Shown here piece after piece: positions 1 through 44,812 of a stretch of DNA of 44,812 nucleotides. This DNA is from Desulfobacterales bacterium (GTDB taxonomy: Bacteria; Desulfobacterota; Desulfobacteria; Desulfobacterales; SpSt-501): NCBI GenBank assembly GCA_030834695.1, contig JAUQXK010000081.1:1-44812 (forward strand), given 5' to 3'. How positions within the stretch are numbered: position 1 is the first letter of the stretch; each line of letters opens with the position of its first letter. The notes under the pieces are model-generated. The model did no database searches, was not told the DNA's origin, and saw only the letters and a program-made list of their open reading frames with translations. A program made the translations under genes and the position numbers.

Positions 1-594
1 CGGGGAATCTTTGGCCTTGATGATGCCCCAGCCCTCTTTGGTGATTCGGATCTGCTCCCAGGCCTCATTGGCCAGGTCGATATAGACAGCCTCGCTGTTT
101 CCGGAATACCGCAGGTGCACATCCTGCTGCGGACCTTCGAAAAGTCCCATACCTTCAAAGTGGCGTTGGGCATCTCGGACAGCCTGTGCCTTGGGCATAC
201 CGCCATAGACCAGATAGAACAGCCACTGCATCCACGTCCTGAAATCGCTGCTTCGTACCGGCCGGGTTTCATAGCGGTCTTCATAGTGAATGGTTGCGAA
301 TGGCACACGTTCAAGGGTGTGGAAGAAATCAGCCTCCTGAGAAGCTGAGAAAATCAGCAGGTCTACGTGCTTGTTGGACCCTGGCCCGGCACAGGCCTTC
401 TCTTCCGGGGCAGCTCCTTTGGGGGCATTTTCTGCCATTTTTTTAAGCCACTGTGTTGCACTGCGTAAGTCATCCTGCATTTCCGACGGCAGCAGTTCAT
501 TCCCTACCTCCGTGCTGGCTTCAGCGTCCGGTTCGGGCTCCTTTGGTTTGGTTTTTTGCTTGAGTTTCTCCTTGAAATCGATAACATCAGCCAT
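1..594 (-). CDS. Primase/helicase-like protein of a mobile element, N-terminal 198 residues (partial, runs off left edge)
   Basis: The frame is open from an ATG at 594 to base 1 with no stop, so the C-terminus lies outside the window. The start has a strong ribosome binding site (TAGGAGG, 8 nt upstream). The N-terminus is lysine-rich and hydrophilic (MADVIDFKEKLKQKTK). It is followed by a region (about residues 100-195) with the pattern EDRYETRPVRSSDFRTWM, then LRYSGNSEAVYIDLANEAW and ITKEGWGII. I recognise this as the lead-in domain of large phage/island proteins annotated as helicase, primase or ATP-binding protein; in those an ATPase/primase core follows. Its place beside a tRNA attachment scar fits a replication gene of an integrative element. 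No catalytic motif lies inside the visible part, so the enzymatic role is inferred from family resemblance only. Confidence 0.65.
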   Translation of the reverse strand, partial: MADVIDFKEKLKQKTKPKEPEPDAEASTEVGNELLPSEMQDDLRSATQWLKKMAENAPKGAAPEEKACAGPGSNKHVDLLIFSASQEADFFHTLERVPFATIHYEDRYETRPVRSSDFRTWMQWLFYLVYGGMPKAQAVRDAQRHFEGMGLFEGPQQDVHLRYSGNSEAVYIDLANEAWEQIRITKEGWGIIKAKDSP

Positions 595-938
595 AAAAAA
601 CGCCTCCTACAGTTTGAGTTGGGTGGTTCGGACCCTGTTCCCAGACCATCTGAGAATCGGACCGGTGCGTTCGCAGAATCGAACGCTCTCAAACTGCTCG
701 GGCGATATGCGGTGTCGTTTTTCGACACGCTTTGTCGTAAAACTGGGCTTTCGATTTTAGGGAAAGAATAGGGGGGCGCCTGGAGGAGAATACGGCGTAA
801 GTTGTGTGTGAATTTGTGTGTGAAAATCCGTCCAAAACCTGCTAAAATTGACAACTATGTAGAAAATGTGCTAAACATAACTTTTTGAAATCGCTAACAT
901 ATTGAAATTTGAGGAAGTCGGAAACTCGGAGGTTCAGT
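595..938. other. Non-coding end of the integrated element, with a short tandem repeat
   Basis: No convincing gene lies between the primase-like start and the tRNA fragment. The stretch is AT-rich near the boundary. It contains a near-perfect tandem repeat at about 800-822 (two copies of TTGTGTGTGAA), which could be an accessory recombinase-binding (arm-type) site; that role is only a guess. The ribosome binding site of the leftward gene lies at 601-607. Confidence 0.35.
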
Positions 939-994
939 CTTAAAATCCCTTGGGACTATGTCCCGTGCGGGTTCGATTCCGGCCCTAGGCACCA
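939..994 (+). pseudogene. 3' fragment of tRNA-Leu(UAA): attachment-site scar
   Basis: From 939 the sequence follows a tRNA-Leu from its anticodon loop (CTTAAAA, anticodon TAA). Next come the 3' anticodon strand TCCCT, a long variable arm (GGGAC/GTCCC), a T-arm with TTCGATT in the loop, the acceptor strand CCTAGGC, the discriminator A and an encoded CCA at 992-994. The expected 5' half (GCCTAGG acceptor strand, D-arm and AGGGA anticodon strand) is absent: the bases before 939 do not pair. One T-stem pair is mismatched (G-G). This is the usual remnant left when an element integrates into a tRNA gene and carries its own copy of the 3' half. Confidence 0.8.
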
Positions 995-999
995 CAAAA

Positions 1000-1042
1000 A
1001 AAACAAGGGCTTAGGAACACTTGACCTGAGCCCTTGTTTTCT
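1000..1042 (+). terminator. Rho-independent terminator behind the tRNA-Leu(UAA) fragment
   Basis: A perfect 12-bp inverted repeat, AAAACAAGGGCT at 1000-1011 and AGCCCTTGTTTT at 1029-1040, is A-rich on one flank and T-rich on the other, so it could terminate in both directions. It sits 6 nt after the tRNA CCA end and was probably the terminator of the original tRNA-Leu gene. Confidence 0.8.
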
Positions 1043-1116
1043 TGTTTAACCCCATTTTTCTAAAATTGTCACCACGTTGTCCCCACTTTCGAAATTTTAT
1101 TAGGGAGGATGTGTAC

Positions 1117-1743
1117 ATGGACGTCAAGACAGCGATTCGCACCCGGCGCAGCGTGCGCAAGTACCAGAACACACCCGTGCCGAAGGAACTCGTTCTGGAG
1201 CTCTTAGAGGCGGCGAACCTGGCGCCTTCGGCCACGAACCGGCAGCCCTGGGAATTTGTGGTAGTCAACCGTTCGTACCTGGACCGGCTCGAAGACATCT
1301 TGAAAGAGGCCTTCCGCGAGCGCGTGGCCGGCGTGAGCGAGGGTGCCATGCGGCAGGCTATCGAGGATCTGTCGCTTCCGGAGGAAGAGGACGGGGACCG
1401 TCTCAAAGCGCTGGGGACCTTTTATCGTACGCTGGGAGGCGCGCCCGTCGCCATCGGCGTGTGCCTGCCCAGGGAGAAAGATCCCTGGGTATGGAAGAAC
1501 AACATCAGCGATTCCGCCGCCGCCATCGAGAACCTGCTCCTGGCCGCCTGGGACCAAGGGCTGGGCACCTGCTGGATGGCCGGGCCGCTCAAAGCCCGGG
1601 CCGACATGATCGCCGCCTTTCTGGGGGTTCCGCCGGATCGTGAGCTCGTGGCGATTGTCACCCTGGGCTACCCGGGCCATCAGCCGCCCATGCCGCCCAA
1701 GAAAGATGTCGCGAATAAAACCAGATGGCTCGGGTTTGATTGA
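1117..1743 (+). CDS. Nitroreductase family protein
   Basis: A 208-residue FMN-dependent nitroreductase-fold protein. The opening MDVKTAIRTRRSVRKY and the following APSATNRQPWEFVVV are the classic FMN-binding start of this family (arginine pair, then S-x-x-N-x-Q-P-W). A later GLGTCWMAG segment is the second cofactor region. The family reduces nitro groups, quinones or flavins with NAD(P)H; the substrate cannot be read from sequence. I chose the ATG at 1117 because AGGGAGG lies 8 nt upstream and the family motif starts immediately; an in-frame upstream extension to 1042 would cross the tRNA terminator. It stands alone between the island boundary and the minus-strand catabolic block. Confidence 0.9.
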   Translation: MDVKTAIRTRRSVRKYQNTPVPKELVLELLEAANLAPSATNRQPWEFVVVNRSYLDRLEDILKEAFRERVAGVSEGAMRQAIEDLSLPEEEDGDRLKALGTFYRTLGGAPVAIGVCLPREKDPWVWKNNISDSAAAIENLLLAAWDQGLGTCWMAGPLKARADMIAAFLGVPPDRELVAIVTLGYPGHQPPMPPKKDVANKTRWLGFD

Positions 1744-2094
1744 TGGTCAGCCGCTGCCGCAACGATTAGCAAAATTTCTCACTCACACCTTTCAAATTAA
1801 GCCATCTGTTTTCACTAAATCGAGGCAGGATGCCGAGGTGAACGTCGCCATGCAGGCAAACGTCGAAGGCTGAGGTTCGAACCAGGAAGACGGGCAAGAG
1901 TACATAAAGGCATTTCACAAGAAAACGGCGTCGACGAATCCCACCTCAAAATGGCGCCTTTTGTCTTGGCAAATCATCGAAAGGGCTCATACGATCGCTT
2001 TTTTAACTCCATGCGCTGCACCGCGCTAGACGGCGAGAAATTCAACCGCCGGAACATCAGCAAGCAGCGCAACCCAGCCCGTAAACAAGGATTC
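1744..2094. other. Intergenic stretch with no recognisable feature
   Basis: This 350-nt gap separates the nitroreductase from the convergent thioesterase gene. Short reading frames exist on both strands but none has a plausible ribosome binding site or a recognisable product. I see no clear terminator hairpin. Confidence 0.5.
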
Positions 2095-2517
2095 TCAAAG
2101 CAGCATGTAAGTGACTTGGGCCACGGCCACCTGCTGGCCCGTCTCGTCGAACAGGTCGACGGCTACCGGGCAGAGGGTGCGGCCGAATTTGATCACCTTC
2201 GCCTCTGCGGTCACGTCGGTCAGGCAGGCGGCGAGGAAGCGGATGTTCATGTCGGTGGTGGTCAGGCGCGTGTCCGGGCCGGTGCGGGTCAGGATTGCAA
2301 AACACGCCGTGCTGTCGGCGATCGTCATCAGCAGGCCGCCGTGAAAGGATTCGAACACGCCGTCGTATTTCAGGCTGCGCGGCGTCCGGGATACGCAGGT
2401 GCCGTCGCTGAAGCGCACGATTTCAAGACCCAGGGTGGCGACGATGGGGATGCGCTGGATCCTGGCGAGAAGGGCGCTTTGCCGTTCTTGGTCTTCGGGA
2501 CTCACGCGGTGCGCCAC
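2095..2517 (-). CDS. PaaI-type hotdog-fold thioesterase
   Basis: A 140-residue protein with the hallmark of PaaI/YbgC-type acyl-CoA thioesterases: the segment YDGVFESFHGGLLMTIADS, containing the hotdog helix with HGG and the acidic D, then TTTDMNIRFLA in the core strand. These enzymes hydrolyse acyl- or aryl-CoA to the free acid and CoA and often protect catabolic pathways from CoA trapping. It starts with GTG 8 nt after the stop of the acyl-CoA dehydrogenase gene and is the last gene of the minus-strand catabolic block, so it probably acts on the same CoA esters. Confidence 0.88.
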   Translation of the reverse strand: MAHRVSPEDQERQSALLARIQRIPIVATLGLEIVRFSDGTCVSRTPRSLKYDGVFESFHGGLLMTIADSTACFAILTRTGPDTRLTTTDMNIRFLAACLTDVTAEAKVIKFGRTLCPVAVDLFDETGQQVAVAQVTYMLL

Positions 2518-2525
2518 GGGCGAGC

Positions 2526-3668
2526 CTATCTCAGCAGGTTGCGCGCGACGATGGTCTTTTCGACTTCCTTGGTCCCTTCATAAATTTCGAGGATCTTGGC
2601 GTCGCGGTAAAGGCGCTGGACCTTGTATTCGTCGATGTACCCGTAGCCGCCGTGCAGCTGCAGGGCCTCGTCGGCACAGAAAACAGCGGTTTGCCCGGAA
2701 AACCATTTGGCCATGGCCACCAGTCCGTGATCGAGTTTGCCGCGGTCCGCCCCCCAGGCCGCTTCGTAATATAGATTGCGGGATGCCCGGATGCGGGTGG
2801 CCATTTCGGCAACCTTGAACTGGGTGGACTGGAAGGCCGCCAAGGGCTGGCCGAACTGGACCCGGCCTTTGACATGACGTACGGCCTCCTCCAGAGCCGC
2901 GCGCGAAAGCCCCACGGCCTGGGCGCAGACATGCAGCCGGGTGTGGTTGAAGAACGCCATCAGTTGGGAAAAGCCTTCGCCCTCGACCCCGACCAGGTTC
3001 GCGGCCGGGACGCGCAAGTCCTTTAATACCAGCTCCGCCGTGTCCGATGCCCGAATGCCGAGTTTGCCATGGATCTTGATGGCCTTGTAGCCGGGAGTGG
3101 CGGTCGGCACAAGAATGAAGCTGTGGCGTTTGTGGCGGGAAGGGTGATCCGGATCGGTCAGGCAGAAGACGTTGATGTACCGGGCGATGGTGCCGTTTGT
3201 GGCGAACATCTTGGACCCGTTGATGACCCACTCATCGCCGTCTTTCACGGCGATCGTGGCGGCCATGGTGACGTCGCTGCCGGCATCCGGCTCGGTGATG
3301 GCCGTGCCGATGATGGCCTGTCCCTCCGCCAGCTGAGGCAGGACGGTTTTCTTCTGGTTTTCGCTGCCGAACATCTGAATCAGCTCGGCCCCGAAGGTGG
3401 CCGACAAAATCGCGGCGCCGATGCCCGGCTCCACGGCCCAGAACTCCTCGTTGATCAGACAGTGCTCCAGAAAGCCGTACCCGAGCCCGCCGTATTTCTT
3501 ATCGATGAAGACCCCAACGAAGCCGAGCTCGCAGGCTTTTCTCCACAGGTCGAGATCGAATTTTTCCTCGCGATCGAATTCGCGGGCGCGCTCCGGAAAC
3601 TCTTTGACAGCGAAGCTGCGGGCGGCCTTGGCGATGTCCTGCTGTTCCTTGTTGAGCGAAAAGTCCAT
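2526..3668 (-). CDS. Acyl-CoA dehydrogenase
   Basis: A 380-residue flavoprotein of normal length for the family. It opens MDFSLNKEQQDIAKAARSFA (the N-terminal helical domain), has the FAD/substrate region ITEPDAGSD near residue 120, and ends with LHGGYGYIDEYKVQRLYRD and ILEIYEGT. The Glu of IYEGT matches the usual catalytic base of medium/short-chain acyl-CoA dehydrogenases. It oxidises an acyl-CoA to the 2-enoyl-CoA and passes electrons to electron-transfer flavoprotein. It lies 22 nt after the acyl-CoA ligase gene and 8 nt before the thioesterase gene in the same operon. Chain length and substrate cannot be determined from motifs. Confidence 0.95.
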   Translation of the reverse strand: MDFSLNKEQQDIAKAARSFAVKEFPERAREFDREEKFDLDLWRKACELGFVGVFIDKKYGGLGYGFLEHCLINEEFWAVEPGIGAAILSATFGAELIQMFGSENQKKTVLPQLAEGQAIIGTAITEPDAGSDVTMAATIAVKDGDEWVINGSKMFATNGTIARYINVFCLTDPDHPSRHKRHSFILVPTATPGYKAIKIHGKLGIRASDTAELVLKDLRVPAANLVGVEGEGFSQLMAFFNHTRLHVCAQAVGLSRAALEEAVRHVKGRVQFGQPLAAFQSTQFKVAEMATRIRASRNLYYEAAWGADRGKLDHGLVAMAKWFSGQTAVFCADEALQLHGGYGYIDEYKVQRLYRDAKILEIYEGTKEVEKTIVARNLLR

Positions 3669-3690
3669 ACCGTCCTCATAATGGGCTGGA

Positions 3691-5184
3691 TCAGCCCTTG
3701 TCTCTCAGGGTTCGCTTCAGGATTTTGCCGGTCGCGCTCTTGGGCAGTTCCGATACGAAATCCACCCGAGCCGGGGCCTTGTAAGCGGCCATGTGGCTGC
3801 GGCAGTACGCAATGATTTCCTCGCCGGTGGCCCGGGCGCCCTCTCTCAGCACGATGGCCGCTATGACCATTTCACCCTTTTCCGGATGAGACTTGCCGTA
3901 GACGGCGATTTCCTGGATGGCGGGGTGCTTGTACAGAAACTGCTCCACTTCGGCGGGCCAGACCTTGAACCCGGACACGTTGATCATGTCTTTGACCCGG
4001 TCGACAATGAAGACATAGCCTTCGTCGTCCATCATGCCGATGTCGCCGGAATGCAGCCATCCGCTGCGCAGCGCCTGGCGCGTTTCGCCGGGCTTGTTCC
4101 AGTACCCCTGCATGACCCCCGGCCCCTTGATGCAGATCTCTCCCCATTGGCCGAGCGGCAGTTCGTTGTCATCGGTGTCCAAGATGCGAATTTCGGTGTT
4201 TTCGATCGGGGTGCCAACGCTGCCGAACTTGTGGCGGAAGTCGTGGTTATAGCAGGCAAAGGGCGAGCACTCGGTCAGGCCGTAGCCTTCGTAGACCGGA
4301 CGGCCGAATCGCTCGGTCCAGCGCGCGGATATTTCACGCGGCATGGTCGAGGCGGCCGAAAATTCGTAGCGAATGGACGTCAGTGCCGCATCCGGAAGCG
4401 ACATGTTCAGCAAACCGATGTAAATGGTCGGCACGGCGAAGAACATGGTTACGCGGTCCCTGCGGATGGATTCCAGGGCCGGCTCCGGCGCGAACCGGCG
4501 ATGCAGCACCAGCGTCGCACAGGCCTGGAACGTGGCGTTCATGATGAAGTTCTGGCCGAAGACGTGGAATACCGGCAGGAACAGGATCATTCGGTCGTCG
4601 CGGGTGAATCCCGAATGGTGCACCGTGGCCCAGGCGTTGGAGACGACGTTGCCGTGCGAAAGCGTTGCTCCCTTGGGGAACCCGGTGGTGCCCGAGGTGT
4701 AGAGCAGTACGGCCGGATCGTTCGGGTTCATGTCGGCCAGCGCGCGCCGATCCGACCCCTGTTCAAGCCATTCATCCAGAGTGGGATGCCCCTGCGGGTC
4801 CCCTTCGCAGACGATCACCTGCTTCACGCTGGGGCATTCCGTCAGGGGAATGTTGGGCAGCAATTCTCCGGTCGTAAAAATCAACGCCGAACCGGAATCA
4901 TTGAGAATGTAATTGAGTTCCTCGGATTTGTACATGGAGTTGACGGACAGCGCGATGGCGCCGATTTTCACGGTGGCCAGATAGCAGATGACGAACTGAG
5001 GGATATTCGGAAGGTAAAGCGCCGCGCATTTTCCGTTGCCGAGGCCGTTGGCTTTAAGCGCATTCGCCAGGCGGTCGATGCGCGCGTTCAAGTCCCGGTA
5101 AGTCAGCGTGGCGCCTTCGAAAAGGATGGCCGGTTTATCGGGGAAGAATTTTGCGGCGCGTTCGACATGTTGGGCGATGTTCAT
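3691..5184 (-). CDS. AMP-forming acyl-CoA synthetase (FadD-like)
   Basis: A 497-residue member of the acyl-adenylate-forming family. The phosphate-binding loop YTSGTTGFPKG is canonical. It is followed by YGLTECSP (A5), SGWLHSGDIGMMDDEGY (A7), VDRVKDMINVSGFKVWPAEVE (A8 hinge) and PKSATGKILKR (A10) with the catalytic lysine. It activates a carboxylic acid with ATP and CoA. The ATG at 5184 has GGAG 8 nt upstream. It is the second of two tandem ligase genes in the block, 35 nt after the first and 22 nt before the acyl-CoA dehydrogenase gene. Unlike its neighbour, all its core motifs are standard. Confidence 0.93.
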   Translation of the reverse strand: MNIAQHVERAAKFFPDKPAILFEGATLTYRDLNARIDRLANALKANGLGNGKCAALYLPNIPQFVICYLATVKIGAIALSVNSMYKSEELNYILNDSGSALIFTTGELLPNIPLTECPSVKQVIVCEGDPQGHPTLDEWLEQGSDRRALADMNPNDPAVLLYTSGTTGFPKGATLSHGNVVSNAWATVHHSGFTRDDRMILFLPVFHVFGQNFIMNATFQACATLVLHRRFAPEPALESIRRDRVTMFFAVPTIYIGLLNMSLPDAALTSIRYEFSAASTMPREISARWTERFGRPVYEGYGLTECSPFACYNHDFRHKFGSVGTPIENTEIRILDTDDNELPLGQWGEICIKGPGVMQGYWNKPGETRQALRSGWLHSGDIGMMDDEGYVFIVDRVKDMINVSGFKVWPAEVEQFLYKHPAIQEIAVYGKSHPEKGEMVIAAIVLREGARATGEEIIAYCRSHMAAYKAPARVDFVSELPKSATGKILKRTLRDKG

Positions 5185-5219
5185 CTCTGGATCTCCAATC
5201 TATCGCGTCCGCAGGGCCC

Positions 5220-6875
5220 TCATACTTCCTTGCGCCGCTTTTCCTCATCCCGAATTTCGCGGCGCAGCAGCTTGCCGACCTTGGACTTGGGAAGCATGTC
5301 GCGGAACTCGATGTAATGCGGTATTTTGTAAGGGGCGAGCGTGTTGCGGCACCACTTGATGAGGTCGTAGCCGCTGATGCCCTTGACGTCCTGCTTGAGC
5401 ACGACGTAAGCCTTGATGCGTTCGCCGACTTTCGCGTCCGGCACGCCCACCACGCAGGTAGCCATGACCGCCGGGTGCTCCTGGAGAGCGGATTCGACTT
5501 CCGAGGCGGAGATGCGATAGCCCTTGTGTTTGATGGTATCCACCGTGCGGTCCACGAAGAAGAGGTTGCCCTCGGCATCCATGGACATGATGTCGGATGT
5601 GCGGTACCAGGTTTCGCCGTCGATCTGCACGAAGGCGGCCGCGGTTTCCTCCGGCTTGTTGAGATAGGCCCTCACCATGTGGGGCGCCGATACCAGCAAC
5701 TCTCCGGGTTCTCCGGTTCCGACTTCCCTGAGCTCGATCGGGTCGACGAGCTTGACCTTCTTGCTGGGCACCACCCGTCCCACGCTCTTTGGTGGGTTGT
5801 CGCGGTCCACCGGGCACATCGCCACCCCACCGCAGGTTTCGGTAGCGCCGTAGCCCTGGCGGATGGGGTGGCCGAATTTTTCCTGCCAGCGCCGGCCCAA
5901 GTCCGTCGGCAGAACATCCCCGCCGCTGAAGCAGTATTCTAGTGAGCTAAGATTGTACTGGTTCAGGCGTGAATGCTCGAGAATCATGCGGTAGAGAGCC
6001 GGCACGCCGATCATGGTTCGGGCGTGGAAACGCTGGATGGCATCAAAGGCCGCGTCCAGGTTGATGCGCGGCTGGATGATCAGGGATCCGCCCACCATAA
6101 GTGTGGCCAGGCTGCAGGTCTGGCCCAGCACGTGGAAGAGAGGGGCGTTGCCCATGACCACGTTGTCCTCCGGAGCGAAGAGCGGCGCGCTGACCCGGAT
6201 CTGTTCGTCGGCGGACACCAGGAAGAACGCATGCGAAATGGGCACTCCTTTGGGAAACTTGGTGGTTCCGCCGGTGTAAAGAATCTCGGCCGTGTCGCTG
6301 CCGCCGGGCGCGTCGGCGTCCGGAAGCGGCTTGCCGATGGAGCCCGCGACCAGGCGGTGGAAGGCGTGCGCGTTTCCGCTGCGTTGGGTTCGGCCCCGCG
6401 GCACCACATCGAAGAGGTAGCCGAAAGCCCGCTTCCAGGCGGGCAGCAGGTCGGCCATGTTGGAAAAGATGACCCGCTTCAACCCCGTCTGGGGCAGGGC
6501 GCTGCTGACATACCCGAAGTTGGTGTCGGCGCAGACGATGGTTTCGGCGCCGCTGTCGTTGGCGATGTAGATGATGTCGTGCGGCGTGTAAATCGGAGTG
6601 ATCGGTACGACCACTGCGCCGAGGCGCTGGACCCCCAGCCAGGCCACCACCCATTGGATACCGTTGGGGATATAAAGCATCACCTTCTGGCCGGCCGTCA
6701 CCCCCAGGCCGGCCAAGGCAGCGGCAAAGGCCTCGGCCAGCTGCTTGACGCGCCGATAGGAAAACCGGCTGCCTAGATAGAGCACCGCCGGGTGGGCCCT
6801 GCGCCGTTCGGCGGTCTCGGCAAAAACAGAATAGATTGACTGCTTACTCAGGTCCAGCATACCTGCCATCTGCAC
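5220..6875 (-). CDS. AMP-forming acyl-CoA synthetase with atypical core motifs
   Basis: A 551-residue acyl-adenylate-forming ligase. The phosphate loop reads YTGGTTKFPKG where the family normally has TSGTTGxPKG, and the A7 motif reads WYRTSD instead of the usual TGD. The other motifs are intact: YGATETCGG (A5), VDRTVDTIKHKGYRISASEVE (A8) and PKSKVGKLLRR with the A10 lysine. It is therefore probably active, perhaps with shifted substrate preference. The first start is GTG at 6875; ATGs at 6869 and 6860 are also possible and none has a strong ribosome binding site. It is the first enzyme gene downstream of the ABC transporter, after a 170-nt gap. Confidence 0.9.
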   Translation of the reverse strand: MQMAGMLDLSKQSIYSVFAETAERRRAHPAVLYLGSRFSYRRVKQLAEAFAAALAGLGVTAGQKVMLYIPNGIQWVVAWLGVQRLGAVVVPITPIYTPHDIIYIANDSGAETIVCADTNFGYVSSALPQTGLKRVIFSNMADLLPAWKRAFGYLFDVVPRGRTQRSGNAHAFHRLVAGSIGKPLPDADAPGGSDTAEILYTGGTTKFPKGVPISHAFFLVSADEQIRVSAPLFAPEDNVVMGNAPLFHVLGQTCSLATLMVGGSLIIQPRINLDAAFDAIQRFHARTMIGVPALYRMILEHSRLNQYNLSSLEYCFSGGDVLPTDLGRRWQEKFGHPIRQGYGATETCGGVAMCPVDRDNPPKSVGRVVPSKKVKLVDPIELREVGTGEPGELLVSAPHMVRAYLNKPEETAAAFVQIDGETWYRTSDIMSMDAEGNLFFVDRTVDTIKHKGYRISASEVESALQEHPAVMATCVVGVPDAKVGERIKAYVVLKQDVKGISGYDLIKWCRNTLAPYKIPHYIEFRDMLPKSKVGKLLRREIRDEEKRRKEV

Positions 6876-6908
6876 GGTGGGAAGATTTAGTATAAAAATT
6901 CAAAAATA

Positions 6909-6960
6909 CGAATATCGAATGACCCCAATCCGAAACGAGTTTTCTATGTTTTGATATTCG
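6909..6960. repeat. AT-rich inverted repeat between livF and the ligase gene
   Basis: CGAATATC at 6909-6916 is mirrored by GATATTCG at 6953-6960, within a 100-nt AT-rich stretch of similar short words (TTCGAATTTCG, TTTCG). It sits in the only sizeable gap between the transporter and enzyme halves of the block. It could be a dispersed repeat or part of a promoter region for the ligase genes. There is no second copy in the window. Confidence 0.4.
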
Positions 6961-7045
6961 AATTTCGTGTTTCGATTTTAAGTCAACAAAAAACGGCCGG
7001 ATCAATTGCAACGGTTGGAGGCGAATTCACGGGGGGTGCCCCGGC

Positions 7046-7837
7046 TCATATCCCGAAATAGGCTGACTTGATTTCCGGGTTTTCCATCAATTGGGCGCCG
7101 GTCCCCGCCAGCGCGAGCATGCCGTTTTCGACCACATAGCCCCGGTCGATCACCGGCAGAACCGGTCGTGCGAATTGCTCGCTCAACAGAACCGTAATCC
7201 CGTAGTGCTGCTTCAGGTTGACGATCGCCTCCATGACGGCCTGCTGCATCAGCGGGCTCAACCCGAGCAGCGGTTCGTCCAGCAGCAACAGCTTGGGCTG
7301 CGCCACCAGCGCCATGCCGATCGCGAGCATCTGCTGCTCCCCGCCGCTCATGAACCCCGCCCTGCGTGCCTTCAGCCGGGCCAGGTGCGGGAACAGCTCG
7401 AAAACATAGGCGATGGTGTCCCGGACTTCCGCGCGCGGCCGCAAGTATCCCGCAATCCGCAGGTTTTCCAGGACGCTGCTTTCAGAAAACACCGGGTGCC
7501 GCTCGCGCGAAAGCACGATGCCTTTCTTGACCCGCTCGCTGGGCGGGCTCTCCGTAATTTCCTCGCCGTTGAGAATAACGCTTCCATAGAGCGTGATCCG
7601 TTCGCCGCCGCGGCGCTTCTCCTTGGTGCGCATGTCGATGATGAGCCCCGAGAGCGCGTTCATCAAAGTGGTTTTGCCAGCGCTGTTGGAGCCGATCACG
7701 CCGACGATCTCGCCGGCATACACCTCCAGGCTCAGGCCGTTGATGGCCAGCGCATTCTCGAAGAAAACCATCAACTCCCGCACCTCGAGCAGCGGCCGGG
7801 CCGGGGCCGGTTCGGCAGAGGAATTGGTCGTGTTCAC
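7046..7837 (-). CDS. livF: Branched-chain amino acid-type ABC transporter, ATP-binding protein LivF
   Basis: A 263-residue ATPase. Walker A is GSNSAGKTT, the signature is MSGGEQQM and Walker B is LLLLDEP. The LivF-like end VLLSEQFA has no H-loop histidine, as is usual for LivF. The GTG start at 7837 overlaps the stop of livG (GTGA), so translation is coupled. It supplies one of the two nucleotide-binding subunits at the cytoplasmic face of the membrane. With acyl-CoA ligase genes downstream, the cargo is more likely an organic acid than leucine; that is inference from context, since Liv-type systems also carry amides and aromatic acids. Confidence 0.93.
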   Translation of the reverse strand: MNTTNSSAEPAPARPLLEVRELMVFFENALAINGLSLEVYAGEIVGVIGSNSAGKTTLMNALSGLIIDMRTKEKRRGGERITLYGSVILNGEEITESPPSERVKKGIVLSRERHPVFSESSVLENLRIAGYLRPRAEVRDTIAYVFELFPHLARLKARRAGFMSGGEQQMLAIGMALVAQPKLLLLDEPLLGLSPLMQQAVMEAIVNLKQHYGITVLLSEQFARPVLPVIDRGYVVENGMLALAGTGAQLMENPEIKSAYFGI

Positions 7838-8586
7838 GCCTCGACTCCCAGGTAAGCCTTTTTCACCGCGTCGCTGGCCATGACCGCTTCCGCCCGTCCC
7901 TCGGCGATCTTCTGGCCGAAGTTAAGCACCACTACCCGATCGGCGATCCGGAACAGTTCCTTTAAACGGTGTTCGATCATGATGATGCTCTTGCCTTCTT
8001 GGCGCAGCCGTTCGATGATCGGAACGATGCTCGCTACCTCGGCCAGACTCAGGCCTGAAAACAGCTCGTCGAGGATGACCACGTCGGGTTTGAGGGCAAT
8101 CGCCTTGGCGAGCTCCAGGCGTTTGAGATAACCCTGCGGTAAGACCGCGGCGCTCTTGTACGCCACCTGGGCGTCCCGCTCGAAGCCGACTTCCTCCAGC
8201 AGGTCGAGGGCGACGGCATCGCGGTCGCCGTAGCGGCCGCCGGCCATCTGTTTGACCCGCGGCGAGCAAAGCGGAATGATCATATTCTTGTAAGCCGGCA
8301 GCTGATAAAACGGCTTGACCATCTGGAAGGTACGCGAGATGCCCAGCCGCACGATGGCATAGGGAGGCAGCCCGCTGATGGTGCGGCCCCGATAAACGAC
8401 CGCACCACTCGACGGTTTGACGAAGCCGGTGATCAAATTGACCGCCGTGGTCTTGCCGGATCCGTTCGGTCCGATGAGCCCCAGCAGTTCGCCTTGGGCC
8501 AGTTCGAAGCTGAGGTCGTTGATGGCGAGGATGCCGCCGAAATTCTTATAGAGCGCCTTGAGCGCGAGCAACGGACCGGCGCCCAT
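7834..8586 (-). CDS. livG: Branched-chain amino acid-type ABC transporter, ATP-binding protein LivG
   Basis: A 250-residue ATPase with Walker A GPNGSGKTT and H-loop MIEHRL. Two motifs are unusual: the ABC signature is LPQGYLKRLELA, where LivG normally has LSYGxQRRLE, and Walker B is VVILDELFSGLS rather than LDEPxAGL. The ATG at 8586 overlaps the stop of livM (ATGA) and has GGAGGTG upstream; a TTG 18 nt earlier is possible but less likely. It is the partner of LivF in the transporter. Confidence 0.92.
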   Translation of the reverse strand: MGAGPLLALKALYKNFGGILAINDLSFELAQGELLGLIGPNGSGKTTAVNLITGFVKPSSGAVVYRGRTISGLPPYAIVRLGISRTFQMVKPFYQLPAYKNMIIPLCSPRVKQMAGGRYGDRDAVALDLLEEVGFERDAQVAYKSAAVLPQGYLKRLELAKAIALKPDVVILDELFSGLSLAEVASIVPIIERLRQEGKSIIMIEHRLKELFRIADRVVVLNFGQKIAEGRAEAVMASDAVKKAYLGVEA

Positions 8587-9596
8587 CACTGCACCTCCAC
8601 CCAACGCTCAAACTGATGGTATTTGCGCTGGATGTAGTGGAAGATGCCTTCCGGCAGGGCCACGATGAACACCACCAGGAAAAGGCCGTAAAAAACGATG
8701 CGCAGCCCCCCGATTCCGCGCAGAACCTCCGAAAGCGGCACCAGGATCACCGCTCCGACCGTTGCACCGGCCAGCGTGCCGGGGCCGCCCACCACTGCGG
8801 CTGCAATCGGCAGAATCGAGTAGTCCAGCGCAAACACCGGCATTCCGACGAACATGTAAACGTGGGTCATGAACGCACCGGTCAGCGCGGCGAGGCTGCT
8901 GGCGATAAAAAGGGCCTGAGCCTTGAACCAGTAAATGTTGATGCCGGCGTTGATGACCGAGCGGTCGTTGTCCTTGATCGCCTTGAGCACTAGTCCATAG
9001 TCGGAATCCAACATGCGGCGGAACCCGAACAGTGCGGCCAGGAGCGCCCCCACGATCAGGTACAACTCGATCCATTTGGACGGCAGAGGGGCAATGCCGC
9101 TCAGGCCCTCGGTGCCGCCGAAGATTTTGGTGGCCTCGACAACACGCACGAGCATCAGCGGGATGATCAGGGTCACCATGGAAAAGTAAACCCCCCGCAG
9201 CCGCAACACCGGTAGCAGGCACAGCGTGCTCAAAAGCCCTCCCAGCAACGCGGCCACCGGCAGCGCCAGCAGGGGAGGCCACCCGAACACATGGGTCAGG
9301 ACCCCCGAACAGTAGGCCCCCAGGCCGAAGAACAAGGCCTGCCCCAGGGAAATCATGCCGGACTGGGCCAGAATGTCCCAACTGATCGCCAATAGGGCAA
9401 ACGCGGCCACCGAGAGGAGCACCTTCTGCCAGTAGTTGTCGAGAATCAGGGGCAGGAGCAGAAAGCCCAGGACGGGGATTAACCGAGGTGCCAGCAAATA
9501 GAGCATCTCGCGCCACGAGCACAAGGCGAAAACGTCCCCCGCGCGGACCTTGATGCCCCGGTCGATGCGCTCTTTGCGTCGTTCCAAAGTGCTCAG
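8586..9596 (-). CDS. livM: Branched-chain amino acid-type ABC transporter permease LivM
   Basis: An inner-membrane permease of about 336 residues with many hydrophobic segments and the typical LivM stretch SGMISLGQALFFGLGAY. The start is uncertain. A CTG at 9594-9596 overlaps the livH stop (CTGA), has GGAGG 7 nt upstream and gives the N-terminus (M)STLERRKERIDRG. A TTG at 9587 lies three codons later, and the first ATG is at 9506, shortly before the first membrane segment and without a ribosome binding site. I favour coupled initiation at the CTG or TTG. It forms the channel together with LivH. Confidence 0.9.
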   Translation of the reverse strand: MSTLERRKERIDRGIKVRAGDVFALCSWREMLYLLAPRLIPVLGFLLLPLILDNYWQKVLLSVAAFALLAISWDILAQSGMISLGQALFFGLGAYCSGVLTHVFGWPPLLALPVAALLGGLLSTLCLLPVLRLRGVYFSMVTLIIPLMLVRVVEATKIFGGTEGLSGIAPLPSKWIELYLIVGALLAALFGFRRMLDSDYGLVLKAIKDNDRSVINAGINIYWFKAQALFIASSLAALTGAFMTHVYMFVGMPVFALDYSILPIAAAVVGGPGTLAGATVGAVILVPLSEVLRGIGGLRIVFYGLFLVVFIVALPEGIFHYIQRKYHQFERWVEVQ

Positions 9597-10465
9597 ATCC
9601 TTTCCTCCAGTTCTTTTTGCCGGCCGAAAAGACCGGAGGGTTTGAAGCCCAGGACGAGAAGAATGGCGGCCAGACTCACAATCATGGTCCAGTGCGAGCT
9701 GATGTAGGTATCGGTGAACCGTTCGGCAAAGCCGATGAGGAAGCTGGCTACGATGACACCGCCCGTGCTGCCGAGTCCGCCGATGATGCACACCGCCAAG
9801 GCCTTGATCAGCACCTCGTAGCCTTCGCTGGGCGAGATGCTCCCCAGTGGGATGATGACGGTCGCGGCGAGCGCGGCCAGGCCGCAGCCGAGCGAGACGC
9901 TGAGCATGGCGATCCGGTCGGACTCGATACCCAGGGTGAGAGCGGTGCGCTCGTCCTGGGCGATCCCGCGGAAAGCGAGGCCCATGCGGGTGTAATGGGT
10001 GAACGCCCACAGGCCCGCTACGAGAAGTCCGGCAACACCCGTGACCAGGATGCGCTGCCAGTCGACCATGGTATCGCCGATCATGATACTGTCATCGATG
10101 AGGACAGGCAGCGTATATTCGAAGCCCACAAAACCCAAATAATTGAACAGCTCCAGAATCGCCAGCCCGATCCCGAAGGTGGCGATCACCTCCGAGAGAG
10201 CCTGCCCGCGCACCCGCAACAGGACGAACCGGTACATCAGGGCGCCCAGCGCCATCGTGGTCGGGATCGATGCACAGACCGCCAGCCAGTAGGGTAACTC
10301 GAGGAGGTTGAAAAGCGTCCAGCTCAGGTAGGCGGAAAAGATGTACATGGCGCCGTAGGCAAAGTTTGCCACGCCGCTGATGCCGAAGGTCAGGTTGAAC
10401 CCGATCGCCATTACGGCCAGAACCGCGCTGTTGAGCAGGCCATAAATGATGGTTCCCAGAAACAT
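9593..10465 (-). CDS. livH: Branched-chain amino acid-type ABC transporter permease LivH
   Basis: A 290-residue membrane permease. The opening MFLGTIIYGLLNSAVLAVMA and the stretch FGISGVANFAYGAMYIFSAY are characteristic of LivH, as is IIGGLGSTGGVIVASFLIGF towards the end. The ATG at 10465 has AAAGGA about 8 nt upstream. It lies 155 nt after the binding-protein gene, the gap being filled by a long palindromic repeat that may lower expression of the permease relative to the binding protein. Confidence 0.93.
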   Translation of the reverse strand: MFLGTIIYGLLNSAVLAVMAIGFNLTFGISGVANFAYGAMYIFSAYLSWTLFNLLELPYWLAVCASIPTTMALGALMYRFVLLRVRGQALSEVIATFGIGLAILELFNYLGFVGFEYTLPVLIDDSIMIGDTMVDWQRILVTGVAGLLVAGLWAFTHYTRMGLAFRGIAQDERTALTLGIESDRIAMLSVSLGCGLAALAATVIIPLGSISPSEGYEVLIKALAVCIIGGLGSTGGVIVASFLIGFAERFTDTYISSHWTMIVSLAAILLVLGFKPSGLFGRQKELEERI

Positions 10466-10493
10466 TCGGCGAATCCTTTATTTGAGGAACCTA

Positions 10494-10607
10494 GTAAAAA
10501 GTCTGAAAATCCTGTTTTTATCATCCCGGCGAAAGCCGGAATCAAGCATTCGCAAGCAGTTAGAAATCCCCTGGGCTCCGGCTTCCGCCGGAGTGACGAC
10601 TTTTTAC
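10494..10607. repeat. 114-bp imperfect palindromic repeat (REP/MITE-like)
   Basis: The ends GTAAAAAGTC (10494-10503) and GACTTTTTAC (10598-10607) are perfect inverted repeats. Inside, CATCCCGGCGAAAGCCGGAA is opposed by CTCCGGCTTCCGCCGGAGTG, so most of the unit can fold into one long hairpin with smaller hairpins in each arm. This architecture matches non-autonomous dispersed repeats common in Desulfobacterota and other proteobacterial genomes. It fills the livJ-livH gap. Confidence 0.75.
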
Positions 10608-10620
10608 GAGTCCATCTTAC

Positions 10621-11901
10621 TTATTTAGCAGACTTCAAGCCTTTGGGCAGTTGGATCTTGGAATCTGCCAGAGACTCCGGGAAGACGATCCGGCGTTTGC
10701 CGTCGTCGGTCCATTGAAAGACCGCGGCGACCGCTGTTTCCTTGGGGTCGAATCCGTAGATGACCTGGTTGCCTTCATCGAAACGGATGCGGCCCATGAT
10801 CCCCGTCCGGTCGGTCTTTTTGATTTGAGCGACAACGGCATCGGGGTCGAGGCTGCCGGCGCGCTCGATGGCTTCCGCCAGAATGTAGACGGATTCGTAG
10901 GCCGGCGCCGGGCCGTGGCCGGCTTGCAGTTCCTTGCCGTAAATCTTCTTGTACTTGTTGTAGAACTCGACCGACTTGGGCAGTTTGTCGCTGGCGATGG
11001 CGCTGCCCATCTCAAAAACGCAGTTGACGGCGCCTCCGATTTTTGCGTCGAAGCTTTTCCAGGCATCCGTACCCGCCAGCGGCGAGATAAAACCGGCCAT
11101 GAGTGCCGGCACCCCCATGGATTTCCACTGCTTTACCAGGATGCCGCTTTGCGGCATGTCGAAAATCGGCATGATCACCTGGGCGCCCTTGGAGCGGGCC
11201 TTCATCAGGGCAGAAGAGAAATCCGATGTGCCGGTCGGATAGGCTTCCTGCTCCAAAACCTCCCAGCCGGCTTTCTCAAAATAGCTTTTCTTAACCCCGT
11301 CCGCCGTGGCCCTGGCCCAGGCGACGTCCTGGTGCATGATATAGACCTTGGTGAACCCGAACTCTTTGTTGATGGCTTCCATCGTTCCGGCCAGATATTT
11401 GACCAAATAAACTGCATTCAGGCAATTGCGGAAAACGTATTTGTACTTTTCGGGATCCTCCTTGACTTTGGCCTCTGAGGCCGGGGTCATGGCGATGGTC
11501 CCGATCATGGGGGTCTTGTATTTCGAGATCAGATCCATGCCGGCTACTAATGCCTCGGATCGAAAGGGCCCTACCACGATGCCGACAGGTTTCTTTTCAA
11601 GAATGTTTTTCTCGATGCCGAGCAGGGCTTCCGGCACAGGCACCCCGGGAGCGGCATCGCGGATGTCCATGGATGAAACTTCCAGAAGCCTTTTCTGCCC
11701 GCCCACGGTTACGCCGCCCTTGGCGTTGATTTCGCTGACGGCCATCTGCACGACTTTGTGGGATTCCTTGCCCTCAAGAAAACCGAGCGACGTCGGCACG
11801 CCGATGACGATCGGTTCAGCCGCTCCAGCCGGGCCGACAACCATCAGACTCGCCAGCGCGGCGATTATCATCAAACAACACCAAATCGATCTGGATTTCA
11901 T
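10621..11901 (-). CDS. ABC transporter substrate-binding protein (LivJ/LivK family)
   Basis: A 426-residue periplasmic binding protein. It begins with a signal peptide (MKSRSIWCCLMIIAALASLM, probable cleavage near GPAGA/AEP), then EPIVIGVPTSLGFLEGKES and AVSEINAKGGV, the usual start of type I periplasmic binding folds of the leucine/amide family. Ribosome binding site AAAGGAGG lies 6 nt before the ATG. It is the first gene of the transporter block and is transcribed leftwards from the 11902-12458 gap. It determines the specificity of the system, which cannot be predicted here. Confidence 0.93.
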   Translation of the reverse strand: MKSRSIWCCLMIIAALASLMVVGPAGAAEPIVIGVPTSLGFLEGKESHKVVQMAVSEINAKGGVTVGGQKRLLEVSSMDIRDAAPGVPVPEALLGIEKNILEKKPVGIVVGPFRSEALVAGMDLISKYKTPMIGTIAMTPASEAKVKEDPEKYKYVFRNCLNAVYLVKYLAGTMEAINKEFGFTKVYIMHQDVAWARATADGVKKSYFEKAGWEVLEQEAYPTGTSDFSSALMKARSKGAQVIMPIFDMPQSGILVKQWKSMGVPALMAGFISPLAGTDAWKSFDAKIGGAVNCVFEMGSAIASDKLPKSVEFYNKYKKIYGKELQAGHGPAPAYESVYILAEAIERAGSLDPDAVVAQIKKTDRTGIMGRIRFDEGNQVIYGFDPKETAVAAVFQWTDDGKRRIVFPESLADSKIQLPKGLKSAK

Positions 11902-12458
11902 GGACGGCCTCCTTTGCGATTTCCCTTTCTGAGTTTAGCGATGCTCCTGTTAGCTATTTGACAGCTATAAAATAACTTTATTGAAGTCAAGGAAATTATT
12001 CTGCTCAAACATATAAAATTGGCAGTAAACCATTTCTATTTGGTGTTAATTATTATCTGAATACATATCAAAAGGATAAAAAACGGTTAGTTGAATTTCA
12101 AGCAGGTAATCGGAGGGATTGTGCCGGCATGGTTCAAAAATTGATCAGCATTGGTTTTCGCCCGGAATGGTTTCGGAATCGTTTCTGGCATCTGTTTTGC
12201 TATGAGGTTTGGAGCAAAAAAAACATTATTCCAAAAAAAACTTGACACTGAATGCGCTACCGGACTAAAAACACAACTCTTGTCATCCATAGCCGTTGCC
12301 GATCATGATGAGCACTTAGAAAGCCGGTGGTGGTGACAGAGGAATCGCTTCCACTGACAGAGAAGCGGAGATTCGCTTCCGCGGAATAATCCTTGGGAGG
12401 AAGAGGGCGCAAGGCAAGCGCCTGAAAAAGTTCGGGACGATCACCGAGGTCTGGAAAA
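11902..12458. other. Long divergent intergenic region between the binding-protein gene and the NlpC/P60 gene
   Basis: About 557 nt of AT-rich sequence without a firm gene. On the minus strand a weak promoter-like pair (TTGACT at 11985-11990, TATAGC at 11964-11969, 15-nt spacer) could drive the binding-protein gene. On the plus strand TTGACA at 12242-12247 precedes the NlpC/P60 gene but lacks a good -10 box. A 38-codon frame at 12129-12245 (MVQKLISIGF...) begins 12 nt after GGAGG and is rich in aromatic residues; I cannot support it as a gene. A small hairpin (GAAGCG/CGCTTC) lies at 12362-12379. Confidence 0.4.
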
Positions 12459-13826
12459 TTGCATCATCCACACAACGCATCGCCGTACGAACATCGTCGC
12501 ATCACATGGAATGAGGTTTTCAGGAGCGGGAGCCTGTTGGTGGTATCCTGCTTTCTGTTTTTGCATGCCTTTGCTTCAGCGCCGTTGGCCGCGCGGCAGC
12601 GGACTGCCGACCCCGTGGCCTCCTGTGCGGTCGTCAAACCCGACCCTGCTCAGATCAAGCCCAAACCCAAGTCCCCGGCCGCCGTAAAATCCAAAAGCAC
12701 CGCCCGAACCCAGAAGAAGGCAAGTGTGGCCGCAAAACCGCTGGTTTCGGCTGCAACCAAAACCAAAGCGGAAACCATCACTTCCGAGATTTCGGCGGCA
12801 TTACCGGAGAATCTGGAAAATGAAATTACCAAATTCTTCGGTCTACGTTACCGCTTTGGCGGTGAGGGGCAAAGCGGGTTTGATTGTTCGGGCTTGATCA
12901 AGCAGGTCTACTCCGAAGTGTTCGGCATCAACCTTCCGCGCAGCTCCGGCGAGCAGAGCCGGCTGGGCAGCCTCGAATCAGTTGGCAAGGGCGAGCTCAA
13001 AACCGGAGACTTGCTGTTTTTCGGCCCTGGCCGGAAATCCGTAAACCACGTTGGGATGTATTTGTCCGGCGGCCATTTCCTGCATGCCTCGCGTTCAGAA
13101 GGGGTTACCATCTCGCGCCTGGACGAGAACTATTGGAGGTCGCGGTACATGTTCTCGAAGCGCGCACGCGGCCTTGATCTGTTAGATGAGCCGGATGAGG
13201 AAGAGGATCTGACAAAGGCGTTGGTCCAGGATTCTTTCAACTTTTCTCTGGATGTCGGTGATTCGGCTGAACGGTTCAGCTACCTGGAAGCAGGCGTCCA
13301 GATCAACGACTCGCTTGAGTTTCTATTGAGCGGTTTCTTTTTGAATGCGCTCGAGGCAAGCGATGCGCCGCCGGATCCGGATTCGTCGGCTGCGATCCAA
13401 ACGAGCAGCCCAACCGAAACCGAAAGCGGCTTCAGGCTTGCAGCGATTCTTTCTCCGTTGGAATGGATCAAATTGATACCGTCCGTAACCCAGGTGGAAG
13501 AAGACAAGGCACAAAAGAGCCGCGATCGCGACTACCAGAAATTCGGCCTCGAAACCTGGATGATCCTCCCGACCTCGCGGGTTGCCGTGTTCATGGCGGC
13601 TCATGCCAAGAGCCAGGACGACTTTTTCGAACGGCCGCTCGGGTTATCCCCGGATTGGCAGACCATGGATTTTGCTCTCGGTCTGCACTATCACCTGTCC
13701 GAATCCCTCCGTTTCTCGCTCTATGGAACACAAGCCTTTAATCCGGATCTCAAGCCGAACGAAGATGCCGGAAGACGCAACAGCTCTGTTGAGGACGTGT
13801 CTTTTCAGCTGAACATCCGATTCTAA
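12459..13826 (+). CDS. Secreted NlpC/P60 peptidase with probable C-terminal outer-membrane beta-barrel
   Basis: 455 residues in three parts. Residues 1-45 are a long signal sequence. Residues 47-105 are a Lys/Ala/Pro-rich linker (KPKSPAAVKSKSTARTQKKA). Residues 120-240 are an NlpC/P60 domain: catalytic Cys143 in GFDCSG, then NHVGMYL and catalytic His209 in FLHASRSEGV, normally a D,L-endopeptidase acting on peptidoglycan stems. Residues 255-455 have alternating hydrophobic/polar strands (YLEAGVQINDSLEFLLSG, FALGLHYHLSESLRFSLYG) and end FQLNIRF with a terminal Phe, the signature of outer-membrane barrel proteins. The start is a TTG with GAGGT upstream; no ATG is available. The barrel assignment is inferred from the strand pattern. 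Confidence 0.85.
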   Translation: MHHPHNASPYEHRRITWNEVFRSGSLLVVSCFLFLHAFASAPLAARQRTADPVASCAVVKPDPAQIKPKPKSPAAVKSKSTARTQKKASVAAKPLVSAATKTKAETITSEISAALPENLENEITKFFGLRYRFGGEGQSGFDCSGLIKQVYSEVFGINLPRSSGEQSRLGSLESVGKGELKTGDLLFFGPGRKSVNHVGMYLSGGHFLHASRSEGVTISRLDENYWRSRYMFSKRARGLDLLDEPDEEEDLTKALVQDSFNFSLDVGDSAERFSYLEAGVQINDSLEFLLSGFFLNALEASDAPPDPDSSAAIQTSSPTETESGFRLAAILSPLEWIKLIPSVTQVEEDKAQKSRDRDYQKFGLETWMILPTSRVAVFMAAHAKSQDDFFERPLGLSPDWQTMDFALGLHYHLSESLRFSLYGTQAFNPDLKPNEDAGRRNSSVEDVSFQLNIRF

Positions 13827-13864
13827 CTCGAAGTGTTTTCAGCCCTTTTTGAGGTCCCCGCCAG

Positions 13865-14209
13865 TCATTCGATGGCACGGGTGTCGCCGGTAATGAACGG
13901 CGTGGAGCGTACGGCAACGCTTCCCTTCTTGACCCAGATGCGGATCATGGTCAGGGTGTTGCCCTCCATATCGACCACGCTGGGCAGTTCCTCCACGCAA
14001 GCGATATCGCTTTTCTCGAACTCGAAGTAAAACGTATTGGTGCTGTAGGGATCGGCCACCAAAATGATTCGCTCGGCGTCATAGGGATGTTTACGGGGGC
14101 TGCCGGTGAAAGACACGTTTTCCACGCGCAAGGCGCGGACGTCTTTGGGTTTGCGGTATGCCTGAATCTGAAACGCTACGGACTCCTGCGGATAATTCGT
14201 TTTTTGCAT
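13865..14209 (-). CDS. Conserved hypothetical protein, 114 aa
   Basis: A soluble, mixed alpha/beta protein with no signal or membrane segment. Phrases such as FTGSPRKHPYDAERIILVAD, STNTFYFEFEKSDI and RIWVKKGSVAV look well ordered, and I associate this pattern with a small family in sulfate reducers that is sometimes labelled pyrophosphatase without clear basis; I would not adopt that name. The ATG at 14209 has GGAG 6 nt upstream. It is divergent from the yhbY-like gene and convergent with the NlpC/P60 gene. Confidence 0.75.
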   Translation of the reverse strand: MQKTNYPQESVAFQIQAYRKPKDVRALRVENVSFTGSPRKHPYDAERIILVADPYSTNTFYFEFEKSDIACVEELPSVVDMEGNTLTMIRIWVKKGSVAVRSTPFITGDTRAIE

Positions 14210-14338
14210 GCTTCGCTCCTGTTTTCGATAGGTAGCCTTTGAACTTTACGCAAAAGGTGTTAAAGGGGCATATCATAGAAGCAAAAACGGGGTTTTCTGG
14301 TTAATGATCGGTTCTATATTAACGTTAAGTGGCGGGCC

Positions 14339-14656
14339 ATGCAACCGCTGAGCAGCTTTCAAACGAAGTACTTGCGGGCCTTGGCGCACAGCCTTAAGCC
14401 GGTGGTGTTGGTCGGCCAGAAGGGCATCAGCCCATCCCTTCTGGGTTCCATCCGGGAGGCGCTCAACGCCCATGAGCTCATCAAGATCAAATTTATCGAT
14501 TTCAAGGACCGCCGGCAGAAGGCGGAGTGCCTGGCTGAAATCGAACGGTGCACCGACAGTTGCCTGGCCGGCCGGATCGGACACACGGCCATTCTCTACC
14601 GACCCCACCCGATTCCGGAAAAACGCAAAATCCTGGTACCGGTAAAAGGGGCTTGA
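14339..14656 (+). CDS. yhbY: YhbY/CRM-domain RNA-binding protein
   Basis: A 105-residue single CRM-domain protein. LKPVVLVGQKGISPSLL contains the family's GxxG-type RNA-binding loop (GQKG), and HELIKIKFIDFKD forms the second strand pair. YhbY binds pre-50S ribosomal particles and takes part in ribosome assembly. The ATG at 14339 lies 129 nt from the divergent hypothetical gene. Length and domain are normal. Confidence 0.92.
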   Translation: MQPLSSFQTKYLRALAHSLKPVVLVGQKGISPSLLGSIREALNAHELIKIKFIDFKDRRQKAECLAEIERCTDSCLAGRIGHTAILYRPHPIPEKRKILVPVKGA

Positions 14657-14690
14657 TGCGGCTCCCCTCCCAGCGCATCCGTTTTCTCCA

Positions 14691-15818
14691 TCAGGGGCTT
14701 GCACGATCGGCGGTTTCAGCCCTGACCCGCAGGACCAGGCGCATTCCGGGTTGAATTTGCTTTTTCGGGTCCAGGCGGTTCCACGATCGCACATCCGAGA
14801 CGTTCACGCCGTGCTGGGCGGCGATCGCCGAAAGCGTGTCCCCCTCCCTGACCAAATAAATAATTTCCCGCTCTTGTGCGTCCGCTTCGGCCATCAGTTG
14901 AGAGAGACGATCGTGGAACCCAATGCTGGCGCTCCTGGGGATCAGCAGATGATGCTGGCCGGGAGCCAGGCGGTATCCGCGAATTTCCGGATTGAGGTCC
15001 TTGATCATCTTGACATGCGTGTTCGCCGCCTGCGCGATGGCCAGGACGGACGTCTCCCGGCTGGTTTCCAGAGCGATCCGTTCGAACGGCGTCGGGGGGT
15101 AAATGTCCTCCGGCTCCAAGCGGAATCCATACCTCTCGGGATGCTCCAGAATCATCTTGGCGCTGAGAATCCGGAAGACATAGCGCTGGGTCTCCAAGGG
15201 CAGGTAGAGTCGATAATAGTCGCGGACATTCTGCTGGCGGATGTCGCTGCGCAGGCCGTTTTCTCCCATGTTGTAGGCGGCGACGGCCAGCGTCCAGGAG
15301 CCGAAGATCTGCCGCAACTCCTTCAGGTAGACAATGGCCGCTTCCGTGGAAGCGAAAAGGCTGCGGCGCTCGTCTTTTTCGGTATCCACTTGGAGGCCGT
15401 ATTTGCGTCCGGTGGGCTCGATGAACTGCCAGTATCCCATGGCGCCCTTGGGGGATCCCGCATGAGGCCTCAGGGAGCTTTCGGCTACGGCAACGTACTT
15501 GAGATCTTGCGGCAGCCCGTGCACGCGCAGCGCCGCTTCGATGGGCGCAAGCGTTTGCCGGGAGCGTTTGATCCATAGAATGACTTGGTGCGGGTCCGCC
15601 AGCACCGACAGCATCTCGCGTTCCATACGCTCACGCACGTCCGGGTCTTCCAGGGGGACGGGCTCTCCGCAGTAGTCCAGCGGACCCCTGATGCGGGCGG
15701 CGTCGATCAGCGCCGAAAAGTCGAGCGCCGGTGCCGCGGTTGCCGGGGGGGCGAAGAGCGCAGCAACGACCGGCATCACCAGCAGGGCGGTCAGCAGTCG
15801 ATTATAGCGACTGGGCAT
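14691..15818 (-). CDS. MltD-like lytic transglycosylase with LysM domain
   Basis: 375 residues. A signal peptide (MPSRYNRLLTALLVMPVVAA) is followed by an SLT-type catalytic domain at about residues 100-230. The catalytic Glu is in VAVAESSLRP, with downstream GAMGYWQFIEPTG and AVAAYNMGENG. The C-terminus carries a LysM peptidoglycan-binding module (YLVREGDTLSAIAAQHGV to IQPGMRLVLRV). It cleaves glycan strands of murein in the periplasm. It is convergent with the yhbY-like gene. One LysM is clear; a weaker upstream candidate (APGQHHLLIP) is incomplete. Confidence 0.93.
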   Translation of the reverse strand: MPSRYNRLLTALLVMPVVAALFAPPATAAPALDFSALIDAARIRGPLDYCGEPVPLEDPDVRERMEREMLSVLADPHQVILWIKRSRQTLAPIEAALRVHGLPQDLKYVAVAESSLRPHAGSPKGAMGYWQFIEPTGRKYGLQVDTEKDERRSLFASTEAAIVYLKELRQIFGSWTLAVAAYNMGENGLRSDIRQQNVRDYYRLYLPLETQRYVFRILSAKMILEHPERYGFRLEPEDIYPPTPFERIALETSRETSVLAIAQAANTHVKMIKDLNPEIRGYRLAPGQHHLLIPRSASIGFHDRLSQLMAEADAQEREIIYLVREGDTLSAIAAQHGVNVSDVRSWNRLDPKKQIQPGMRLVLRVRAETADRASP

Positions 15819-15841
15819 CGCCGTATCCCCATCCGTCCGAA

Positions 15842-16120
15842 TCAGGAGCGCAGGGCGGCGTAAAGCGTCCAGCCCCCCACCAGGACAAAAAAGATGCCGG
15901 CGCCGGCCTTGATCGCGGTCGGAGAAATGAAGCGGCTGATGCCGGCCCCCAGCAGCACGGCGATCAGCGAACTCAGCACCAGCGCGCCCGCGGAGCCAAG
16001 AAAAACCGAAAGTCGGTTGTCGCAGTCGGCGGAAAAGCAGAAGGTGGCCAACTGGGTCTTATCCCCGAGTTCGGCCAGAAACACCAGCCCGAAGGTGGTC
16101 AGCAGCAGTTTGATATCCAA
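15842..16120 (-). CDS. Half-size GDT1/TMEM165 (UPF0016) membrane protein
   Basis: A 92-residue protein with three hydrophobic segments and the family motif E-x-GDKT at residues 17-22 (LAELGDKTQLA). Full-length GDT1/TMEM165 and MntX-type proteins contain this motif twice in inverted halves; here only one half is encoded, so it probably dimerises. Family members move Mn2+ or Ca2+ out of the cytoplasm. I chose TTG at 16120 because AAAGGAAAAACC precedes it and the motif spacing then fits; an upstream start at 16171 adds an unrelated tail. There is no manganese riboswitch upstream. Confidence 0.88.
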   Translation of the reverse strand: MDIKLLLTTFGLVFLAELGDKTQLATFCFSADCDNRLSVFLGSAGALVLSSLIAVLLGAGISRFISPTAIKAGAGIFFVLVGGWTLYAALRS

Positions 16121-16175
16121 GGTTTTTCCTTTCGGCGTCGTGAGCGCAGAAGATGGTCGGGGTCCAAGCAATCCG

Positions 16176-17045
16176 TTACAAGGCCCGCATGAATTCCGGT
16201 TTGAGCGAGACCTCGCCGGCCAGGGCTCGGTCGATCAGTTTCAGGGTGGCGGCCTTGTCCTTCGGCAGGCGGGCCTTGATCGGCAGGTAGTTGGAAGCGT
16301 GGTTGGCATGAAAAAGTCCCTGAGACAGGTTGGTCTCCGCCAGCATGGTGCGCAACTCCGCGAGCATCTCCGCCGGCGTGATCAAGGTGAAAACGCCCGC
16401 TTGCCAATCCTCGTAAAGCGGCGTGCCCGGGATGAGCATCAGGCTGAGTGCTCCCACGTAGTCCGGGTCGATGGCGGTCAACACCCGGCCCGTCTCCCGG
16501 GCATGGATTTGCGAGCGGCCGCGGCCGGCGATGCCGAGCAACACCGTGATCGACAGCTTGAAGCCTGCTTCCCGGGCCTTGCGTCCCATGGCGATCATCT
16601 CGGTCGAATCCGCCCCTTTGTGAATGCCTCGCAGGGTTTCGTCGTCTCCGGTCTCCAGGCCCATATAGACGATGCCCAGCCCCAGCCGGCGAAGTTCTTT
16701 CAGTTCATCGCGGCTCTTGCGCTTGAGGCTTTTGGCGTTGGCGTAGGCCCCCACCCGGGTGACCCACGGCAGCGCGCCGCGGATGGCCTCCAGGATTCGG
16801 AGCAGCCGCGCCTGCGGGACGATCAGTGCATCGCCGTCGCACAGGAAGACGCGGCGCTGACGCCTGCAGGTTGCCGCGGCGAAGGCAATGTCCTCCATGA
16901 TGACATCGTCGGACTTGATCCGGAAGCGCTCGCCGGCATAGGTTCCGCAGAACGTGCACGAGTTGCGGGAGCACCCGACGGTGATCTGCAGCAGGATGCT
17001 GTTGGCTTCGCTGGGGGGCCGGATGATCGTTCCTTCGTAATGCAT
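16176..17045 (-). CDS. Radical-SAM protein with CX4CX2C cluster motif
   Basis: A 289-residue radical-SAM enzyme. The cluster-binding motif is GCSRNSCTFC, with four residues between the first two cysteines instead of the canonical three. It is preceded by PPSEANSILLQIT and followed by ERFRIKSDDV. Later segments VYMGLETGDDETL and LSITVLLGIAGRGRS fit an SPASM-free, TIM-barrel radical-SAM core. It belongs to a widespread but unassigned anaerobe family. It lies 55 nt upstream of the GDT1 gene on the same strand. The reaction is unknown. Confidence 0.88.
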   Translation of the reverse strand: MHYEGTIIRPPSEANSILLQITVGCSRNSCTFCGTYAGERFRIKSDDVIMEDIAFAAATCRRQRRVFLCDGDALIVPQARLLRILEAIRGALPWVTRVGAYANAKSLKRKSRDELKELRRLGLGIVYMGLETGDDETLRGIHKGADSTEMIAMGRKAREAGFKLSITVLLGIAGRGRSQIHARETGRVLTAIDPDYVGALSLMLIPGTPLYEDWQAGVFTLITPAEMLAELRTMLAETNLSQGLFHANHASNYLPIKARLPKDKAATLKLIDRALAGEVSLKPEFMRAL

Positions 17046-17160
17046 GGCGCATACCGTCGTTGGCCGATGTTACCGCCTCGGCCGTCGGGTTTCTAAACTC
17101 CAAGAGAGCGTTCTGCGCGAGGCCGGCTGCAACGCGTGCCGCGAGCCGGCGGCGTGCCGA

Positions 17161-17352
17161 TCATTGATTGCCGAATCCGTTCTGACCGCCGCAGTCGGGG
17201 CATTCCCAGGTGATGCCGTTGCATGACATCCCCCACAGGTTTTGCTGCATGCAGGCCTGGCAGATCCGGAAGCCGCACCGGCAGGACCAGCAGAAGAGGA
17301 AAACCTTTCGGCAGCAGTGGCAGGTGACCGCGCGGCCCGGCCGGTGCTTCAT
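17161..17352 (-). CDS. Cysteine-rich zinc-ribbon-like mini-protein
   Basis: 63 residues with 11 cysteines (positions 11, 13, 14, 21, 24, 26, 31, 34, 44, 51, 54), forming several CxxC pairs: CWSC, CQAC and CPDC. The end reads NGITWECPDCGGQNGFGNQ. It probably folds as two small zinc knuckles; iron-sulfur binding is possible but less likely given the CxxC spacing. I prefer the ATG at 17352; a start at 17385 would overlap the upstream gene by 20 nt and adds a poorly structured tail. It follows the CoA-binding gene by 13 nt. I do not know a function. Confidence 0.7.
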   Translation of the reverse strand: MKHRPGRAVTCHCCRKVFLFCWSCRCGFRICQACMQQNLWGMSCNGITWECPDCGGQNGFGNQ

Positions 17353-17365
17353 CCGATAGGGCGAA

Positions 17366-17788
17366 TTATGGGCCGAGGCGGGCATGTTCGCGCTTGATGC
17401 AGCGATTCATCACCACATCGATGCCGGCAGCGGTGAGCAGCGCCGCCGCTTCATGGTTTTCGATCCCCTCCTGCATCCAGAACAGTTTGGGTTTCAGGCG
17501 CAGGGCCTCCCGGGCGTGCGGCAACACTTGATCCGAGTTGCGGAAAACATCGATGATGTCGACGGACCCCGGGATGTCGTCCAGGGAGGCATAGGCTTTC
17601 TCGCCGAGGAGCTCCGCCTGGGCCGGGCGCACGGGCAGCACGCGGTAGCCGTGCTGCTGAAGGTAGGCGGCCACCTGATAGGAATCCCGGTCGGGCTTGG
17701 GGCTAAGGCCGACGACGGCAATGGTCTTTGCGTTCGAAAGAAAGGCTTTGACATCCTCGTCCGTGTTGAGGATTCGCCCGGTTTTCAT
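17366..17788 (-). CDS. CoA-binding domain protein (YccU family)
   Basis: A 140-residue Rossmann-fold protein of the CoA_binding_2 family. KTIAVVGLSPKPDRDSYQVA contains the nucleotide-binding turn, and the later LKPKLFWMQEGIENHEAA and VVMNRCIKREHARL are family hallmarks. The fold resembles the N-terminal domain of succinyl-CoA synthetase alpha subunits but there is no catalytic partner, so it may be a CoA or nucleotide sensor. Ribosome binding site GGAGGG precedes the ATG at 17788. Confidence 0.9.
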   Translation of the reverse strand: MKTGRILNTDEDVKAFLSNAKTIAVVGLSPKPDRDSYQVAAYLQQHGYRVLPVRPAQAELLGEKAYASLDDIPGSVDIIDVFRNSDQVLPHAREALRLKPKLFWMQEGIENHEAAALLTAAGIDVVMNRCIKREHARLGP

Positions 17789-18008
17789 CTTTTCCCTCCT
17801 GGTTGCCCGGCCATGCGGGGGGTGGTATAACTACCGGCGCCGGTGATCCGTTCGCATCGGTGTGGATTTTAAATCACGGGCCACACGGTGTCAACCTCGC
17901 CGCGGCTTCAACATTCGGCTCCATCCATAAAGAGCGGCGACGGTCCGCCCAGATGGTGCCGGGCGCACAGAGCCGGAAACCATACCCAACCTGGGAGGGT
18001 TTGATCGA

Positions 18009-20687
18009 ATGCAGCCAGACCAAACGGCTTTTCTCATCGACGGTTCCGCCTATATCCACCGTGCCTATCATGCCATCCAGGGACTGGCCAATTCCCAGGG
18101 ACTTCCAACCAATGCGGTTTTCGGCTTCACCCGCATGCTGATCAAGCTCATGGACGAGCGCCGGCCGGGTTATGCCGCCATGTTTTTCGACAGCCCGGGG
18201 CCGACCTTCCGGCACGGGCTCTATCGAGACTACAAGGCGAACCGTCCGCCGATGCCGGACGATATGGCCGTTCAGATTCCCTACATCAAACAAATCGCCG
18301 CCGCCTACCGGCTGCCCGTGATCGATATGGCCGGATATGAAGCGGACGATCTGATCGGTACGCTCTGCCGCCGCCTGGAAGGGCAGGGGTGGTCGGTGGT
18401 GATGGTGACCGGCGACAAGGATTTCATTCAGCTGGTCAGTGAACAGGCCAGCCTCTGGGATCCGATGAAAGACGCAACCACGGATTTGATCCGGGTGCGC
18501 CAGACCATGGGGGTAGAACCGCGGCAGGTCATCGACGTCATGGGGCTGTCCGGGGATACGGCGGACAACATCCCCGGCGTTCCGGGGATCGGCCCGAAAA
18601 CAGCCCTTGAACTCATCCGGACCTACGGCAGTCTGGAGGACCTTTATGCGAAGCTGGACACCCTGCCGCGCAAGAAACAGCGGGAGAACCTTCACCAATT
18701 CAGAGAGCAAGCCTTTCTGAGCCGCGAGCTGGCGACCATCCGCACCGATGCGCCCCTTTTGCTGGAGACGCAGGCCCTGCAGGTGCAGGCCCCCGACGTT
18801 CAGGTGCTTTCCGGCCTGTTCCGGGCATTGGAATTCCGTCAGTTGCAGCAGGCGTTGCCGCATACCGGCGCGCGCCGTTCCAAGGATTACCGGCCGATCC
18901 TGGCGGCCGCTGAGCTGGCGGCGCTGCTGGAGCAGTTGCGATCGGCCGGGCGTTTCGCGATCGACACCGAGACGACCTCGCCGGACCCCATGCGAGCCCA
19001 GTTGGTCGGCCTTTCGTTCGCCACCGAGGCCGACCGGGCCGTCTATATCCCTTGCGGTCACCGCTATCTCGGCGTTCCCCAGCAGCTCGATCGATCTTTT
19101 GTATTGGACCAGTTGCGGCCGATTTTAGAGGACCCCGGAGCTCGTAAGATCGGCCAGAACATCAAATACGACTGGATGGTTCTGGCCCGGCACGGCGTGA
19201 ACCTGCAAGGAGCCGCGTTCGACACCATGCTCGCGTCCTACCTGCTGGATCCTTCCAAGCGCGCCCACAACCTGGACCAGATCGCGTTGGATTACCTCGA
19301 TCACCAAACCACCCGCTTCGAGGAATTGGTCGGCAAACGCAAGGGCGCAGCCACCTTCGCCGAGGTGCCGTTGGAGGACGCGGTGCCCTATGCCTGCGAG
19401 GATGCCGATGTCACCCTGCTGGCCTACGAGCGGCTCGCACGCCGACTGGAGGAGGTCGGCCTGTTGCCGTTGATGGAGACGGTGGAGATGCCGTTGGTGC
19501 CCGTGCTGTTGCGGATGGAGATGCGCGGGGTCGCGGTGGACATCGATCGGCTCCACGAGTTGTCCAAGTCTTTTGAGCATCAGCTGGAAGCGCTTGAGGC
19601 CGGTATCTACGCGATGGCCGGAGAGCACTTCAACATCCACTCCAGCCAGCAATTGGGGTATATTCTATTCGAGAAGTTCAAACTTCCGGCCCAGAAGAAA
19701 ACCAAGAAAAAGACGGCCTACTCGACGGATGTGGACGTGCTGACGGCGCTGGCCGGCCTGCACGAACTTCCAGCCATGATTTTGAAGCACCGGACTCTGG
19801 CCAAGCTCAAATCCACTTACGCCGACGCCCTCATCGACCTGGTGCATCCCGACACCGGGCGCATTCACACCTCATACCATCAAACGGTTACGGCCACTGG
19901 CCGGCTGTCCAGTTCGGATCCGAACCTGCAGAACATCCCCATCCGCACGGAGGAGGGACGTGAAATCCGGCGGGCGTTCGTGCCGTGCAGCGGATGGCGG
20001 CTGCTTTCCGCGGACTATTCACAGATCGAGCTGCGCATTCTGGCCCACTGCTCGGAGGACGAAACTCTCATCCGCTCATTCCGCGAGGACGAAGATATCC
20101 ACACCCGTACGGCCTCGGAGGTCTTTCAAGTGGAAAGCGACCGGGTTACCGCCGATCTGCGGCGCCAGGCCAAGGCCATCAACTTCGGCATCATCTACGG
20201 GATGAGCGCCTTCGGTTTGGCGCGCCAGCTCGAAATCAGCCAGAAGATGGCCAAGACCTACATCGACAGCTATTTTGCCCGCTATCCCGGCGTCAAACGC
20301 TTTCTGGAGCGCACCATCGAGGAGGCGCGGCAAACCCGCCGCACGAACACCCTGCTCGGCCGGATTCGCCTGCTTCCGGACATCACCCATTCCAACTCCA
20401 TCATTCGCCAGGCTGCCGAGCGCACCGCCATCAATACTCCGATCCAGGGCTCGGCGGCGGATCTGATCAAGGTGGCGATGATCCGTATCGATGAAGCCCT
20501 GGCCCAAGAAGGTTTTCAGGCCGCCATGCTGCTCACGGTGCACGATGAACTTGTGTTCGAGCTGCCGCCGGATGAAGTCGATGCGGTCGCTCGGAGGGTC
20601 CGCGACATCATGGAAAGCATTTGGAAGTTGAAGGTGCCGCTAAAAGTAAACGTGGCCATCGGCAGCAATTGGGCGGAGGCCCATTGA
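18009..20687 (+). CDS. polA: DNA polymerase I
   Basis: 892 residues with all three classical parts. The 5' nuclease (about 1-290) shows FLIDGSAYIHRAYH, GYEADDLIGTL and VTGDKDFIQLV. The 3'-5' exonuclease (about 315-500) keeps its acidic residues: IDTETTS, KYDWM, FDTMLASYL and YACEDADVTL. The polymerase (500-892) has DYSQIELRILAHCSED (motif A), RRQAKAINFGIIYGMSAFG (O-helix) and LTVHDELVFE (motif C). It fills gaps after repair and removes Okazaki primers. Proofreading residues appear intact, unlike in some clades. It stands alone, divergent from the CoA-binding gene. Confidence 0.97.
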   Translation: MQPDQTAFLIDGSAYIHRAYHAIQGLANSQGLPTNAVFGFTRMLIKLMDERRPGYAAMFFDSPGPTFRHGLYRDYKANRPPMPDDMAVQIPYIKQIAAAYRLPVIDMAGYEADDLIGTLCRRLEGQGWSVVMVTGDKDFIQLVSEQASLWDPMKDATTDLIRVRQTMGVEPRQVIDVMGLSGDTADNIPGVPGIGPKTALELIRTYGSLEDLYAKLDTLPRKKQRENLHQFREQAFLSRELATIRTDAPLLLETQALQVQAPDVQVLSGLFRALEFRQLQQALPHTGARRSKDYRPILAAAELAALLEQLRSAGRFAIDTETTSPDPMRAQLVGLSFATEADRAVYIPCGHRYLGVPQQLDRSFVLDQLRPILEDPGARKIGQNIKYDWMVLARHGVNLQGAAFDTMLASYLLDPSKRAHNLDQIALDYLDHQTTRFEELVGKRKGAATFAEVPLEDAVPYACEDADVTLLAYERLARRLEEVGLLPLMETVEMPLVPVLLRMEMRGVAVDIDRLHELSKSFEHQLEALEAGIYAMAGEHFNIHSSQQLGYILFEKFKLPAQKKTKKKTAYSTDVDVLTALAGLHELPAMILKHRTLAKLKSTYADALIDLVHPDTGRIHTSYHQTVTATGRLSSSDPNLQNIPIRTEEGREIRRAFVPCSGWRLLSADYSQIELRILAHCSEDETLIRSFREDEDIHTRTASEVFQVESDRVTADLRRQAKAINFGIIYGMSAFGLARQLEISQKMAKTYIDSYFARYPGVKRFLERTIEEARQTRRTNTLLGRIRLLPDITHSNSIIRQAAERTAINTPIQGSAADLIKVAMIRIDEALAQEGFQAAMLLTVHDELVFELPPDEVDAVARRVRDIMESIWKLKVPLKVNVAIGSNWAEAH

Positions 20688-20731
20688 CCCGAAGGAAACG
20701 CCCGCAACCGGGATGTGCGCGGCGGCCCGCT

Positions 20732-20962
20732 TCAGCGTCTGCCGCCGGCGGCCTTCGGCCCCGGGCCCGGGGTTTTGGTTTCGGGCGTCGGAGCGGGCGG
20801 CTTTTCCGCCGGTTGGATGCCGCTTTTCACCGTTTCTTCCACGGTTCGATAGATGGTTTGGAACGTCTCGGGGAAACCGTTGGGCGACAGCCGTCCGCAC
20901 TCAATGAATTTGACCACGATTTCCTTGGCGGCTTTGAGGATGTTCTCGTCGATAGATGCCAT
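20732..20962 (-). CDS. Small conserved hypothetical protein, 76 aa
   Basis: The first 45 residues form two amphipathic helices (LKAAKEIVVKFIECGRLSP and FQTIYRTVEETVKSG). The C-terminal third is a Pro/Lys/Gly-rich tail (KPPAPTPETKTPGPGPK). The start has a strong ribosome binding site (GCAGGAG, 6-7 nt before the ATG at 20962). I have the impression of a family common in sulfate reducers but know of no function; a nucleic-acid or protein-binding adaptor is a guess. It is convergent with polA. Confidence 0.7.
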   Translation of the reverse strand: MASIDENILKAAKEIVVKFIECGRLSPNGFPETFQTIYRTVEETVKSGIQPAEKPPAPTPETKTPGPGPKAAGGRR

Positions 20963-21205
20963 GGGGATCTCCTGCAGGCTGAGATGGCGTGTTGGGGTGC
21001 GCTAACAAATAGCGCCAGGCCTGTCAAGCCAGATGGCCGGCAGGCTGGAAGCGGCTATTCTGACATTGAGGGGGTTTGACATCGCCAACCGCATCCATTA
21101 TGTAAAGCGTCGTTTTCCGGGTTATCGCTCCGGTAGGACCGGCACAGCTCCTGCCGATGAGTGATATGGCCGCATTAAACATATTTTAATGCCGGAGTAA
21201 TAAGC

Positions 21206-22213
21206 TTGGCTGAAAGCATTCATTCCAAACCAACTGTGGCAGCGATGATGACACCTAAGCCGATTCGTTTCCGTCGATGGGATCCGATCCCGATCGTTGT
21301 ACTGGCACTCGGGCTCATTATGTTCTATTCCGGCTGTACCACCATCAAAGACACCGCCCGGGGTACCGCCCGAACGGTGTCTGATACGTCCAGGAAGGTG
21401 ACCAGCGCCTTCACAGCGGCCGGCACCGATATCCGGTATAAGATCGCGCTGATCGGCATCGAAAACCAACCGGCTGCGAATCCTTCCATTTTTCCCGCCG
21501 TCTTTCAAAAGACCCTCGCGGAAAACCTGAAATCCGACTGTCCGGAATGCATCGTTGACGCAGCGGTCGGAGAAATTCTTACATCACCGCCCCGGCTGGC
21601 TTCCGGGTCGATCGACGGGTATGCCCTGGCACTCCTCGGCCGGCCGAGAGGGCTGAATTTTTTCGTCGTCGGCACCTTGAGCGACAGCCGACTAACGGAT
21701 GAGAAGACGGGCTTCTGGCTGTGGAAGGACACCCTCTACAAGATCCGCGCCGTACTGAGAGTGGAAGTGATCGATTCGGCCACGGGCACCAAGGCTTTGG
21801 ACGAAACTCTGTCCGGAGAGGCGGTCATTGATGAACTTCAGCACCAGCAACTGCTGGACGGCGGCCCCCTGCCATTCGCTGAAATTGAACCGATCTTGAA
21901 TCGACTGCTGCCGGAAGCCGGTTACCGGATATGCACAGCGATTCACGCGCAGCCATGGCAGGGGTTTATCGTGGGTACCGAGGAAAGCCGGATTACCATT
22001 TCCTCCGGCAGCGCCGTGGGGCTGTCTCCAGGCAGGTTGCTTGAAGTTTATGGCAGCGGCCGGGTGGTCGAGAGCAACGACGGCAGGCGTTTCGTGCAGC
22101 CGGGGGACCGCCTCGGGGAGGCTCGCATCTCCTCGGTATCCTCCGATCAGGCCGAAGCGGTCCTCAACCAGCCGATTAAACCGGGTCCGGGCGCAACGGT
22201 CCGCCTGAAATGA
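21206..22213 (+). CDS. Putative envelope lipoprotein, FlgT-C-like end
   Basis: 335 residues. A membrane/lipoprotein signal (IPIVVLALGLIMFYSGCTTIKD) places a Cys right after the hydrophobic stretch, like a lipobox. The middle part (IALIGIENQPAAN to LNFFVVGTLSDSRL) resembles CsgG/FlgT-like alpha/beta domains that assemble outer-membrane secretion or stress proteins. The last 75 residues (GSAVGLSPGRLLEVYG, QPGDRLGEARISSV) form a small beta domain like the FlgT C-terminus. The TTG at 21206 has GGAG 8 nt upstream; ATG at 21245 or 21248 is an alternative. Its 3' end overlaps the convergent dus gene by 38 nt. Function unknown. Confidence 0.75.
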   Translation: MAESIHSKPTVAAMMTPKPIRFRRWDPIPIVVLALGLIMFYSGCTTIKDTARGTARTVSDTSRKVTSAFTAAGTDIRYKIALIGIENQPAANPSIFPAVFQKTLAENLKSDCPECIVDAAVGEILTSPPRLASGSIDGYALALLGRPRGLNFFVVGTLSDSRLTDEKTGFWLWKDTLYKIRAVLRVEVIDSATGTKALDETLSGEAVIDELQHQQLLDGGPLPFAEIEPILNRLLPEAGYRICTAIHAQPWQGFIVGTEESRITISSGSAVGLSPGRLLEVYGSGRVVESNDGRRFVQPGDRLGEARISSVSSDQAEAVLNQPIKPGPGATVRLK

Positions 22214-23204
22214 CCGGTCGGGTCCCGGCGCCGCGCTGCGCTGTTTTCTGCGAGTGTTGAAAAGCGTCTATCAGGTCCAACGCTTCGGCAATGGAACCGA
22301 TGCGGCTCGCCGACTGCCGCAGGCCGGAGCTGTTGCGCAGTCCCTTCCCAAACCAGGCTAGCCGCGACCGCATTAACCTCGCCGCCCGCGTTTCTTCGAA
22401 ACACGACACCGACAATAGAACATAGCGGCGCATGACCTCGATTCGCCGGTTGAAGTCCCGGATCGGCAGAGGGTGACCGGCCAAACAGCAGATCACTTCT
22501 GCAAAGATGCCTGGGTCCCCGATGGCGCGCCGCCCGATCATGACGGCGTCACAACCGGTTTCAGCCATCATCCGCCGCGCATCATCCGCTCGGCGGATGT
22601 CCCCGTTGCCGATGACCGGAATGCGCAGACGCTGCTTGAGAGCGGCGATGAGCGACCAGTCGGCCGATCCGCTGAACTTCTGTGCGGCGGTCCGCGGATG
22701 CAGGGTCAACGCGTCGACGCCGCAGGCTTCGGCCAGCTCGCCCATGGCGAGCGCGTCCCGGCCGGTCCGGTCCCAGCCGCTTCTGATTTTGATCGTAAGC
22801 GGAATCTTCACCGCGTTGCGGACAGCCCGCAGAATCGATTCGGCGCGCTGCGGCTCACGCATGAGGGCAACGCCGGCTCCGGCCCGAACGATCTTGCGCA
22901 CGGCGCAGCCGAAATTGAGATCGACCACGTCCGCGCCGGAGACTTCCACGATGGCCGCCGCCTCGGCCATGACCGTCGGTTCGGAGCCGAAGATCTGCAC
23001 GGCCAGCGGTTTTTCTTGCGGCCGGCTGCGCAGCAGGTCGAAAGTGGCCGCGGCGCCATGAACCAGGCCGTCGGCACTCACCATTTCGGTGGTGACCATT
23101 CCGCATCCGGCTTCGCGCGCCAGCAGGCGAAAGGGCAGGTTGGTTATACCGGCCAGGGGCGCGAGGACCGTGGGGGTGTCCAGATGCAGGCAGCCGATCT
23201 TCAT
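22176..23204 (-). CDS. tRNA-dihydrouridine synthase (Dus family)
   Basis: A 342-residue FMN enzyme that reduces uridines in the tRNA D-loop. The start LDTPTVLAPLAGITNLPFR is the canonical FMN-barrel opening. VVDLNFGCAVRKIV carries the catalytic cysteine (the usual GCP reads GCA here), and TIKIRSGWD and ALTLHPRTAAQKFSG follow as in DusB-type proteins. It begins directly after the stop of the DUF1848 gene (TAA then ATG), so the two are co-transcribed. The 3' end overlaps the convergent lipoprotein gene. Confidence 0.93.
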   Translation of the reverse strand: MKIGCLHLDTPTVLAPLAGITNLPFRLLAREAGCGMVTTEMVSADGLVHGAAATFDLLRSRPQEKPLAVQIFGSEPTVMAEAAAIVEVSGADVVDLNFGCAVRKIVRAGAGVALMREPQRAESILRAVRNAVKIPLTIKIRSGWDRTGRDALAMGELAEACGVDALTLHPRTAAQKFSGSADWSLIAALKQRLRIPVIGNGDIRRADDARRMMAETGCDAVMIGRRAIGDPGIFAEVICCLAGHPLPIRDFNRRIEVMRRYVLLSVSCFEETRAARLMRSRLAWFGKGLRNSSGLRQSASRIGSIAEALDLIDAFQHSQKTAQRGAGTRPVISGGPLRPDPV

Positions 23205-24074
23205 TTACGGGCCCGGGTTCGCATAACAATAGAGGCAGCCATGGGGGCAGCGGTGCCGATCGTAGGAGCCGATGTCCGACGACATCCGGCAGCCGCAGCC
23301 CGCCGAACGGCGCTGGCCGGGGTCGCGTTGCAAGGAAAGGCGGCCGCCGTAAAGGTGCACCAGGAAATCGTTCGGAATGCAGGCGGCCGGCGCAATGGCT
23401 GAACGGCTGGGCAGAGCGGCCAGGGTCTCGTTTTCACAGCAGGTGAAAAGTCCGATGCCCAGCGCGGAAAGAATCCGTTCCAAATCGAGCAAAATCTTCA
23501 CGCGCCGACTCCGGTTCAGCTCCACGAATCGAAAGCCCGGATGACGGGCCGCCCGCCGGGCGACCTTGGAATAGGCGTCCATGAAACTGGTGGTGCAGCG
23601 CCGGATGCCAGCGGCCGCGGCGACCTCCGCAATCCGCTCGAGGTCGCCGAGGTTGTCCCGGATCTCATCACCGTTCCAGCGGTAATGACAGATCGGGTCC
23701 AGCCGCCAGTTGACCGCTTGCGTGCCGAATCGGTCGCACAGCCGGCGCAGTTGCTCCAGGCGTCGGGGCAACCCTGGCAGATTCGGTTCCAGCAAGGGGT
23801 CTTCCGAGTTGATGGTGAACTGAAAATAGAGATGGTATCCCATCTGCCTCAGGCGGTCGCCCCATCCGGCATCCAGGAAGGGCCCAAAGTTCTTGGACCA
23901 GAAGACGATGGTATGAACCGGCGGAGCGGTCGCCGGAACCCGTTTAATCTGCCGGTTATAGGGGTTTACGACCTCGAATTCGCCCTTGGCGACGCATTCC
24001 ATGAACCAGGGCATGAAGAAAGCCGGAATATCCGAGCGGCGGGACGCCGATATGACGAGGGCATCAGGCTTCAT
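23205..24074 (-). CDS. DUF1848 family protein with C-terminal cysteine cluster
   Basis: 289 residues. The opening VISASRRSDIPAFFMPWF is the signature of DUF1848, and VFWSKNFGPFL, YFQFTINS and VNWRLDPICHYRW match its TIM-barrel-like core. The family carries its cysteine motif at the C-terminus: CRMSSDIGSYDRHRCPHGCLYCYAN ends in CX3CX2C, the radical-SAM spacing but at the opposite end from normal. It is thought to be a radical-SAM-like enzyme; no reaction is established that I know of. It abuts the dus gene with no gap, suggesting a link to tRNA or simple co-expression. Confidence 0.88.
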   Translation of the reverse strand: MKPDALVISASRRSDIPAFFMPWFMECVAKGEFEVVNPYNRQIKRVPATAPPVHTIVFWSKNFGPFLDAGWGDRLRQMGYHLYFQFTINSEDPLLEPNLPGLPRRLEQLRRLCDRFGTQAVNWRLDPICHYRWNGDEIRDNLGDLERIAEVAAAAGIRRCTTSFMDAYSKVARRAARHPGFRFVELNRSRRVKILLDLERILSALGIGLFTCCENETLAALPSRSAIAPAACIPNDFLVHLYGGRLSLQRDPGQRRSAGCGCRMSSDIGSYDRHRCPHGCLYCYANPGP

Positions 24075-24180
24075 GGGAGTGGCATTTCAGCGGATCGGCC
24101 GCCCTCGGCCGGGCTTGGTCGAACGGCGGCGCGCTGGCTCCGTGCCGTCATGCGGCCGGGTATCGACCGGTTCGCGACGG

Positions 24181-24534
24181 CTATTTGTCCTTCTTGATCT
24201 CGGCGAAGGATATCACCTTGGCCCCGTTGGATTCCTTGGCGGGTGCTGCGGGCGCGGCCTCGGCGGCGGGCTTATACGGGCTTACGACTTTCTCAAGCCG
24301 CATCCGCTTGCCGTTCATGGTGAACGGCGCGCCGTCGATATAGGCATCCCTCAGGATCCAGGTGGCCACCTGCACCGGTACCTGAAGCATCAGCAGCGCA
24401 ACGTGATACCAGCCGGGTTTTTGGTCCGGCTCGATGGCTTCGATGCGTGCAAAGGAAAGCGGTTTGTCCTCATAGTGGATGAGAACGAGGTCTTTTTCAC
24501 CCGTCCTGTTTTCCATGTCCGGCTTCGTCGTCAT
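24181..24534 (-). CDS. Conserved hypothetical protein, 117 aa
   Basis: A compact domain (about residues 14-85: LVLIHYEDKPLSFARIEAI, GWYHVALLMLQVPVQ, WILRDAYIDGAPFTMNG) is followed by an Ala/Pro/Lys-rich tail. The domain looks like a small beta-barrel recurrent in sulfate reducers; no function is known to me. I take the ATG at 24534, 10 nt after the stop of the metallo-hydrolase gene, with GGGAGGG somewhat far upstream (13 nt). The longer form from 24567 would overlap that gene. Confidence 0.75.
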   Translation of the reverse strand: MTTKPDMENRTGEKDLVLIHYEDKPLSFARIEAIEPDQKPGWYHVALLMLQVPVQVATWILRDAYIDGAPFTMNGKRMRLEKVVSPYKPAAEAAPAAPAKESNGAKVISFAEIKKDK

Positions 24535-24544
24535 ATGGGCGCTC

Positions 24545-25279
24545 TTACCCTCCCGCGACGGCCCCATCCGGAATGCATTTCCGGCGGCCGACCGATAGGT
24601 CGTGGATCGGGATCAGAATATTGGCTATCCGGCGGATTTTCTGGATCGAGTCATAGGCGTCTGCCAAGTTTAGGTGCACCCCGGGGGCGACCGCCGGTCC
24701 CTGGGCCGGAAAGTTCTTGTCGTTGCAGCAGAAACCCGTAATGATCGCCCGGCCTTTGGCGGTGTTGACGGCGACGGACTGCCCGCCCACGGTGTGGCCG
24801 GGCGAAAAAATGACATCGAGGCCGTCTGCGATGTGTGCGTCGCCTTCCACCGTTACCACCTCCAGCCCATCCAGGATATCGGGGTAATAGCGGTGGTCCA
24901 CCGGATGGGGATTTTTGAGAAATTCGAGTTCGGCCTTCTGCACGATGATTTTTGCGTTCGGGCATTTGCCGTCGTTTTCGCAATGGTCGTTGTGCAGGTG
25001 CGTGTGGATGATGAGGTCGATGGTCTCGGGTGTCAACCCCACCCCCGCCAGGGCCGCTTCGAACTCCATCACGGCCAACCCGCATTTCTCCGCAACGTCG
25101 GCCGGAACGACGAATTCGGAGAGCCCCGTGTCCACCAGGATGTTTCGGTCGCCGCCTTTTAGATAAAAGGCATAAATCGGCAGATAGATCCGTTTGCCGT
25201 AATCCCGCAGATAGGTCATGACCCCCTGGTCGGTTTCATTGATCCCCACCACCAGCGGGTGGATGGTATATTCACGCAT
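24545..25279 (-). CDS. Metallo-beta-lactamase fold hydrolase, acyl-homoserine-lactonase-like
   Basis: A 244-residue MBL-fold enzyme. The metal motif HTHLHNDHC fits HxHxDH. Next come the second histidine in SPGHTVGGQS, an acidic metal ligand near ITGFCCNDKNF, and the last histidine in IPIHDL. The opening up to the metal site resembles AHL lactonases (AiiA/AttM type), which open homoserine-lactone rings. Many relatives hydrolyse other lactones or thioesters, so quorum quenching is only one option. ATG with GGAG 8 nt upstream. It is divergent from the TPR gene, and a small conserved gene follows in the same operon. Confidence 0.87.
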   Translation of the reverse strand: MREYTIHPLVVGINETDQGVMTYLRDYGKRIYLPIYAFYLKGGDRNILVDTGLSEFVVPADVAEKCGLAVMEFEAALAGVGLTPETIDLIIHTHLHNDHCENDGKCPNAKIIVQKAELEFLKNPHPVDHRYYPDILDGLEVVTVEGDAHIADGLDVIFSPGHTVGGQSVAVNTAKGRAIITGFCCNDKNFPAQGPAVAPGVHLNLADAYDSIQKIRRIANILIPIHDLSVGRRKCIPDGAVAGG

Positions 25280-25301
25280 GATGCGCTCCGCCTCAAGTTT
25301 T

Positions 25302-25330
25302 TTGCATTTGAACCGATAGGGTTATAAACT
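25302..25330 (+). promoter_or_regulatory. Probable sigma-70 promoter of the TPR gene
   Basis: TTGCAT at 25302-25307 and TAAACT at 25325-25330 are 17 nt apart; a TATAAA shifted by 2 nt overlaps the -10. The expected start lies about 30 nt before the ATG, and AAAGGGAG provides the ribosome binding site. Confidence 0.5.
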
Positions 25331-25364
25331 ATTTTCAGATCAACTGCAAAAAGGGAGTTTAATC

Positions 25365-25844
25365 ATGAAACGCACGTCCGCTCTGAAGATCTGCTTCTTC
25401 GGCTGGCTGGCCCTGGGTGTCGCCGCCGTGGGACCATTGGTTGCTGCCACCGGCACCTCTTCACCCAAAACCTCCCAGGCTGCGGCGGCATCCGCCGAGT
25501 CCCGGGACCCCAACTATTGGTTTCAAAAAGGGGCCTTGTGCGCCACTTACGGCAACAATCAAGCAGCCGTCGGCTATTTCGGGAAGGCCATCGCCCTGGA
25601 TCCCGGCCACAGCGGGGCCTATTTCTCCCAGGGGGTTTCCTATGGGCAACTGGGGAATTACACCAGGGCCCTTGCCGCCATCAACCGGGCCATCGAAATG
25701 ATGCCTCAGAACGGGCTCTACTACTACGGACGCGCCCGAGTCTATCTTTTGTCCGGTGAAAAGGAAAACGCGATGGCGGATTTCCGCAAATCCGCCGACC
25801 TGGGCGACGAGGACGCGCGGATTTACCTGAAAAACATGAAGTGA
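25365..25844 (+). CDS. Periplasmic TPR-repeat protein
   Basis: 159 residues. A signal peptide (MKRTSALKICFFGWLALGVA) and a Ser/Ala linker lead to three tetratricopeptide repeats: NYWFQKGALCATYGNNQAAV, AYFSQGVSYGQLGNYTRAL and LYYYGRARVYLLSGEKENAM. Each has the W/Y-L-G-Y-A-F/A-P pattern. It is probably a protein-protein docking module in the periplasm; the partner is unknown. Strong ribosome binding site (AAAGGGAG). Convergent with the large ATP-grasp gene. Confidence 0.88.
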   Translation: MKRTSALKICFFGWLALGVAAVGPLVAATGTSSPKTSQAAAASAESRDPNYWFQKGALCATYGNNQAAVGYFGKAIALDPGHSGAYFSQGVSYGQLGNYTRALAAINRAIEMMPQNGLYYYGRARVYLLSGEKENAMADFRKSADLGDEDARIYLKNMK

Positions 25845-25872
25845 GGGCCCCGAACCGGCTTCTCTTAAAAAA

Positions 25873-28836
25873 TTATGGAATGATCACCCCTTCGGATTTC
25901 TTGCCGTCGATCTTGATCGTAAGCGGCCGGGGCAGCTTCACGTGTCGGATGTGGGGGGTGGAGGCCTCCGCTGGCTGAGCCTTCAGCCAGTTCCAATCGA
26001 CGAAATCTTTCCCGTTGCCCGACGCGGTCAGATAGCTGATGTCGAGTGATGTGATGTTGTGAAAGAAGTGGGACCCTTGGGAGGGGTCGGCTTTCAGTGC
26101 TTCGGTGGCGGTCTCGACCACGGCTCTCACGGCGGATATGTCCGTCCACTTCACCGGTATGCCCAGCCAGCGGTCTGCGGAGCCCCAGCGCCCGGGGCCA
26201 ATCAGCAAATAGCGGCGGTTGCCAGCGGCCAGGCGTTTGTTCAGCCGGCCGACCTCGGCGGCAATCTCGATCGTACGCGTTACGTCGAAGGCCTCGGGAT
26301 CGACAAAGATGATATCCTCTATGTCCTGAATCTGTCCGTTGCCTAACGCCATCGACGAGAAGCAGATGGCCCGCTCCCGATCCTCGTCGTTGAGTTCCAC
26401 GTTCAGCTTTTGACGGGCCACCGCCATCGGCCGAATCTGCAGCAGGTCGAAAACCGGTCGGACGCCGGCTGCCAGATTCACGGCGAACTCGATTTCCACC
26501 GGACAGCCCATGCCCCGGCGTCCGATTTCCAAGAGGTCCGTCAGGATCTCCGGAAGCGGAAATTCACGGTACTTCAGGATTCCGGCGAACGTCACTACCG
26601 GCAGGCCGCCGCTCTGCAGGCCGTCCCGGATGCGGTGTTCTTGGGGGTAATAGGTGCTGGAAAGGACACGCATTGCCGGGCAGTCGGGGTGGTCGTCGAC
26701 GGCCAGGCGCTCCAGGTTCGGGTCGTCTCCGGACGTGAGGTCCTCCTGGAAGTCCTTCATTCTCAAAGCATAAAAGAACCGCTGAGAATTCTTGAGGATG
26801 TCATCGACCGTCGAAAATTGGGGCATGAACTGGGGATAGCGCGGCGAGAACCGCAGAGAGGTCCCGCCCTCAACCACCATTTTTCCCAGGCCGAAAGCGA
26901 TGTGGGCGATGCCTTCTTCTGGCTTCTGGTGGGCGATCGGATAAAAATTGTAGGATTGAACCACTCCGGCCAAGGCCGGAAAATAATAACCTCGATAGGC
27001 TTCACCGGCCAGATGCTGGATGGCCACCGCCATCTTTTCCTCCTCGATGCGGTGGAAGGTGCTCTTGGCAAAGGACTTCGGGCTTTCGCAATACGTTGAG
27101 GCGTAGACCATCTTGACGGCCGTGATCAACCGCGCCAGGCGCCGGGCCCGGTTGGGATGATTGTTGGGCAGCATGTAGGTGCGGTAGATCCCGGCAAAAG
27201 GCTGAAACTGGGCATCCTCCAGCATGCTGGACGAGCGCACCGCCAGGGGGCAGGTGGTGTGTTCGATAACCAACTCCAGCTGGCGGGCCAGCCATTCCGG
27301 AAAACGCGCGTTCAGGAAGGCCGCGGCGATCTCTCCGTCCGTCAATTCAAGGGTGCCGAGTTCTCGGAGGCCGTTATCGGTGATGAAGGCATCGAACCCT
27401 TCGGTGCTGATGGCGATCGTCTTGGGAACCCGGACGTCGACGGCGGGGTATTTTCGTTGCAGCTCCGGATGCTCTTTAAGCAGCATCGCGGCAAAGGCGA
27501 GCCCGCGGGCTTTGCCGCCCAGAGAGCCGCGTCCGATTTTGACGAAATCCGCATCCGGATCGAAACGGTCGCGTGCCATCTCGGTGATGATGCCGCGCTG
27601 GATCCCCTTGCGGCGTTCATGAATGCAACGGACGAGGTAGCCTTTCAGCTCCTGCGTACTGGAGAAATCGCTGACCCGCACCGGCTTGAGTTTGGAGGCC
27701 AACATGACCTCCGAGCGCGCCATGAACCAGCTGGAGAAATGGTTGCGGCCGGCATGATAGTCCACGGAGGCATCCGGAATCGCCGGCAGAATCTTCTCCA
27801 TGGCTCTGAGATTGGACGCCCGGGCAATCTCCTGGCCGTTTGGAAGCCGGAAGACAAAGTCGCCGAATCCCAGGTACTGCATAAAGAAGTTGTGGATTTC
27901 AGTGCTGAGGGCCGGGGAGTTCTTGTTGACGAACACCGCGGGGATCCGCCCGGCTTTGGTGCGATTGGCCTCCTCCGAGCTGAGATTGAGCAGCGGCAGG
28001 TCCGGGTTTTCTGCGCGAATCATGGACAGCAGAGCGAAGCCGGCGTTTTCATCCATGACCCCATTGCGCGGAAAACGCACATCCGACAGGACCCCCAGCA
28101 GGTAGGATTGATAGCGTCGATACAGGTCCAACGCTTCCTCGAAGGTTTCCGCCACCAAAATTTTCGGCCGGGCGCGCATACGGAAGATGCGGTGTTCGTC
28201 GTTGACCGATTCTTCCATGGCGGCCTGAGTTTGCGTCACGATTTCCTTGTACAGAATCGGCAGCAACGAAGAATAGTGGACCGGGGAATCCTCGATTACG
28301 ATAATGACCCGCACCTTGGCCCGATCGGTGTCGAAGGCCACGTTCATCCGGTCCTCGAGGTTCTTGATGAGGGCGAGCAGCAGATCGATGTTGCCTTGCC
28401 AGACATAGATGCGGTCAATCGACTCGCGGTCGGCGGCCTTGTGGTCGAGCAAATGCTGGCCGGTCTTGTGAACCAGCAGAAACACGGGCAGATCCGGGAA
28501 GCTTTGGCGGATGGTCCGCCCCAGGACATAGGCATCGGTATCGTCCACCAGCGGCATGGTGATCACCAGGTCGAACTTTTTGCGGCGCAGGGCTTCGATC
28601 GCCTCCTGGGAGGTGGACGCCCAGGTGAGCATGGGCGGGCGGGAAAGGTTCAGGCCGCGGTACTCGTGGATGATCCGTTCCGCCAGCCGACCCTCCTCCT
28701 CCATGATGAAAGCTTCGTAGGGACTGCTGACGAGCAGGATGTCGGTGACCTTGCGCGCCATCAGTTCATGGAAAACCTTGAAAGACAGGTCGAAGTCGTC
28801 GCGGCCGGCCGTTATTGGCACCTTGTCCGTTTCCAT
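25873..28836 (-). CDS. PEP-synthase-like ATP-grasp protein with receiver-like N-terminal region
   Basis: 987 residues from the ATG at 28836, which has GGAGG 7 nt upstream. Residues 1-430 hold two receiver-like folds. The first (DILLVSSPYE, FDLVITMPLVD) seems to lack the phospho-Asp; the second (VIIVIEDSPVHYSSL, GVLSDVRFPR) keeps it. From about 430 follows the PPDK_N/PEP-synthase ATP-grasp domain: GRGSLGGKARGL, CPLAVRSSSMLED and FDLLQIRPM. The C-terminus (LLIGPGRWGSADRWLGIPV) is a family-specific extension. I find no swivelling phospho-His domain or PEP-binding barrel, so it cannot be a complete PEP synthase. It may be a regulated ATP-dependent phosphotransferase; function unknown. Confidence 0.85.
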   Translation of the reverse strand: METDKVPITAGRDDFDLSFKVFHELMARKVTDILLVSSPYEAFIMEEEGRLAERIIHEYRGLNLSRPPMLTWASTSQEAIEALRRKKFDLVITMPLVDDTDAYVLGRTIRQSFPDLPVFLLVHKTGQHLLDHKAADRESIDRIYVWQGNIDLLLALIKNLEDRMNVAFDTDRAKVRVIIVIEDSPVHYSSLLPILYKEIVTQTQAAMEESVNDEHRIFRMRARPKILVAETFEEALDLYRRYQSYLLGVLSDVRFPRNGVMDENAGFALLSMIRAENPDLPLLNLSSEEANRTKAGRIPAVFVNKNSPALSTEIHNFFMQYLGFGDFVFRLPNGQEIARASNLRAMEKILPAIPDASVDYHAGRNHFSSWFMARSEVMLASKLKPVRVSDFSSTQELKGYLVRCIHERRKGIQRGIITEMARDRFDPDADFVKIGRGSLGGKARGLAFAAMLLKEHPELQRKYPAVDVRVPKTIAISTEGFDAFITDNGLRELGTLELTDGEIAAAFLNARFPEWLARQLELVIEHTTCPLAVRSSSMLEDAQFQPFAGIYRTYMLPNNHPNRARRLARLITAVKMVYASTYCESPKSFAKSTFHRIEEEKMAVAIQHLAGEAYRGYYFPALAGVVQSYNFYPIAHQKPEEGIAHIAFGLGKMVVEGGTSLRFSPRYPQFMPQFSTVDDILKNSQRFFYALRMKDFQEDLTSGDDPNLERLAVDDHPDCPAMRVLSSTYYPQEHRIRDGLQSGGLPVVTFAGILKYREFPLPEILTDLLEIGRRGMGCPVEIEFAVNLAAGVRPVFDLLQIRPMAVARQKLNVELNDEDRERAICFSSMALGNGQIQDIEDIIFVDPEAFDVTRTIEIAAEVGRLNKRLAAGNRRYLLIGPGRWGSADRWLGIPVKWTDISAVRAVVETATEALKADPSQGSHFFHNITSLDISYLTASGNGKDFVDWNWLKAQPAEASTPHIRHVKLPRPLTIKIDGKKSEGVIIP

Positions 28837-28898
28837 TGCGGGCCTCCAAAAACGGGTAACTCCTCTGGGCGTATCTATAGGCGCACGCCGCTGGAATT

Positions 28899-29840
28899 TC
28901 AAGAAGCAGGCGCGGGCGTTTTCCGGACGTCGCCGCAAAGCCTTCCCTGCCAGGTGTTACGACGTTCCAGTGCGATCCGGATGGCGGCCAGCGTCGCACG
29001 CTTGTCCCGGCACCAATCCGGCGCGGTCAGTTCGTCGGGGTGCGGGTCGCCGGTCAGGCGTTGGATGACCACGCGCGCGGGCAGGCGTTCGAGAACATCC
29101 ACCACCAGATCCGCGTATTCCTCCCGTTCCAGACAGCGATAGTTTCCGGCTTTGAACTGAGCCTCCAGGCGCGTGCCGCTCACGACGTAAAGGCTGTGAA
29201 TCTTGACGCCGTCGACCCCCGCGGCCGCCAGAGTCGCGGCGGTGAACTGCATGTCGGCGCGCGTTTCCCCGGGCAGCCCCAAAATGATGTGGGCGCAGAC
29301 GGGCAGCCCGCGGGCGCGGGTAGCCGCCACCGCGTTCAGGAAGCAGGCCGAGTCATGCCCGCGGTTAATTCCGGCGAGGGTCGCATCGCGGGCGGATTGC
29401 AATCCGTACTCGATCCATACGAGATGCCGACGGGAATATTGCTGCAGCAGTGCCAGAACCGGCTCGGACACGCAGTCCGGCCGGGTCCCGATGGATAGGC
29501 CCACCACGCCATCCACAGCCAGGGCCTCATCGTAAAGGGACCTCAGGTGCGGTACAGGGGCGTGCGTGTTGGAGAACGCCTGGAAATAGGCAATAAACTT
29601 ATGAGCCCGGTAGCGCCGGGCCATGGCCGCTTTGCCGGCCTCCAACTGGCCGGTGATCGACAGCCCTCGGGTGTGGGCGCCGGTGCCCGAGCCACGCGAA
29701 TTGCAGTAGGTGCATCCGCCGGTGGCGATGGTGCCATCCCGGTTCGGGCAGCTAAGACCGGCGTCGACCGTGATCTTCTGGACGCGGCAGCCGAAGATGC
29801 CGCGCAGGTAGGAGTTTAGGTCAGTGATGCGCGTTTGCAT
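28899..29840 (-). CDS. TIGR01212 (YhcC-type) radical-SAM protein
   Basis: 313 residues. FGCRVQKITVDAGLSCPNRDG, followed by GGCTYCN, is the characteristic wide-spaced cysteine motif of TIGR01212. Further hallmarks are AYFQAFSNTHAP, VVGLSIGTRPDCV, WIEYGLQSA and ICAHIILGLPGE-like text (VCAHIILGLPGE). The family is conserved in anaerobes and enterics; its reaction is not established to my knowledge, though a link to RNA modification has been suggested from context. The gene ends 62 nt before the ATP-grasp gene and is divergent from mnmG. Confidence 0.92.
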   Translation of the reverse strand: MQTRITDLNSYLRGIFGCRVQKITVDAGLSCPNRDGTIATGGCTYCNSRGSGTGAHTRGLSITGQLEAGKAAMARRYRAHKFIAYFQAFSNTHAPVPHLRSLYDEALAVDGVVGLSIGTRPDCVSEPVLALLQQYSRRHLVWIEYGLQSARDATLAGINRGHDSACFLNAVAATRARGLPVCAHIILGLPGETRADMQFTAATLAAAGVDGVKIHSLYVVSGTRLEAQFKAGNYRCLEREEYADLVVDVLERLPARVVIQRLTGDPHPDELTAPDWCRDKRATLAAIRIALERRNTWQGRLCGDVRKTPAPAS

Positions 29841-29843
29841 AGC

Positions 29844-29872
29844 TTGACCCGCTAGGCCGGTACCGCTATAAT
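29844..29872 (+). promoter_or_regulatory. Strong sigma-70 promoter of mnmG
   Basis: TTGACC at 29844-29849 and a perfect TATAAT at 29867-29872, 17 nt apart. The inferred transcript has a leader of about 135 nt before the mnmG ATG, containing a 7-bp hairpin (ACCGAAG 29952-29958, CTTCGGT 29970-29976). Confidence 0.75.
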
Positions 29873-30015
29873 CGAACCGGTTTCATGCAGGCCGGCAGGA
29901 AGGCCTGGCGGTTTTGGTTTCGGCGATTTAACTTCCGCCTGAACAAACTCAACCGAAGCCTTTACCACACTTCGGTCTAACCTCGCAAACAACGCCATCA
30001 CGCACATACGGTCTC

Positions 30016-31887
30016 ATGTCCTCCTCTAACAGCACTTACGATATTATTGTGGTCGGTGCGGGCCACGCGGGCTGCGAAGCTGCGCTATCGGCCGCCCGGA
30101 TGGGGTGCCGCGTGCTGCTGACGGCCATCGATCTCGACAAGCTTGCCGCCATGCCCTGCAGCCCTTCGATCGGCGGCATGGCCAAAGGCCATTTGGTGAA
30201 GGAGATCGATGCGCTGGGCGGCGAAATGGCCAAGGTCGCCGATCAGACCGCCATCCAATACCGCACGCTCAACACCAAAAAGGGGCCGGCGGTGCAGGCT
30301 TCACGCAGCCAGAACGACAAGCAGCGCTACCACATGGTCATGAAGCGGGTCGTCGAGATGCAACCCGGATTGGACCTCAAGCAGGCTCTCATTGAGCGGC
30401 TGCATGTGGAAGGCGACCGGGTGGTGGGAGTGGAGGATCACACCGGATTCGGATATGCCGCCCGGGCGGTCGTGCTCGCGACGGGCACTTTTCTGGGGGG
30501 GCTGGTGCACATCGGCTTCCGGTCGATCCCGGCAGGGCGGGCCGGGGAGTTCGCTTCCTACAGCCTTCCGGCGCACCTGCGCGAGCTGGGATTCGATCTG
30601 GGGCGCCTGAAGACCGGTACCCCTCCGCGCCTCAAACGCACCAGCATCGATTTCACGCGCTTCACCGCTCAAGGGGGCGACGAACGTCCCGTGCCGTTTT
30701 CGTCGTTTTCAGGTGACCCCGTTCTGCCGCAGCTGCCGAGCTTCATCGGCTATACCGGGGAGCGGACTCACGCCATCGTGCGCCGCAACCTCTCGCGCTC
30801 GGCGTTATACGGCGGCGTTATTACCGGCATCTCGGCGCGCTACTGCCCGTCCTTCGAGGATAAGATCGTTAAGTTTCCGGAGAAGGATCGGCATCAGGTC
30901 ATTCTCGAACCGGAGGGCATCGACACCGAGGAGATCTATGCCAGCGGTCTAGGCAACAGTCTGCCGCTCGATGTGCAGATCGAAGTGGTGCGATCGGTGC
31001 CGGGGCTGGAGTGCGCCGAAATCATGCGGCCGGCCTATGCGATCGAGTATGACTACGTCAATCCGGTTCAGCTCCGCAACACCTTGGAAACCCAGCGCGT
31101 GCAGGGTCTTTATCTAGCGGGTCAGATCAACGGCACTTCGGGCTATGAGGAAGCGGCCGCCCAAGGGCTGTGGGCGGGCATCAACGCGGCCTGCCGGGTC
31201 CAGGGTCGGCCGGCGTTTGTCCTGGACCGGTCCCAGGCTTACATGGGCGTCATGATCGATGACCTGGTGACGCGGGGCACCCGCGAGCCCTACCGCATGT
31301 TTACTTCGCGCGCCGAGCACCGGCTGATCCTCCGTGAGGACAATGCCGACCTGCGCTTGATGGAACTCGGGCATGAGCTGGGGCTGATCGGTGCGGACGC
31401 CGCCGATGAGCTGCGCCGCCGCCGGGAGCGAATCGGTGCAGAGATCCGGCGGGTCCGGGCCACCGTGGTGCGTCCCACTCCGAAGGTGAACGCCTATTTG
31501 GAGGAGCAGGGGTCCAAACCGATTCAGCAGGGGGTTCACCTGGATCAGTTGGTGAAGCGGGCCGAGCTCGGTTATCACGCGGTGGAAAATCTGGCGCCGG
31601 CGCCCGAGCCGGTGACCGCTTCCGCCGCCCGGCAGGTTGCGATCGAGATTAAATACGAGGGCTACATCCAAAAACAGATCAAGGAAATCGAGAAATTCAA
31701 GCATCTGGAAAAAATCCGGATCCCGGACGATTTCGATTTTCGAACGGTCCACGGGCTTTCGAATGAGTTGAAAAACAAGTTGGCCGAAGTGCGGCCGACC
31801 TGTCTCGGACAATGCGCGCGCATCGACGGCATCACCCCCGCCGCGCTTTCGGTGCTGATGGTAGCGTTAAAGGCCCGGGGGCGGTGA
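30016..31887 (+). CDS. mnmG: tRNA uridine-5-carboxymethylaminomethyl modification enzyme MnmG (GidA)
   Basis: A 623-residue FAD protein of normal length. It starts with the dinucleotide fold [20 protein letters not shown], continues with [25 protein letters not shown] and [12 protein letters not shown], and has the C-terminal MnmE-interacting region ([39 protein letters not shown]). With MnmE it modifies the wobble uridine of several tRNAs. mnmE is not in the window. There is no strong ribosome binding site before the ATG. Although gidA often sits near the replication origin, no DnaA-box cluster is visible here. Confidence 0.97.
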
Positions 31888-31920
31888 CGCCACAGCGCCG
31901 CCGAGGTTCAAATTCAATAC

Positions 31921-31940
31921 CCTGCCGATATGACGGCAGG
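31921..31940 (+). other. Hairpin downstream of mnmG
   Basis: A perfect 7-bp stem (CCTGCCG 31921-31927, CGGCAGG 31934-31940) with a 6-nt loop lies 34 nt after the mnmG stop. No T-run follows, so it is at most a weak terminator or a 3'-end processing signal. Confidence 0.4.
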
Positions 31941-31997
31941 ACCGATTCAGCTTGATGGGCACCGGGATGGCGATTTTCCTAAGGATGCTTTTGCCGC

Positions 31998-32026
31998 TTG
32001 ACAGCCACGGCTTCTTTTCTTACTTT
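31998..32026 (+). promoter_or_regulatory. Sigma-70 promoter of the DnaJ-like gene
   Basis: A perfect TTGACA at 31998-32003 and TACTTT at 32021-32026, 17 nt apart, about 42 nt before the ATG at 32068. A housekeeping-type promoter rather than a recognisable heat-shock one. Confidence 0.65.
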
Positions 32027-32067
32027 CAGCCACAATAATTTCGCTGCAATAACGGAGAATTAAGCTC

Positions 32068-32982
32068 ATGGCAGATGATTACTATAAGATTCTCGGCATA
32101 GCTCGTACCGCTACCGATGCGGAGATCAAGAAAGCCTACCGCAAGCTAGCCATGAAATACCATCCGGACCACGCCAAAGGAGACAAAGCGGCCGAAGAGA
32201 AGTTCAAGAAGATCAGCGAGGCCTATGCGGTTCTAAGCGACAAGCAGAAGCGCCAGGAGTACGATACCTTCGGTTCCGAGGGATTTCATCAACGGTTTTC
32301 AAAAGAAGATATTTTCCGAGGGTTCGATATCAACGATATTTTGAAGGAGTTCGGCTTCGGCGGAGGTGATTTTTTCGGAAACCAGGGTGGCGGCGCCCGG
32401 TTCACCTTTGGCACCCAATCCCCGTTCGGCGGACGAGGCCGACCCCAGACCCAGCGCATGCCGGGGACCGACATCGTTTACGAACTGCCCTTGACGCTGG
32501 CCGAGGTCGCCTCCGGGACGACCAAGCAGATAACCATCCAGAACCAGGGCACGCCGGAGCGTATTACGGTCAAAATACCCAAAGGCATGACGACGGGAAA
32601 GAAGTTGCGGCTAGCGGGCAAAGGAAACCCGGGGGCATACGGCGGCCCGCGCGGCGACCTTTTCATTCAAGCGAAATTGCTCAACGATCCGGTATTCAGC
32701 GCAGAGGATCATGATTTAGTCACCTACAAGGAGATCAAGCTTACGGATGCCATGCTCGGAGCTACGATTCCAGTTCCGACACTGGATGAGAAACAATACC
32801 ACTTGAAAATTCCGCCCGGGATCAAGAATGGCACCCGAATGCGCCTGGCCGGGCACGGCCTGCCTTCGATGAAGGGGGCCAAGCGGGGCGATCTTTATGT
32901 TAGCATCCACATTCAAATCCCCAAGCATTTGACGGACGAGCAGAAAGCCTTGGTTGAAAAGCTTGCCGAGACGGGGCTATAG
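32068..32982 (+). CDS. DnaJ/CbpA-type co-chaperone without zinc finger
   Basis: 304 residues. The J-domain (1-70) has the essential HPD in KYHPDHAKGD. A Gly/Phe-rich linker with FGGGDFFGNQGG follows, then directly the DnaJ C-terminal domains (RITVKIPKGMTTGKKLRLAGKG and YHLKIPPGIKNGTRMRLAGHG). The cysteine-rich zinc domain of DnaJ is absent, as in CbpA and eukaryotic class B J-proteins. It stimulates the DnaK ATPase and hands over substrates. No dnaK or grpE is nearby. GGAG lies upstream of the ATG. Confidence 0.95.
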   Translation: MADDYYKILGIARTATDAEIKKAYRKLAMKYHPDHAKGDKAAEEKFKKISEAYAVLSDKQKRQEYDTFGSEGFHQRFSKEDIFRGFDINDILKEFGFGGGDFFGNQGGGARFTFGTQSPFGGRGRPQTQRMPGTDIVYELPLTLAEVASGTTKQITIQNQGTPERITVKIPKGMTTGKKLRLAGKGNPGAYGGPRGDLFIQAKLLNDPVFSAEDHDLVTYKEIKLTDAMLGATIPVPTLDEKQYHLKIPPGIKNGTRMRLAGHGLPSMKGAKRGDLYVSIHIQIPKHLTDEQKALVEKLAETGL

Positions 32983-33284
32983 AGAGCGCGGATGGAGGGC
33001 TGCGCTTCACAAAGTCGATTCACTGTTGAGTCCTTCCGGTGGTATTGTGTGACCGATTGAAGTCGGAAAGCGAATTGTTCGTTTTTTTAACAGGTACCGA
33101 ACGACCTCGACTCTGGTTTTTTTCATATAACATATCATATTTTTTGATAAAATTATCTCCGTCCCGCCAGGTTCGCTGCACTCGCCAAATTTGACTTTGA
33201 ATGCATTTCGCGATAAAGTTTTCTATATAGTTGGCGATATTTAAGATTGTGGCAACCATGCACCAGATTTCTTTTTAAATTCGG
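32983..33284. other. AT-rich intergenic region before hpt, with a promoter-like pair
   Basis: About 300 nt, clearly richer in A/T than its surroundings, with no supportable gene. A promoter-like pair pointing at hpt is TTGACT at 33191-33196 and TAAAGT at 33214-33219, spacer 17 nt, about 65 nt before the ATG. The remaining part shows no hairpin or repeat I can support. Confidence 0.45.
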
Positions 33285-33806
33285 ATGATGCCTGAGCTGA
33301 TCCCGATTCTGTCCGCAGCTGAGCTCCGCCGGCTGGTGTTAGACCTGGCCCAGCGAATCGAGGCGGATTACCGAGGTCGGAATCTCGTTTTGATCGGGGT
33401 CCTGAAGGGGTCGTTCGTTTTTCTCTCGGACCTCATCCGTCAGCTCGGCATGCCCGTGAAGGTCGATTTTGTGCAGGCCTCCAGCTACGGCAATGGCACA
33501 GAATCTTCCGGACATATTCGGCTTTCAAAAGGTATCGGCCTTGATATCCGAGGCCAGGATGTCCTGGTGGTGGAGGACATCGTCGACACCGGCCTGACGG
33601 TTCGATGGATAATTGACTATCTGACGTCGTTGCAGCCGCGGAGCGTTACGGTTTGTGCGCTGATTAACAAACCGGCGCGACGGGAAGTGGATGTGCCGAT
33701 CGCCTATGCAGGCTATGTGGCTGGCAATGGCTTTTTGGTTGGGTACGGTTTGGATTACGCCGAACAGTACCGCCATTTGCCGGATGTTTGCCAGCTCAAC
33801 TTGTGA
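33285..33806 (+). CDS. hpt: Hypoxanthine phosphoribosyltransferase
   Basis: A 173-residue type I phosphoribosyltransferase. The PRPP-binding motif is VLVVEDIVDTGLT, preceded by GVLKGSFVFLSDLIR and the flexible-loop region FVQASSYGNGTESSG. The end VGYGLDYAEQYRHLPDV matches bacterial Hpt. It salvages hypoxanthine or guanine to IMP/GMP. Two adjacent ATGs (33285, 33288) are possible starts. It is followed at a distance of 101 nt by the MJ0042-domain gene with a GC-rich hairpin between them. Confidence 0.94.
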   Translation: MMPELIPILSAAELRRLVLDLAQRIEADYRGRNLVLIGVLKGSFVFLSDLIRQLGMPVKVDFVQASSYGNGTESSGHIRLSKGIGLDIRGQDVLVVEDIVDTGLTVRWIIDYLTSLQPRSVTVCALINKPARREVDVPIAYAGYVAGNGFLVGYGLDYAEQYRHLPDVCQLNL

Positions 33807-33827
33807 AGGGCAAGCCAACGGCGGTCA

Positions 33828-33849
33828 GCCGGCCGATCTTGCGGCCGGC
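33828..33849 (+). other. GC-rich hairpin downstream of hpt
   Basis: GCCGGCCG at 33828-33835 pairs perfectly with CGGCCGGC at 33842-33849 across a 6-nt loop. No T-run follows, so it may attenuate or protect the hpt transcript rather than terminate it. Confidence 0.45.
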
Positions 33850-33907
33850 AATTTGAAGGCGGGTCTTTTCTTCCAGCCCAAAAAACCTTAACCGATGGGG
33901 TTCAGCC

Positions 33908-36082
33908 ATGATCGTGATGTGCGAGGGATGTGAAACCAGTTTCCAGGTGGAAGACCGTTTGATCAAACCCACGGGATCCAAAGTGCGGTGTTCCAAGTGC
34001 CGCCACGTCTTTGTCGCTTATTCCCCGGCTGCGGTAGCCGTGCCGGAAGAACCACTGATTCTGAGCGACGAATTGCCGGCGACCTCGTCGAAAGGGATCT
34101 CATCGGAGCTGCCTGAAATCGGATCCCAGATAGACGCCCTCTTTGCAAATGACTTCACGGCGGCAACGGATGCTTCCGCCGATCAGGAACCGGAACTGCT
34201 CGACGTGGAAGACCTGCTGGTCGAGGATTCGCTGCCGGCAGCGGCATTAACGACGGAAACAGCGCAGGACGATCTGAAATTGGATTTGGACCTTGACCTG
34301 GGCTTCGACGAGGACCTGGCAGCCAAAGATTCCTCCGCTGAGCTTTCCGCTTCGGCCGTCTCCAGTGACGCTTCAGAAACCGATTTCAGGCCGTATCTCG
34401 CACCTGCCCAGGAAGCCGCGCCCGGAGACACACTTGCCAGCTTAGACGAACTCGGGATCAAGCTGGACAATCTGGAGTCGCTGGATGATGAGGCTACGCC
34501 GGATGCAGGTGACAGCGTTGAATCCGGTGCAGCCGATACCTCCGAACTGGAGCTGGATCTCCAAGCGTTGATGGCCGAGGGCGCGGAGGATTTGCCATTC
34601 GAATCCGCTGCGGCCAGCCCGGAGGACGCGCTACCCGGTGAGGTGGCCGGCTCCCCGGAGGAACCGGCCGCTGTGGAAAGCGTTGCGGCAGAGCCGCGCC
34701 CGAACGAAACCGAGCTGGATTTGTCCGACCTTGAAGCCATGCTTGAGGGTAGTTCGCTGGACATCGAAACGAAAAGCGGCGCCGGCGATGAACTCGGCCT
34801 GGACCTGGAAACAGGTGCAGCAGCCGTCGATGAGGGCGAACAGACCGGAGATATGGAGGAATTGGACCTGACCTCGATTACGGGTGAGCCCGTTGCCGCT
34901 GCAGATCCGGCTGGTACGACCGACCGGTTGCCGGCCGAAATCGATTTTGAGCTCGATCTCGAGGAGAGGCCGGATCTCCCCCTCGCTTCAGCCGTATCGG
35001 CCGAACCCCAGGACGATGAGCTGGATTTCTCCGACATTACCAACATTCTGGAAGAGCAGCCGATCGAGCCTGACAAGACCGCCGAAGAAGCGCCGCTGGA
35101 ACTTGACCTGCTTACGGGTGGCGACTCGACGCTGGCCGACTCCATGGCGCCAGCACCTCCGACAGAGACACCGGACGGCCTCTTGCTGGACCTTGAGAGC
35201 CTGCTGGAAGACGAAGAGGGGACGGAAGCCCCGGTCGAGGAGAAACCTGCCCAGGAAGCCGAGGAGCTAGACCTTGATTTTGCAGTTGGGTCTGAGCCGG
35301 CAATGACCGACGATCTGGAAATCGAGATCGAGCCGGTGCCTGAAGAAGTTGGAAGCGGCGTGGCTGTCGAGGCCGTCGCTGCGGTTGCCCCTATGGATGA
35401 AAAACCCGCAGCGGCGACGGATCAATTGGCAGCCGAAAAGGTCACCGATACCGGAATCGGCGGTGCCACCGACGTCCTTGACATGGAGACCGCCGCCGCG
35501 GCGGCAATGGCCGCTGAGGCGGTACAGCCCTCGAGCGTTCGCAAATATCTGCTGATAGCGGCCGGCGTACTGGTACTAGCGGTTGCCGCTATTCTGGTTC
35601 CCCGCAGCCTCGGAATAAATATACCGCTTCTCAGCGACTTGGAAATTCCATTCTTCGGGAAGATCTTCCAGGCCGAACCCGAGGATATTGCCGGCAACCT
35701 CAAAATGTCGCCGGTTGCTGAAAACCTCACCGCCGAATTCATCGACCATCCCGGCGCCGGTCGGCTTTGCGTGGTTAAGGGACAGATCCGCAACAACTAC
35801 GACCACCCACGCAGTGCCATCCGGGTGACCGCGAAGCTTTACACGAAAGACAAGACCCTGGCTAAAACAGCAACGGTCTTTGCCGGCAACGTTCTTTCGA
35901 ACCAGGAACTCGCCGCCCTGGATATGGCCGCGATTGCCGCGCGCTTGAAAAACAAAGAAGGGGCCAACAATACGAACGTGGGCGTCAAACCCGGCCGGAC
36001 GGTCCCCTTCATGGCCGTGTTCGACAACCTGCCCAGCAATCTGGACGAATACTCCGTTGAGGTGGCGAGTTCGACGAAGTAG
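33908..36082 (+). CDS. MJ0042 zinc-finger / DUF3426 single-pass membrane protein with long acidic linker
   Basis: 724 residues in four parts. An N-terminal zinc ribbon (Cys5, Cys8, Cys28, Cys31; CEGCETSFQVED and RCSKCRHVF) is the MJ0042 domain. Residues 50-540 form a very acidic, low-complexity linker with recurring L-D-L-D/E-L-D-L motifs, probably disordered. A transmembrane helix lies at about 547-567. From about 590 follows a DUF3426 beta domain (LCVVKGQIRNNYDHPRSAIRV, PFMAVFDNLPSNLDEYSVEV). The zinc ribbon would face the cytoplasm and the DUF3426 domain the periplasm. Family members are widespread in proteobacteria; the role is unknown. Confidence 0.88.
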   Translation: MIVMCEGCETSFQVEDRLIKPTGSKVRCSKCRHVFVAYSPAAVAVPEEPLILSDELPATSSKGISSELPEIGSQIDALFANDFTAATDASADQEPELLDVEDLLVEDSLPAAALTTETAQDDLKLDLDLDLGFDEDLAAKDSSAELSASAVSSDASETDFRPYLAPAQEAAPGDTLASLDELGIKLDNLESLDDEATPDAGDSVESGAADTSELELDLQALMAEGAEDLPFESAAASPEDALPGEVAGSPEEPAAVESVAAEPRPNETELDLSDLEAMLEGSSLDIETKSGAGDELGLDLETGAAAVDEGEQTGDMEELDLTSITGEPVAAADPAGTTDRLPAEIDFELDLEERPDLPLASAVSAEPQDDELDFSDITNILEEQPIEPDKTAEEAPLELDLLTGGDSTLADSMAPAPPTETPDGLLLDLESLLEDEEGTEAPVEEKPAQEAEELDLDFAVGSEPAMTDDLEIEIEPVPEEVGSGVAVEAVAAVAPMDEKPAAATDQLAAEKVTDTGIGGATDVLDMETAAAAAMAAEAVQPSSVRKYLLIAAGVLVLAVAAILVPRSLGINIPLLSDLEIPFFGKIFQAEPEDIAGNLKMSPVAENLTAEFIDHPGAGRLCVVKGQIRNNYDHPRSAIRVTAKLYTKDKTLAKTATVFAGNVLSNQELAALDMAAIAARLKNKEGANNTNVGVKPGRTVPFMAVFDNLPSNLDEYSVEVASSTK

Positions 36083-36108
36083 CCGGAAAGAATTGACATT
36101 TCATCGAG

Positions 36109-36144
36109 AGCCGGGCGGCGTGAGTGATGCTGCCCGGCTTTTTT
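36109..36144 (+). terminator. Rho-independent terminator after the DUF3426 gene
   Basis: AGCCGGGC at 36109-36116 pairs with GCCCGGCT at 36132-36139, followed by a run of T to 36144. It separates the protein gene from the tRNA-Met promoter. Confidence 0.8.
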
Positions 36145-36149
36145 CGGTC

Positions 36150-36178
36150 TTGACAATTCCAGTGTTTTGTCCCAATAT
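36150..36178 (+). promoter_or_regulatory. Promoter of tRNA-Met
   Basis: A perfect TTGACA at 36150-36155 and CAATAT at 36173-36178 (17-nt spacer; AATATA shifted by one is equally good), ending 10 nt before the mature 5' end of the tRNA. Confidence 0.7.
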
Positions 36179-36188
36179 AAACGACTTC

Positions 36189-36265
36189 GGCGATGTAGCT
36201 CAGTTGGTCAGAGCATGCGGCTCATATCCGCAGTGTCCGGGGTTCAAATCCCTGCATCGCCACCA
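36189..36265 (+). tRNA. tRNA-Met (CAU), elongator type
   Basis: A 77-nt cloverleaf. The acceptor GGCGATG pairs with CATCGCC, and the D-arm contains AGCTCAGTTGGTCAGAGC. The anticodon stem GCGGC..is closed around CTCATAT (anticodon CAT), the T-loop is TTCAAAT, and CCA is encoded at 36263-36265. The first base pair G-C argues against the initiator, which has a mismatch. The alternative is tRNA-Ile2 with a lysidine-modified CAT; overall similarity favours elongator Met. Its 3' end is duplicated in decayed form at 38193-38214. Confidence 0.93.
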
Positions 36266-36277
36266 TATGACTCACCT

Positions 36278-36308
36278 AACCCGCTGAAATTTTTCAGCGG
36301 GTTTTTCA
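36278..36308 (+). terminator. Terminator directly after tRNA-Met
   Basis: AACCCGCTGAA at 36278-36288 pairs with TTCAGCGGGTT at 36293-36303, with T-tracts following. It may also serve the convergent receiver genes from the other side. Confidence 0.8.
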
Positions 36309-36339
36309 ATTTTTGAAACAAGCACTGGCAACCCGATCC

Positions 36340-36717
36340 TTACCCCGGTTGATGACCCGCCCTGATTGCAGCAAGAATGTCCTCGGGGCTACAGTTCTGG
36401 CACATTGGATAACAAGCCCAGGATTGGCATTCACAGGCTGTGATGGAGTTTCCAGATGAATCCCTGGACAGGAATATGATTCTGGTATCCTGGAACCTGG
36501 CAATAATCATCTCTGTGTTCTCCAAGCCCTCAGTGAAAGGCTGCATGTTGTCTATCAGAATCACGTCCGGCTTCTGGTCCTCTACCTCCTTGACCCCGGC
36601 AAAGCTGGTCTCTGCTACGATACTTATATCCTGTTCTTCTTGAAAGAGCTTTACCACTTCCCCTCGGGACTTTGGATCGTCATCAATGATAGCGATACTG
36701 ATCTGTAGGGAGTTCAT
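36340..36717 (-). CDS. Stand-alone receiver domain, Cys-rich and lacking the conserved Lys
   Basis: A 125-residue CheY-like domain: acidic pocket IIDDDP (Asp12, Asp13) and phospho-acceptor Asp56 in DVILIDNMQP. The switch Ser/Thr is Ser84 in IIFLSRD. The region where receivers have the invariant Lys after a Gly-Tyr-Leu turn is replaced by ACECQSWACYPMCQNCSPED: five cysteines (95, 97, 102, 106, 109) and no lysine. The ATG at 36717 overlaps the stop of the upstream receiver (ATGA), so the two are translationally coupled. No output domain. It may bind a metal or sense redox state; this is inference. Confidence 0.85.
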   Translation of the reverse strand: MNSLQISIAIIDDDPKSRGEVVKLFQEEQDISIVAETSFAGVKEVEDQKPDVILIDNMQPFTEGLENTEMIIARFQDTRIIFLSRDSSGNSITACECQSWACYPMCQNCSPEDILAAIRAGHQPG

Positions 36718-37145
36718 GGCAGCAGCCACAAAAGGGAAACTTGGTGTGGTGGATGCTCAACAATCCTTGGAGGTCCAGGTGAGCAGTCCCTAATTGCTTG
36801 GAGGAGCTTCTCCCTGCCGCAGTCCTTGGTCAGCAATCGGCATGCACCAGCTTGGAGTGCCGTGTCTTCGTTGGGTTGGTCATTGTACATCGTGAGGACA
36901 ATGACCTTGGTTTCGGGGAACTGCGAGGAAATGATCCGGGTAGCCTCAATTCCATTGAGGATAGGCATGGTGATATCCATCAGCACGACATCCGGTCTGT
37001 GCGTTTTGACAGCTTGGATGGCATATGCTCCGTTCTCTGCTTCAGCAACGATCTGCAGGTTGGGCTGTTTCTCAAGAATGTTGCAGATCGTCCTCCGATA
37101 CAGATGGCTATCGTCGGCAACGACAATACGAATTGGTGTAGCCAT
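36714..37145 (-). CDS. Stand-alone response-regulator receiver
   Basis: 143 residues; a complete receiver (VVADDS with Asp11/Asp12, phospho-Asp57 in VVLMDITMP, Thr85, Lys107 in LLTKDCG) plus a 22-residue tail (GPPRIVEHPPHQVSLLWLLP) with no output domain. It resembles the receiver half of NarL/FixJ-type regulators (HLYRRTICNILEKQPNLQIV) that has lost its HTH. Ribosome binding site GGGGAGGG precedes the ATG. Its stop overlaps the start of the Cys-rich receiver. No histidine kinase is in the window. Confidence 0.88.
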   Translation of the reverse strand: MATPIRIVVADDSHLYRRTICNILEKQPNLQIVAEAENGAYAIQAVKTHRPDVVLMDITMPILNGIEATRIISSQFPETKVIVLTMYNDQPNEDTALQAGACRLLTKDCGREKLLQAIRDCSPGPPRIVEHPPHQVSLLWLLP

Positions 37146-37328
37146 AAATATCCCTCCCCGAAAGAGACATGAATGACGCCAACTAACAATTAATTACAAT
37201 GAGCATCAATGGGTTGAAGACTGTAAGTGTCAGGTACGGTGGATCCGGAAAACGCAAGGTGGTCCAGAACGCTTCGTGGGTGGACTGTCAGCACCCGTGA
37301 AGCAGGAAAGCCGCAGACCCAAAGCTTA

Positions 37329-37703
37329 TCAAATTTCAGCAGTCCTGATTGCCTTGATGATCTCCCTCGGTGAGCATCCCTTGTGGAGGCACCAAAAGGC
37401 ACCGGCTTTGAAAGCTGCCTCCGAAATGCAGCCCACATCATGCATGGTCATAACGATGACCCTGATCTCGGGGAACTTGGATTTAATGACCCAGGTGGCA
37501 TCAATACCATCCATGACGGGCAAGCTGAAATCCATCAGCACAATGTTTGGTCTGAGGTTTTCGACTGCCTGGATAGCCTCAAGCCCGTCTTCCGCTTCAC
37601 CAACGATCTGCAGATTGGGATTCTTCCCGAGGATACGGCTGATAGTTTTCCGGTAATGCTCGTTGTCGTCGACAATAAGAATACGGATGGGTGCACCTGT
37701 CAT
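37329..37703 (-). CDS. Stand-alone response-regulator receiver
   Basis: 124 residues from the ATG at 37703 (GGAAG upstream; an earlier start at 37724 is weaker). A full receiver: LIVDDNEHYRKTISRIL, phospho-Asp58 in IVLMDFSLPVMDG, Thr86 and Lys108 in CLHKGCSP. It is clearly paralogous to the receiver at 36714-37145 (shared PNLQIV.EAE and AIQAV phrases), so the cluster grew by duplication. It lies 183 nt upstream of that gene, with no recognisable feature in the gap, and ends without an output domain. Confidence 0.88.
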   Translation of the reverse strand: MTGAPIRILIVDDNEHYRKTISRILGKNPNLQIVGEAEDGLEAIQAVENLRPNIVLMDFSLPVMDGIDATWVIKSKFPEIRVIVMTMHDVGCISEAAFKAGAFWCLHKGCSPREIIKAIRTAEI

Positions 37704-37852
37704 CTGAATCTTCCACGGAGACATCCTTAACTCACGAAAACCTTACCACCTGAAATTTTTAGCATCTATGGGGTGTAGACAGTATTTTCTCGATAAACCT
37801 ATTGGGGTATTGGGTGACTTATATAAACTTTTTAACCCAAGAGAGGCCCGAC

Positions 37853-38074
37853 ATGGATGAAACATTCAATGAAAAGTTTTCTGCAGGCTGGAAGGACCCT
37901 TTAGAGCTGTGTGGCAGTTTTGTTCGGTATCTCCTTGAGGACCTCCGTGACTTAAATGAGCACCGGGAGTTACTCCGAGATCTCATCAAGATGTATGGAT
38001 CTGACTGGGTCTGGCAGAATCGGAATCGGCTTGTGGCTTTGATGGCATTCCTGTTTACACCGTCAATGAACTGA
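37853..38074 (+). CDS. Small hypothetical protein, 73 aa
   Basis: A mostly helical, charged protein. Two amphipathic helices (LELCGSFVRYLLEDLRDLNE and ELLRDLIKMYGSDWVWQNR) are followed by a short hydrophobic end. The ATG at 37853 has GAGAGG upstream; a longer frame to 37802 lacks one. It diverges from the receiver genes by 149 nt and is the only non-receiver gene in the island. I do not recognise it. A four-helix-type partner of the receivers (for example an anti-kinase or phosphotransfer helper) is only a guess; no conserved His is evident as a phosphorylation site. Confidence 0.6.
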   Translation: MDETFNEKFSAGWKDPLELCGSFVRYLLEDLRDLNEHRELLRDLIKMYGSDWVWQNRNRLVALMAFLFTPSMN

Positions 38075-38192
38075 TCAGAGGATGATACCCTGCCATTTGA
38101 GATTATGAGGGACTATCCCCAGAAGGCTCGATGAGGGTCACTGTTGATCTCTAATTTACGCGGGTTAAACAACGTGGTCGATGGTGGGTTGT

Positions 38193-38214
38193 CCAAATCC
38201 CTACATAGCCACCA
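38193..38214 (+). pseudogene. Decayed 3' end of tRNA-Met (second attachment copy)
   Basis: Twenty-two nt matching the tRNA-Met 3' end at 36244-36265 with three substitutions, ending in CCA at 38212-38214. The sequence before it does not fold as a tRNA. Confidence 0.6.
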
Positions 38215-38223
38215 GAATTTGAT

Positions 38224-38252
38224 AACCTACTGACTCATCAGTAGGTTTTTCT
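38224..38252 (+). terminator. Terminator after the tRNA-Met remnant
   Basis: AACCTACTGA at 38224-38233 pairs with TCAGTAGGTT at 38238-38247 around a CTCA loop, then a T-run. Its presence right after the tRNA remnant mirrors the tRNA-terminator pair at the other end of the island. Confidence 0.75.
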
Positions 38253-38523
38253 TTTTTCTATGCCTGCGATTCAATCCCGCTGCCTGCACATGTCCCTGCC
38301 GCAGGGAATCCGCATCCCGCCTGGGATGAAGGCTTTCCAGCACCGCCTAAACCCAGACCAGCCGGCAGCCGGATTCCTGTATCCGATTCCTGTTTCCATT
38401 CCTATTTCCATTGCAAAATCGGGAGCGCTTCAGTTAGGATGAAATTTCGGCCGGCCGATTGGGACCCAATAAACAGTGGGGAGCTGCCGAAATGGCTCTT
38501 TGGGCGGGTTGAAAGGCATAATC
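38253..38523. other. Intergenic region with short imperfect repeats
   Basis: No gene is supportable. At about 38378-38414 the sequence repeats the word ATTCCTGTATCC-like (ATTCCTGT.TCC, ATTCCTATTTCC) three times. No clear promoter for the following methyltransferase gene is visible; AAAGG at about 38512 is its ribosome binding site. Confidence 0.35.
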
Positions 38524-39270
38524 ATGGATCAACAATTCGAGCAACTTCGTCGAACCTGGGATCATTTCGGTGAGATCGATCCCTTGTGGGCGATCTTGTC
38601 CTCTCCGGGCAAACGAGGGAAGCGTTGGGATATCGAAAGTTTTTTCGCCGAGGGCCGCCGTGTGATCGAGAGGTTGCTCGGAGTCATCGCCGAACGATTT
38701 CCCGATGTCCCGCGATTCTGTGCACTTGACTTTGGCTGCGGCGTCGGGCGTCTGACGCGAGCGCTGGCGGCTCATTTCGATCGTGTGATCGGGGTGGATG
38801 TGGCCGCATCGATGATCCGGCGCGCGCAGCAACTCAATTCCGACCTAAAAAACTGCGAATTTGTGCTTAACGAAAGCGATAACTTAAAAGTGATCGAGTC
38901 GGGCTCGGTGGACGTTATTTATTCCGACCTCGTGCTTCAGCACATCGCGCCATCCTATTCGGAGGGTTACCTGCGGGAGTTCGTTCGCGTCCTGTCACCG
39001 CGGGGTCTGGTTGTGTTTCAGGTCATCGACCAGCCCGGAGATACGCTAATCGGCCGTTTGTCCCGGTTCGTCCCAGGTCTCCTCCTCGAGGCCTACCGGC
39101 GCGCCCGGTATGGGCAACACCGGATCCAGCTCCACCCATTTCCCATGGAACGCATCCACGAGGTTGTGCGTGCGGCAGGCGGCCGGGTTCTGCAACAAGA
39201 GGATATCAAGGGCCCCGACGACCGGTGGAAAAGAAAACAATATTTTGTTGGCAAGCCGACGGGGCGCTGA
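38524..39270 (+). CDS. Class I SAM-dependent methyltransferase
   Basis: 248 residues. SAM-binding motif I is ALDFGCGVGRLTRAL, followed by VIGVDVAASMIRRAQ (acidic ribose-binding residue) and VDVIYSDLVLQHI (motif IV-like). The fold is the common Methyltransf_11/25 type; the substrate is unknown. I take the ATG at 38524 (AAAGG 8 nt upstream). It is monocistronic and is the first gene of the core genome after the tRNA-Met island. Confidence 0.88.
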   Translation: MDQQFEQLRRTWDHFGEIDPLWAILSSPGKRGKRWDIESFFAEGRRVIERLLGVIAERFPDVPRFCALDFGCGVGRLTRALAAHFDRVIGVDVAASMIRRAQQLNSDLKNCEFVLNESDNLKVIESGSVDVIYSDLVLQHIAPSYSEGYLREFVRVLSPRGLVVFQVIDQPGDTLIGRLSRFVPGLLLEAYRRARYGQHRIQLHPFPMERIHEVVRAAGGRVLQQEDIKGPDDRWKRKQYFVGKPTGR

Positions 39271-39474
39271 TGATTCGGTTGAACTGGCCGCATTAAAGGG
39301 CTGCTGTTTTCGCTCCAGCCGGCAGTTTGTAATTGATTCCAGGCGTTCGGCCCCACCTCTTGCAAACAGGCCCGCTCGAAGCTATAAACAATCCCGTCCG
39401 CACCATATTTTCCTGAAAAAGCAGCGTGCGGATTTTCGTCGGATCGTGTCCCAAATGCAGGGATCCCATAGCTT

Positions 39475-39861
39475 ATGATCAGCGGCTTTGAAAAGATCGT
39501 GGAGGAACGGATTCGCCGAGCCATGGAGAACGGCGAGTTCGAGGGTCTGGACGGCGCTGGCGAGCCGCTTACACTCGAAGACGACAGCCACCTCCCGGTG
39601 GATCTGCGCCTGGCGTATAAAATTCTGAAGAACGCCGAATGCCTTCCGCCTGAAATCGAGTTGCGTAAAGACATCGAAAAAACCGAAGACCTCCTCAGCG
39701 CGTTCCCCGAAACAGTCGAGAAATACCGATTGCTCAAGAAGCTGAACTTTTTGATTCTCAAATTGAATGCGATGCGCCAAACCTCCATCGCCAACGAAAT
39801 CCCCCAGCATTATGCCGGCATGATCGTTTCGCGGCTGGAGATGAGGAAACAGCGCAAATAA
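39475..39861 (+). CDS. DUF1992 (YdhN/DnaJ-C-like) protein
   Basis: 128 residues. The start GFEKIVEERIRRAMENGEFEG and LDGAGEPLTLEDD is the DUF1992 signature, followed by a coiled helical region (KDIEKTEDLLSAFPETVEKY). DUF1992 members are small proteins occasionally fused to J-domains; their role is unsettled. It lies 26 nt before ddl and could be in the same transcript. Confidence 0.88.
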   Translation: MISGFEKIVEERIRRAMENGEFEGLDGAGEPLTLEDDSHLPVDLRLAYKILKNAECLPPEIELRKDIEKTEDLLSAFPETVEKYRLLKKLNFLILKLNAMRQTSIANEIPQHYAGMIVSRLEMRKQRK

Positions 39862-39887
39862 ACAATAGTTCCCTGGGAATACCTAAA

Positions 39888-40835
39888 TTGACGAAGAAGC
39901 TAAGAATCGCTCTTCTGTCCGGAGGCGTATCCTCGGAGCGTGAGGTGTCGCTCAACAGCGGCAACCAGGTTTACGAGGCCCTGGATAAAGCGAAATACGA
40001 GATCCTGCGCTACGATCCAAAAACCGACCTGGCCCGTCTGGTCGGCGATGCCGCCCGCATCGACGCGGCGCTGATAATCCTGCACGGAGCCTTTGGCGAA
40101 GACGGAACGGTGCAGGGACTGCTCGATCTGCTCGACATTCCCTACCAGGGTTCAGGCGTTCTCGGCAGTGCGGCCGCCATGAACAAACTGGCCGCCAAGC
40201 GACTTTACGAGCAGGCCGGATTGCCGATCCCGGCCTATGTCGTGGCCCACCGCGCCGAAGGGACCGATCCGGATGCCATCGTGAAACGGCTGGGGCTGCC
40301 GCTGGTCATAAAGCCCGTGGTCGGAGGCTCCAGCGTGGGGATCACTATTGTTCGCCGTCCCGAGGCCATTCGAGGCGCTGTTGAGGCCGGCTGGGAGCAT
40401 GACCCGGCGGTGCTGATCGAAACCTACGTCCAGGGCATAGAAATCACCGGCGGGGTGATCGGCAACGACGTGCTCGAAGCCCTTCCCCTCATTGAGATCA
40501 TTCCGGATCCCAACCGGGAATTTTTCGATTACACGGCCAAGTACACGCCAGGAGTCACTGAGGAAATCTGCCCGGCGCGGATCGATCCGGAGCTGACCGC
40601 CGCGGCCCAGCGGCTGGCGCTGGAGGCCCACCGAACACTTTTCTGCCGCGGCTACAGCCGCACCGACATGATGGTGAGGGGCCGGGAAGTATTGATTCTC
40701 GAAACCAACACCATCCCCGGTATGACGGCTACCAGCCTGCTCCCCCGGGCCGCCCGCACGGCGGGGTTGAGCTTCACCCGTCTGCTGGACCGGCTGATCG
40801 AATTGAGCCTGGAGGGCCGGTGCCGACCCGGGTGA
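39888..40835 (+). CDS. ddl: D-alanine--D-alanine ligase
   Basis: A 315-residue ATP-grasp ligase. It starts with IALLSGGVSSEREVSLNSG (Ddl serine motif), has LHGAFGEDGTVQGLLDLLDIPYQGSG and VIKPVVGGSSVGI in the ATP-grasp, and ends with RTDMMVRGREVLILETNTIPGMT (Mg-binding Glu/Asn). It makes the D-Ala-D-Ala dipeptide for peptidoglycan. The TTG start at 39888 fits the family start; no ATG is suitable. It is followed within 4 nt by an ATP-grasp gene of unknown function. Confidence 0.95.
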   Translation: MTKKLRIALLSGGVSSEREVSLNSGNQVYEALDKAKYEILRYDPKTDLARLVGDAARIDAALIILHGAFGEDGTVQGLLDLLDIPYQGSGVLGSAAAMNKLAAKRLYEQAGLPIPAYVVAHRAEGTDPDAIVKRLGLPLVIKPVVGGSSVGITIVRRPEAIRGAVEAGWEHDPAVLIETYVQGIEITGGVIGNDVLEALPLIEIIPDPNREFFDYTAKYTPGVTEEICPARIDPELTAAAQRLALEAHRTLFCRGYSRTDMMVRGREVLILETNTIPGMTATSLLPRAARTAGLSFTRLLDRLIELSLEGRCRPG

Positions 40836-40839
40836 AGCC

Positions 40840-41598
40840 ATGATCATCCGCAGCGCCAAGGAACTCGACCGGAATTTCGACCAGCTAGCCCGGGGGGACG
40901 TGGTCGTCGGTCCCTTGCCGGCAAAGTACCTGAGCCCCGCCCTCGTAGCGGACCTCATGGAACGCGGCGTCCGTTGCGTGCCGTCGCCCCTTTGCCAGCT
41001 GATCAGCCGCAGCAAGTGCGCCCAGGCGCTCTTGCTGCGGCAATGGATGGCGCCGCACACGTTGGTCATCGCCCGGCGGGCGGAGCTCATGGAGGCCGTT
41101 GGTTACTGCGCTCGGAATCGGATCGAACCGGTCGTCACCAAACAAGAAGGCATGCACTGCGGCCATGGGATCCGCCGGTGGGACAACCCGGAGACCCTTT
41201 ACAACACCGTGGCGTTCAACTCCGCCGACTATCCGTTTGTGCTGCAGCCCTTCCTCCCGGACATCAGCGATATCCGCGTGATCGTGGTGGATGATTACGT
41301 CGAGGCTTACGTGCGCGAGAATGAGTTTAATTTTCGAGCCAACCTCGCCGCCGGCGGCGCCGGCCGGCCGCTGGAAATGGATGCTGCCGCAGAGCGCCTT
41401 TGCAGAGAGGTGATGAGGCGGTGCCGGTTTCCGTATGCTCACATCGACCTTCATCTGACTCCCGGGGGGCATTGCTGGCTGTCCGAGATCACATTGGAAG
41501 GCGGCATCGCCGCGGCACGCATCGGCCGGCCGGAGTTGCAGCGCCGGAAACAGGACGTCCTGAAACGACTCGCGCAAGCGGAGATCGAGCAGAACTGA
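40840..41598 (+). CDS. ATP-grasp domain protein of unknown specificity (RimK-like)
   Basis: 252 residues. An N-terminal substrate/preATP-grasp part (VVVGPLPAKYLSPALVADLM, LISRSKCAQALLLRQWM) is followed by an ATP-grasp core: VVTKQEGMHCGHGIRRW (Lys and Gly-rich loop), SDIRVIVVDDYVEAYVREN and IDLHLTPGGHCWLSEITLEGG. The usual E-x-N metal site reads E-I-T, so metal binding or activity may differ. RimK/glutathione-synthase-type relatives make peptide or glutamate bonds. It lies between ddl and the purD-purE gene with gaps of 4 and 27 nt, so it is co-transcribed. The substrate is unknown. Confidence 0.82.
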   Translation: MIIRSAKELDRNFDQLARGDVVVGPLPAKYLSPALVADLMERGVRCVPSPLCQLISRSKCAQALLLRQWMAPHTLVIARRAELMEAVGYCARNRIEPVVTKQEGMHCGHGIRRWDNPETLYNTVAFNSADYPFVLQPFLPDISDIRVIVVDDYVEAYVRENEFNFRANLAAGGAGRPLEMDAAAERLCREVMRRCRFPYAHIDLHLTPGGHCWLSEITLEGGIAAARIGRPELQRRKQDVLKRLAQAEIEQN

Positions 41599-41625
41599 TC
41601 GCTCGCCACCAAAAGGAGGAACCTC

Positions 41626-43398
41626 ATGAAAGTACTGGTCATCGGCAGCGGCGGCAGAGAGCATGCCCTGGCCTGGAAGATCGCACAAAGTCCTCGGGTA
41701 AAGAAGCTGTATTGCGCTCCCGGTAATGCCGGGATCGCGGATCTGGCGGAATGTGTTCCGATTCCGGCCGGAGACATTCCGGCCCTGCTGGATTTCGCCC
41801 GGCGGCAGAAGATCGACCTCACGGTAGTCGGGCCCGAGGGGCCGCTTTCCGAAGGCATCGTTGACTTCTTTCGAAAGGAAGGGCTGAGAATTTTCGGCGC
41901 GATGCGCCGGGCAGCCGAGATCGAGTCGAGCAAGTCATTCGCCAAGGAATTGATGACCAAGTACCGTATTCCCACGGCGCGGGGCCGCAGCTTCCGGAGT
42001 TATGAGCAGGCCCGGCGCTACCTGCGTCAAGCGGGCGCTCCAGTGGTGGTCAAAGCGGACGGACTAGCCGCCGGAAAGGGTGTCATCGTCTGCGACTCCG
42101 AAAAAGAAGCCCAAGAGGCGCTCGAGCGCGTTATGGTCCGGCAAGAATTCGGGGAGGCCGGCAGCCAAGTAGTCATCGAGGAGTGCCTCATGGGAGAAGA
42201 AGCTTCTTTCCTGGCGTTTACCGACGGCCGGACGGTTCTGGCCATGCCTTCCTCACAGGATCATAAGGCGATTTATGATGACGATCGGGGTCCCAACACG
42301 GGCGGGATGGGCGCTTACTCGCCGGCGCCGGTGGTCGATCGCCTCCTCCACAAACGGGTCATGAACGAGATCATGATCCCCACGGTCATGGCCATGGCGG
42401 CCGAAGGCCGTACCTATCAGGGCGTCCTCTACGCCGGGCTTATGATCGAGCGCGATCAGATCAAAGTGCTCGAATTCAACGGACGCTTCGGGGACCCCGA
42501 AGCGCAGCCGCTTCTGATGCGGATCAAGAGCGATATCGTGCCGATCATGGAAGCGGTGATCGATGGACGGTTGGATCAGTGTACGCTCGATATCGACGAG
42601 CGCGCCTCGGTCTGCGTGGTCATGGCCTCGGCCGGCTATCCCGGGAAATACCCTAAAGGGCTGCCCATCAAAGGGCTTGATGCCGCCAAACGCATGAAGG
42701 ATGTGGTGGTTTTCCACGCTGGCACCGCCCGCAAGGAGAAAACCGTTGTTACGGACGGCGGCCGTGTGCTGGGCGTGACCGCTCTGGGCGATACGGTCGC
42801 AGATGCCATTGCCAAGGCCTACCAGGCTGTAGGCAAGATCGGCTGGGAGGGGGCCTATTGCCGCAAAGACATCGGCCGCAAGGCCATCGAACGGATGAGC
42901 CGCACACCGGCGGTGGGGATCGTCATGGGCAGCGATTCTGACCTGCCGGTGATGGAAGAGGCCGCGGCCATGCTGAAGAAGTTCGGCATTCCCTTTGAAA
43001 TGACGGTGGCCTCGGCCCACCGCAGCCCGCAGCGCGCCATGGCCTTTGCGTCAGACGCCCGAAACCGGGGGGTGAAGGTCATCATCGCCGGCGCCGGCCA
43101 CGCAGCGCATCTGGCTGGGGTGCTGGCGGCCCACACGAGCCTGCCGGTTATCGGCGTGCCGATCGACTCGTCCAGCCTGCAAGGGTTGGACGCCCTGCTG
43201 TCCACGGTGCAGATGCCTCCGGGCATCCCGGTCGCCACCATGGCCCTGGGGAAGTCCGGCGCCCGTAACGCCGGCATTTTGGCGGCCCAAATGCTGGCTC
43301 TGGGAGACCCGGAACTGGCCGGCCGCATCGACCGCTTCAAGAAGGACATGGCATCCGAAGTTGAACGCAAAGCCGAAAAGCTCAGGGACTACCGCTAA
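41626..43398 (+). CDS. purD: Fused phosphoribosylamine--glycine ligase and AIR carboxylase mutase (PurD-PurE)
   Basis: 590 residues. Residues 1-420 are a complete PurD: VIGSGGREHALAWKIAQS, VVKADGLAAGKGVIV, SSQDHKAIYDDDRGPNTGGMG and FNGRFGDPEAQP. After a short linker (about 421-427) residues 428-590 are a complete class I PurE: VGIVMGSDSDLPVMEEAA, ASAHRSPQRA and IAGAGHAAHLAGVLAAHT. No stop or frameshift lies between them, so both purine-biosynthesis steps (2 and 6b) reside on one polypeptide. AAAGGAGG precedes the ATG. purK is not visible. Confidence 0.95.
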   Translation: MKVLVIGSGGREHALAWKIAQSPRVKKLYCAPGNAGIADLAECVPIPAGDIPALLDFARRQKIDLTVVGPEGPLSEGIVDFFRKEGLRIFGAMRRAAEIESSKSFAKELMTKYRIPTARGRSFRSYEQARRYLRQAGAPVVVKADGLAAGKGVIVCDSEKEAQEALERVMVRQEFGEAGSQVVIEECLMGEEASFLAFTDGRTVLAMPSSQDHKAIYDDDRGPNTGGMGAYSPAPVVDRLLHKRVMNEIMIPTVMAMAAEGRTYQGVLYAGLMIERDQIKVLEFNGRFGDPEAQPLLMRIKSDIVPIMEAVIDGRLDQCTLDIDERASVCVVMASAGYPGKYPKGLPIKGLDAAKRMKDVVVFHAGTARKEKTVVTDGGRVLGVTALGDTVADAIAKAYQAVGKIGWEGAYCRKDIGRKAIERMSRTPAVGIVMGSDSDLPVMEEAAAMLKKFGIPFEMTVASAHRSPQRAMAFASDARNRGVKVIIAGAGHAAHLAGVLAAHTSLPVIGVPIDSSSLQGLDALLSTVQMPPGIPVATMALGKSGARNAGILAAQMLALGDPELAGRIDRFKKDMASEVERKAEKLRDYR

Positions 43399-44032
43399 GC
43401 CTCTGCGCGTGAACCCGCGGTCGCCCGAGCCGGAAGCCGTCGCTCGGGCGCGGGAAGTGATCCGCACCGGAGGCGTGGTGTGTTTTCCGACGCGCTGCCT
43501 CTATGGCCTGGGGGTGGACGCACTCGACACCGCGGCTGTCGAGCGCGTCTATGAAATCAAGCAGCGTCCGGCCGACATGCCCCTGCTGGTACTGATCGGC
43601 CGCAGCGCGCAGCTGGCGGAACTGGCCGAGCGTGTGCCCCCCATGGCGCAATTGCTCATGGATCGGTTTTGGCCCGGCCGCCTCACCCTGGTGTTAGAGG
43701 CCCGGTCGATCATCCCGGTGCGGCTCACGGCCGGAACCGGCAAAATCGGAATCCGGCTTGCCGCACATCCTGTGGCGCGGGCGCTGGTTGAGGCCCTCGA
43801 CCGACCGATTACCGGAACCAGCGCCAATCTTTCGGGCGCGAGCGGCTGCCGGCAGATCGCCGACTTGGACGCGCGCATCTCGCGACAGGTGGATCTTATT
43901 CTCGATGGAGGGCCACTGAAGGGGGGCGTGGGATCGACGGTGGTGGACGTGGTCGGTGAGAATCCGGTGGTAATCCGGGAAGGCGAAATCTCCAGGCCCG
44001 AAATCCTGGCGGCGATCAAGTCGATTCGTTGA
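43361..44032 (+). CDS. Sua5/YrdC-type threonylcarbamoyl-AMP synthase
   Basis: A 223-residue YrdC domain: VVCFPTRCLYGLGVDALD, VYEIKQRPADMPLLVLI, MDRFWPGRLTLVLEA, IGIRLAAHPVARALVE and TGTSANLSGASG. It makes L-threonylcarbamoyl-AMP from threonine, bicarbonate and ATP for the t6A37 tRNA modification. A TTG at 43361 inside the purD-purE end (38-nt overlap) includes the conserved LRVNPRSPEP start; a GTG at 43409 would cut it off. No separate Sua5 linker domain is present, as in TsaC proteins. Its stop lies 86 nt before tRNA-Leu(CAA). Confidence 0.9.
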   Translation: MNAKPKSSGTTAKPLRVNPRSPEPEAVARAREVIRTGGVVCFPTRCLYGLGVDALDTAAVERVYEIKQRPADMPLLVLIGRSAQLAELAERVPPMAQLLMDRFWPGRLTLVLEARSIIPVRLTAGTGKIGIRLAAHPVARALVEALDRPITGTSANLSGASGCRQIADLDARISRQVDLILDGGPLKGGVGSTVVDVVGENPVVIREGEISRPEILAAIKSIR

Positions 44033-44080
44033 GACCTCAGAGCGGCTGATCTTGGGTTGCAGGCCGACGCGCCTTCTGTG

Positions 44081-44109
44081 TTGACAACTCACAGCCGTTT
44101 TTTTATAAA
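44081..44109 (+). promoter_or_regulatory. Strong promoter of tRNA-Leu(CAA)
   Basis: A perfect TTGACA at 44081-44086 and TATAAA at 44104-44109, spacer 17 nt, ending 9 nt before the tRNA 5' end. Confidence 0.85.
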
Positions 44110-44118
44110 AAGAAACAT

Positions 44119-44205
44119 GCCGGAGTGGTGAAATTGGTAGACGCAGAGGACTCAAAATCCTCCGATCGCAAGGTCATGCCGGTTCAAGTCCGGCCTCCGG
44201 CACCA
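44119..44205 (+). tRNA. tRNA-Leu (CAA)
   Basis: An 87-nt class II tRNA with encoded CCA. The acceptor GCCGGAG pairs with CTCCGGC. Anticodon stem GAGGA/TCCTC encloses CTCAAAA (anticodon CAA). A long variable arm (CGATCGCAAGGTCAT region) and T-arm GCCGG TTCAAGT CCGGC follow. It is intact and has its own promoter and terminator; it is the probable integration site of the element to the right. Confidence 0.95.
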
Positions 44206-44215
44206 GAATTAAATC

Positions 44216-44251
44216 AAGGAGTTAACCTTCATTTGGTTGACTCCTTTTTTT
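44216..44251. terminator. Bidirectional terminator between tRNA-Leu(CAA) and the integrase
   Basis: AAGGAGTTAACC at 44216-44227 and GGTTGACTCCTT at 44235-44246 pair with one G-T wobble, followed by a T-run (44247-44251). The integrase stop codon (44229-44231) lies in the loop, so one hairpin ends both transcripts. Confidence 0.75.
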
Positions 44252-44812
44252 CTGGAAAATGAGCGATTGTAACGGTTCTTGTAACGGTTCTCGATAAATT
44301 TTTTTCGTACAGGTATTTTTCCTGTTGAGCCGCAGCAAGTTTAAGGTCTTCTTCGCTTACGATATTATAGCGGTCAAAGACTGAACGGGTTTTATGGCCT
44401 GAGATTTTCATGGCAACTGTTTCAGGCACTCCGGAACGGACCATGTTTCTAACTGCTGTGCGGCGGAAATCGTGCAGGATAGGCCCCGCTGGCAGTTTTC
44501 CCTGCCATTTCTCAACATAATTGCTGCCCAAACGGTACCCGTACCCGAGCCCGACCTTGCGGCAAGCCTCGTTCCAGCAGTGACGAAAATCCTTGATCTG
44601 CCCTGTGCCTTCTGCGTTGGGAAAGACGTACTCGCAGAGTTTGCCGGCGCGCTTGCGTTCCTGGGATTGCCCCTTGAAAATCTCCTGCAGTTCGTTGTCT
44701 AAATAGATACTACGGCCATCGTCGTTCTTGGTGGTTCCAGGCTCCAGCCGGACGATGCCCTCTCCAAGGTTCACTTGGCTCCAGGTTAAGTCGGTGATTT
44801 CAGCTTCCCGCC
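44229..44812 (-). CDS. Tyrosine recombinase (integrase), C-terminal catalytic domain (partial, runs off right edge)
   Basis: The frame is open to the right edge, so the N-terminal DNA-binding part is outside the window. The visible part starts exactly in catalytic box I (REAEITDLTWSQVNLGEG, Arg at the edge) and contains LEPGTTKNDDGRSIYLDN, HDFRRTAVRNMVRSGVPE (HxxR), ISGHKTRSVFDRYN (second His and the nucleophilic Tyr). All catalytic residues are present. It is convergent with the tRNA it probably targets. A GTG at 44774 would truncate the protein within the catalytic core and is not the real start. Confidence 0.92.
   Translation of the reverse strand, partial: REAEITDLTWSQVNLGEGIVRLEPGTTKNDDGRSIYLDNELQEIFKGQSQERKRAGKLCEYVFPNAEGTGQIKDFRHCWNEACRKVGLGYGYRLGSNYVEKWQGKLPAGPILHDFRRTAVRNMVRSGVPETVAMKISGHKTRSVFDRYNIVSEEDLKLAAAQQEKYLYEKNLSRTVTRTVTIAHFPEKKESTK

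Follow-up and report, generated by a model that had tools for sequence, protein, structure and literature searches.

How does a stretch of DNA that carries signal receiver domains and little else come to lie behind a tRNA gene, and what could such receivers do in a cell when neither a kinase nor an output domain is encoded beside them? This question is raised by a locus of a Desulfobacterales bacterium (GTDB lineage SpSt-501; assembly GCA_030834695.1), which lies in a window of 44,812 nucleotides comprising positions 1 to 44,812 of contig JAUQXK010000081.1. A first-pass annotation made from the sequence alone described three stand-alone CheY-like receivers and a protein of 73 residues between a tRNA-Met and a decayed copy of its 3' end, suggested that the segment had been inserted at the tRNA, and considered such a cargo unusual. 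To address this question we compared the locus with other genomes, in particular those of the same genus, and analyzed the encoded proteins with profile searches, phylogenetic trees and structural models. The features of the locus are collected in Table 1.

Table 1. Coordinates of the features discussed in the text (window coordinates unless stated otherwise)
Feature	Position	Strand	Evidence or remark
tRNA-Met(CAT)	36189-36265	+	ARAGORN, Rfam; target gene, intact
Terminator-like hairpin, 11 pairs	36278-36303	+	directly 3' of tRNA-Met
RR1, 125-aa single receiver	36340-36717 (or GTG start at 36729)	-	over Pfam Response_reg cut-off
RR2, 143-aa single receiver	36714-37145	-	over Pfam Response_reg cut-off
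RR3, 131-aa single receiver	37329-37724	-	over Pfam Response_reg cut-off
Intergenic region, divergent RR3 / 73-aa gene	37725-37852		last ~20 bases within G002 match
73-aa protein gene	37853-38074	+	ORF
Drifted copy of tRNA-Met 3' end	38190-38214	+	21/25 identical; distal segment end
Terminator-like hairpin, 10 pairs	38224-38247	+	matches hairpin directly after tRNA-Met in G005
Tyrosine-recombinase ORF at tRNA-Leu	44229-44774		same contig
tRNA-Phe(GAA)	L006 7503-7578, contig C129		same genome (G000)

Insertion of the segment at tRNA-Met

Judged by eye, the tRNA-Met has a paired G1-C72, and is thus an elongator Met or Ile2 tRNA rather than an initiator; Rfam matched tRNAs and no other RNA family. 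The repeat of its 3' end, first noticed at 38193-38214 with 19 of 22 bases identical, is recovered in our analysis, extends over 25 bases and has the same orientation as the intact gene. With ungapped 25-base matching, no match in 300 plain shuffles of 36266-40000 had more than 18 of 25 bases, as compared to the observed 21. The margin is narrow when the whole tRNA is aligned locally, the score then being 18 as compared to 17 at most among 200 plain shuffles. The copy is nevertheless convincing because it sits exactly at the point where synteny with relatives breaks. With 4 mismatches in the distal copy, the attachment-site copies are not intact.

The location of this break was established by searching the DNA in 58 genomes, which included the genome of the window itself (G000) and six relatives of the same genus (G001-G006). 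In G005 the tRNA-Met is directly followed by TAAGCTTGATAACCTACTGATTCGTCAGTAGG, which fits the window after 38214 better than it fits the window after 36265, and blastn recovers the same neighbourhood on both sides of the junction. This is the empty site that had been predicted, in which 36265 would be joined to the sequence after 38214. Three additional relatives also have no receivers at this position: G001 has only ~190 bp between the tRNA-Met and the next conserved gene, while G003 and G004 have ~1.25 kb with another gene that appears unrelated by eye. The segment is thus absent from the tRNA-Met locus in four of the six relatives, and neither of the outcomes that had been named as contrary to insertion, namely conserved synteny in all relatives or the lack of any relative without the segment, was found. 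The other two relatives are uninformative since the G002 contig ends 2 bases past the tRNA-Met and G006 was unmatched. Absence from four of six relatives makes it much likelier that the segment was inserted in the window's own lineage than that it was lost repeatedly, and together the empty site and the displaced tRNA fragment establish that an insertion took place.

Terminators had been proposed behind both tRNA ends, and terminator-like hairpins are indeed present at both. The distal hairpin is, judging from its match in G005, the native terminator of tRNA-Met. The proximal hairpin differs from the one that follows the tRNA in G005 and so presumably arrived with the segment. Counting all its hits, the hairpin scan gave 6 sites versus 5.1 +/- 2.1 in shuffles, so that the number of sites is not above chance.

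Content and composition of the segment

The segment (36266-38214) is 1.95 kb long, and its content of three receiver-only proteins and one 73-aa protein agrees with the original description in both Pfam matches and ORF coordinates. RR1, RR2 and RR3 each have a receiver domain and no output domain in Pfam. As had been stated, kinase, HTH, integrase and transposase genes were not found in the segment, either in the ORF list as inspected by eye or by Pfam analysis of the four proteins. All four ORFs are intact. The start of RR1 overlaps the stop of RR2 (ATGA), so these two proteins are probably translated together. The 73-aa protein has no match in Pfam or NCBIfam and forms the core of a small uncharacterized family present in 6 of 291 genomes of the order; its AlphaFold model is all-helical with a mean pLDDT of 77.9.

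The composition check that the first-pass annotation had called for sets the segment apart from its surroundings. Its G+C content is 0.49 versus 0.59-0.60 in the flanks, a value that is equalled in only one of 172 same-size sliding windows of the 44.8 kb, possibly one that overlaps the segment itself, and undercut in none. Third-position G+C is likewise 0.54-0.62 in the four segment genes versus 0.65-0.79 in ten flanking genes. An integrase-less tRNA island with unusual cargo is real at this locus. A promoter repeat that by eye seemed common to RR2, RR3 and the 73-aa gene was not borne out, as pairwise BLAST of 12 upstream stretches supports such a repeat only among RR1-type genes.

A family of cysteine-containing receivers

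RR1 belongs to a family of six proteins, five in its own genome and one in G002, that was obtained from 389 genomes of the order by a search that in most cases scored only ten first-look candidates in a genome. The family profile assigns these six proteins 201-226 bits and everything else among the matches listed at most 102 bits. RR1 has cysteines at positions 95, 97, 102, 106 and 109, in its alpha4/beta5 region. The motif C-x(3)-[AV]-C is present in all six proteins, with C97 and C102 being invariant, and its extension to four core cysteines, C-x(3)-[AV]-C-x(3)-C-x(2)-C, is present in five. The exception is RR1a, the copy from a second tRNA-bounded segment described below, which retains only the first two core cysteines. 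Judged by eye, only one of the six proteins has the usual switch Lys, and five have the phospho-Asp. RR1 itself keeps the acidic residues and the Ser but not the Lys in an alignment inspected by eye. Neither the cysteines nor the Asp is strictly kept, since RR1a is missing two core cysteines and the copy on contig C55 is missing the phospho-Asp. The cysteine pattern additionally matched two other frames (L021 and L023) that are not receiver-like.

An AlphaFold model of RR1 (mean pLDDT 81.4) contains a beta hairpin (92-98 and 101-106) in the place that a normal receiver gives to helix alpha4 and strand beta5. As the underlying alignment is shallow with six sequences, this model is moderate evidence at best. 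Foldseek gave weak matches of the model to NarL-type receivers, with a best E value of 3.4e-4 and a TM score of about 0.5-0.6, many of these alignments spanning only ~80 columns. In the model, the usual output face of RR1 thus appears to be replaced by a cluster of cysteines. Since the switch region looks rebuilt, a role as a plain phosphate sink is less likely for RR1.

The homologue in G002 is located ~260 bp downstream of a gene for a PAS-HisKA_3 kinase on the same strand. This neighbouring kinase is the sole direct clue to a partner and should be taken as a hint; it has no match in G000 at 1e-30.

A second tRNA-bounded segment

The first-pass annotation was right that receivers form the sole cargo of the segment, apart from the 73-aa protein, but the arrangement is not unique, as the receivers come from a family that is restricted to this lineage and has further copies, one of which also lies in a tRNA-bounded segment. 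On contig C129 of the same genome, the 3' end of tRNA-Phe(GAA) is copied 3.2 kb further on, with 34 of 44 aligned bases identical and the last 22 exact, giving a score of 24, whereas 200 plain shuffles reached no more than 20. Between the gene and the copy are the RR1-type receiver RR1a, a gene whose AbiEi label derives from one Pfam match exactly at the 21-bit cut-off, and an adjoining ORF without a match that runs into the tRNA copy. A receiver pair, RR2b-RR1b, is located just beyond this segment and repeats the gene order of RR2-RR1 in the island. The two tRNA-bounded segments have in common only a receiver and a short 3' flank.

The tRNA-Phe loci of G002 and G004, compared over several kb, and that of G006, compared over 568 bases past the tRNA, have no similarity to this segment except in G002, where 32 bp match at the end of the tRNA. 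The comparison is limited in the other relatives, as the contig ends right at the tRNA (0 bases past it) in G001 and 17 bases past it in G005, and G003 was unmatched. RR1-type genes occupy four loci of their own genome in total. Two of these, on contigs C6 and C55, show no tRNA or tRNA 3' end in the 14-16 kb stretches inspected. A wider contig scan yielded one close relative among 37 loci, the other 36 being at 22-39% identity and left aside.

A function in defence was also considered and rejected. PADLOC returned two weak matches to RR3 (best 4.5e-6) and one to RR2 (3.4e-4), while RR1, the 73-aa protein and both AbiE-like ORFs in the tRNA-Phe segment had no match.

RR2 and RR3 and their relation to HisKA_3 kinases

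RR2 and RR3 retain the canonical Asp, Thr and Lys as well as the acidic pocket in an alignment inspected by eye. An initial tree places RR2, RR3, RR2b and a copy from G002 in one clade with support of 97/97. A wider tree unites RR2, RR2b and the G002 copy (89/80) with RR3 outside of that clade, and joins ten receivers of both types at 90/95, which is just under the usual threshold. RR1 and RR1a are sisters in both trees (95/95 and 97/95). In the wider tree the ten family members stand apart from the receivers of hybrid kinases, and their origin is left undecided; three other stand-alone receivers (G002 C66, C106 and C29) fall outside of the ten.

A profile (A3) built from RR2, RR3, RR2b and the G002 copy was used to search the genus. 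Outside of its own rows, the top matches are stand-alone receivers of G002 contigs C66 (130.7 bits) and C36 (124.2 bits) and of C106 (121.0 bits). A further eight receivers, whose open frames include a HisKA_3 domain, score 102.5-127.2 bits, a receiver cut by a contig end 112.2 bits, and the RR1-type protein on C55 108.1 bits, whereas the receiver-HTH proteins of the genus, with the HTH identified by eye, reach at most 102.4 bits. Other stand-alone receivers aside, RR2 and RR3 are by these profile scores nearest to the receivers of hybrid HisKA_3 kinases. An origin by loss of an HTH domain was therefore set aside on the profile scores, which favour hybrid-kinase receivers; the trees do not decide this issue.

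The count of HisKA_3 domains is 17 in G000 and 9 in G002, as compared to 2-3 per genome in the remaining five of the genus, and RR1-type receivers are found in only G000 and G002 of these seven. The presence of RR1-type receivers thus tracks the number of HisKA_3 domains, which is a correlation only, over seven genomes of differing size and completeness.

Pairwise comparisons of receivers and of 73-aa proteins gave dN/dS values of 0.18-0.32 in nine of ten cases, ratios that are rough since dS exceeds 1 in seven of the ten and is saturated in an eighth. These values indicate constraint at the level of the receiver and 73-aa families.

A model for the origin and function of the island

On sequence grounds, the likeliest identity of the segment is that of a relic or a passenger island, with receivers that would act on the HisKA_3 kinases of the host. 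It would have integrated at the 3' end of tRNA-Met, bringing along its own terminator, after which the displaced tRNA 3' end was presumably left to drift. Integration would have been catalyzed by a tyrosine recombinase that has since been lost or that acted in trans, so that the island either lost its integrase or may never have carried one. Given that the segment has no integrase, that its distal copy has 4 mismatches and that the local alignment control is narrow, recombination itself is something that we infer. RR2 and RR3 could pass phosphate to and from the host's many HisKA_3 kinases, or compete for them. The idea of the first-pass annotation that such receivers could titrate or rewire phosphotransfer in the host receives indirect support from the resemblance of RR2 and RR3 to hybrid-kinase receivers and from the HisKA_3 count of the host. 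RR1 would be produced together with RR2 and, by analogy with the FixT protein discussed below, may not serve as a switched output but modulate these kinases in dependence on redox state or metal, with its cysteines binding metal or responding to redox state. We hold this explanation as a whole, a tRNA-Met island with receivers that act on host HisKA_3 kinases, with slightly better than even confidence. A more specific proposal, which we regard as doubtful, is that the RR1 family constitutes a pseudo-receiver in which the alpha4-beta5-alpha5 face is replaced by a cysteine hairpin that binds metal or an Fe-S cluster, and that it was spread within a lineage on tiny tRNA islands, along with a phosphorylatable partner receiver, as a trans-acting redox-gated modulator of expanded HisKA_3 kinases.

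Among the alternatives, the one that survives best is that the segment is only a remnant of a once larger integrated element from which the integrase and most genes were deleted, with the receivers being passengers without a coherent joint function. This is a possible reading to which we give distinctly less credence than to the island of acting receivers. It would account for the missing integrase, for the drifted distal copy, for the ORF behind the AbiEi-like gene that runs into the tRNA-Phe copy as if eroded, and for a length of 2 kb that is far below the size peaks of 13.6 and 39.9 kb given for Islander islands (PMC4383910). However, the four ORFs are intact, their families are under purifying selection and the RR2-RR1 order is repeated in a second copy. 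Such a remnant would concern the history of the segment's size more than the function of its genes, and is compatible with the preferred explanation.

We consider it unlikely that the segment is a compact non-autonomous element that relied for its movement on the integrase of a second element present in the cell. In favour of this reading, sister receivers occur in two tRNA-bounded segments, a tyrosine-recombinase ORF does exist at the tRNA-Leu of the same contig, and islands without their own integrase are known according to the Islander report (PMC4383910). In contrast, the two segments share only a receiver and the short 3' flank and have different tRNA targets. Furthermore, no relatives were found when the RR1-type and 73-aa families were compared with viral contigs, RR1 with phage records and the 73-aa protein with plasmid records, results for which a phage or plasmid origin was also rejected. 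Finally, vertical inheritance with loss in the relatives and a coincidental tRNA-like 25-mer is very improbable and largely refuted by the empty site, for although the segment could be present in the unreadable G002 locus and excision in G005 alone would look like absence, G001, G003, G004 and G005 are all without it, G005 is joined exactly at the tRNA end, 21 of 25 bases are identical at the breakpoint and the G+C content deviates.

Comparison with known systems

The architecture of the island is already known, and its cargo and the cysteine receiver family look new. As outlined in the Islander report, islands of this type are flanked by an intact tRNA at one end and by a displaced 3' fragment at the opposite end, as is the segment described here (PMC4383910). 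They must also encode an integrase, and by that published rule Islander would reject a segment that, unlike Islander islands, has no tyrosine integrase, spans 2 kb and ends in a drifted distal fragment (PMC4383910). The segment additionally has an empty site in a relative and a deviating G+C content.

No receiver-only tRNA island was found in the literature that we searched by title and abstract opening, with longer result sets covered in part. Small regulator islands are exemplified by LciRS-LciE of Legionella, in which LciRS is, from its name, presumably a kinase-regulator pair. As presented in the source, that island is located near tRNA-Lys in one strain, has an integrase pseudogene in its figure, and carries a copper-responsive regulatory system with an effector as opposed to the bare receivers of our segment (PMC6989116). 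If receivers without a kinase or output domain are indeed island cargo, then mobile DNA could alter host signalling with very small parts, and there is a hint that bare signalling switches may travel on very small islands.

The nearest analogue of RR1 is FixT of Caulobacter, a single-domain receiver that inhibits autophosphorylation of FixL and binds an Fe-S cluster via C53, C56, C59 and C64, which its 2020 description presents as the first report of Fe-S binding by a receiver (PMC7078487). Like FixT as described there, RR1 has a single receiver domain with a four-cysteine motif that is confined to one lineage (PMC7078487). However, the cysteines of RR1 are at 95-109 as compared to 53-64 in FixT, a comparison by published positions (PMC7078487). 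With its cysteines located elsewhere in the fold, RR1 is no FixT, although it might operate in a similar manner. The RR1 family makes it possible to ask directly if the output face of a receiver can be remodelled to sense metal or redox state, and its correlation with HisKA_3 number in the seven genomes of the genus indicates where partners should be sought.

RR1, RR2 and RR3 also differ from NarL-type regulators, as no output domain is present, the C-terminal third of RR1 is altered, and RR2 and RR3 are by profile score closer to receivers from hybrid HisKA_3 kinases than they are to the receiver-HTH proteins in this genus. The receivers of NarL, VraR and RcsB are among the best solved-structure matches.

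Putative elements at other tRNA genes

Features associated with tRNA genes other than tRNA-Met in the same genome
Feature	Location	Strand	Remark
3' half of apparent tRNA-Leu(TAA), identified by eye	window 915-993		hairpin after it
tRNA-Leu(CAA), then tyrosine-integrase ORF	window 44119-44812; ORF 44229-44774	ORF minus	at contig end
tRNA-Phe-bounded segment	L006 7503-10764, contig C129

The 3' half of tRNA-Leu(CAA) recurs in a second contig of the same genome (C88, L104 about 1035-1090; copy judged by eye), and this copy probably represents the other end of the integrase-bearing element. On its opposite, left side, the window seems to begin inside a further tRNA-bounded element. Genes in the segment bounded by tRNA-Phe are a receiver of the RR1 type, one whose match to AbiEi is borderline, and an ORF extending into the copy of the tRNA. 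A sequence of ~130 bp, 89% alike at its two locations, is found directly downstream of both tRNA-Phe (L006 7635-7765) and tRNA-Leu(CAG) (L105 790-919) in this genome, as if one element family were using differing tRNA targets.

Comparison with related genomes

Three contigs of same-genus relatives terminate at or just past tRNA genes, with the G002 contig (L019) ending 2 bases past tRNA-Met and those of G001 (L107) and G005 (L093) ending 0 and 17 bases past tRNA-Phe, respectively. Such breaks would be expected had assembly been interrupted by integrated elements or by a mixture of populations. Among the genus genomes G000-G006, 17 HisKA_3 kinase domains were counted in the genome under study, G000, and 9 in G002, the two that carry RR1-type receivers, versus 2-3 in each of the other five. 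The family of the 73-aa protein from the tRNA-Met segment is present in G174, another genome of the order, as 153-aa proteins at three places (L040, L045 and L047), and a fourth match there is shorter than these three.
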